A stretch of DNA of 33,087 bases from the NCBI GenBank assembly GCA_937139605.1, contig CAKZQG010000024.1:1-33087 (forward strand), read 5' to 3'. Positions 1 through 33,087 of the stretch are shown piece after piece (position 1 is the first letter of the stretch; every line of letters begins with the position of its first letter). The notes beneath the pieces were generated by a model. That model had not been told where the DNA came from. It worked only from the letters and a program-made list of their open reading frames with translations, and did no database searches. This DNA is from an uncultured bacterium. GTDB lineage: Bacteria; DRYD01. A program made the translations under genes and the position numbers.

Positions 1-44
1 AAAAAAAAAAAAATGTTATATGTAGTTTAGATATGATCTTTAAT

Positions 45-121
45 ATTAATCATCACTTCATTAAGTTATTAATAAGATGAGTCAAAAAAAAAAAAAAAAA
101 AAAAAAAAATCCTCTTTTTTT
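45..121. repeat. Left copy of window-end repeat with A26 tract
   Basis: A 39-bp block (45-83) matches 32664-32702 at about 33 of 39 positions. In both copies it is followed by a long A run (26 A here at 84-109, 15 A on the right), then TCCTC and seven T. On the minus strand the right copy contains AAGGAGGTGATGATTAATG, a strong Shine-Dalgarno and ATG. In this left copy both are degraded (AATGAAGTGATG, ATA in place of ATG), so it looks like a decayed relative. The window also opens with 13 A. The stretch 1-44 shows nothing else I can name. Confidence 0.75.
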
Positions 122-171
122 ATTATTAAAAATTTTATTATTTTATTGATAAAAATCAATTTTTCTTAGGG

Positions 172-286
172 AGTTAAGTAACCCCAAAAATCCCCTTAAT
201 AATGTGGTTTCACCTCATACCCTGTTTAAAATTTAAATAACCTTAAAAACCCCCTAACAATGAAGCTTTGCTCCATAGCTCCTTTG
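172..286. repeat. Tandem pair of ~58-bp hairpin repeats
   Basis: Two imperfect copies lie 58 bp apart. Each contains a 17-nt hairpin: 202-218 (ATG T GGT TTC ACC T CAT) and 260-276 (ATG A AGC TTT GCT C CAT). Stem pairs differ between copies but stay paired (GGT/ACC versus AGC/GCT), with one central mismatch in each. Read on the minus strand, both share TATG, CATT, TTA, a GGGG run, TTTTT and GGTTA-TTAA in order. Outside them, 169-184 and 286-302 carry GGGAGTTAAGTAACCCC-like and GGGGGTTAAGTACCCCC inverted repeats. The G/C runs stand out from the AT-rich surroundings. The block lies just downstream of recG. It is REP-like in form; I do not recognise the family. Confidence 0.65.
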
Positions 287-354
287 GGGGTTAAGTACCC
301 CCCTAACTAACGCCCCAATACCTCCACAAAATTTATCACAACATAAGCTAATTA

Positions 355-3012
355 TCAAACACTAACCGAAATATCTATAAATTTTTCTTCTATTTCTTTT
401 AGTTTATCTTTTATAAAATCCAATTGATTCTCATTTATATATTTTCCTAAAATCTTTGCTAAAATATTAGAAAAAGTAATCAATTGAATATCTTTTAAAG
501 GATTTAATGCTTTAAATTCAGTAAATCCGTGTTGTTTATAACCTATTATTTCTCCAGGCCCCCTTAATTCCAAATCCTTTTGAGCAATAGTAAAACCATC
601 ATCATAATATTTCAATATCTTTAATCTTTCTAAAGCCTTAGAAAATTCAATAGAACTTAAATCTTTAGAAGTTACTAATAAACAATAAGGTTGATGAGAA
701 GCACGCTTAACTCTCCCCCTAAGCTGATGTAATTGAGATAACCCAAATCTCTCGGCATCCAATATAACTATAGTATTAGCATTAGGAACATCTATCCCAA
801 CTTCTATAACCGTCGTTGATATTAAAATATCATATATCCCATTTCTAAAATCATTCATTATAGCTTCTTTTTGCTTAGAAGACATCTTCCCATGTAAAAT
901 CCCTATTCGTATATCTCTACCATTTATTTTATATTTTTTAAATTCATTTTGTAATTCATTAAGAGTTTGTTCTACATTTTTTAGTTTAATTTTTTTTCCT
1001 TCTTTTTCTTCAATAGCAGGGCAAATAAAATAAACCTGAAAATTATGCTCTAATTGTTTTAAAACAAATTTATAAACTTTATTTATATTAGAGTAATTAA
1101 ATATTTCAGTAATAGCTTCTTTTCTACCTGGTGGTAGCTCATAAATAACAGAGATATCTAAGTCACTATAAACAGTAAGAGCTAAGGTTCTTGGGATTGG
1201 AGTAGCGCTCATAACAACCAAATGAGAATCTAAAGATTTTAAATATAATTGATATCTTTGATTTACTCCGAATTTATGCTGCTCATCTATAATAACTAAC
1301 CCTAAATTCCTAAATTTCAGATTTTCATTTATTAAAGCATGCGTACCTATTAATATATCTAAATCCCCACTAAAGGATTCTTCAAAAACTAATTTCCTTT
1401 GATTACCTTTAACCTTAGAAGTTAAAAGCTTAATATTTATATTAAAATCACTGAGAATTTTAGTAAAATTAATATAATGTTGATTAGCTAAGACTTCAGT
1501 AGGTGCCATTAAAACACTTTGATATCCATTTACTTTTAATAAATACGCTAAGATAATAGCGATAATAGTTTTTCCTGCACCAACATCCCCCTGAATCAAT
1601 CTCCTTATTTTCTTACCCTTTTCAAAATCTAATATAAAATCATTCAAAACTCTTAGTTGTGCATTAGTTAAATTAAATGGTAAAATTTTAATTATTTCTT
1701 TTAGTTTTTCTTTAGTTTTAGATAAATCTATTTTAATATTAGTTTTTTCTTCCTTTTTAGAAATACTATTTAATAATACTTGAGTATAAATGATTTCTTC
1801 TAAAGCTAATCTATTTCTCGCTTTCTCTAAATAATCAAAATCCTTAGGATAATGGATATTTAAAAAAGAGTTTCTTAAATCTAAAAAATCAATTTCTACT
1901 TTTAAAATATCTTTTAAGTAAATTATTAAATCAAATAGTGAATCATTTATATATTTATAATAATTTTTAAGTGTTTCATAAATAAGAGTTCTAAACTTAG
2001 ATTGCTTTATTTTATTATTTCCTAAAGGATAAACTGGGACAATTTTATCAAAATTTAAAGTCTTTATACTATCTTTTTCCCATTCTTCAGGTACAATTTC
2101 ATTACCTTTTATTATTCTCCCAAATACTTTTATAACATCTCCCTTCTTTATAGAATACTTTATAAATTCTTGATTAAAAAAAACTAAAGTATAATATTTT
2201 TTAGAATTTTCTTCTATTGCTTCATATTTTAAGATTTTTATATTTTTATTTGTGTTTATTTCTAAATGATTAGAAATTATTTTTAATTTAATATATATTT
2301 TATCTTGATAGATGCTGAAATTCCTTCTATCTGAATAAGCTCTTGGCAAAAACCATAATAAATCACTTATTGTCTCTATTTTATTTTTCTTTAAGTATTT
2401 ATATAAATTATCATTTCTTTTTAATAATATTTTTTCTTCTAATTTTTTATTATCACCAAAATTTTTTGATTCTATTAGTTTTTTAAATTCTATAAAATAA
2501 ATATTAATTAATTGGTCTATATCTATTAAATTTAAATCTGTTTTAAGATTTGTTTTATTATTATTATTATTATTTTCTTGTATATTAGAAATTTCTGGAC
2601 TAAAAGAATATTCTATTAAAAATGAATTATTTAAATTATTGATCAGTATATTATGAATATTACTAAGATTTTCTTTAAATTTTTTAATTGATTTTTCTCT
2701 ATTAGTTTTATTTAAATTAGGATAATCTATTAGAATTAATGATAAATTATTTATATCTTGTTTTAAGTTGCCTAATGAATTATTTAAAACTTCAGAGTTA
2801 TTTAAAACTTCGGATAATTTGTCTAATTGATTTTTAACAGCTAAATAGATTCCTCCAAAGAAAGATTTATTTGTATAATTAGAATTTTCTTCTTTGTTTA
2901 AGATTTCTAAGATTTTTTGAAATATTTGGTTTATATAATCTTTTGTTGAATTTGTGATTTGGGTATTTGTTTGGGCATTATTTATAAGTTTGTTGTTGTA
3001 GTTATTATCCAT
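355..3012 (-). CDS. recG: ATP-dependent DNA helicase RecG
   Basis: This superfamily 2 helicase remodels stalled replication forks and Holliday junctions in the cytoplasm. Visible motifs are Walker A GDVGAGKT (475-482), DEQH (575-578), SATPIPRTLALT, and the QLHQLRGRVKR segment near the C-terminus. The wedge/OB domain starts near residue 197, with LLWFLPRAYSDRR at 218-230. At 885 residues it is about 200 longer than usual. The extra N-terminal part (1-195) is helical, Asn-rich and low in complexity, with a six-Asn run and a duplicated SEVLNN unit from an 18-bp tandem repeat near 2779-2814. Thermotoga-type RecG proteins also have an N-terminal extension. The stop is TGA followed directly by TAA. 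It reads away from the tRNA-Val gene upstream. Identity is secure; the role of the extension is unknown. Confidence 0.96.
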   Translation of the reverse strand: MDNNYNNKLINNAQTNTQITNSTKDYINQIFQKILEILNKEENSNYTNKSFFGGIYLAVKNQLDKLSEVLNNSEVLNNSLGNLKQDINNLSLILIDYPNLNKTNREKSIKKFKENLSNIHNILINNLNNSFLIEYSFSPEISNIQENNNNNNKTNLKTDLNLIDIDQLINIYFIEFKKLIESKNFGDNKKLEEKILLKRNDNLYKYLKKNKIETISDLLWFLPRAYSDRRNFSIYQDKIYIKLKIISNHLEINTNKNIKILKYEAIEENSKKYYTLVFFNQEFIKYSIKKGDVIKVFGRIIKGNEIVPEEWEKDSIKTLNFDKIVPVYPLGNNKIKQSKFRTLIYETLKNYYKYINDSLFDLIIYLKDILKVEIDFLDLRNSFLNIHYPKDFDYLEKARNRLALEEIIYTQVLLNSISKKEEKTNIKIDLSKTKEKLKEIIKILPFNLTNAQLRVLNDFILDFEKGKKIRRLIQGDVGAGKTIIAIILAYLLKVNGYQSVLMAPTEVLANQHYINFTKILSDFNINIKLLTSKVKGNQRKLVFEESFSGDLDILIGTHALINENLKFRNLGLVIIDEQHKFGVNQRYQLYLKSLDSHLVVMSATPIPRTLALTVYSDLDISVIYELPPGRKEAITEIFNYSNINKVYKFVLKQLEHNFQVYFICPAIEEKEGKKIKLKNVEQTLNELQNEFKKYKINGRDIRIGILHGKMSSKQKEAIMNDFRNGIYDILISTTVIEVGIDVPNANTIVILDAERFGLSQLHQLRGRVKRASHQPYCLLVTSKDLSSIEFSKALERLKILKYYDDGFTIAQKDLELRGPGEIIGYKQHGFTEFKALNPLKDIQLITFSNILAKILGKYINENQLDFIKDKLKEIEEKFIDISVSV

Positions 3013-3037
3013 TTATTATAATAATATAATAAATAAT

Positions 3038-3110
3038 TGGGCGAGATAGGAATTGAACCTATGACCTCCTGCGTGTGAAACAGGCGCTCTAACCACTGAG
3101 CTACTCGCCC
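3038..3110 (-). tRNA. tRNA-Val (anticodon CAC)
   Basis: A full cloverleaf can be drawn on the minus strand. The acceptor stem is GGGCGAG/CTCGCCC with discriminator A. The D arm contains GCTCAGTGGTTAGAGC. The anticodon stem CCTGT/GCAGG holds the loop TTCACAC, giving anticodon CAC (reads GUG). The T arm contains GGTTCAATTCC. CCA is not encoded. One copy of the 38-bp direct repeat that boxes the restriction-modification cassette starts only 4 bp upstream of its 5' end. Confidence 0.95.
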
Positions 3111-3114
3111 CTTT

Positions 3115-3152
3115 ATATTTATTTTCTTAATATCTATTAAACTACCCTTTTA
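3115..3152. repeat. Left 38-bp direct repeat boxing the R-M cassette
   Basis: This stretch matches 5075-5112 at 36 of 38 positions; the mismatches are at 3136 (A/G) and 3144 (A/T). The copies are exactly 1960 bp apart and enclose only the nuclease and methyltransferase genes. The left copy lies just upstream of tRNA-Val, so it may include that gene's promoter. Confidence 0.85.
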
Positions 3153-3206
3153 ATAATATTCGAATTATAAAAAATACTTTTAATATTATCAAAAAATATT
3201 TCTAAA

Positions 3207-4101
3207 TCAAAAAATATTTCTAATTAAGTCTAACATCTTATAATTCAAAACGTAATGAATGTGTTTCATAGAGTTTAGAATTATATTTTCAGCATTAATC
3301 CAAGCGGGCCCATCAGTAACCCATATAAAATTAATCCCTCTTTCATCAGCAATTTGAGTCATATATATATAACTTTCTGATATGGCATTAATTTTACTTC
3401 CTAAAACATTATAAAAACTACATTCAATAACCGCTACTGGATTGGAATTTTTATAAATAACAAAATCATGAACTTTAGCTTTCCTTTTATTTTTATTCCT
3501 TTTATTTAGATAAGAATATAAGGAAAATTTATAATCATTTTCTATTATAGTATAAATATTAGTTGAGATAATTTTTATTATTTTTTGATAACACATTTTT
3601 TGAAATATTTTTCCACTTCTATTTTTTCTAGCGTTTGAATCCAAGCCAACTTCTACCCCTAATATGTAATCGTATATATCATCTACTTCTTGAAATAAAT
3701 CAAGAATTCCCGTCTTTCTACAAAATTTTAAAATTTTTTCTACTTTAGTTATATCAATATTTAGTTTATTAAATTCAAAATCTAAAATATCTTGTAACTC
3801 TAAATCAAAAACACAAATTTTTTTATTGTTAATTCTTTCTGCTATAATAATAGGAATTACTTCTATTACTTCAGGATATTTCAATAAAAGTTCTTTAAAA
3901 TAATTTTCTCTCTCCTTTTGATGAACCTTAGATAAAGAATTTAATAAAGAAATCTCTTTAATATATTTATTTATATTTTTTTTTTATCTTTTTCCAATTA
4001 ACAAAATAATCATATGTTTTATTTGAAATTAAAAGAGTATCAAAAAAATATTTTTTAAAATTATCGAAGTTGTCAAATCCTAAATTTTTAAATTTAACCA
4101 T
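3207..4101 (-). CDS. DpnII-like type II restriction endonuclease, frameshifted at an A10 run
   Basis: The long downstream frame (3207 to about 3983) contains GLDSNARKNRSG, HDFVIY, PVAVIECSFYN and FIWVTDGPAWIN, which match the DpnII-type restriction endonuclease family. The N-terminal part is in another frame. It starts at the ATG at 4099-4101, 12 bases after the methyltransferase stop, and reads MVKFKNLGFDNF, continuing through TYDYFVNWKKIK. At 3976-3985 (ten A on the minus strand) this frame runs into a stop. With nine A it would join NINKYIKEISLLNSLS and give about 297 residues, close to DpnII size. A TTG at 3884 would give only a truncated protein. The frame ends in TGA, with a second TGA-TAA pair six codons on, inside a 17-bp tandem repeat at 3191-3223. 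The break could be a decayed nuclease, a slippage-prone switch, or a read error. Confidence 0.8.
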
Positions 4102-4113
4102 TATATAAAAAAT

Positions 4114-5034
4114 TTACCACCATTTTATGCTAAATTTATATTTTTTTAATTCATTATTGTTTAAAGGTTTTGTAAAGATAAATAAATGTTCATGAGCAAT
4201 AAGGTAAAAATCATTTTCCTTTTTATTCCACTTTTCCCGAGTGGTTTTCATATTCCATTGAACTTTAATAATATCTTCTTTTAAGATAAAACCAGCTTCT
4301 AAAAAAATCTGCATAACCATAAAGGAAAGTGGGACATAATGTTTATGCTTTCTAGTATCCCCAATCAATATAGCACAATTTTTACCTGCTTTTAAAACTC
4401 TAAAAGATTCTGCCGCTACTTTCCTCATTTCACTTAAATATTCAGATAGTGATAACTGAGATAAATCATCACTTTGCTTTCTAGTTTTAGTATAAGAAAC
4501 TATATTAGCATAAGGAGGATGGGTAGCTATAAGGTCTATACTTTCATCTTTTATTTCATTTAAATTCCTAGCATCACCTACATACGTCTTTATATCCACT
4601 TTTTCATTTTTTAAAGAAAATATATCATTAGCAAAGTTTAACCTATCTAGAGTTATCATTATAGCATCCAAATTAATATCTACTCCTATAGCATTTCTAT
4701 TTAACAATTTAGCTTCTATAAGAGTAGTCCCGCTACCTACCATTTGATCTAATACATAATCTCCTTCCTTAGTATATTTTAAAATAAGATTTCGTGGAAT
4801 ATAAGGAGACCAATTCCCTCTGTAGTTACCTTTGTGAGTAGCCCAATCACCTCTATTAGGGAAACTCCAAACTGTTGTTCTTTCATTGATATATTTATCA
4901 GGACCATATGATTTTATATTCCAAACCCCGTTTAACTTTATCTCAACATCCTCTATGATAACAAATTGATTCTTCTTAATAAAATTCTTATAATCTTCAT
5001 ATGTTATTTCTTGCATTTTTCTATATATTCCCAT
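4114..5034 (-). CDS. DNA methyltransferase of the R-M pair (N6-adenine/N4-cytosine type)
   Basis: This SAM-dependent methyltransferase should modify a DNA base and protect host sites from the neighbouring nuclease. SAM-binding motif I is DQMVGSGTT (96-104), with the acidic GVDIN at 117-121. The catalytic motif IV is THPPYANIVSYT (171-182); Pro-Pro-Tyr is typical of exocyclic-amino methylation. The motif order I then IV, with a long N-terminal part containing GNYRGNWSPYIPR (69-81), fits a beta-type arrangement. The length of 306 residues looks complete. The frame opens at MGIYRKM; the first ATG has no clear ribosome site and the second Met, six codons later, is possible. The gene leads a two-gene operon with the restriction enzyme 12 bases downstream. 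The target sequence cannot be read from the protein. Confidence 0.88.
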   Translation of the reverse strand: MGIYRKMQEITYEDYKNFIKKNQFVIIEDVEIKLNGVWNIKSYGPDKYINERTTVWSFPNRGDWATHKGNYRGNWSPYIPRNLILKYTKEGDYVLDQMVGSGTTLIEAKLLNRNAIGVDINLDAIMITLDRLNFANDIFSLKNEKVDIKTYVGDARNLNEIKDESIDLIATHPPYANIVSYTKTRKQSDDLSQLSLSEYLSEMRKVAAESFRVLKAGKNCAILIGDTRKHKHYVPLSFMVMQIFLEAGFILKEDIIKVQWNMKTTREKWNKKENDFYLIAHEHLFIFTKPLNNNELKKYKFSIKWW

Positions 5035-5074
5035 ATTTTTACTAAAATTTTACTACATTTATTACTTATTTCTA

Positions 5075-5112
5075 ATATTTATTTTCTTAATATCTGTTAA
5101 ACTTCCCTTTTA
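5075..5112. repeat. Right 38-bp direct repeat boxing the R-M cassette
   Basis: This is the partner of 3115-3152 (36/38 identical). It lies about 40 bp upstream of the methyltransferase start and so sits where that operon's promoter would be, just as the left copy sits upstream of tRNA-Val. Confidence 0.85.
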
Positions 5113-5163
5113 TTTTTTATATTTATAAAAATAATAAAATTAAAAGGAAATGTTAATAAATAG

Positions 5164-5169
5164 TATAAT
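5164..5169 (+). promoter_or_regulatory. Possible -10 box for rimO-trpS
   Basis: TATAAT lies 55 bp upstream of the rimO start. I see no convincing -35 at the normal distance, and such hexamers arise by chance in this AT-rich DNA. A GGGAGAGAG stretch (about 5180-5187) follows but is too far from the ATG at 5224 for a normal ribosome site. Confidence 0.35.
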
Positions 5170-5223
5170 AGAATAAAAGGGAGAGAGCAATTAAAATAAA
5201 AAATTAAAATATAAATAAAACAT

Positions 5224-6564
5224 ATGGCAAAATTCACAGTAATAACATTAGGATGCTCTAAAAATACCGTAGATAGTGAAATAATATTAGCTTCATTAAT
5301 TGATAGAAACCATACATATACCAATAACCTTCAAGAATCTGATATAGTTATAATAAATACCTGCGGCTTTATTAAACCAGCTATTAATCAATCTATGCAA
5401 ACTGTGCAAAACGTTATAAATACTATTAAAGAAAATAATTTAAAAACTAAAGTAATTGTAACAGGATGTTTAGTAACACGTCAAAAAGAAAAATTAACCC
5501 AAATATTTAAAGAAGTTAATGGATTTTATGATACAGCTACATTTAATAACATCCCTTATGATATAAATGATATTATACAAGGAAAAAAAATAATAAAATT
5601 AAGCGAATATACAAAATCTATTGATTATTCCTATAAATTATCGAAATTTATAACCACTGGATATTACTCATATGTAAAAATAGCAGAGGGATGTAATCAT
5701 ACCTGCTCGTTTTGCTACATCCCTAAAATTAGAGGTAAATACAAATCTAGATCAATAGAAGATATATATATGGAAGTAAAAAAATTAGTAAATTTAGGAA
5801 TAAAAGAAATAATCTTAGTATCCCAAGATACTTCCTTTTATGGGTACGATTTGTATAAAAAATTAGCTTTAAGTGAATTATTAGAAAAATTAGCAACTAT
5901 TGAAGGAGACTTTTGGATAAGAATGCTTTATCTTTATCCTACTACTCTAAACACTGAAGCTATTAAAACCATTGCAAACTATAATAAAATTGTAAAATAT
6001 ATCGATATCCCTCTTCAACATGCCAGCTTAAAAGTATTAAGAGCTATGAGAAGACCCGGACATAAAGAGTTCTATTTAAAACTATTAGATAAAATTAGAT
6101 CTACAATAAACAATGTAATAATAAGATCAACATTTATAGTAGGACATCCATACGAAGAAGAAGAAGATTTTAAAGAATTAATTGATTTCTTATTAAAAGC
6201 TAAAATAGAACGTGCAGGATTCTTTAAATATTACAGAGAAAAAGGAACTTTATCTTATACACTACCCCAAATTAGCTATAAAATAAAACAAAAACGATAT
6301 AACGAAATAATGAATATCCAAGATGATATCTTAAAAGAATGGTCAAATAACCAAATTAACAAAACTTTTAAAGTATTAATAGAATCAAAAGAAGATGGGT
6401 ATTTTATAGGGAGAGCATATTTTGACGCTCCTGAAGTAGATTCCTATATTAAAATAAAATCTAATAAATCTACTAAAAAAATTAAATTAGGTAATTTTTA
6501 TTACGTAAAAATAACAAACTATAACCATAATACCTATGAATTTGAGGGAATATTAAACGAATAA
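5224..6564 (+). CDS. rimO: Ribosomal protein S12 methylthiotransferase RimO
   Basis: RimO is a radical-SAM enzyme that adds a methylthio group to an Asp of ribosomal protein S12. The N-terminal UPF0004 domain has cluster cysteines C11 (LGCSKNTVDSE, diagnostic for RimO over MiaB), C47 (NTCGF) and C82 (TGC). The radical-SAM cluster motif is CNHTCSFC (C157, C161, C164). A TRAM-like C-terminal segment starts near residue 380 (FKVLIESKEDGYFIGRA). The length of 446 residues is normal. The ATG at 5224 gives the family's usual N-terminus although no ribosome site is close. trpS follows 40 bp downstream on the same strand, so the two are probably co-transcribed. Confidence 0.96.
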   Translation: MAKFTVITLGCSKNTVDSEIILASLIDRNHTYTNNLQESDIVIINTCGFIKPAINQSMQTVQNVINTIKENNLKTKVIVTGCLVTRQKEKLTQIFKEVNGFYDTATFNNIPYDINDIIQGKKIIKLSEYTKSIDYSYKLSKFITTGYYSYVKIAEGCNHTCSFCYIPKIRGKYKSRSIEDIYMEVKKLVNLGIKEIILVSQDTSFYGYDLYKKLALSELLEKLATIEGDFWIRMLYLYPTTLNTEAIKTIANYNKIVKYIDIPLQHASLKVLRAMRRPGHKEFYLKLLDKIRSTINNVIIRSTFIVGHPYEEEEDFKELIDFLLKAKIERAGFFKYYREKGTLSYTLPQISYKIKQKRYNEIMNIQDDILKEWSNNQINKTFKVLIESKEDGYFIGRAYFDAPEVDSYIKIKSNKSTKKIKLGNFYYVKITNYNHNTYEFEGILNE

Positions 6565-6604
6565 TTAATTTAAATAATAAAGTATTTAATAAGGGAGTGG
6601 ATTT

Positions 6605-7597
6605 ATGGAAGTATTAGTAAGTGGAATGAGACCTACAGGAAAATTACATATAGGCCATATTTTTGGCGCTCTTAAAAACTGGAAAGAATATCAAGATAAA
6701 TATAAAAGCTACTTTATTATAGTAGATTGGCATGCATTAACTACCAATTACCAAAAAACCCAAGAATTACAAGAATATATCAAAGAAGTTATGATAGATT
6801 ATTTAGCCTTTGGAATAGATCCTAATAAAGCTGTAATATATTTACAATCAATGGTAAAAGATGTAGCTGTTTTACATTTAATACTGTCAATGATAGTTCC
6901 ATTAAGTTGGCTTGAAAGAGTCCCTTCTTTTAAAGATCAAATAAAAGAGTTAGGAAAAGATATAGCTACCTATGGATTTTTTGGGTACCCTGTATTAATG
7001 AGTGCAGATATCTTAGCTTTTAATGCCTCTATTGTACCAGTGGGAGAAGATCAACTCCCTCATTTAGAATTAACTAGAGAAATCGCAAGAAGATTTAATT
7101 ATTTATACGGTGATACTTTTATAGAACCTAAAGAATTATTAACAAATACTCCATATATCCCAGGTTTTGATGGAAGAAAAATGAGTAAAAGCTATAATAA
7201 CGCTATCTTTATTGATGATGATGAAAAAACTATTAAAGAAAAAGTAATGAAATACATAACAGATCCTAATAAAATATATAAGAATTCTCCTGGAAGGCCG
7301 GAAATATGTAATGTATTTTCACTACATAAAGCTTTTGAAAATCCTGAAACCAAAGAAATTGAAGAAAATTGTAAAAAAGGAACCTTAGGATGTGTAGAAT
7401 GTAAATTAAAACTATGTAATATAATAAATAATTTTATTTCCCCTATAAGATATAAAAGGAAACAAATAGAAAAAAATAAAGATGATGTTATAGATATATT
7501 AAAAGAAGGCTCAAAAAAAGCTTCAGAAATAGTAGCTAATACCTTAGATAAAGTTTATTATAAAGTTAATCTAAAAGGAAATTTAATTAAAAATTAA
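6605..7597 (+). CDS. trpS: Tryptophan--tRNA ligase
   Basis: This class I aminoacyl-tRNA synthetase charges tRNA-Trp. The HIGH motif is HIGH at 15-18 (GKLHIGHIFGA) and the KMSKS motif is KMSKS at 192-196 (GRKMSKSYNN). VGEDQLPHLELTREIARRF is the usual Rossmann segment. At 330 residues it is the typical bacterial length. A good ribosome site (GGGAGTGG) precedes the ATG by about six bases. It forms a probable pair with rimO. Confidence 0.97.
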   Translation: MEVLVSGMRPTGKLHIGHIFGALKNWKEYQDKYKSYFIIVDWHALTTNYQKTQELQEYIKEVMIDYLAFGIDPNKAVIYLQSMVKDVAVLHLILSMIVPLSWLERVPSFKDQIKELGKDIATYGFFGYPVLMSADILAFNASIVPVGEDQLPHLELTREIARRFNYLYGDTFIEPKELLTNTPYIPGFDGRKMSKSYNNAIFIDDDEKTIKEKVMKYITDPNKIYKNSPGRPEICNVFSLHKAFENPETKEIEENCKKGTLGCVECKLKLCNIINNFISPIRYKRKQIEKNKDDVIDILKEGSKKASEIVANTLDKVYYKVNLKGNLIKN

Positions 7598-7600
7598 AAA

Positions 7601-7624
7601 TTAATAATTAATAATTAATAATTA
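7601..7624. repeat. Heptamer microsatellite (TTAATAA)x3
   Basis: Three perfect copies of TTAATAA plus a partial fourth lie just after trpS and before the receiver gene. It is an AT-only simple repeat with no sign of a terminator. Confidence 0.7.
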
Positions 7625-7654
7625 AAAACTATTTAAAGAGGTGAGAATAAAATT

Positions 7655-8050
7655 ATGATACCTGATAAGAAAAAAATAAAAATCTTAGTATTAGATGATG
7701 AACCTAATATAACTAATTTAGTTAGTAATATATTAGAACTAGAAGGATATGAATCATTAAAAGCTAATAGTGTTAAAGAAGCTTTAGAAATCTTAGATAA
7801 AAATTGGAAAGAAATAAAAATAATGATCTGTGATTATAAGATGCCTGAAATGGATGGCTTAGAATTTGTTAAAAAAGTTAGACAAAACCCATTATATAAT
7901 AATATAGACATTCTAATGCTTACAGCTGTAGATACCTATGAAACTATTAAACAATCGACTCTATTAGGAGTTAAAGATTATATAATAAAACCTTTTGAAC
8001 CACAAGAAATTATAGAAGCTATTGAAAGAGTTTTAATCCAAAAAAATTAA
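7655..8050 (+). CDS. Single-domain response regulator (CheY-like receiver)
   Basis: A stand-alone receiver domain of 131 residues with no output domain. The acidic pocket is D14-D15 (LVLDDEP), the phosphoacceptor is D60 (ICDYKMPEMDG), and T90 and K112 (LMLT, IIKPFE) complete the active site. It therefore should accept phosphate. AGAGGTGAG lies about ten bases before the ATG. It leads a five-gene run with an exported helical protein, a PhoB-type regulator, a sensor kinase lacking its His, and an OstA-like protein. Its target and its kinase are not evident. Confidence 0.93.
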   Translation: MIPDKKKIKILVLDDEPNITNLVSNILELEGYESLKANSVKEALEILDKNWKEIKIMICDYKMPEMDGLEFVKKVRQNPLYNNIDILMLTAVDTYETIKQSTLLGVKDYIIKPFEPQEIIEAIERVLIQKN

Positions 8051-8072
8051 CTACTTTACAATAATAAATTTT

Positions 8073-8780
8073 ATGATAATAAAATTTAAAAATTTAAAAA
8101 TATATAAAAAAATACTAATAATTTTATTGTGTTTTTTTATTAGTGTTGTTAAAATTTATTCTATAGAAGATGATTCATTAAAAAAAGCTCAGATTTATGA
8201 AGAAAAAGGATATAATTATTACAAAATTGCTAAAAGCTATTATTATAATCAAGATTACAAATATAGCTCATTAAATTATGTTAATTCAATTTCATACTTA
8301 ACTTTAGCTTATATAATATATTTAGATAAACTAAATAATAAAGAAAAATTTTTAGATATTTCTAAAGATGTTTTATTTTTTTCTAATGAATTAAATATTT
8401 CTTTATCTAAAATAAGAGATAAATCAAAGATAGATACAGTAAATTCATTATATGCTAGTAATTATTTAAACATGGCTTCAACATTACAAAAAATTTATGC
8501 AACTGATCCAAAATATTCCTTAGATTTTTATAAAAACCAATATATCCCTTTTGTAAATAATATTTATAAAAAAGAAACAAATATAAAAGAAATAATCAAT
8601 GAAAATATTTTAATTCAGATTGCTATTTATTATAAAAAATCAATTGATTATTACTTATTGGTAAATGATTATGATAAAGCTAAAAAATCTCTTCAAGATT
8701 TAAGAAAATATTATGATTTAGTAAAAATAAAAGAAATTGAAAATATTTTAAAGGAAGTTGAAAAAAAATTAAAGAAATAA
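8073..8780 (+). CDS. Exported helical protein of unknown function
   Basis: I do not recognise this 235-residue protein. It has a basic N-terminus and a hydrophobic stretch (about 14-30, ILIILLCFFISVVKIYS), consistent with a signal peptide or membrane anchor. The rest is predicted helical, rich in Lys, Tyr and Asn, with spaced Ala/Tyr patterns such as YNYYKIAKSYYYNQDYKYS and YDKAKKSLQDLRKYY that resemble TPR-like helix pairs. It starts 22 bases after the receiver gene without a clear ribosome site and lies ahead of the PhoB-type regulator, so it is probably a periplasmic or membrane-attached part of that system. Confidence 0.75.
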   Translation: MIIKFKNLKIYKKILIILLCFFISVVKIYSIEDDSLKKAQIYEEKGYNYYKIAKSYYYNQDYKYSSLNYVNSISYLTLAYIIYLDKLNNKEKFLDISKDVLFFSNELNISLSKIRDKSKIDTVNSLYASNYLNMASTLQKIYATDPKYSLDFYKNQYIPFVNNIYKKETNIKEIINENILIQIAIYYKKSIDYYLLVNDYDKAKKSLQDLRKYYDLVKIKEIENILKEVEKKLKK

Positions 8781-8824
8781 TATTTTTTAAATTTTTAAAT
8801 AAATAAAGGGGGTGGAACTAAAAA

Positions 8825-9526
8825 ATGGAAGCTAAAATACTAATAGTTGATGATGAAAAGAATATCGTGGAATTAATTAAATTTCATTTAAAAAAAGAAA
8901 ATTATAGAGTTATAGAAGCATATAAAGGGAAAGATGCTATAGATTTATTTAAAAAAGAGAAACCGGATCTAATTATATTAGACGTTATGTTGCCTGATAT
9001 GGGAGGATTTGAGGTTTGTAAAAATATACGAAAAGAAAGTAAAGTACCAATAATAATGCTAACAGCTAAAGGAGAAGAAATAGATAAGATATTAGGTTTT
9101 GAGTTAGGAGCAGATGATTACATAACCAAACCGTTTAGCCCAAGAGAACTATTAGCAAGAATCAAAGCTATCCTAAAAAGAACTAGAACCACAAATGTAG
9201 ATACTAATCAAATTCAATTAGGGCCATTCAAAGTTAATGTAAATAGACGTGAAATCTATAAAAATGATGTACTCTTAGAATTGAAACCTAAAGAATTTGA
9301 TTTATTAAAATTATTTATAATGAACCCCGGAAGAGTTTTTACTAGACAATACTTATTAGAACAAATATGGGGTTATGATTACTTAGGAGATACTAGAACT
9401 GTAGATGTACATATTAGAAGATTAAGGCAAAAAATAGAAGATAATGCTAAAAATGCCAATTATATTAAAACCATACATGGTGTAGGATATAAATTTGTAA
9501 TTGAAGGCGAAGAGGAAGAACAATAA
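8825..9526 (+). CDS. OmpR/PhoB-family response regulator
   Basis: A DNA-binding response regulator. The receiver domain (1-120) has D9-D10, phosphoacceptor D53 (ILDVMLPDMGG), LTAKGEE and ITKPF. The winged-helix output domain (about 127-228) has LKPKEFDLLKLF, the recognition helix region DTRTVDVHIRRLRQKI and the wing IHGVGYKF. The length of 233 residues is normal. A strong ribosome site (AAAGGGGGTGGA) precedes the ATG. The downstream neighbour is a PhoR-like sensor whose phosphoacceptor His is missing, so how this regulator is phosphorylated is an open question. Confidence 0.96.
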   Translation: MEAKILIVDDEKNIVELIKFHLKKENYRVIEAYKGKDAIDLFKKEKPDLIILDVMLPDMGGFEVCKNIRKESKVPIIMLTAKGEEIDKILGFELGADDYITKPFSPRELLARIKAILKRTRTTNVDTNQIQLGPFKVNVNRREIYKNDVLLELKPKEFDLLKLFIMNPGRVFTRQYLLEQIWGYDYLGDTRTVDVHIRRLRQKIEDNAKNANYIKTIHGVGYKFVIEGEEEEQ

Positions 9527-9571
9527 TACAAGAGATACTTAAAAATTATTTATTTTATCATAAAATAAAAA

Positions 9572-10747
9572 ATGGCAAGCACTAAAAGAAAAATAATAGA
9601 TATAATTAATGATATAATCCAATTAATAAAATTCCCTACTGTAATATTAGATAAAAAGTCCAATATTATTTTATTTAATTCTATTTTTAAAACTACATTT
9701 TTAAGTTCTAAAAATGATCAAAAAGAAGGGGTAATATTATTAGATATAGTAGAATCTCAAGAAAATAAAGAAAAAATCCAATTTTTTCTGAATAACCCTT
9801 TCAAATCTCCTTTTTTAGTTAATATCTCTAAAGATCTCATAGATCCTTACATCTATAACTTATTAAATCTTTTAAATACTTTAGAAATAAAACCTACCAA
9901 TTTAACATCTATAAACGTAATATACAAAGATACAATTTTTGAATTGATTTTAATAAGATTATATATTGATTCAAAGGAATTATTTTTAGCTATATTTTTT
10001 TCTCCTAAAATAATAGATTCTGATAAAAACACAATATTACTTAATAAAAAAATAGAATTTTTAAATAAAAAAATAGAAATTTTAACAAATGTGGCTAATA
10101 AGATTTTTACTACAACTAAAGCCTTCACTGAAACATTACTAAGTGGATACTATAAAGATCCAGAAGTTTCTAAAAATCTTATATCCATTATAGATAAAGA
10201 AGTAAAAGAAGGAATAAAATTACTATTAAATATATTAACTCTTAATATTGTTGAAAGCTTAAATTTAAATAAACAAAAGGTAGATTCTTATAATTACTTT
10301 CTAAATATAAGCCAAAATTTTAAATCTAAAGTTATTGATTTTAATTCAGTTAATTCACTAAACGTTATTTTTAATTATTTCATTCAACCTAATTTACCCC
10401 CAATTTTCATAGATATAGATAAATTTACATTAGCTATAAATAATATCCTAGATAACGCTCTAAAATTTCAAGATTTTAATAAAAAAGAAAATTATATTGA
10501 TTTAAAAGTTTTTTTTGAATCAAATGAAAATATTATAAATATAACTATAACAGATAATGGAATAGGAATAAGTGAAAATGATATAAAAGATATTGGAGAA
10601 CTTTTTAAAACTTTTTCTGATAAATCCGGTTTAGGTTTAGGATTATATGTTTCCAAAAATATTCTCAAAGCTCATAATTGTACACTTGAAGTAAATTCTA
10701 CCCTTAATAAAGAAACTACCTTCATTATAAAATTACCTTTAGAATAA
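9572..10747 (+). CDS. PhoR-like sensor kinase without phosphoacceptor His
   Basis: An N-terminal PAS-like region (about 10-145) contains FPTVILDKKSNIILFN. A dimerisation region (about 165-225) reads NVANKIFTTTKAFTETLL, and then an ATPase domain follows. The ATPase motifs are intact: N box INNILDNALKF (289-299), G1 DNGIGI (328-333), G2 GLGLGLYVSK (353-362). The dimerisation helix aligns with PhoR kinases (FTETLL plus IIDKE), but where those have His-Glu-Leu-Arg-Thr-Pro this protein has no His; Asn173 or Asn176 falls at that place. The only His in the protein is near residue 368. No strong membrane segment is seen, so it may be cytosolic. It follows its PhoB-type regulator and precedes the OstA-like gene by 4 bp. 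Confidence 0.88.
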   Translation: MASTKRKIIDIINDIIQLIKFPTVILDKKSNIILFNSIFKTTFLSSKNDQKEGVILLDIVESQENKEKIQFFLNNPFKSPFLVNISKDLIDPYIYNLLNLLNTLEIKPTNLTSINVIYKDTIFELILIRLYIDSKELFLAIFFSPKIIDSDKNTILLNKKIEFLNKKIEILTNVANKIFTTTKAFTETLLSGYYKDPEVSKNLISIIDKEVKEGIKLLLNILTLNIVESLNLNKQKVDSYNYFLNISQNFKSKVIDFNSVNSLNVIFNYFIQPNLPPIFIDIDKFTLAINNILDNALKFQDFNKKENYIDLKVFFESNENIINITITDNGIGISENDIKDIGELFKTFSDKSGLGLGLYVSKNILKAHNCTLEVNSTLNKETTFIIKLPLE

Positions 10748-10751
10748 AAAT

Positions 10752-12569
10752 ATGAAATACAATAAAAAAAATAAATTTAATTATTTTTTATTAATTATTT
10801 TTTTAGTAATATTTTTTTTAGTTTTTACGAATTTATATAGTTTCTTGAATTTTAATTTATTAAGCTATGCTTTAGAAAATAAGGTTAAAAATGAAAATCT
10901 AAATATAGAAAACTCAAAGAATCCTGAAAATACTGAAAATACTCAAAATACTAAAAATACTCAAAATACTGAAAGTACTCAAAAATATATTTATCATAGA
11001 AGTGATAAACTCCTTTATGATAGTAAAAACAAATATTTTGAATTAGTAGGTAATGTGGAGATATTTTATGAGGATACCAAGGTCAAATGTGATTTATTTA
11101 GGTATTATGAAGACAAAGAATTTGGGATAGCTAGTGGTAATCCTGCTCTTTATAATCCTTCTACTTTTATTAAATCTGATAGTGTTGAAATATATTTCAA
11201 AATAAAAAAATTAGTCGCTAAAAATAACGTATATATTAAAATCAAAAATCAACAAGAAAATAATAATCCAAAAGATAAAAATAATAATAAAAAAGATACT
11301 CCAAAATATTTTGAAATATTTACAGATACATTAACATATAACTGGGAAAATGAAATAGTTTATATTCCAACTAAGGTTAAAATAGTATCAACTAATTTAT
11401 ATCTTTATGCAGATACCTTAACATACAATGTAAAAAATAACTTAATAATATTAAAGGGGAATGTTTATGGGAAAAAAGATGAACAAAAAATCTGGGCTGA
11501 TAAACTCACTTATAATACTAAAAAAGAAACCCTAATAATGGAAGGTAATGTTAAATCTATTATAAAATCTGAAAAAAAAAATGAAACTACACAAAGTTCA
11601 TCAAATCCTTTAGAATTTAAATTATTAACAACGCAAGATATATACAATAACTTAATAAAACAAAACCAAAAAATAACTGATTACTTTATTAATAAATATT
11701 TATACTCCCCTTACATTACTATCAATTTAAATTACTACACTACTTTTGATATTTACCAATCAAATGACCTAAATTACTATATTTATAATATAAATCAAAT
11801 TTATAGCAATAATAATAAATATACAGCTTATATATTTCCATCTAACTTTTATATTTCTAAAAATATAAACGATTGTTTTATAAAAATAAAAAAAGATATT
11901 ATTAATATTGAATTTAATAATACAAAAGAACTATATTTATATTTTATTTTAAGGCAAAAAGATGAAAAATATTTATTTTTTGAAAACCTTAATGAACTTT
12001 ATAATAATTTATTAAATTCTTATGAAAGTATCTACTCAAATATATATAGAAATTTTAATAATAATAGTGAAAATATATATAATAGTTTAAAATTAAGCCC
12101 AATATTAATAAAGGAATTTAAATTTACATATTACAGGTCTAAAATTATTTCAGAAATATATGATGAAGAACTAATAAATATCTTAAAAAACATTTATAAA
12201 AAGTATAATAGTGCTTATATAGACATAAATGACATTCAAAATTATAATTATTTATTAAAAATAGTAGATAACTTTAAAGACTTTTCTGGCACTATCGCTT
12301 TTTATTTAGATTCTAAACTACTTTCCTTTTTATTAACTAATCAACAAATAAATGATTTTCTTAATTTAAAGTGTAATAAAATAGTTTTAGTTAATTCAAT
12401 AGAAATTTATAACTACTTAAATAATATAAATTATTTTTATAGTTTTAGTAAATATTTATTTGATCTTAGTTATATATATGATTTAAAGATAATAGTTGAT
12501 AGCAATATTTATTTTAATAAAATTTATAAAAAATTAAAGCCTAAGTTCGAAATATATTTTAATAATTAA
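10752..12569 (+). CDS. OstA/LptA-like envelope protein with a novel C-terminal half
   Basis: The protein starts with a membrane/signal segment (about 11-40, LLIIFLVIFFLVFTNLYSFL). An Asn-Thr-rich linker follows (about 57-77), encoded by 9-bp tandem repeats at 10925-10983. Residues about 80-275 carry repeated OstA/LptA-type beta units: LLYDSKNKYFELVGNVEIFY, DTLTYNVKNNLIILKGNVYG, DKLTYNTKKETLIMEGNV. In LptA/OstA proteins such repeats form a lipopolysaccharide-binding beta-jellyroll. The C-terminal half (about 290-605) is Tyr/Asn/Ile-rich and matches nothing I know. The fusion is unusual; LptA is normally under 200 residues and LptD ends in a beta-barrel, which I do not see. Its place at the end of the two-component operon suggests an envelope-sensing role. 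Confidence 0.75.
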   Translation: MKYNKKNKFNYFLLIIFLVIFFLVFTNLYSFLNFNLLSYALENKVKNENLNIENSKNPENTENTQNTKNTQNTESTQKYIYHRSDKLLYDSKNKYFELVGNVEIFYEDTKVKCDLFRYYEDKEFGIASGNPALYNPSTFIKSDSVEIYFKIKKLVAKNNVYIKIKNQQENNNPKDKNNNKKDTPKYFEIFTDTLTYNWENEIVYIPTKVKIVSTNLYLYADTLTYNVKNNLIILKGNVYGKKDEQKIWADKLTYNTKKETLIMEGNVKSIIKSEKKNETTQSSSNPLEFKLLTTQDIYNNLIKQNQKITDYFINKYLYSPYITINLNYYTTFDIYQSNDLNYYIYNINQIYSNNNKYTAYIFPSNFYISKNINDCFIKIKKDIINIEFNNTKELYLYFILRQKDEKYLFFENLNELYNNLLNSYESIYSNIYRNFNNNSENIYNSLKLSPILIKEFKFTYYRSKIISEIYDEELINILKNIYKKYNSAYIDINDIQNYNYLLKIVDNFKDFSGTIAFYLDSKLLSFLLTNQQINDFLNLKCNKIVLVNSIEIYNYLNNINYFYSFSKYLFDLSYIYDLKIIVDSNIYFNKIYKKLKPKFEIYFNN

Positions 12570-12585
12570 AATGGATTCTTATTAA

Positions 12586-13620
12586 TTAACTTTGTTTATT
12601 CTCTAAAATAACAGTTCTAATAGGATAAGGTATGACAATATTATGCTTTTTATACTCTTTATGAATATTTTTAATAAGTTCATGAATTACTATAAATTTA
12701 TTGGTATATTGTTTAATTTTTACAACTAAATTAAAATCAATAGAAAAATCATTAAAATTATTATATCTTATAAACGGTTGAAAATTTTCAATTTCTTCTC
12801 CTAAATCTTTTATAACTTTTTTAGCAATATCTATTGTAATCTTTTCTACAAATTCTAAATCACTATCATAAGACACTCCTATTTTTATTATAACATTTAA
12901 ATCAGGAGAAGGTATGTTAAAATTTTTCACAATAGTATTAGTTAAAACAGAATTAGGAATGATGATAATATTATTAGATAATTCTCTAATAACAGTAGAA
13001 TGCCATTTAATATCTTCTACATATCCTTCAAAGCCATCTTTTAACTGAATATAGTCCCCTACTTTTATCTGTTTATTAGCTATAATCTGTAATCCAGCAA
13101 ATAGATTAGATAATGTAGATTGTAATGCTAAACTAATAGCTAACCCAGCGATACCTAAACTCGTTAATATAGGAGTTATTGATATTCCAATATAATCCAA
13201 TAATACCAATATTAAAATTATAAAAAATATTATCCTTATTAAATTAACTATAATAGAAGTAGAAATAGTTTTATCTATATTAGAAGTATAACTATATATT
13301 AATCTTCCTAAAAATTTAGATAAAATTAAACCCACTACCAATATTAATATTACTACAAATACCTTTAATAATTTTGGATTAACAAATATAAAGGAAAAAA
13401 CGTATAACAAGAATACGTTTAAAGTTAAAGTAAATATCCAACCATCTATAGCATCTAAAAAAGCATTTATAAATATTATTTCATATAATTTTGTTTTTTT
13501 TATTTTCTTTTTTACTAAAATCAAAAATAAATATAATAATAAAAATACTCCAATCGTTAAAAGCAAGTAAAGCCCCTTTTCATTGAATAAATATGAAATA
13601 TTTATTTTATCAAAACTCAT
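12586..13620 (-). CDS. MscS-family mechanosensitive ion channel
   Basis: A small-conductance mechanosensitive channel of the inner membrane that releases solutes under hypo-osmotic stress. Hydrophobic segments lie at about 14-35, 55-78, 82-105 and 125-150. The pore helix region is LTSLGIAGLAISLALQSTLS (Gly/Ala pattern), followed by the MscS beta domain start NLFAGLQIIANKQIKVGDYI and the typical HSTVIRELSNNIIIIPNSVL. The length of 344 residues is usual. It converges with the OstA-like gene (16 bp apart) and is divergent from pntAA across a 183-bp AT-rich gap in which I see no certain promoter. Confidence 0.95.
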   Translation of the reverse strand: MSFDKINISYLFNEKGLYLLLTIGVFLLLYLFLILVKKKIKKTKLYEIIFINAFLDAIDGWIFTLTLNVFLLYVFSFIFVNPKLLKVFVVILILVVGLILSKFLGRLIYSYTSNIDKTISTSIIVNLIRIIFFIILILVLLDYIGISITPILTSLGIAGLAISLALQSTLSNLFAGLQIIANKQIKVGDYIQLKDGFEGYVEDIKWHSTVIRELSNNIIIIPNSVLTNTIVKNFNIPSPDLNVIIKIGVSYDSDLEFVEKITIDIAKKVIKDLGEEIENFQPFIRYNNFNDFSIDFNLVVKIKQYTNKFIVIHELIKNIHKEYKKHNIVIPYPIRTVILENKQS

Positions 13621-13803
13621 ATTTTTTATACTGTTTATTTATTTTATACTATTATAATTATTCTATGTAATTTTAGAAATTCATTTTTAAATTTAATATT
13701 TAAAGTTTAGTAAAAAAGGATTTTTAAAATTATTTTTTGAATTCTATAATTAAAAAGGGGTTTTTTATTATTATAATAAATATATTAAATTTAAGTAAGC
13801 AAT

Positions 13804-14940
13804 ATGGAAGAAAATAGAATTATAATAGGAATTCCTAAAGAAAAATATTTAAATGAAACAAGAGTAGCTTTAGTTCCTAAGGATGTAAAAACTTTATCTG
13901 CTGATTTTGAGGTTTATGTAGAAAAAGATGCAGGTATAAATTGCGGATATTCTAATGAAGATTATATAAATAGTGGTGCAAAAATTGTAGATAACGTATA
14001 TAACTATTGTAATTTTATCTTTAAAGTTAGAAAACTATTAAAAGAAGAATTAAATTTAATTAAACCTAATTCTTATATAGTAGGGTTTTTAGAACCTTTT
14101 AATAGTAATGATTTAATAAATTATTTTTTAGAAAATGATATAACTTCTTTTAGTGTGGAATTGATCCCAAGGATAAGTAGAGCACAAAATATGGATGCTC
14201 TTAGTTCTATGAGTACAATTGCAGGATATAAAGCTGTTTTGTTAGCAGCAAATTATTCTATAAAAATGTTCCCATTGTTAATGACAGCAGCAGGTACAAT
14301 AACTCCAGCTAAAGTATTGGTAATAGGTGCAGGGGTTGCTGGACTTCAAGCTATTGCTATATCTAAAAAACTCGGTGCTATTGTAGATGCTTTTGACCCC
14401 AGACCTGCTACTAAAGACCAAATTAAAAGTGTCGGAGGTAATTATATAGAATTCTCTATTGAAAACTTTGAGGATAAATCAGGATACGCTAAAGAAGTTG
14501 ATGAATCAATAATCTTAAAAGAACGAGAAATCCTAAAGCCTTATGTTGTTAATTCAGATGTTATAATAACTACAGCAATGATCCCTGGTAAAAAAGCACC
14601 CATATTGATAACTAAAGATATGGTTGATCAAATGAAATTAGGAAGCGTTATTGTAGATTTAGCAGCAGTTAGTGGCGGAAATTGTGAATTAACTAAAACA
14701 GACGAAGTATTTATTTACAATAATAAAACTATAATCGGATATACTAATCTACCTGCCCTTATGCCTTTAGATGCTAGCAATTTATACTCAAGAAATTTAC
14801 TCAATTTATTCAAACACTTAACTAAAAAATCAAAAGAAGTTAAATTAGATTTTAATGATGAAATTGAAAAAGAAATAATTTTAACTTATAAAAAACAAAT
14901 AATTAATCCTAAACTTAAAGAATTATTAACCAAAAAATAG
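13804..14940 (+). CDS. pntAA: NAD(P) transhydrogenase subunit alpha part 1 (domain I)
   Basis: This is the soluble NAD(H)-binding domain I of the proton-translocating transhydrogenase, which couples the proton gradient to hydride transfer between NADH and NADP+. Key segments are IGIPKEKYLNETRVALVPKD at the N-terminus, SRAQNMDALSSMSTIAGYKA and the Rossmann motif VIGAGVAGLQAIAISKKLGA followed by DAFDPRPA. At 378 residues it matches the split alpha-1 form (domain I only). The membrane part is the next gene, 29 bp downstream. I see no good ribosome site before the ATG. The three pnt genes form one operon. The stop is TAG, uncommon here. Confidence 0.96.
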   Translation: MEENRIIIGIPKEKYLNETRVALVPKDVKTLSADFEVYVEKDAGINCGYSNEDYINSGAKIVDNVYNYCNFIFKVRKLLKEELNLIKPNSYIVGFLEPFNSNDLINYFLENDITSFSVELIPRISRAQNMDALSSMSTIAGYKAVLLAANYSIKMFPLLMTAAGTITPAKVLVIGAGVAGLQAIAISKKLGAIVDAFDPRPATKDQIKSVGGNYIEFSIENFEDKSGYAKEVDESIILKEREILKPYVVNSDVIITTAMIPGKKAPILITKDMVDQMKLGSVIVDLAAVSGGNCELTKTDEVFIYNNKTIIGYTNLPALMPLDASNLYSRNLLNLFKHLTKKSKEVKLDFNDEIEKEIILTYKKQIINPKLKELLTKK

Positions 14941-14969
14941 AATATATTAAAATAAGGAGTAAAGTTAAA

Positions 14970-15284
14970 ATGATGGATTTTTTTAGTTTTTTATTATCAA
15001 TAGATTTTCATCCGATAGCACAGGCTTATATATTTTTATTAGCAATAGTTTTAGGGTTTGAATTGATAAGTAAGGTTCCTTCAATTTTACATACCCCATT
15101 AATGTCAGCTACAAATGCGATTCATGGAATTGTTATAGTTGGAGCAATTATAATAGCAGCACATGCTAATACTTTAGTTCTTAAAATAATTGCATTTTTA
15201 GCAGTTTTTGTAGGAACTTTGAATGTCGTTGGGGGATATGTAGTTACTAACCGAATGCTAGAAAAATTCAAAAAAAATAAATAA
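14970..15284 (+). CDS. pntAB: NAD(P) transhydrogenase subunit alpha part 2 (membrane domain)
   Basis: A 104-residue integral membrane protein with three hydrophobic helices: about 16-34 (QAYIFLLAIVLGFELIS), 45-66 and 70-92. LHTPLMSATNAIHGIVIVGA (about 41-60) is the signature of the alpha-subunit part of domain II, which forms the proton channel with PntB. AAGGAG lies about 11 bases before the ATG. It sits between pntAA and pntB with gaps of 29 and 14 bp. Confidence 0.96.
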   Translation: MMDFFSFLLSIDFHPIAQAYIFLLAIVLGFELISKVPSILHTPLMSATNAIHGIVIVGAIIIAAHANTLVLKIIAFLAVFVGTLNVVGGYVVTNRMLEKFKKNK

Positions 15285-15298
15285 AAATAAAAAACATT

Positions 15299-16708
15299 AT
15301 GAGTAATAATATAGATTTAATTCAAATAAGAGAAATAGGATATCTAATTAGTGCGTTTTTATTTATATTAGGTATAAAATACATGACTCATCCAGAAACC
15401 GCAAGAAAAGGAAATATTATATCATTTATAGGAATGGTTTTAGCTGTACTTCTTACTTTTATTCAAAATAATTTTATAGTTAGTAATTTATGGTTTATAA
15501 TATTAGGGATAATTTTAGGGAGTATAGTTGGTAGTTATTTAGCTTTAAAAGTTAAATTCACAGAAATGCCTCAAATGGTATCATTTTTTAACGGCATGGG
15601 AGGACTTACCATCTCTTTTATATCTTTTTCTGAATATTTTTATAAAGCTAAAGAAAGCAATTTATTTTTTATTTTCAGTGCTTCATTTAGTGGAACTATT
15701 GGAATGGTATCTTTTATAGGTAGTATGCTAGCTATGGCTAAACTCTGGGGGTATCTAGAAAGTGCTAAAAAATCTCTAACTATTAGAATCTTTAATTTAT
15801 TATTAGTTATACTTTTGTTTTTAGGAATTATTTATTTAGCTATAAGTTATTCTTTAAATTTAAATTTAGAAATAAATAAGTTTATATTTTTAGGATTAAT
15901 TATAATAGGTGCGGTTTTAGGGTTTAGTGGAGTATATCCTATAGGTGGAGCTGATATGCCAGTAGTTATTGCATTATTAAATGCTTTTACAGGCTTAGCT
16001 GCAGCAATTGCTGGATTTGCTATACAAAATAATGCTATGATAGTCTCTGGTACTTTAGTTGGTGCTTCTGGAACTATTTTAACCTTACTAATGGCAAAAG
16101 CTATGAATAGAAGTTTATTAAGTGTTATTATGGGAGGATTTGGAGAAACTAGTTTAACTGACGTATCTAAAAAAGGGAATATTCAAGAGATTAGTTATCA
16201 AGATACCGCTATTTTATTAGCTTATTCTAAGAAAGTAATTATAGTTCCTGGTTATGGGATGGCAGTAGCTAATGCCCAAAATGAGGTACATGAATTAGAA
16301 GAATTATTAACAAAAAGGGGAGTTGAAGTTATTTATGCTATTCATCCGGTAGCAGGTAGGATGCCGGGACATATGAACGTTTTATTAGCAGAAGCTCAAG
16401 TAGATTATTCTAAATTATATGAATTAGAGCAAGCTAATTCAGAGTTTAAAACTGCAGATGTAGCTTTGATAGTAGGTGCTAATGATATAGTTAATCCTGC
16501 TGCAAAAAATAATCCCAATAGTCCACTATATGGGATGCCTATATTAGAAGTAGAAGATGCTGCTAATATTATTTTTATGAAAAGGAGTTTAAGACCCGGT
16601 TTTGCTGGAGTTGATAATGAATTGTTCTTTAATCCAAAAACTCGCATGCTATTTGGTGATGCTAAAGAAACTCTTAGAAAAGTTATTAATGAACTTAAAT
16701 CTTTATAA
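15299..16708 (+). CDS. pntB: NAD(P) transhydrogenase subunit beta
   Basis: Membrane domain II plus the NADP(H)-binding domain III of the transhydrogenase. The N-terminal part (about 10-270) has eight or nine hydrophobic helices and the conserved QMVSFFNGMGGLT and YPIGGADMPVVIALLNAFTG. Domain III (about 300-469) has PGYGMAVANAQ (NADP site), HPVAGRMPGHMNVLLAEA, GANDIVNPAA and FMKRSLRPGFAGVDN. The length of 469 residues is normal. It ends the pnt operon; the kinase gene starts 43 bp on. NADPH supply or NAD(P) balancing would link it to the hydrogenase island downstream. Confidence 0.97.
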   Translation: MSNNIDLIQIREIGYLISAFLFILGIKYMTHPETARKGNIISFIGMVLAVLLTFIQNNFIVSNLWFIILGIILGSIVGSYLALKVKFTEMPQMVSFFNGMGGLTISFISFSEYFYKAKESNLFFIFSASFSGTIGMVSFIGSMLAMAKLWGYLESAKKSLTIRIFNLLLVILLFLGIIYLAISYSLNLNLEINKFIFLGLIIIGAVLGFSGVYPIGGADMPVVIALLNAFTGLAAAIAGFAIQNNAMIVSGTLVGASGTILTLLMAKAMNRSLLSVIMGGFGETSLTDVSKKGNIQEISYQDTAILLAYSKKVIIVPGYGMAVANAQNEVHELEELLTKRGVEVIYAIHPVAGRMPGHMNVLLAEAQVDYSKLYELEQANSEFKTADVALIVGANDIVNPAAKNNPNSPLYGMPILEVEDAANIIFMKRSLRPGFAGVDNELFFNPKTRMLFGDAKETLRKVINELKSL

Positions 16709-16751
16709 ATTAATTTAAAAAAATTAAAAAATAATTAATTTTAATACAAAG

Positions 16752-17924
16752 ATGTCAAAAAATATAAGAATTTATAACAAGGGGGAAATTATAGTAAATA
16801 CTTATGAGATATTAGAATTAATAAACAGCGGAGGAATGGGAAATGTTTATAAAGTAAAACATAATAAAATAGATAAAATTTTAGCTCTAAAACAATTAAA
16901 AATATTAGATTATATAACCGATAAACGAATCCTAATAGAGGGATTTCTTTCAGAAGTTTCGATTTTAATATCTTTAAGGCATCCTAACATAGCTAAATAT
17001 TATGACAGTTTTTTTTATAATGATGATTTTTTTTATGTAATGGAATATATAGATGGATTTAATATAAAAGATTATTTTATTTATAATATTCCAAAGGAAG
17101 TTAAAGAGGAAGTGGCTATAAATTTACTTTTTCAAGCTTTAGAAGCTTTGGATTATATTCATCAAAAAAATATTATTCATAGAGATCTAAAACCTTCTAA
17201 TTTACTCATTACAAATAAAAATATCTTAAAAATGATAGATTTTGGGATTTCTAAATCAATTAGAAAAGATATTATTTTTTCTACTCCTGGATATTCCCCA
17301 CCAGAACAAATATCAAATTTAGAATCATTACCAGCTAATGATATTTTTTCATTAGGAATAACTTTTTTGGAGTTATTATCCAATTTAAAACCCCCAACTA
17401 ATATCAAAGAAATTAACGAATATAATAATTATATAAAAATGTGTAATAATTCTTTAAAAATAGATATCTCTAATTCATTGTTAGATATACTTAATAAGAT
17501 GGTAGAATATGATTATAAAAAAAGATATCAAAATATAGATTCTATAAAAAAAGATTTAATTAAAAATGGGTTTAAATTTGATAATAATTATATTGCCAAT
17601 TTTTATGTAAAAGTTCAAAGAATTTCAGAGATTTTTAATTTAATGGAAAATAATTTGAATAATAATTTAAAAAAACTTAATTTAATGGGAGAAATTAATC
17701 TAAAGAAAAATATAGATATAATGGAATATACTATTTATAATGGAAATAATTTAAAAATAATAATTGATATAAAAGAGGAAGAGAATAATGAATTTTTAGT
17801 AATATATTTAATAAGACAATTCTTCAAACCGTTAGTATTGGCTAAAATAAAAATAGAAGAATTTGATGAGTTTTTTATAAATGATGTAATAGAGAGAGTG
17901 GGAAGTGAGGTAAATATTTTATGA
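16752..17924 (+). CDS. PknB-type serine/threonine protein kinase
   Basis: A complete Hanks-type kinase domain (about 15-270): Gly-rich loop INSGGMGNVYK (25-34), ATP-binding Lys47 (LALKQLK), Glu68, catalytic HRDLKPSN (143-150), DFG (163-165) and the PPEQ (APE-like) segment near 183-186. The C-terminal 115 residues are charged and helical with no transmembrane segment, PASTA or other known sensor, so the enzyme appears cytosolic. The stop TGA overlaps the next start (ATGA at 17921-17924), suggesting translational coupling to the endonuclease IV gene. Substrates are unknown. Confidence 0.94.
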   Translation: MSKNIRIYNKGEIIVNTYEILELINSGGMGNVYKVKHNKIDKILALKQLKILDYITDKRILIEGFLSEVSILISLRHPNIAKYYDSFFYNDDFFYVMEYIDGFNIKDYFIYNIPKEVKEEVAINLLFQALEALDYIHQKNIIHRDLKPSNLLITNKNILKMIDFGISKSIRKDIIFSTPGYSPPEQISNLESLPANDIFSLGITFLELLSNLKPPTNIKEINEYNNYIKMCNNSLKIDISNSLLDILNKMVEYDYKKRYQNIDSIKKDLIKNGFKFDNNYIANFYVKVQRISEIFNLMENNLNNNLKKLNLMGEINLKKNIDIMEYTIYNGNNLKIIIDIKEEENNEFLVIYLIRQFFKPLVLAKIKIEEFDEFFINDVIERVGSEVNIL

Positions 17925-18760
17925 AACATATTAAAAACGGCTTATATTTTGGTACTGCTGGGATACCTAATTCTTCCCCTAAATTAGATACTTTCTCAGG
18001 AATAAAGAAATTAAAAGAAATTAATTTAGATGTAATGGAATTAGAGTTTGTACATGGTGTTAAAATATCTACCACTACTGCAAATAAAATTAATTTATTT
18101 TCTAAGCAATATCAGATATTTTTAAGTGTTCATGCACCTTATTATATCAATTTAAATTCTTTAGAACCAGAAAAAATAGAAGCAAGTATTAACAGAATTG
18201 TTAAAACCTGTGAAATTGGTAGTTATTGTGGGGCTAAAGATATTGTTATTCATCCCGGATATTATCATAATATGGATAAATTAATCGCTTATAATAATAT
18301 TAAAAATAATCTAAAAAGAGTTTTAGAGTTAATTTCTGATTATGATGTAGTATTAAGAATAGAAACTATGGGGAAGATTTCTCAATTTGGTACATTAGAA
18401 GAAGTATTGAACTTAAGTCAAGATTTAGGACCTAAGGTTATGCCATGCTTAGATTTTGCTCATATGTATGCTAGGAGTTTAGGTAAAATTAATTCATATA
18501 ATGATTTTTATAAAATTTTTGAGGATGTAAAACATAAGTTAGGATATCAGGCTTTAGATAATATACATATTCATATATCAGGAATTAAATACTCAGATAA
18601 AGGAGAAGTTCATCATTTAAATCTAAAAGAATCTCAATTTAATTACATAGATTTTATAAAAGTTTTAAAAGATTTAAATGTAAAGGGGTTAATAATAATA
18701 GAAAGTCCTAATCTCGAAGAAGATGCTACCCTACTTAAAAATCTATACTACTCTAATTAA
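17921..18760 (+). CDS. nfo: Endonuclease IV-type AP endonuclease
   Basis: A TIM-barrel AP endonuclease family 2 protein of 279 residues, cutting DNA 5' of abasic sites in base-excision repair. The expected zinc ligands are visible in order: His in SVHAPYYINL, His in IVIHPGYYHN, Glu in LRIETMG, Asp and His in PCLDFAHMYAR, His in IHIHISGIKY, His in GEVHHLNL and Glu in IIIESPN. Its ATG overlaps the kinase stop by four bases, so the pair should be co-translated. Identity as a xylose-isomerase-like barrel is certain; the AP endonuclease call rests on the metal set and length. Confidence 0.92.
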   Translation: MKHIKNGLYFGTAGIPNSSPKLDTFSGIKKLKEINLDVMELEFVHGVKISTTTANKINLFSKQYQIFLSVHAPYYINLNSLEPEKIEASINRIVKTCEIGSYCGAKDIVIHPGYYHNMDKLIAYNNIKNNLKRVLELISDYDVVLRIETMGKISQFGTLEEVLNLSQDLGPKVMPCLDFAHMYARSLGKINSYNDFYKIFEDVKHKLGYQALDNIHIHISGIKYSDKGEVHHLNLKESQFNYIDFIKVLKDLNVKGLIIIESPNLEEDATLLKNLYYSN

Positions 18761-18785
18761 CTAAATAATTAATTAAATTAAAAAT

Positions 18786-18812
18786 ATTAAATTAAATTGT
18801 ATTTAATTTAAT
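18786..18812. repeat. Perfect 12-bp inverted repeat upstream of hypF
   Basis: ATTAAATTAAAT, a TGT loop, then ATTTAATTTAAT: a perfect 12-bp stem made only of A and T. It sits between the nfo stop (18760) and the hypF ribosome site (GGGGGG, 18825-18830). No T run follows, so it is not a standard terminator; an operator or chance are both possible in this base composition. Confidence 0.5.
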
Positions 18813-18861
18813 TTGAAAAAAAAAGGGGGGATAAATCATTAATAATTTAGCAAATAACAAT

Positions 18862-20859
18862 ATGATAAAAACAATAAAAAATTTTAATGATATTTTTATA
18901 TGTGAAAATTGTTTAAGAGAATTAGAAGATATTAATAATAGAAGATATTTTTATCCATTTATATCTTGCAATAATTGTGGCTTAAGATACTCAATTATTA
19001 ACTCTATAGATAATAACAAACTAAATTCTATTTTTTTTGATAAATATAAACCATGTGAAGATTGTAAAAAAGAAAAAGAAGATCCTAATAATAGAAGATA
19101 TAATTATGAATTTATTAGTTGTAGCGCTTGTGGTCCTAAAATTTTTTATTATATTAATAATAAAAAAGAATATTTTAAAAATTATGATGAAGCTTTTGAA
19201 AAGATAATAAATTCTTTAAGTAATGGAGAATTAATTTTATTAAAAATAACCAATATGTTTTTATTAATAGCGGATGCTACTAATGAAAATGCTATTACTA
19301 AACTAAGAAATCTCAAAAAAACCTTTAAACCTATACCCGTTTTGTTTAAAGATATTCAACAATTGGAAGATTACATTAACAAAAAAATAAACCAAAAATC
19401 AATGATTGAATATTTAATAAATTCAAAATCTATAGTAGTAATTGAAGTAGGAGATAATGTTAAATTAGCAAAGAATTTAGGATATAAAAAATATTTAGGG
19501 GTTTCTTTACCTTTTGATACTTTTTTATACATTATAAGCAATCTATACAATTCCCCAATAGCTTTTACAAGTGCAAATTTATCCGGGGAATCTATTATAT
19601 TAAATAATCAAGATGAAACATTAAAATACTTTATTAATAATGTAAATCTGGCAATATTACATGATTTAGAAATTCAAAATGAATCAGATTTTAATATTTA
19701 TTTTAATATAGATGATTTATATATTCCTGTAAGAAAATCAATATATAATATTGGTAAAAAAATAGAAACTAATTATAGATTTATTAATGCGTTATGTGTT
19801 GGACCAGAATTAGAAAATTCTATTTGTGTTTCTTTTAATAACAATGTTTTTATATCAAGTAGGATGGGGTTTCTACGGAACGATAGTGTTTATCAAAGTT
19901 TCGAAAAAACAATAGATAAATTTTTAAAAATGTTTAATTTTAAGCCAGATTTAATAGTAGCAGATTTACATCCGTATTATTTGTCTACTATTTTTGCTCA
20001 AGAATTTTCTAAAAATAATGGGATAGAATTAAAATATATACAACATCATAAAGCTCATATTTATTCTTTAATTTTAGATAAACAAATTTCAGGAGATTTA
20101 ATTGGATTTTCTTTTGATGGTACTGGTTATGGGGAAGATGGCAAAATATGGGGTGGCGAAGTATTTATTGGAAACATCTATGACCTCAAAAGAATAGGGC
20201 ACATAAAGTATTTCCCAATAGTAGCAGGAGACTCTGCTATTGAGAATCCTATTTACATTGCTGTATCTTATATTTCTAAATTTTTGCCTGATAAGCTCAA
20301 TATATTTAATATCTCTGATTTTCAAAGAGAGTTAATATATAAAATGGTGCAAAATAATTATAATGTTTATTATACTTCTTCAATAGGTAGAGTTTTTGAT
20401 ATAGCTGCAGTACTAGCTAAAATTAAGGAAGGAGAGAAAATTAATTTTTCTGGACAAGCAGCTATTGAATTAGAAAACATTGCATATTATTCTAATTCTA
20501 CAGAAGCTTATCCATTCGAAATCCTAAATTTTGGTAATCATTTCGAAATAGACCCTTTACCTATATTTGTTGAGATACTTAAAGAAAAGGAAAAAAAGAG
20601 TATTACATATTCCGATATCGCTAGAAAATTTCATAATACTATCATAGATATCGTTGTTTCTATAAGTTTAAAATTAAAAAAGGAATATAATATTAATCAA
20701 GTAGGTTTATCAGGTGGTGTTTTTCAAAATAAATTGCTTACTTTAAATATATATAATAAATTAGAATCAAAAGGTTTGAAAGTATTTATTCATGAAAAAG
20801 TTCCACCTAATGATAGCGGGATCTCCTTAGGGCAATTAGCATCTGCTATAATAAAATAA
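18862..20859 (+). CDS. hypF: Carbamoyltransferase HypF lacking the acylphosphatase domain
   Basis: HypF moves the carbamoyl group of carbamoyl phosphate, via carbamoyl-AMP, onto the HypE C-terminal Cys for cyanide ligands of [NiFe] sites. Two HypF zinc fingers open the protein (C14, C17, C36, C39; C65, C68, C87, C90). A YrdC-like domain follows (about 112-285, FTSANLSGESI), then the Kae1-like domain (about 305-665, IQHHKAHIYS, FSFDGTGYGEDGKIWGGEVF, LSGGVFQN). The N-terminal acylphosphatase domain (about 90 residues) is absent; only 77-101 bp separate this gene from nfo. In the YrdC domain the usual KGIGGFH loop is KITNMFL. The GGGGGG ribosome site ends 7 bases before an in-frame ATT (18838), so an ATT start adding eight residues is possible; the ATG at 18862 is 31 bases away. 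It heads hypF-C-D-E. Confidence 0.93.
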   Translation: MIKTIKNFNDIFICENCLRELEDINNRRYFYPFISCNNCGLRYSIINSIDNNKLNSIFFDKYKPCEDCKKEKEDPNNRRYNYEFISCSACGPKIFYYINNKKEYFKNYDEAFEKIINSLSNGELILLKITNMFLLIADATNENAITKLRNLKKTFKPIPVLFKDIQQLEDYINKKINQKSMIEYLINSKSIVVIEVGDNVKLAKNLGYKKYLGVSLPFDTFLYIISNLYNSPIAFTSANLSGESIILNNQDETLKYFINNVNLAILHDLEIQNESDFNIYFNIDDLYIPVRKSIYNIGKKIETNYRFINALCVGPELENSICVSFNNNVFISSRMGFLRNDSVYQSFEKTIDKFLKMFNFKPDLIVADLHPYYLSTIFAQEFSKNNGIELKYIQHHKAHIYSLILDKQISGDLIGFSFDGTGYGEDGKIWGGEVFIGNIYDLKRIGHIKYFPIVAGDSAIENPIYIAVSYISKFLPDKLNIFNISDFQRELIYKMVQNNYNVYYTSSIGRVFDIAAVLAKIKEGEKINFSGQAAIELENIAYYSNSTEAYPFEILNFGNHFEIDPLPIFVEILKEKEKKSITYSDIARKFHNTIIDIVVSISLKLKKEYNINQVGLSGGVFQNKLLTLNIYNKLESKGLKVFIHEKVPPNDSGISLGQLASAIIK

Positions 20860-20889
20860 AATAAAAATAAAAAAGGAGAAAATATACTT

Positions 20890-21114
20890 ATGTGTTTAGG
20901 GGTGCCTTTGAAAATTATAAATATTATTGATAATGAAAAAGCTATAGCACAATTAGGAGAAAAAACTACTTTAGAAATAAATATTTCATTACTTGATAGT
21001 GTAAAGGAAGGAGATTATGTTATAGTTCATGCAGGGTTTGCTATATCTGTTTTAGAAAATGAAGATGCAACAGAAATTATTAATATAATAAAAGAATCAA
21101 ATATTACTCAATAA
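20890..21114 (+). CDS. hypC: Hydrogenase maturation chaperone HypC
   Basis: A 74-residue HypC/HupF protein starting with the invariant MCLGVP; Cys2 binds the iron of the Fe(CN)2CO group while HypC shuttles between HypD and the hydrogenase large subunit. EGDYVIVHAGFAISVL is the family's second signature. AAAGGAG lies about 10 bases before the ATG. It sits 30 bp after hypF and ahead of hypD. Confidence 0.97.
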   Translation: MCLGVPLKIINIIDNEKAIAQLGEKTTLEINISLLDSVKEGDYVIVHAGFAISVLENEDATEIINIIKESNITQ

Positions 21115-21151
21115 GTAAATTTAAAATAAAAATTAAGGGAAGGTGTTTAAA

Positions 21152-22267
21152 TTGGAAATTAATTTATTAAATAAAAATTTATTAAGTCAAAAGAATACGG
21201 TTAATGTAAAAGAAGCTATCTCAAAAATTATAAAAGATATAGAAAAATTATTTACTGATAGAAATTATGTGATAATGGAGTTTTGTGGTACTCATACGCA
21301 TGAGATAGCAAAATATGGAATAAGGAGTTTATTTCCTAAAACAATAGATTTAAGATCAGGCCCAGGGTGTCCAGTTTGTGTTACTGCAGAAGAAGATATA
21401 GACTATATTATTAATTTAGCTATGGAAAATAATTTAAGTATTATAACTTTTGGAGATTTAGTTAATGTGCCTGGAAGTAAAGCATCTTTAAGCTATCTAA
21501 AATCTATTGGTAAAGATATAATTGTGGTATATAATCCTTTAGAATCTATTAAATTAGCTTTAAATAATCCTAATAAAAATTATTTATTAATAGGTATAGG
21601 TTTTGAGACTACTGTACCACTATTAGCTTATACTTTAATAAAAGCTAAAAATCTTAAATTAAAAAATTTATTTTATTTATCATTACATAAATTGACTCCG
21701 CCGGCTTTAGATGCTGTGCTTGATGGTAAAGAAGTTAATTTAGATGGAGTTATAGGTCCAGGACATGTTTCCACTATTATAGGAGCAAAACCTTGGGAAA
21801 TATCTGCTAATAAATATAAAATCCCTATAGTTATAAGTAGCTTTGAACCAGAAGAAATAATTTTTAATGTTTATTTCTTATTAAAAAAAATAAAAAATAA
21901 AGAATATGGAGTATGGAATAACTACAAACGTAGTGTAAGATATGAAGGAAATTTGAAAGCAATTGATATAGTTAATAAGGTATTTAAATTATCAGCAGCT
22001 AATTGGAGAGGTTTAGGTATTATTGAGAATAGTGGATTAGAATTAAATGAAGATTATATTGAATTTGATGTAAGGAAACGTTTCCCTTTAACCAAGCCTA
22101 TAAAAGTGAAGAAAACTGCTTGTAGATGTGGGGAAGTCTTAAGGGGAGTCGTAAAACCTTATGAATGTCCATTATTTGCAAAAGCTTGTACTCCTTCTTC
22201 TCCAAAAGGACCTTGTATGGTATCTTCTGAAGGAAGTTGTGCTGCCTATTACTTATATGAAAACTAA
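21152..22267 (+). CDS. hypD: Hydrogenase formation protein HypD
   Basis: HypD is the iron-sulfur scaffold on which the Fe(CN)2CO unit is built with HypC and HypE. It shows FCGTHTHEIAKYGIRSLFP, SGPGCPVCVT, IGFETTVPL and GPGHVSTIIGA. The C-terminal [4Fe-4S] region contains CRCGEVLRG, ECPLFAKAC and GPCMVSSEGSCAAYY. I chose the TTG at 21152 (protein begins Met-Glu-Ile-Asn) because AGGGAAGGTG lies six bases before it; a GTG at 21143 is possible but sits inside that ribosome site. About 371 residues, normal. Third gene of hypF-C-D-E. Confidence 0.96.
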   Translation: MEINLLNKNLLSQKNTVNVKEAISKIIKDIEKLFTDRNYVIMEFCGTHTHEIAKYGIRSLFPKTIDLRSGPGCPVCVTAEEDIDYIINLAMENNLSIITFGDLVNVPGSKASLSYLKSIGKDIIVVYNPLESIKLALNNPNKNYLLIGIGFETTVPLLAYTLIKAKNLKLKNLFYLSLHKLTPPALDAVLDGKEVNLDGVIGPGHVSTIIGAKPWEISANKYKIPIVISSFEPEEIIFNVYFLLKKIKNKEYGVWNNYKRSVRYEGNLKAIDIVNKVFKLSAANWRGLGIIENSGLELNEDYIEFDVRKRFPLTKPIKVKKTACRCGEVLRGVVKPYECPLFAKACTPSSPKGPCMVSSEGSCAAYYLYEN

Positions 22268-22329
22268 AATTATATAAAAATTAAAATAAAGAATAAAAAA
22301 AATAACCTACAATAAGGGGGGCTATTAAT

Positions 22330-23364
22330 ATGGAAACAAATATTATAGGATCTAATATTATGGAGCCTGTTATTAGTTTAGCTTATGGTAGTGGAGGAGA
22401 TTTAACTAGAAAGCTAATAGAAGAAGAATTTGTTAAAAATTTTTCTAATCCTATTTTAGATGAATTATTAGATTCTGGGATAGTAGAGTTTAGTGGGAAA
22501 TTAGCTTTCACTACAGATTCATATGTTATTACTCCAATTTTTTTTAAAGGTGGGGATATTGGGAGCTTATCTGTTTATGGAACTTTAAATGATTTAGCAG
22601 TAGTCGGAGCTGAACCATTATTTATTAGCTTATCTTTAATAATAGAAGAAGGACTTGCTGTTAAAGATTTAAAAAGAATTATTAATTCTATATCTAAAGT
22701 AGCTAAAGAAGAAAAAGTTAAAATAATAACTGGGGATACTAAAGTAGTAGATAAAAATAAGGGAGATAAAATATTTATAAATACTTCTGGAATCGGAATT
22801 ATAAAGCCTAATAGAGATTGGAGAAAAAGGGAAATTAATGAAGGTGATTTAATTTTAGCTTCAGGGGATTTAGGAGAACACGGGATATATATTATGTTAG
22901 AAAGATTAAATATAAAAACAGCAGAAGATGTTAAATCGGATATGGCTTACTTAGGAAGTTTTATATTACCGCTTCTTGATAATTTTGATGGAGTAAAGTT
23001 TATTAGAGATGCTACAAGAGGAGGAGTAGCTACTATCCTAAATGAAGTCGCTTCTAAATATAATATTGAAATAGAAGTATATGAAGAAGAATTACCTTAC
23101 AAAGATTGGGTTAAAAATGCTTCTGAAATATTAGGAATAGATCCAATATATGCAGCAAATGAAGGGAAAGCTGTGATAATTATAGATAAATCTCAAGCTG
23201 ATGAGATCTTAGATTTCCTTAAAAAACACCCCTTATCCTGTAATTCAAAGATAATAGGTAAAGTTATTTCAAAAAACAAACCTAAGGTTTATCTAAAAAC
23301 AAGAATAGGAAGCAGGAGAATATTAGAGAGTTTAAAAGGAGATATTTTACCTCGTATTTGCTAA
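22330..23364 (+). CDS. hypE: Carbamoyl-dehydratase HypE
   Basis: HypE dehydrates the carbamoyl group on its C-terminal Cys to thiocyanate, giving the cyanide ligands. The N-terminal region has YGSGGDLTRKLIEE, followed by FTTDSYVITPIFFKGGDIG and LAVVGAEPLFISLSLIIEEG. The ATP-binding GDTKVVDKNKGDKIFINTSG and RDATRGGVATILNE are present. The protein ends in PRIC with the required terminal Cys. The length of 344 residues is normal. AAGGGGGG lies eight bases before the ATG, the same style of site as hypF. Last gene of hypF-C-D-E; it converges with hoxH with a 36-bp T-rich gap and no clear hairpin. Confidence 0.97.
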   Translation: METNIIGSNIMEPVISLAYGSGGDLTRKLIEEEFVKNFSNPILDELLDSGIVEFSGKLAFTTDSYVITPIFFKGGDIGSLSVYGTLNDLAVVGAEPLFISLSLIIEEGLAVKDLKRIINSISKVAKEEKVKIITGDTKVVDKNKGDKIFINTSGIGIIKPNRDWRKREINEGDLILASGDLGEHGIYIMLERLNIKTAEDVKSDMAYLGSFILPLLDNFDGVKFIRDATRGGVATILNEVASKYNIEIEVYEEELPYKDWVKNASEILGIDPIYAANEGKAVIIIDKSQADEILDFLKKHPLSCNSKIIGKVISKNKPKVYLKTRIGSRRILESLKGDILPRIC

Positions 23365-23400
23365 TTCTTTTATATTTTTCTTTTGTTTTTTTTAATTTTA

Positions 23401-24849
23401 TTACTCGCGTTTAATAGTTTTTATAAGTTTTTTTTGATTATCATATATTTCAATGAGTATAGGCATATTTCCAACGGCATGGGTAGAACAAGATAAACAC
23501 GGATCATAGCATCTTATCCCACCTTCTACTCTATTTAGTATTCCTTCAGTGAGATTATTCATATCGATATATTTTTTAGCAATAACCTCTACAGCTTTGG
23601 ACATAGCCCAGTTATTATGTCCTGAAGCAACTATCATATTCACTTTTTTAATTGTTCCTTTTTCATCTACCCAATAATGATGTATTAAGGTTCCTCTTGG
23701 TGCTTCTATAACTCCTATTCCCTCTTCATTTACTACTTTATTCTCTATATAGACATCTTTAGATAATATTTCTTTATCATTTAATATTAGTTCTACTTTT
23801 TCAATAGCATATAAAATTTCAATTAATCTTGCATAATGGTAATAAAAAGAAGCGCTAACTGCTTTACCATTATTACTTAAGTTTTTAAATTCTTGTAATT
23901 CTTTATTAGCTAATTCTGTATCAATTTTATTGATTATATTTAATCTTGCTAGTGGTCCTACTCTATATACTCCTTCAGGATAACCATATATTTTTAAAAA
24001 TGGGAATTTAAGATAACTCCAATCTTCTATGTATTCTGCAATGTAGTTTAAATAATCTTTAGGTAAAAACTCAATTTTAGTGATTAAATTCTTATCAAAA
24101 TATCTAATTTTTCCATCATATAGTTCTAAGGAATCATTATTACTTACCAATCCAAGATATCCCGTATCAAAATTAGCGTAATCAATTATAAAATCTTTAT
24201 TTTTTTGGATGTAATCTTTAAATAAGTTAATAGTAAATAATATGTGAGATTTAACTTTTGGGAGATTTAATAATATTTTATCTTTTACTTGTGGAGTTAA
24301 GGAGTTAGCCATACCTCCTGGTACAATCCATTTAGGATTAATTCTAGCGCCTGCAATCCATTCTATAATGCTTTGCCCAAATTTTCTTAACTCTACACCT
24401 TTAGTAGCTATATCAGGGTATTTTTCTATAACTCCTGCTATATTTCTTATTTTAGGGTTTTCATCCCATCCTAATAGTAAATCAGGGGAAGCTAAATAGA
24501 AGAAATGTAGAGAATGTGATTGTATAATTTGTCCCATATGAATTAGTTCTCTTAGTAATTTAGCTGTATAAGGGATATTTACTCCCATTATCATATCTCC
24601 TGCTTTAACAGCTCCTAAGATATGACTAACAGGGCAGATCCCACAAATCTTTGCTGTAATTATTGGCATTTCTTTAAAATGTCTGCCTTCACTAAACTTC
24701 TCGAAACCTCTAAATTGATCCACATGAAAATAAACTTTATCTACCTTTAAATCATTATCTAAATGAATAGTTATTTTGGCATGCCCTTCAATTCGTGTTA
24801 CTGGATAAATTGTTATCTTATTATCTTCTGAGTTTTTTATAGTTTCCAT
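23401..24849 (-). CDS. hoxH: [NiFe]-hydrogenase large subunit, group 3 (HoxH-like)
   Basis: The catalytic subunit holding the Ni-Fe site where hydrogen is oxidised or formed. RIEGHAKI (19-26) is the N-terminal signature. The first metal motif is CGICPVSH (C69, C72, H76); the second is DPCLSCSTH (C451, C454, H457). After His457 a 25-residue tail remains, the peptide that the maturation protease removes after nickel insertion. At 482 residues it fits cytosolic group 3 large subunits. AGGAGG lies about a dozen bases before the ATG. It is the last gene of hypA - ATPase - hoxU-like - hoxY - hoxH. Group 3d (NAD-linked) is inferred from the HoxU/NuoG-like partner; group 3c is less likely. Confidence 0.95.
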   Translation of the reverse strand: METIKNSEDNKITIYPVTRIEGHAKITIHLDNDLKVDKVYFHVDQFRGFEKFSEGRHFKEMPIITAKICGICPVSHILGAVKAGDMIMGVNIPYTAKLLRELIHMGQIIQSHSLHFFYLASPDLLLGWDENPKIRNIAGVIEKYPDIATKGVELRKFGQSIIEWIAGARINPKWIVPGGMANSLTPQVKDKILLNLPKVKSHILFTINLFKDYIQKNKDFIIDYANFDTGYLGLVSNNDSLELYDGKIRYFDKNLITKIEFLPKDYLNYIAEYIEDWSYLKFPFLKIYGYPEGVYRVGPLARLNIINKIDTELANKELQEFKNLSNNGKAVSASFYYHYARLIEILYAIEKVELILNDKEILSKDVYIENKVVNEEGIGVIEAPRGTLIHHYWVDEKGTIKKVNMIVASGHNNWAMSKAVEVIAKKYIDMNNLTEGILNRVEGGIRCYDPCLSCSTHAVGNMPILIEIYDNQKKLIKTIKRE

Positions 24850-24908
24850 AGATAAACTATACCTCCTAAAAAGATAAGCAACTTTTAATTTTATTAATGT
24901 TCTTAATT

Positions 24909-25463
24909 TTACTCATATGTTAATTTTTCGTTTTCTAATTTAGGTTCTCTGCCTTCTATTAGTTCATTTAGTATATAAAAGATAATATCAGCATTAGGGG
25001 GACAACCTGGGATATAATAATCAACTTTAATGACCTCATTAACAGCTTTTACCCGGGGTAATAATTTGGATATATCTTTAGAATTTGGGTAATGTTTATT
25101 AGCATTGCTTTCAGCTTCATGGTATACTCTTTTAGATAGTTCATCTATTTTATAATAATTTCTCATGGTGGGGATTCCTCCAAATACTGCGCAATCCCCT
25201 ATAGCTATTATTATTTTACATTTTTCTCGCATCATTTTAACTTCTTCTTCTTGGGTATCAGTAGCAACAGAACCTTCTATAATACCTATATCTACATCAT
25301 CTTCTGGGATTTTAAGATCAGTAAATGGGCTGGCGCTAAAAACAACCCCCTTTTTTATTAAATCTATTAATCTTTCGTCCATGTCTAAAAAAGACATATG
25401 ACATCCTGAGCAACCCTCACACCAAATAGTAGAAATTTTTATTTCTTTTTTAGTATTTTTCAT
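24909..25463 (-). CDS. hoxY: [NiFe]-hydrogenase small subunit (HoxY-like)
   Basis: This 184-residue subunit carries the single proximal [4Fe-4S] cluster that passes electrons from the Ni-Fe site. WCEGCSGCHMSFLD (14-27) gives C18 and C21; GDCAVFGGIPTMRN gives C91; IPGCPPNADII gives C154. There is no twin-arginine signal, and the short length is typical of cytosolic group 3 enzymes. It lies 59 bp upstream of hoxH and 56 bp downstream of the hoxU-like gene. Confidence 0.95.
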   Translation of the reverse strand: MKNTKKEIKISTIWCEGCSGCHMSFLDMDERLIDLIKKGVVFSASPFTDLKIPEDDVDIGIIEGSVATDTQEEEVKMMREKCKIIIAIGDCAVFGGIPTMRNYYKIDELSKRVYHEAESNANKHYPNSKDISKLLPRVKAVNEVIKVDYYIPGCPPNADIIFYILNELIEGREPKLENEKLTYE

Positions 25464-25519
25464 AATAATATTCCCCTACCCTATTCATTATTTGTTTTTA
25501 TTTTATTATTTATTTTTTA

Positions 25520-27220
25520 TTATTTATCTTTTAAACTTAATTCTTTAAAAATATTTTCTGTTTTTAGCAGCATATTGAACATATTATAAAAATTTCCTGA
25601 AAAATTTAAAAGATGTGGTAAATATACTAATAGTTTAATATTTTTCAAATTATTTAATATTTCTAAATTTTCGTAATCTTTTAAAGTAAATATTATTTTA
25701 GAATTATTTTGAATAATTTTGAATAAATTAATTTCTTTGATATTTTTTAAGTCTCTACTAAAAATTATAATAGTTTTATTATCATTTATTTTTAAAGATA
25801 AATTTATAGTATTTAAGTTGTTGATAAAATAAATAATTCCTACGTCATTTGTTTTAATAGGTAGTATAAGGAATCTATAGTTTTTATTAGTTAGGAGATC
25901 TTTTATATCATCTTTTAATTGAATATAATCAATAGCATTTAATATGAATAAAAAATTATCATATAGAGTATCATTTAATTTTTTTAGATCATTGATATTA
26001 TTAATATTTAATTTAGATAAATTAGTATAATTAGGATTATTTAGGTTAAGGGTTATTAAATTTTTATTTTTTAGTTTAACATTTCTTTTTATTAAGGATC
26101 CAATAGCACCATAATCTTTATCTAAATCGACATTTATAATTATATAATTTTGAAATTCTTCAATTTCTTTAAAATCAGGATTATTTAAAATATCTTTTGT
26201 AATTGGATAATAAGTATATACATTATTTTTAAAAATATCATTAATTAGTTTTAGTTCTTGATTAAGTAGTGTTCCATCTAAGATAACTAAAAAATCTTTT
26301 AAGTTTGTTATTATAGAATAAAGAAAATCTTTTAAATTGTTATTGTCAAGATAATATTCATTAAGTTTATTGTTTTGTTGGTATTGTTGAGCTTTAAATA
26401 ACCTGTAATTAAGTAATTCTTGATATCTTATTTTATAGCAGATTAATCCATTAGAAAAGCTATTAAAATCACTATGGATTTTGACAATATAATCTTTATT
26501 TTTATTTATATAGATTTTAATGCCGCATCCTACTGGGCATAAATAACAGTAGGAATTAAAGTCTATTGAATTTTTATCAAGATATAAGCTATATTTATCT
26601 AATAGAGTTCCGGTTGGACATACTTGTACACATAGCCCACAAGATACACAACTGGATTCTCCCAACTTTTTTCCACCATCTGCTACAACTAATCTCTCTA
26701 TTCCTTTGTTTATAGTTTCTAAAACAAAATGCCCCGCTATTTCTGAGCATACTCTTACACATCTATCACATAATACACACCTGTTATTATCAAAAAGAAT
26801 ATGGTTATGAGAATTATCTAATTCATATTTATTAAAGAAAGTGGGAAAAGAAAAATGATCTAATTTAGTATAATATCCTAAGTTTTGGAATTCGCAATGA
26901 GAAGTAATTGCACAATACATACAATAATGATTTCTTTCTGAGAATAAGAACTGTAATGCCCATTTTCTATATTTTCGTAAATCAGGATCATCAGTAATTA
27001 TTTCCATTCCGTTTTCTAAAGGAGCTATACAACTTGTTTTTATTCTACCTCTATCTTTAACTACACATAATCTACATCTACCTACCGGCTTTAAATTCTC
27101 ATAATTACACAAAATTGGCACATAATAACCATTATCTTTTAGAAATTGCCATAAAGTTCTATTTTCTACTTGTTCTTGACTTATATTATATGACTTTCCA
27201 TTAATAGTTAAATTAATCAT
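25520..27220 (-). CDS. HoxU/NuoG-like iron-sulfur subunit with extended C-terminus
   Basis: An electron-transfer subunit. The N-terminal [2Fe-2S] domain has C38, C49, C52 and C64 (PVGRCRLCVV). A His/Cys cluster follows (H98, C100, C103, C109), with HxC spacing shorter than the usual HxxxC. Two [4Fe-4S] motifs are at C148, C151, C154, C158 and C191, C194, C197, C201. These match HoxU and the NuoG N-terminus. A further motif, CYLCPVGC plus GLIC (C225, C228, C232, C261), corresponds to the Fe4S segment of molybdopterin oxidoreductases as in NuoG. The remaining 300 residues are Asn/Leu/Ile-rich and too diverged to assign. HoxU is about 240 residues, so this is twice as long. HoxF and HoxE, which would hold FMN and the NAD site, are not in the window. 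Confidence 0.88.
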   Translation of the reverse strand: MINLTINGKSYNISQEQVENRTLWQFLKDNGYYVPILCNYENLKPVGRCRLCVVKDRGRIKTSCIAPLENGMEIITDDPDLRKYRKWALQFLFSERNHYCMYCAITSHCEFQNLGYYTKLDHFSFPTFFNKYELDNSHNHILFDNNRCVLCDRCVRVCSEIAGHFVLETINKGIERLVVADGGKKLGESSCVSCGLCVQVCPTGTLLDKYSLYLDKNSIDFNSYCYLCPVGCGIKIYINKNKDYIVKIHSDFNSFSNGLICYKIRYQELLNYRLFKAQQYQQNNKLNEYYLDNNNLKDFLYSIITNLKDFLVILDGTLLNQELKLINDIFKNNVYTYYPITKDILNNPDFKEIEEFQNYIIINVDLDKDYGAIGSLIKRNVKLKNKNLITLNLNNPNYTNLSKLNINNINDLKKLNDTLYDNFLFILNAIDYIQLKDDIKDLLTNKNYRFLILPIKTNDVGIIYFINNLNTINLSLKINDNKTIIIFSRDLKNIKEINLFKIIQNNSKIIFTLKDYENLEILNNLKNIKLLVYLPHLLNFSGNFYNMFNMLLKTENIFKELSLKDK

Positions 27221-27255
27221 AACTTCTCTCCAATCATTATTTTTTATTATTTTTT

Positions 27256-28074
27256 TTAAAATATTTTTTGGAATTTTTCATATATTTCTTTTTTTAGAAT
27301 ATTAATATCCATCTTCCCATAATAATTTTCAATATTTTCTATGTAATCTAAATAAATATAATTTGGGATTTCATTTGTTAGAAATTTTAAATAGTTATTG
27401 ATAATTCCATTATCATCATAGCTATATTTATGTAATTGATTAAATACAATAAATAGGATATCTAATTTTTTTTCTTTTATAATTTTTATGAATTTTGTAA
27501 TTGAGTTTAGAGATAATGTACTATTATCAGTAATTAGGATTAGTTTAATAAATGGGATAAATCTTAATAAATCAAGGAAAGTATCTGTAATAGTAGGTGG
27601 AGTATCTATAAGTAAGTAATCTAAATTTCCCCAGTTAGTAATAGTCAATAATTCCAAGATTACCTGAGTTATTTCATTTCCTCTTAAGGGTAAAATTTCA
27701 TCGGGTTTTATAAATTGATTTATACTAAGTAATTTTATGTTATTAAATAAAGTAGGGGGGATTATCCCGTTATGCTCTTGAAACTTTACATTTTTAGCAT
27801 TAAAGATAACATCTAAGCAAGGGTTAGTTAAATCTAAATCCAAAATACCTATTTCTTTTTTTATATAATGTAAATAATTAGATAATAAAAAAATAAAAGT
27901 TGATTTTCCTACCCCCCCTTTAGGACTAACTATAGCCAAAATGTTTTTTATATTTCTTAAATTTTTTTCTATACTTTCTAATCTTATATCAATTAGATTA
28001 AAAATATTAAATTCATTAATAGTATTTTTATTACTATTTTTATCTAAAGGATTTTTGTTTAAGTAGTTATTCAT
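27256..28074 (-). CDS. MinD/Mrp-type ATPase beside hypA (candidate ATPase-type HypB)
   Basis: A P-loop ATPase of the MinD/Mrp family. The deviant Walker A is PKGGVGKST (51-59), the next acidic motif is GILDLDLTNP, and Walker B is YLLIDTPPTITD. An Asn/Lys-rich segment of about 43 residues precedes it. Its start overlaps the hypA stop by 8 bp, so the two are likely co-translated. No GTPase-type HypB is in the window. In Thermococcales nickel is delivered to hydrogenase by HypA together with an ATPase of this family (HypB-AT). The neighbouring HypA also resembles that type. I infer the same job here; a cluster-carrier role (Mrp-like) is the alternative. Confidence 0.82.
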   Translation of the reverse strand: MNNYLNKNPLDKNSNKNTINEFNIFNLIDIRLESIEKNLRNIKNILAIVSPKGGVGKSTFIFLLSNYLHYIKKEIGILDLDLTNPCLDVIFNAKNVKFQEHNGIIPPTLFNNIKLLSINQFIKPDEILPLRGNEITQVILELLTITNWGNLDYLLIDTPPTITDTFLDLLRFIPFIKLILITDNSTLSLNSITKFIKIIKEKKLDILFIVFNQLHKYSYDDNGIINNYLKFLTNEIPNYIYLDYIENIENYYGKMDINILKKEIYEKFQKIF

Positions 28075-28477
28075 TGTAATTGTTATTAAAAGTAATACTT
28101 GATATATAAATTCCTCTACCTTCTGTTATAAGGAAATCAATGGATTTACAGTTAGGACATTTTATATAAGCATGGATAGTTTCGGGTAGAAAATGGATTG
28201 CTTCTTTTTCTTCTTCTTTTAAACTTTCAAGAGCTTGGGAATAATCCCATTGGGTAAAACAGTTATTACATTTTAGTTTTGCTTTTACTATATCGTATTT
28301 TAATTCAACCTCATTTAAGTAATCCTTAAGAGAAAATAAAAACAATTCTAAATCTATGTTTTGGATTTCCCCAATAGTTAAAACTATTTCTTTTATTTGA
28401 TTGATATTTTTATTATTTTTAGAACATATAGAAATAATTGTATCATAAGCAGCTTTAGCCAATGAAATTTCATGCAT
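28067..28477 (-). CDS. hypA: Hydrogenase nickel incorporation protein HypA
   Basis: HypA binds nickel through its N-terminal Met-His-Glu (MHEISLAKAAYD) and zinc through two Cys pairs. Here these are CNNC and CPNC, separated by about 45 residues instead of the short bacterial spacing. The insert (including IHFLPETIHAYIKCPNC) resembles the longer archaeal HypA. GRGIYISSITF is the usual C-terminus. At 136 residues it is longer than the typical 115. It leads the minus-strand hydrogenase operon and overlaps the following MinD-like ATPase gene. Confidence 0.95.
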   Translation of the reverse strand: MHEISLAKAAYDTIISICSKNNKNINQIKEIVLTIGEIQNIDLELFLFSLKDYLNEVELKYDIVKAKLKCNNCFTQWDYSQALESLKEEEKEAIHFLPETIHAYIKCPNCKSIDFLITEGRGIYISSITFNNNYNE

Positions 28478-28530
28478 AATTTTAACTAACTTAATTTTTT
28501 GTATCTTTAACTTTTACTATAAATACCTCT

Positions 28531-28536
28531 ATTATA
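28531..28536 (-). promoter_or_regulatory. Possible -10 box for the hypA-hoxH operon
   Basis: TATAAT on the minus strand lies about 53 bp before the hypA ATG, with TTCAAC 16 bp upstream of it as a weak -35. The 200-bp gap to the divergent protease gene also has TATAAT on the plus strand at 28593-28598 with a TTTACA 20 bp upstream. Both are plausible but AT-rich DNA makes such boxes common. Confidence 0.35.
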
Positions 28537-28677
28537 ATAATTAAACATTTTTGTTGAAGACCATTTTTTACAGATTATTTTTTAAAATCGTTTATAATTA
28601 TTTTTAATTATTTATTAATTATTTTATTAATTATAAAGAAGGTAAATACAAAGATAATTAAAAATCTTATATTAAAA

Positions 28678-29172
28678 ATGACTAAGAATAAAGTGAAAAA
28701 AATATTATTATTGGGGGTTGGTAATGATTTAAGAGGAGATGATGCTTTAGGCTATTATTTAATACAAAACTTTAATATAAAAATTTTTAATAAACAATTA
28801 CTTAAAAATAAAAAAACAATAATAAATAAATTTACTACAAGGTACCTAGATTACAACATAAGTGAAAAATTAATAAAATATGATGTAGTAGTATTTGCAG
28901 ATGCTTCAATTAATATTAAATCCGTTTTAGTTTATAAAATAAATTTAAATAAAACTATTAGTAGTTATTCTTTAAGCCATCATTTAACTATTGAAGATAT
29001 TCTGTTATACACAAAAAAAATTTATAATAAAATACCCAATTGCTTTGTAATTTGTATAGGGGGATATGATTTTGAGTATATTCAAAATATATCAGAAAAA
29101 GCAAAAATTAATCTTGATTTAGCTAATAAAATTTTGTATAAACTAATTAGTTATCTTATTTTTAAATCCTAA
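28678..29172 (+). CDS. Hydrogenase maturation protease (HycI/HoxW family)
   Basis: This nickel-dependent endopeptidase removes the C-terminal tail of the hydrogenase large subunit after metal insertion. LLGVGNDLRGDDALGYYL (11-28) carries the family motif GxGNxxRxDD with its conserved Asp. VVFADAS and LSHHLTIEDILLY supply further conserved Asp and His positions, and CIGGYDFE matches the usual GxxxE ending. At 164 residues it is normal. No strong ribosome site is seen before the ATG. It is alone on the plus strand, divergent from hypA; its substrate is most likely HoxH, whose 25-residue tail is intact. Confidence 0.93.
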   Translation: MTKNKVKKILLLGVGNDLRGDDALGYYLIQNFNIKIFNKQLLKNKKTIINKFTTRYLDYNISEKLIKYDVVVFADASINIKSVLVYKINLNKTISSYSLSHHLTIEDILLYTKKIYNKIPNCFVICIGGYDFEYIQNISEKAKINLDLANKILYKLISYLIFKS

Positions 29173-29208
29173 GCAATATTTTCAGTATTTTCATTTATTT
29201 CTTACTTA

Positions 29209-30555
29209 TTAATAATTAGTAGTATCTAAGATTTTTTGGATATTTTTTATTATCTCTTTAGAAGCATATTTAGGATTATATTTAAAGCTTAGAACTCCAC
29301 TAACATATACTTGAATAACATTAGAGATTTTAGGGTAAAGTGGATGGATTGTTCTACTTTTTGAATATTTTAAAGATTCTAAAACTACATCACTATAAGG
29401 GAAATTATTAATTATTTCTATATCATTAAATAAATCCGCTTTAGTAGGGATATCTCCTCTTTTTAAAAATAATTCTTTTAAACCTTTATTTACTACAAAA
29501 TCGATAAATTTAAAAGCTTCTTGTTTGTTTTTGGAATAAGATGATACGGCTAAAGCCCAGCCTCCTACAGTAGGTGCTGGTGGGTTACCTGGTAATACAC
29601 TTACTCCATATTTATCCTTCATCTCATTGTTTTCTTGAAGTAATTTTATAGCATATGGCCAATTCCTTGCAAATATTACTTTCCCTTGGGAAAACGCTAT
29701 CCTTGATTCCTCTTCTTCGTATGTAATTACACTTTTAGGAGTTACCCCTTCTTCTATTAAACTTTTCATAAAATTTAGCACTTCTTCTAACTGTTCTTCT
29801 TTTACTTTTACATAATATCTGTTATTAGAATCCAGGTCTATTAATTCATATCCAAAGCCTCTTAAGATTTCATAGAAATTACAAACTAATCCTTCATATT
29901 GTTTTCCTTGAAATACAAATCCAATTAAATCGCTATTATTATATAATTCTTTTTCCATTTTTAGGATATATTTTGCTTGTTCTTTTAGTTCGTAATAGGT
30001 TTTAGGGGGAGTTAGTTTATATTTATTTAGTAAATCTTTTCGATAATATAATAATCCTGCATCGGCTTTAACAGGGATAGCATAGTATTGCCCTTTATAA
30101 GTTAAGGAATCAACGTAATTCTTAAAGATATTATTTTTAGTGAAGTACTCAGTAGGATCTATAAAGTTTTTAATATTTTCGAGCCAGTTAGCACTGGCAA
30201 ACTTCCCTAACCAAACTACATCTAAATAAACTAAATCATAGCTTTGTTCCTTTGTTAAAAACGATATAGAATACATCATTTCCCTACTATCGGTAGTAGG
30301 TGGGCCTACTACTACTTTCACTTTTATCCCCGTTTCTTTTTCAAATTCTTTAATTACAGTATCCCAACCTTGTAATCCTCCACCTAATAATATACTTATC
30401 TCTTTTTTATCATTACCTGAAGCAATTACACTTGAGAAAATTAATAAAAAGATTAAACTAATAGATACTAAAAATATAAAAAAAGTTCTTTGGATTTTTA
30501 TTTTTTTTATTGTAAATTTTTTTATTATAAAATTGATTTTATGTTTTATATTCAT
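29209..30555 (-). CDS. Extracellular solute-binding protein, family 1 (ABC importer)
   Basis: A sugar-type ABC binding protein of 448 residues. A basic N-terminus is followed by a hydrophobic segment (about 25-46) as signal peptide or anchor. The mature part has the family pattern: WDTVIKEFEKETGIKVKV, YDLVYLDVVWLGKFASANWL, YAIPVKADAGLLYYRKDLL, and the C-terminal VGGWALAVSSYSKNKQEAFK. No lipobox Cys is obvious. There are no permease or ATPase genes next to it, so it must work with a transporter encoded elsewhere. Upstream (30560-30600) the motif TTATCAAA occurs twice, 17 bp apart on the minus strand, a possible operator. Substrate unknown; oligosaccharide is the usual guess. Confidence 0.9.
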   Translation of the reverse strand: MNIKHKINFIIKKFTIKKIKIQRTFFIFLVSISLIFLLIFSSVIASGNDKKEISILLGGGLQGWDTVIKEFEKETGIKVKVVVGPPTTDSREMMYSISFLTKEQSYDLVYLDVVWLGKFASANWLENIKNFIDPTEYFTKNNIFKNYVDSLTYKGQYYAIPVKADAGLLYYRKDLLNKYKLTPPKTYYELKEQAKYILKMEKELYNNSDLIGFVFQGKQYEGLVCNFYEILRGFGYELIDLDSNNRYYVKVKEEQLEEVLNFMKSLIEEGVTPKSVITYEEEESRIAFSQGKVIFARNWPYAIKLLQENNEMKDKYGVSVLPGNPPAPTVGGWALAVSSYSKNKQEAFKFIDFVVNKGLKELFLKRGDIPTKADLFNDIEIINNFPYSDVVLESLKYSKSRTIHPLYPKISNVIQVYVSGVLSFKYNPKYASKEIIKNIQKILDTTNY

Positions 30556-30715
30556 AGTATTAACACATTTATTTTGATAACTTATTCACTTTGATAAATT
30601 TAATTTTTTTATAATTTTTATTTTCTTTTAATAAGAGATTTAGAAAAATATATTAAGATTCCTTTTATGAGAATAAAAGAAAAATAAATAAAAAAGGAAA
30701 TTAAAACATAAAAAT

Positions 30716-30745
30716 AAAAGGGAGCATCTTGCTGCTCCCTTTTTT
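30716..30745 (-). terminator. Intrinsic terminator of the beta-barrel protein gene
   Basis: GGGAGCA (30720-30726), a 6-base loop, and TGCTCCC (30733-30739) form a perfect 7-bp G/C-rich stem flanked by AAAA on the left and TTTTTT on the right. It can work in both directions. It lies 42 bp past the stop of the minus-strand gene ending at 30788. It is the clearest terminator in the window. Confidence 0.93.
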
Positions 30746-30787
30746 ATCCTTATTTTTAAATTGTTAATCAATAAATTGTTAATCCAA

Positions 30788-31471
30788 TTAGTTAATTTTA
30801 AATTTAAAACCTAATCCGTATCGGTTATATTTTATGTCGTTATTATTATCTAAAGAATTGAAGTTATTAACTAAAATATTTAGGTAAGCTTGGAGTTTAG
30901 GATTTAGATTATAAATAAAAGCTCCGTTTATTTCAAATAAAGAATAATCAGGTATATTAGAGCTATCTAATGTGGGGTAATAATTCAAACTTAAATTTAT
31001 ACCATATTTATCTTTATTTAATTCATAAGTTAATCCTGCTCCTATTCCACTCCATGTATCGCTATCACTTAAATTATACCAACTACTGCTTAGCTTAAAC
31101 GATTTTAAATTAGTATTAAAATATATTTGTGAATCATTGTATTTTAATAATCTATAAGAAAATCTTGTGGTTAAGTCATTTACTTTGACTTTAAAATCAT
31201 AGTTCCCTACTCTTTCATTATCTTCTCCAAATAAGTATCCTATATATATTTTATATCTATCTACTTTGTATTCTAAGTTTAAACATGGGGCAAGGAAATT
31301 AAAAGTAGAAGTTGTAAATTTTAGATTAACTATATTAAAATCAATAGATGGAGTAAAAACTCCCTTATTTTCATCTTCATTTTCTGCTGCAAAACTAATT
31401 GTATTTAAACCAATTACTAATAAGAATATAATAGATACTATCAAAAATTTATTTATACTTTTTTTCTTCAT
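30788..31471 (-). CDS. Predicted outer-membrane beta-barrel protein
   Basis: A 227-residue exported protein of no family I can name. A signal peptide is clear (basic MKKKSINK, hydrophobic core FLIVSIIFLLVIGL, cleavage likely after SFA at about 28). The rest alternates polar and hydrophobic residues in short strands, for example VDRYKIYIGYLFGED, DLTTRFSYRLL, YGINLSLNYYP and RYGLGFKFKI at the end, as in small outer-membrane barrels. A strong ribosome site (AAAGGAGTTGG) precedes the ATG, and a hairpin terminator follows the gene, so it is likely a single, well-expressed transcript. Function is unknown. Confidence 0.8.
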   Translation of the reverse strand: MKKKSINKFLIVSIIFLLVIGLNTISFAAENEDENKGVFTPSIDFNIVNLKFTTSTFNFLAPCLNLEYKVDRYKIYIGYLFGEDNERVGNYDFKVKVNDLTTRFSYRLLKYNDSQIYFNTNLKSFKLSSSWYNLSDSDTWSGIGAGLTYELNKDKYGINLSLNYYPTLDSSNIPDYSLFEINGAFIYNLNPKLQAYLNILVNNFNSLDNNNDIKYNRYGLGFKFKIN

Positions 31472-31524
31472 AATTTACCAACTCCTTTATTTAGCATATA
31501 TTTTAATCTGTGTATAAAGATTTG

Positions 31525-32600
31525 CTATTTATTTTTATTTGTTTTGATTGTATTTATAAAGTTCATTAGTTCTTGGGGTGTATTGTTTTTATAAAAATAG
31601 GTAAAGTTGTGGTTAGTATGAACTTTATTTTTATTTATGTTTTGCCTTCTATTTGCTAAGACATTAGCACCATAATACGAGTTGTTTAAATCAGTAATAT
31701 CTACATTACCCGTATAAATATCATAGTTATTAGTAGATGAGTTATATTTAAAATATATATAGTATGCTTGAGTACTAATAGCTGGTATAGATGGGAAAAG
31801 AAACGAATAAATACTGTATCTTGCATTATCTATGCTAGAATCTCCACTAAGTAATCCTATAAAAGATCCAGATCCATCAACTGCTCCATCATCTTGAAAA
31901 CTATCATCTCCATTAACATCTTCCATCTTTGCATAAGTAAATTGTATATCATTAGTTCCTTCAAATAAAACCACTTGAAAAACTAATATATTATCATCAT
32001 TCTCATAATCGCTTGCATAGAATTGAACAACAAATTTCCTATTAGGTGAGCTACCTATTGTTTCATACCAAACACCTTGATCACTATAAGCATCCATAAC
32101 TAAATCAGACCAAAATGGAGCAATAAAAGAATCATAAGGCCCATAAGAATCCCCAACTAATACTTCATTTATATCATATAATGGATCATAAGAATAAAAA
32201 TCGTCACTTTCTATATCACTATCAAATGATAGCCACCCGTTTGTACAAAAAACTACATCGCTCCCAGCAGAAAAATTATTACCAAAAAGAGAAAAATCAA
32301 ACGGTAGTATACCGCTATCTAAGTATAATCCGTCATCAGTATCATCAAAATCACTATTAGCATCAATAAAAGTAGCAGTAGAATTATTAGACAGGTCATC
32401 AAAAGCTAAAGGTGTTATATTAGCGCTACCTGAACCCCCTGTACCTCCTGTACCCCCTGTATTACCAACAAGTATGTTATTTAACCCTCCAACACTACTC
32501 CCACCTCCACAGCTAATAATTACCCCTCATGTAACTATAGCTAATAGGATCCCAGCTATTAACATTTTTGTTTTTTTATTATATATCCCATATTTTTCAT
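31525..32600 (-). pseudogene. Surface lipoprotein with NIDO-like domain, broken in its signal peptide
   Basis: A strong ribosome site (AAAGGAGGTG) precedes the ATG at 32598-32600, but that frame ends after 13 codons. One more A in the A7 run at 32571-32577 would join it to MLIAGILLAIVT, after which an in-frame TGA (32527-32529) interrupts the signal peptide. Beyond it the frame is open for 333 codons: GVIISCGGGSS (a lipobox-like site with Cys), a Gly-Thr linker (GGTGGTGGSG), then a beta-sandwich resembling extracellular nidogen-type domains (FCTNGWLSFDSD, SFIAPFWSDL, VWYETIGSSPNRKFVVQFYA). An internal ATG at 32097 would give only the last 190 residues without a signal. Both lesions lie before the lipobox. 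The gene may be recently dead, or the errors may be in the sequence. Confidence 0.75.
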
Positions 32601-32663
32601 TTTTTACACCTCCTTTATTTATTTATAAGTTTTCATTTTTCTATAAATTATTTTTTAATTTTC

Positions 32664-32730
32664 ATTAATCATCACCTCCTTAAGTTATTAGTAATATTAT
32701 TCAAAAAAAAAAAAAAATTCCTCTTTTTTT
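32664..32730. repeat. Right copy of window-end repeat with A15 tract
   Basis: Partner of 45-121. It lies between the PD-(D/E)XK gene end and the lipoprotein gene start. On the minus strand it contains a poly(T) tract after that gene and then AAGGAGGTGATGATTAATG, which would open a five-codon reading frame (MKIKK). A second ribosome site belonging to the lipoprotein gene follows about 50 bp on. The Shine-Dalgarno and mini-frame may be a leader or the remains of a gene start. Confidence 0.75.
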
Positions 32731-32739
32731 ATCATAAAA

Positions 32740-33087
32740 CTATTTTATCTTTTCATACTCAAAATTAACTACATCCTTTTTTGCTTTATCAAACTCTATC
32801 CCTACTAAATATATCTTTTGGTAATTTAAATATTTCTTAAAGTATTTTTTTTCTTTAATTTGTTTTAAAGCTTTCCCTTTTTCTTCTTCTTTTTCTAACA
32901 ACTTAAACTCTATTATATACACTATTTTTTTATCTACTACTATTGTTAAATCTATCCGCCCTTTTGATGTGTTATCTTCTATTATCACATTATATCCTGT
33001 TGCATATACTAATCCATATATCGCTGCAGAATATACATATTCATTCTTTAACACCTCATAACTTATTGTACTTATAAATATCTCTAT
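32740..33087 (-). CDS. PD-(D/E)XK nuclease-type protein, C-terminal part (DUF1703-like)
   Basis: The frame is open through the window's right edge, so only the C-terminal 115 residues are present; a GTG at 33054 is internal and not the start. SAAIYGLVYATGYNVIIED, GRIDLTIVV and YIIEFKLLE give the D...ExK nuclease core, and KALKQIKEKKYFKKY and KIYLVGIEFD match the C-terminal domain attached to AAA-ATPase-like modules (DUF1703/PDDEXK_9). Such genes often occur in many copies per genome, which fits the assembly ending here. The stop is TAG, followed by an A-run/GAGGA/T-run that may act as a weak terminator. Confidence 0.85.
   Translation of the reverse strand: MEIFISTISYEVLKNEYVYSAAIYGLVYATGYNVIIEDNTSKGRIDLTIVVDKKIVYIIEFKLLEKEEEKGKALKQIKEKKYFKKYLNYQKIYLVGIEFDKAKKDVVNFEYEKIK

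What the first reader, a model, noticed from the sequence alone, without database searches (positions are those of the whole stretch)
3115..5112. R-M cassette boxed by a 38-bp near-perfect direct repeat beside tRNA-Val
3115-3152 and 5075-5112 match at 36 of 38 positions with an exact offset of 1960 bp and enclose only the methyltransferase and restriction enzyme genes. The left copy abuts the 5' side of tRNA-Val and the right copy sits upstream of the methyltransferase. This looks like insertion with duplication of an upstream/promoter segment, which would give the cassette a host promoter. No transposase or integrase is present.
Basis: partly seen in the sequence, partly recalled or inferred. 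Interest (0 to 1): 0.62.

Follow-up and report, generated by a model that had tools for sequence, protein, structure and literature searches.

The report
Restriction-modification genes inserted beside tRNA-Val
A two-gene DNA-methylation/DNA-cutting pair has jumped in beside a tRNA gene and left about 38 bases of the landing site copied on both sides, as a sister species with the site still empty shows; this way of moving is already known for such gene pairs.

Summary
The repeat is real: 3115-3152 and 5075-5112 match at 36/38 positions, offset 1960, and are the only two copies in the 1.88 Mb assembly. The closest available relative (same genus, RimO 83% identical) has tRNA-Val and rimO directly adjacent, with one copy of the repeat and no cassette. 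BLAST of that empty site onto the window splits into two blocks overlapping by 41 bp, the signature of a target-site duplication. The insert (3153-5074) holds only an N6/N4-type DNA methyltransferase gene and a DpnII-family restriction gene. No searched genome of its family or order has the restriction gene or a close copy of the methyltransferase gene. A bacterium outside its order (RimO 36% identical) has the same pair (64% and 45%) inside its pyr operon. So the pair was most likely acquired horizontally and inserted with a long target duplication, a behaviour already described for R-M systems. Ordinary in kind, unusually clean as an example.

The parts
3038..3110 (-). tRNA-Val (anticodon CAC), left neighbour of the insertion site
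   Evidence: ARAGORN; Rfam tRNA 75 bits
3115..3152 (.). left copy of the 38-bp direct repeat: native segment directly upstream of tRNA-Val
   Evidence: at both positions where the copies differ this copy agrees with the empty site of the sister species
3120..3127 (-). weak -10-like box (AGAAAATA on the minus strand) inside the left copy; its -35-like partner AAAAGGG is at 3145-3151
   Evidence: pattern fitted to 29 other tRNA upstream regions, 7.5 bits, weak
3153..5074 (-). insert: R-M cassette, 1922 bp, M then R on the minus strand
   Evidence: absent from the same-genus empty site and without a close counterpart in the other family and order members searched
3188..3223 (.). tandem pair of an 18-bp unit (ATCAAAAAATATTTCTAA) at the 3' end of the R gene
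3207..4103 (-). restriction endonuclease gene, DpnII family (PF04556), split by a frameshift
   Evidence: Pfam E 2.3e-55 on the 225-aa part; two frames seen; uninterrupted homologue in G050
3976..3985 (-). A10 tract (T10 on the + strand) where the R frame shifts
4114..5034 (-). DNA methyltransferase gene, N6_N4_Mtase family (PF01555), 306 aa, intact
   Evidence: Pfam E 4.7e-27; PADLOC MTase_II E 3.6e-82
5075..5112 (.). right copy of the 38-bp direct repeat, 40 nt upstream of the M start codon and continuous with the native rimO upstream region
5224..6564 (+). rimO, right neighbour of the insertion site
   Evidence: TIGR01125 435 bits

Best explanation
A type II restriction-modification pair (N6/N4-type methyltransferase plus DpnII-family endonuclease), acquired horizontally, inserted into the short spacer between tRNA-Val and rimO in the lineage of this genome. 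The insertion duplicated about 38 bp (38-41) of host sequence immediately upstream of tRNA-Val, so one copy still sits in front of the tRNA and the other sits in front of the methyltransferase gene. Shown: one-copy empty site in a sister species, native flanks outside both copies, uniqueness of the repeat, and a pair limited to this genome within its family. Inferred: that the event was a gain here and not a precise loss in the sister; that the copies arose by staggered breaks or repair during integration, since no recombinase is present; and that the right copy may act as a promoter for the methyltransferase. As read, the endonuclease is off because of a frameshift at an A10 tract, which could be a dead gene, a reversible switch or rescued by slippage.
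For: One-copy empty site in G001, which is same genus with RimO 83% identical. BLAST of the G001 contig: 6303 down to 12 matches window 5072-11260 and 6263-6394 matches window 3153-3024, so the blocks overlap by 41 bp at the repeat. The copies are unique in 1.88 Mb. DpnII-family R found only in G000 among 7 genomes of the family and order; M has no match in G001-G004 and only E 7e-4 and 8e-5 in G005 and G006. In G050 M is 64% and R 45% identical although RimO is only 36%, and the pair sits between pyrB and pyrC. M relatives at 52-75% in Calescamantes, Methanophagales, ANME and other archaeal MAGs. R-M insertion with long and variable target duplications is described (PMC3031569, PMC3874152).
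Against: Only one relative carries the tRNA-Val/rimO adjacency, so gain versus loss rests on parsimony. Deletion between the two copies in the sister would leave the same one-copy site. The assemblies are incomplete (71-90%), so absence of the pair elsewhere in the family is not proof. The exact ends of the duplication cannot be fixed in 24% G+C DNA.
Confidence: 0.87

Rival explanations
1. The cassette is ancestral at this site and the sister species lost it by recombination between the two 38-bp copies, leaving one copy.
For: Recombination between direct repeats would give exactly the one-copy site seen in G001.
Against: The R family is absent from all other family and order genomes searched and M has no close match there. 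The two repeats must themselves have arisen by an earlier insertion at the same place, so this only moves the insertion back in time.
Confidence: 0.1
2. The insertion used a recombinase supplied elsewhere, in the manner of a transposon or integron-like unit, with the repeat as its recognition site.
For: Direct repeats at both ends, next to a tRNA gene.
Against: No recombinase gene in the insert; no inverted termini (null equals or exceeds the observed score in 81% of shuffles); the repeat has no other copy in the genome; it lies upstream of the tRNA and not inside its 3' part; the related pair in G050 has no flanking repeat.
Confidence: 0.05
3. The two copies are chance or functional look-alikes (two independent promoters of the same type).
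For: The genome is 24% G+C and tRNA upstream regions share a loose pattern.
Against: 36/38 identity including the non-box spacer; no third copy with up to 3 mismatches in 1.88 Mb; other tRNA upstream regions do not look like it outside the boxes; shuffles never come near.
Confidence: 0.01

Closest known systems
R-M insertion with long target duplication (Nobusato et al. 2000, Gene 259:99-108; Furuta et al. 2010, NAR 38:2428), as summarised in PMC3031569 and PMC3874152
   Same: R-M genes alone between direct repeats of host sequence; no transposase; one copy in a related genome that lacks the R-M genes
   Different: The duplication is 38-41 bp, shorter than the order of 100 bp quoted in PMC3874152; the copied segment is a tRNA upstream region. 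The two primary papers were not held and could not be read.
DpnII/MboI-type R-M systems (D12-class methyltransferase, DpnII-family nuclease, second N6/N4 methyltransferase)
   Same: Nuclease of the DpnII family beside an N6_N4-type methyltransferase; G042 carries a full three-gene set with homologous M and R
   Different: No D12-class methyltransferase in the cassette, nor any PF02086 match elsewhere in the assembly; M here is closest to a PADLOC type II family and only weakly similar to DpnA. Recognition sequence not established.

Membership tests
R-M insertion with long target duplication | direct repeats of host sequence flank the R-M genes | tested here: met
R-M insertion with long target duplication | related genome with one copy and no R-M genes at the same place | tested here: met
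   G001:
R-M insertion with long target duplication | no transposase or integrase within the unit | tested here: met
   only M and R frames in 3153-5074
R-M insertion with long target duplication | duplication longer than typical transposon duplications, order of 100 bp and variable | tested here: inconclusive
   38-41 bp here; above the 4-10 bp reported for IS1 and IS5 in PMC3031569, below the 100 bp order in PMC3874152
Type II restriction-modification system | adjacent methyltransferase and endonuclease genes of recognised families | tested here: met
Type II restriction-modification system | intact endonuclease reading frame | tested here: not met
   frameshift at A10, 3976-3985; the family call still holds by homology, activity is in doubt
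DpnII/GATC-type R-M system | D12-class N6-adenine methyltransferase present | tested here: not met
   no PF02086 match in the genome (assembly 88.5% complete)
DpnII/GATC-type R-M system | recognises GATC | not testable with these tools
   GATC observed/expected 0.71 in 126 kb, CTAG 0.36; not diagnostic

The most novel reading that the evidence does not exclude
The target duplication works as promoter capture: by landing in and copying a tRNA promoter, the cassette obtains a constitutive host promoter for the methyltransferase, while the endonuclease behind it is held off or switched by an A10 slippage tract, so that protection precedes restriction after arrival.
Probability: 0.15. Interest if true: 0.5.

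Novelty: new member of a known kind. Interest (0 to 1): 0.3.

Why it matters
It is a clean example, with both the occupied and the empty site, of an R-M pair inserting by itself with duplication of host sequence, in a sparsely sampled lineage. If the copied segment drives the methyltransferase, it would link the insertion mechanism to expression of the newcomer, which can be tested directly.

Tried and rejected
Chance repeat: rejected. Genome-wide repeat family: rejected. tRNA-targeted integrase island: rejected, because the repeat is upstream of the tRNA and the insert has no integrase. Transposon-like inverted ends: none above chance. Long flanking repeats around related M genes in G050, L079, L081 and L082: none convincing. 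GATC specificity from word depletion: inconclusive. A viral origin of the cassette: the viral scan gave only one partial 34% match. The paper of Furuta et al. 2010 is not held.

Full report
Observation. Window 3115-3152 and 5075-5112 are identical at 36 of 38 positions at an offset of 1960 bp. In the same 3.8 kb the best direct repeat in 30 dinucleotide-preserving shuffles scores 18 at most against 30 observed. A 32-base core allowing both variants and 3 mismatches occurs in the own 1.88 Mb assembly at these two places only. tRNA-Val(CAC) lies at 3038-3110 on the minus strand, so the left copy is the segment just upstream of the tRNA gene. The right copy is 40 nt upstream of the ATG at 5034 of a minus-strand methyltransferase gene.

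Genes inside. The 1922-bp insert 3153-5074 holds an N6_N4-type DNA methyltransferase (PF01555, E 4.7e-27; PADLOC MTase_II, E 3.6e-82) and a DpnII-family endonuclease (PF04556, E 2.3e-55). The endonuclease gene is broken as read. Its N-terminal frame ends shortly after an A10 run (3976-3985), and the remaining 258 codons continue in another frame that has no ATG near its start. The family profile matches positions 3-33 in one frame and 25-272 in the other. The homologue in G050 is one 293-aa frame across the same place. An error, a dead gene, a phase switch and slippage cannot be told apart here; another A10 run in the window (11572-11581) lies inside an intact ORF.

Empty site. In the only other genome of the same genus that is held (G001; RimO 83% identical) tRNA-Val and rimO are separated by 135 bp with one copy of the segment and no cassette. 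Joining the window's two flanks over either repeat copy gives a sequence that aligns throughout with the G001 spacer. BLAST of the G001 contig gives two blocks, G001 12-6303 against window 11260-5072 and G001 6263-6394 against window 3153-3024. They overlap by 41 bp on G001 exactly at the repeat. That is what a target duplication looks like. At both positions where the two copies differ, the tRNA-side copy agrees with G001, so the other copy is the one that changed.

Acquisition. Among G000-G006 (family and order) the DpnII-family gene occurs only in G000. M has no match in G001-G004 and only marginal ones in G005 and G006. In G050, outside the order and with RimO only 36% identical, M is 64% and R 45% identical, with the same order and overlapping genes, between pyrB and pyrC in a pyrimidine operon. 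M relatives at 52-75% occur in MAGs of Calescamantes, Methanophagales, ANME and other archaea. Gene product names of the pyr genes are my reading of the translations. Horizontal acquisition of an M-R unit is the straightforward reading. A loss in G001 by recombination between repeats would leave the same site and is disfavoured only by parsimony.

Mechanism. Shown: insertion of M-R with a duplication of about 38 bp of host DNA. Inferred: how. There is no recombinase in the unit, no inverted termini and no other copy of the 38-mer, so staggered breakage and fill-in, or illegitimate recombination of incoming DNA, is more likely than a dedicated site-specific enzyme. R-M units that insert with long and variable target duplications without a known mobile element are described (PMC3031569, PMC3874152, citing Nobusato 2000 and Furuta 2010, which I could not read). 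The present case belongs there, with a shorter duplication than the order of 100 bp given in the review.

Promoter. Fitting a two-box pattern to the upstream regions of 29 other tRNA genes gives AAAGAGG, about 15 bp, ATAGAATA. Both repeat copies contain AAAAGGG, 17 bp, AGAAAATA at 7.5 bits, a weak member of the set; 7 of 200 (right) and 8 of 200 (left) shuffles reach it. Both differences between the copies fall in the spacer between the boxes. It is therefore plausible but not shown that the left copy drives tRNA-Val and the right copy drives the methyltransferase.

Neighbourhood. The gene next to the 3' side of tRNA-Val differs: recG here, an acyl-CoA dehydrogenase in G001, whose counterpart in G000 lies on another contig. 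A chromosomal breakpoint thus lies within about 13 bp of the tRNA 3' end on the G001 side, with the cassette on the other side of the same tRNA. Which species rearranged, and whether it is connected with the insertion, cannot be decided.

Verdict. It is a new member of a known kind.

Noticed in passing
L092 5434-5530 and 8630-8791 (G042:C1 around 1273.4-1276.8 kb): A related three-gene R-M set (D12-type M, DpnII-family R, N6/N4-type M) lies between two groups of the same 30-base CRISPR-type repeat, with a small Cas2-like ORF beside it at 8964-9227: possibly an R-M insertion into a CRISPR array.
   Followed up: partly
window 3010-3040; L093 6394-6475; L106 4527-5534: Chromosomal breakpoint directly at the 3' side of tRNA-Val: recG follows in this genome, an acyl-CoA dehydrogenase gene in the sister species.
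   Followed up: partly
upstream of tRNA genes in G000 (loci L107-L136): tRNA genes share an upstream pattern AAAGAGG, about 15 bp, ATAGAATA; the -35-like box looks like a ribosome-binding sequence and not like TTGACA.
   Followed up: partly
window 3976-3985 and 11572-11581: Two A10 runs inside genes: one breaks the restriction gene, the other lies in an intact 605-aa ORF (10752-12569).
   Followed up: partly
window 3188-3223: Two perfect tandem copies of an 18-bp unit span the end of the R gene; its last 8 bases (ATTTCTAA) recur directly at the edge of the right repeat copy (about 5068-5075).
   Followed up: no
window 84-109: A 26-base A run close to the contig end.
   Followed up: no
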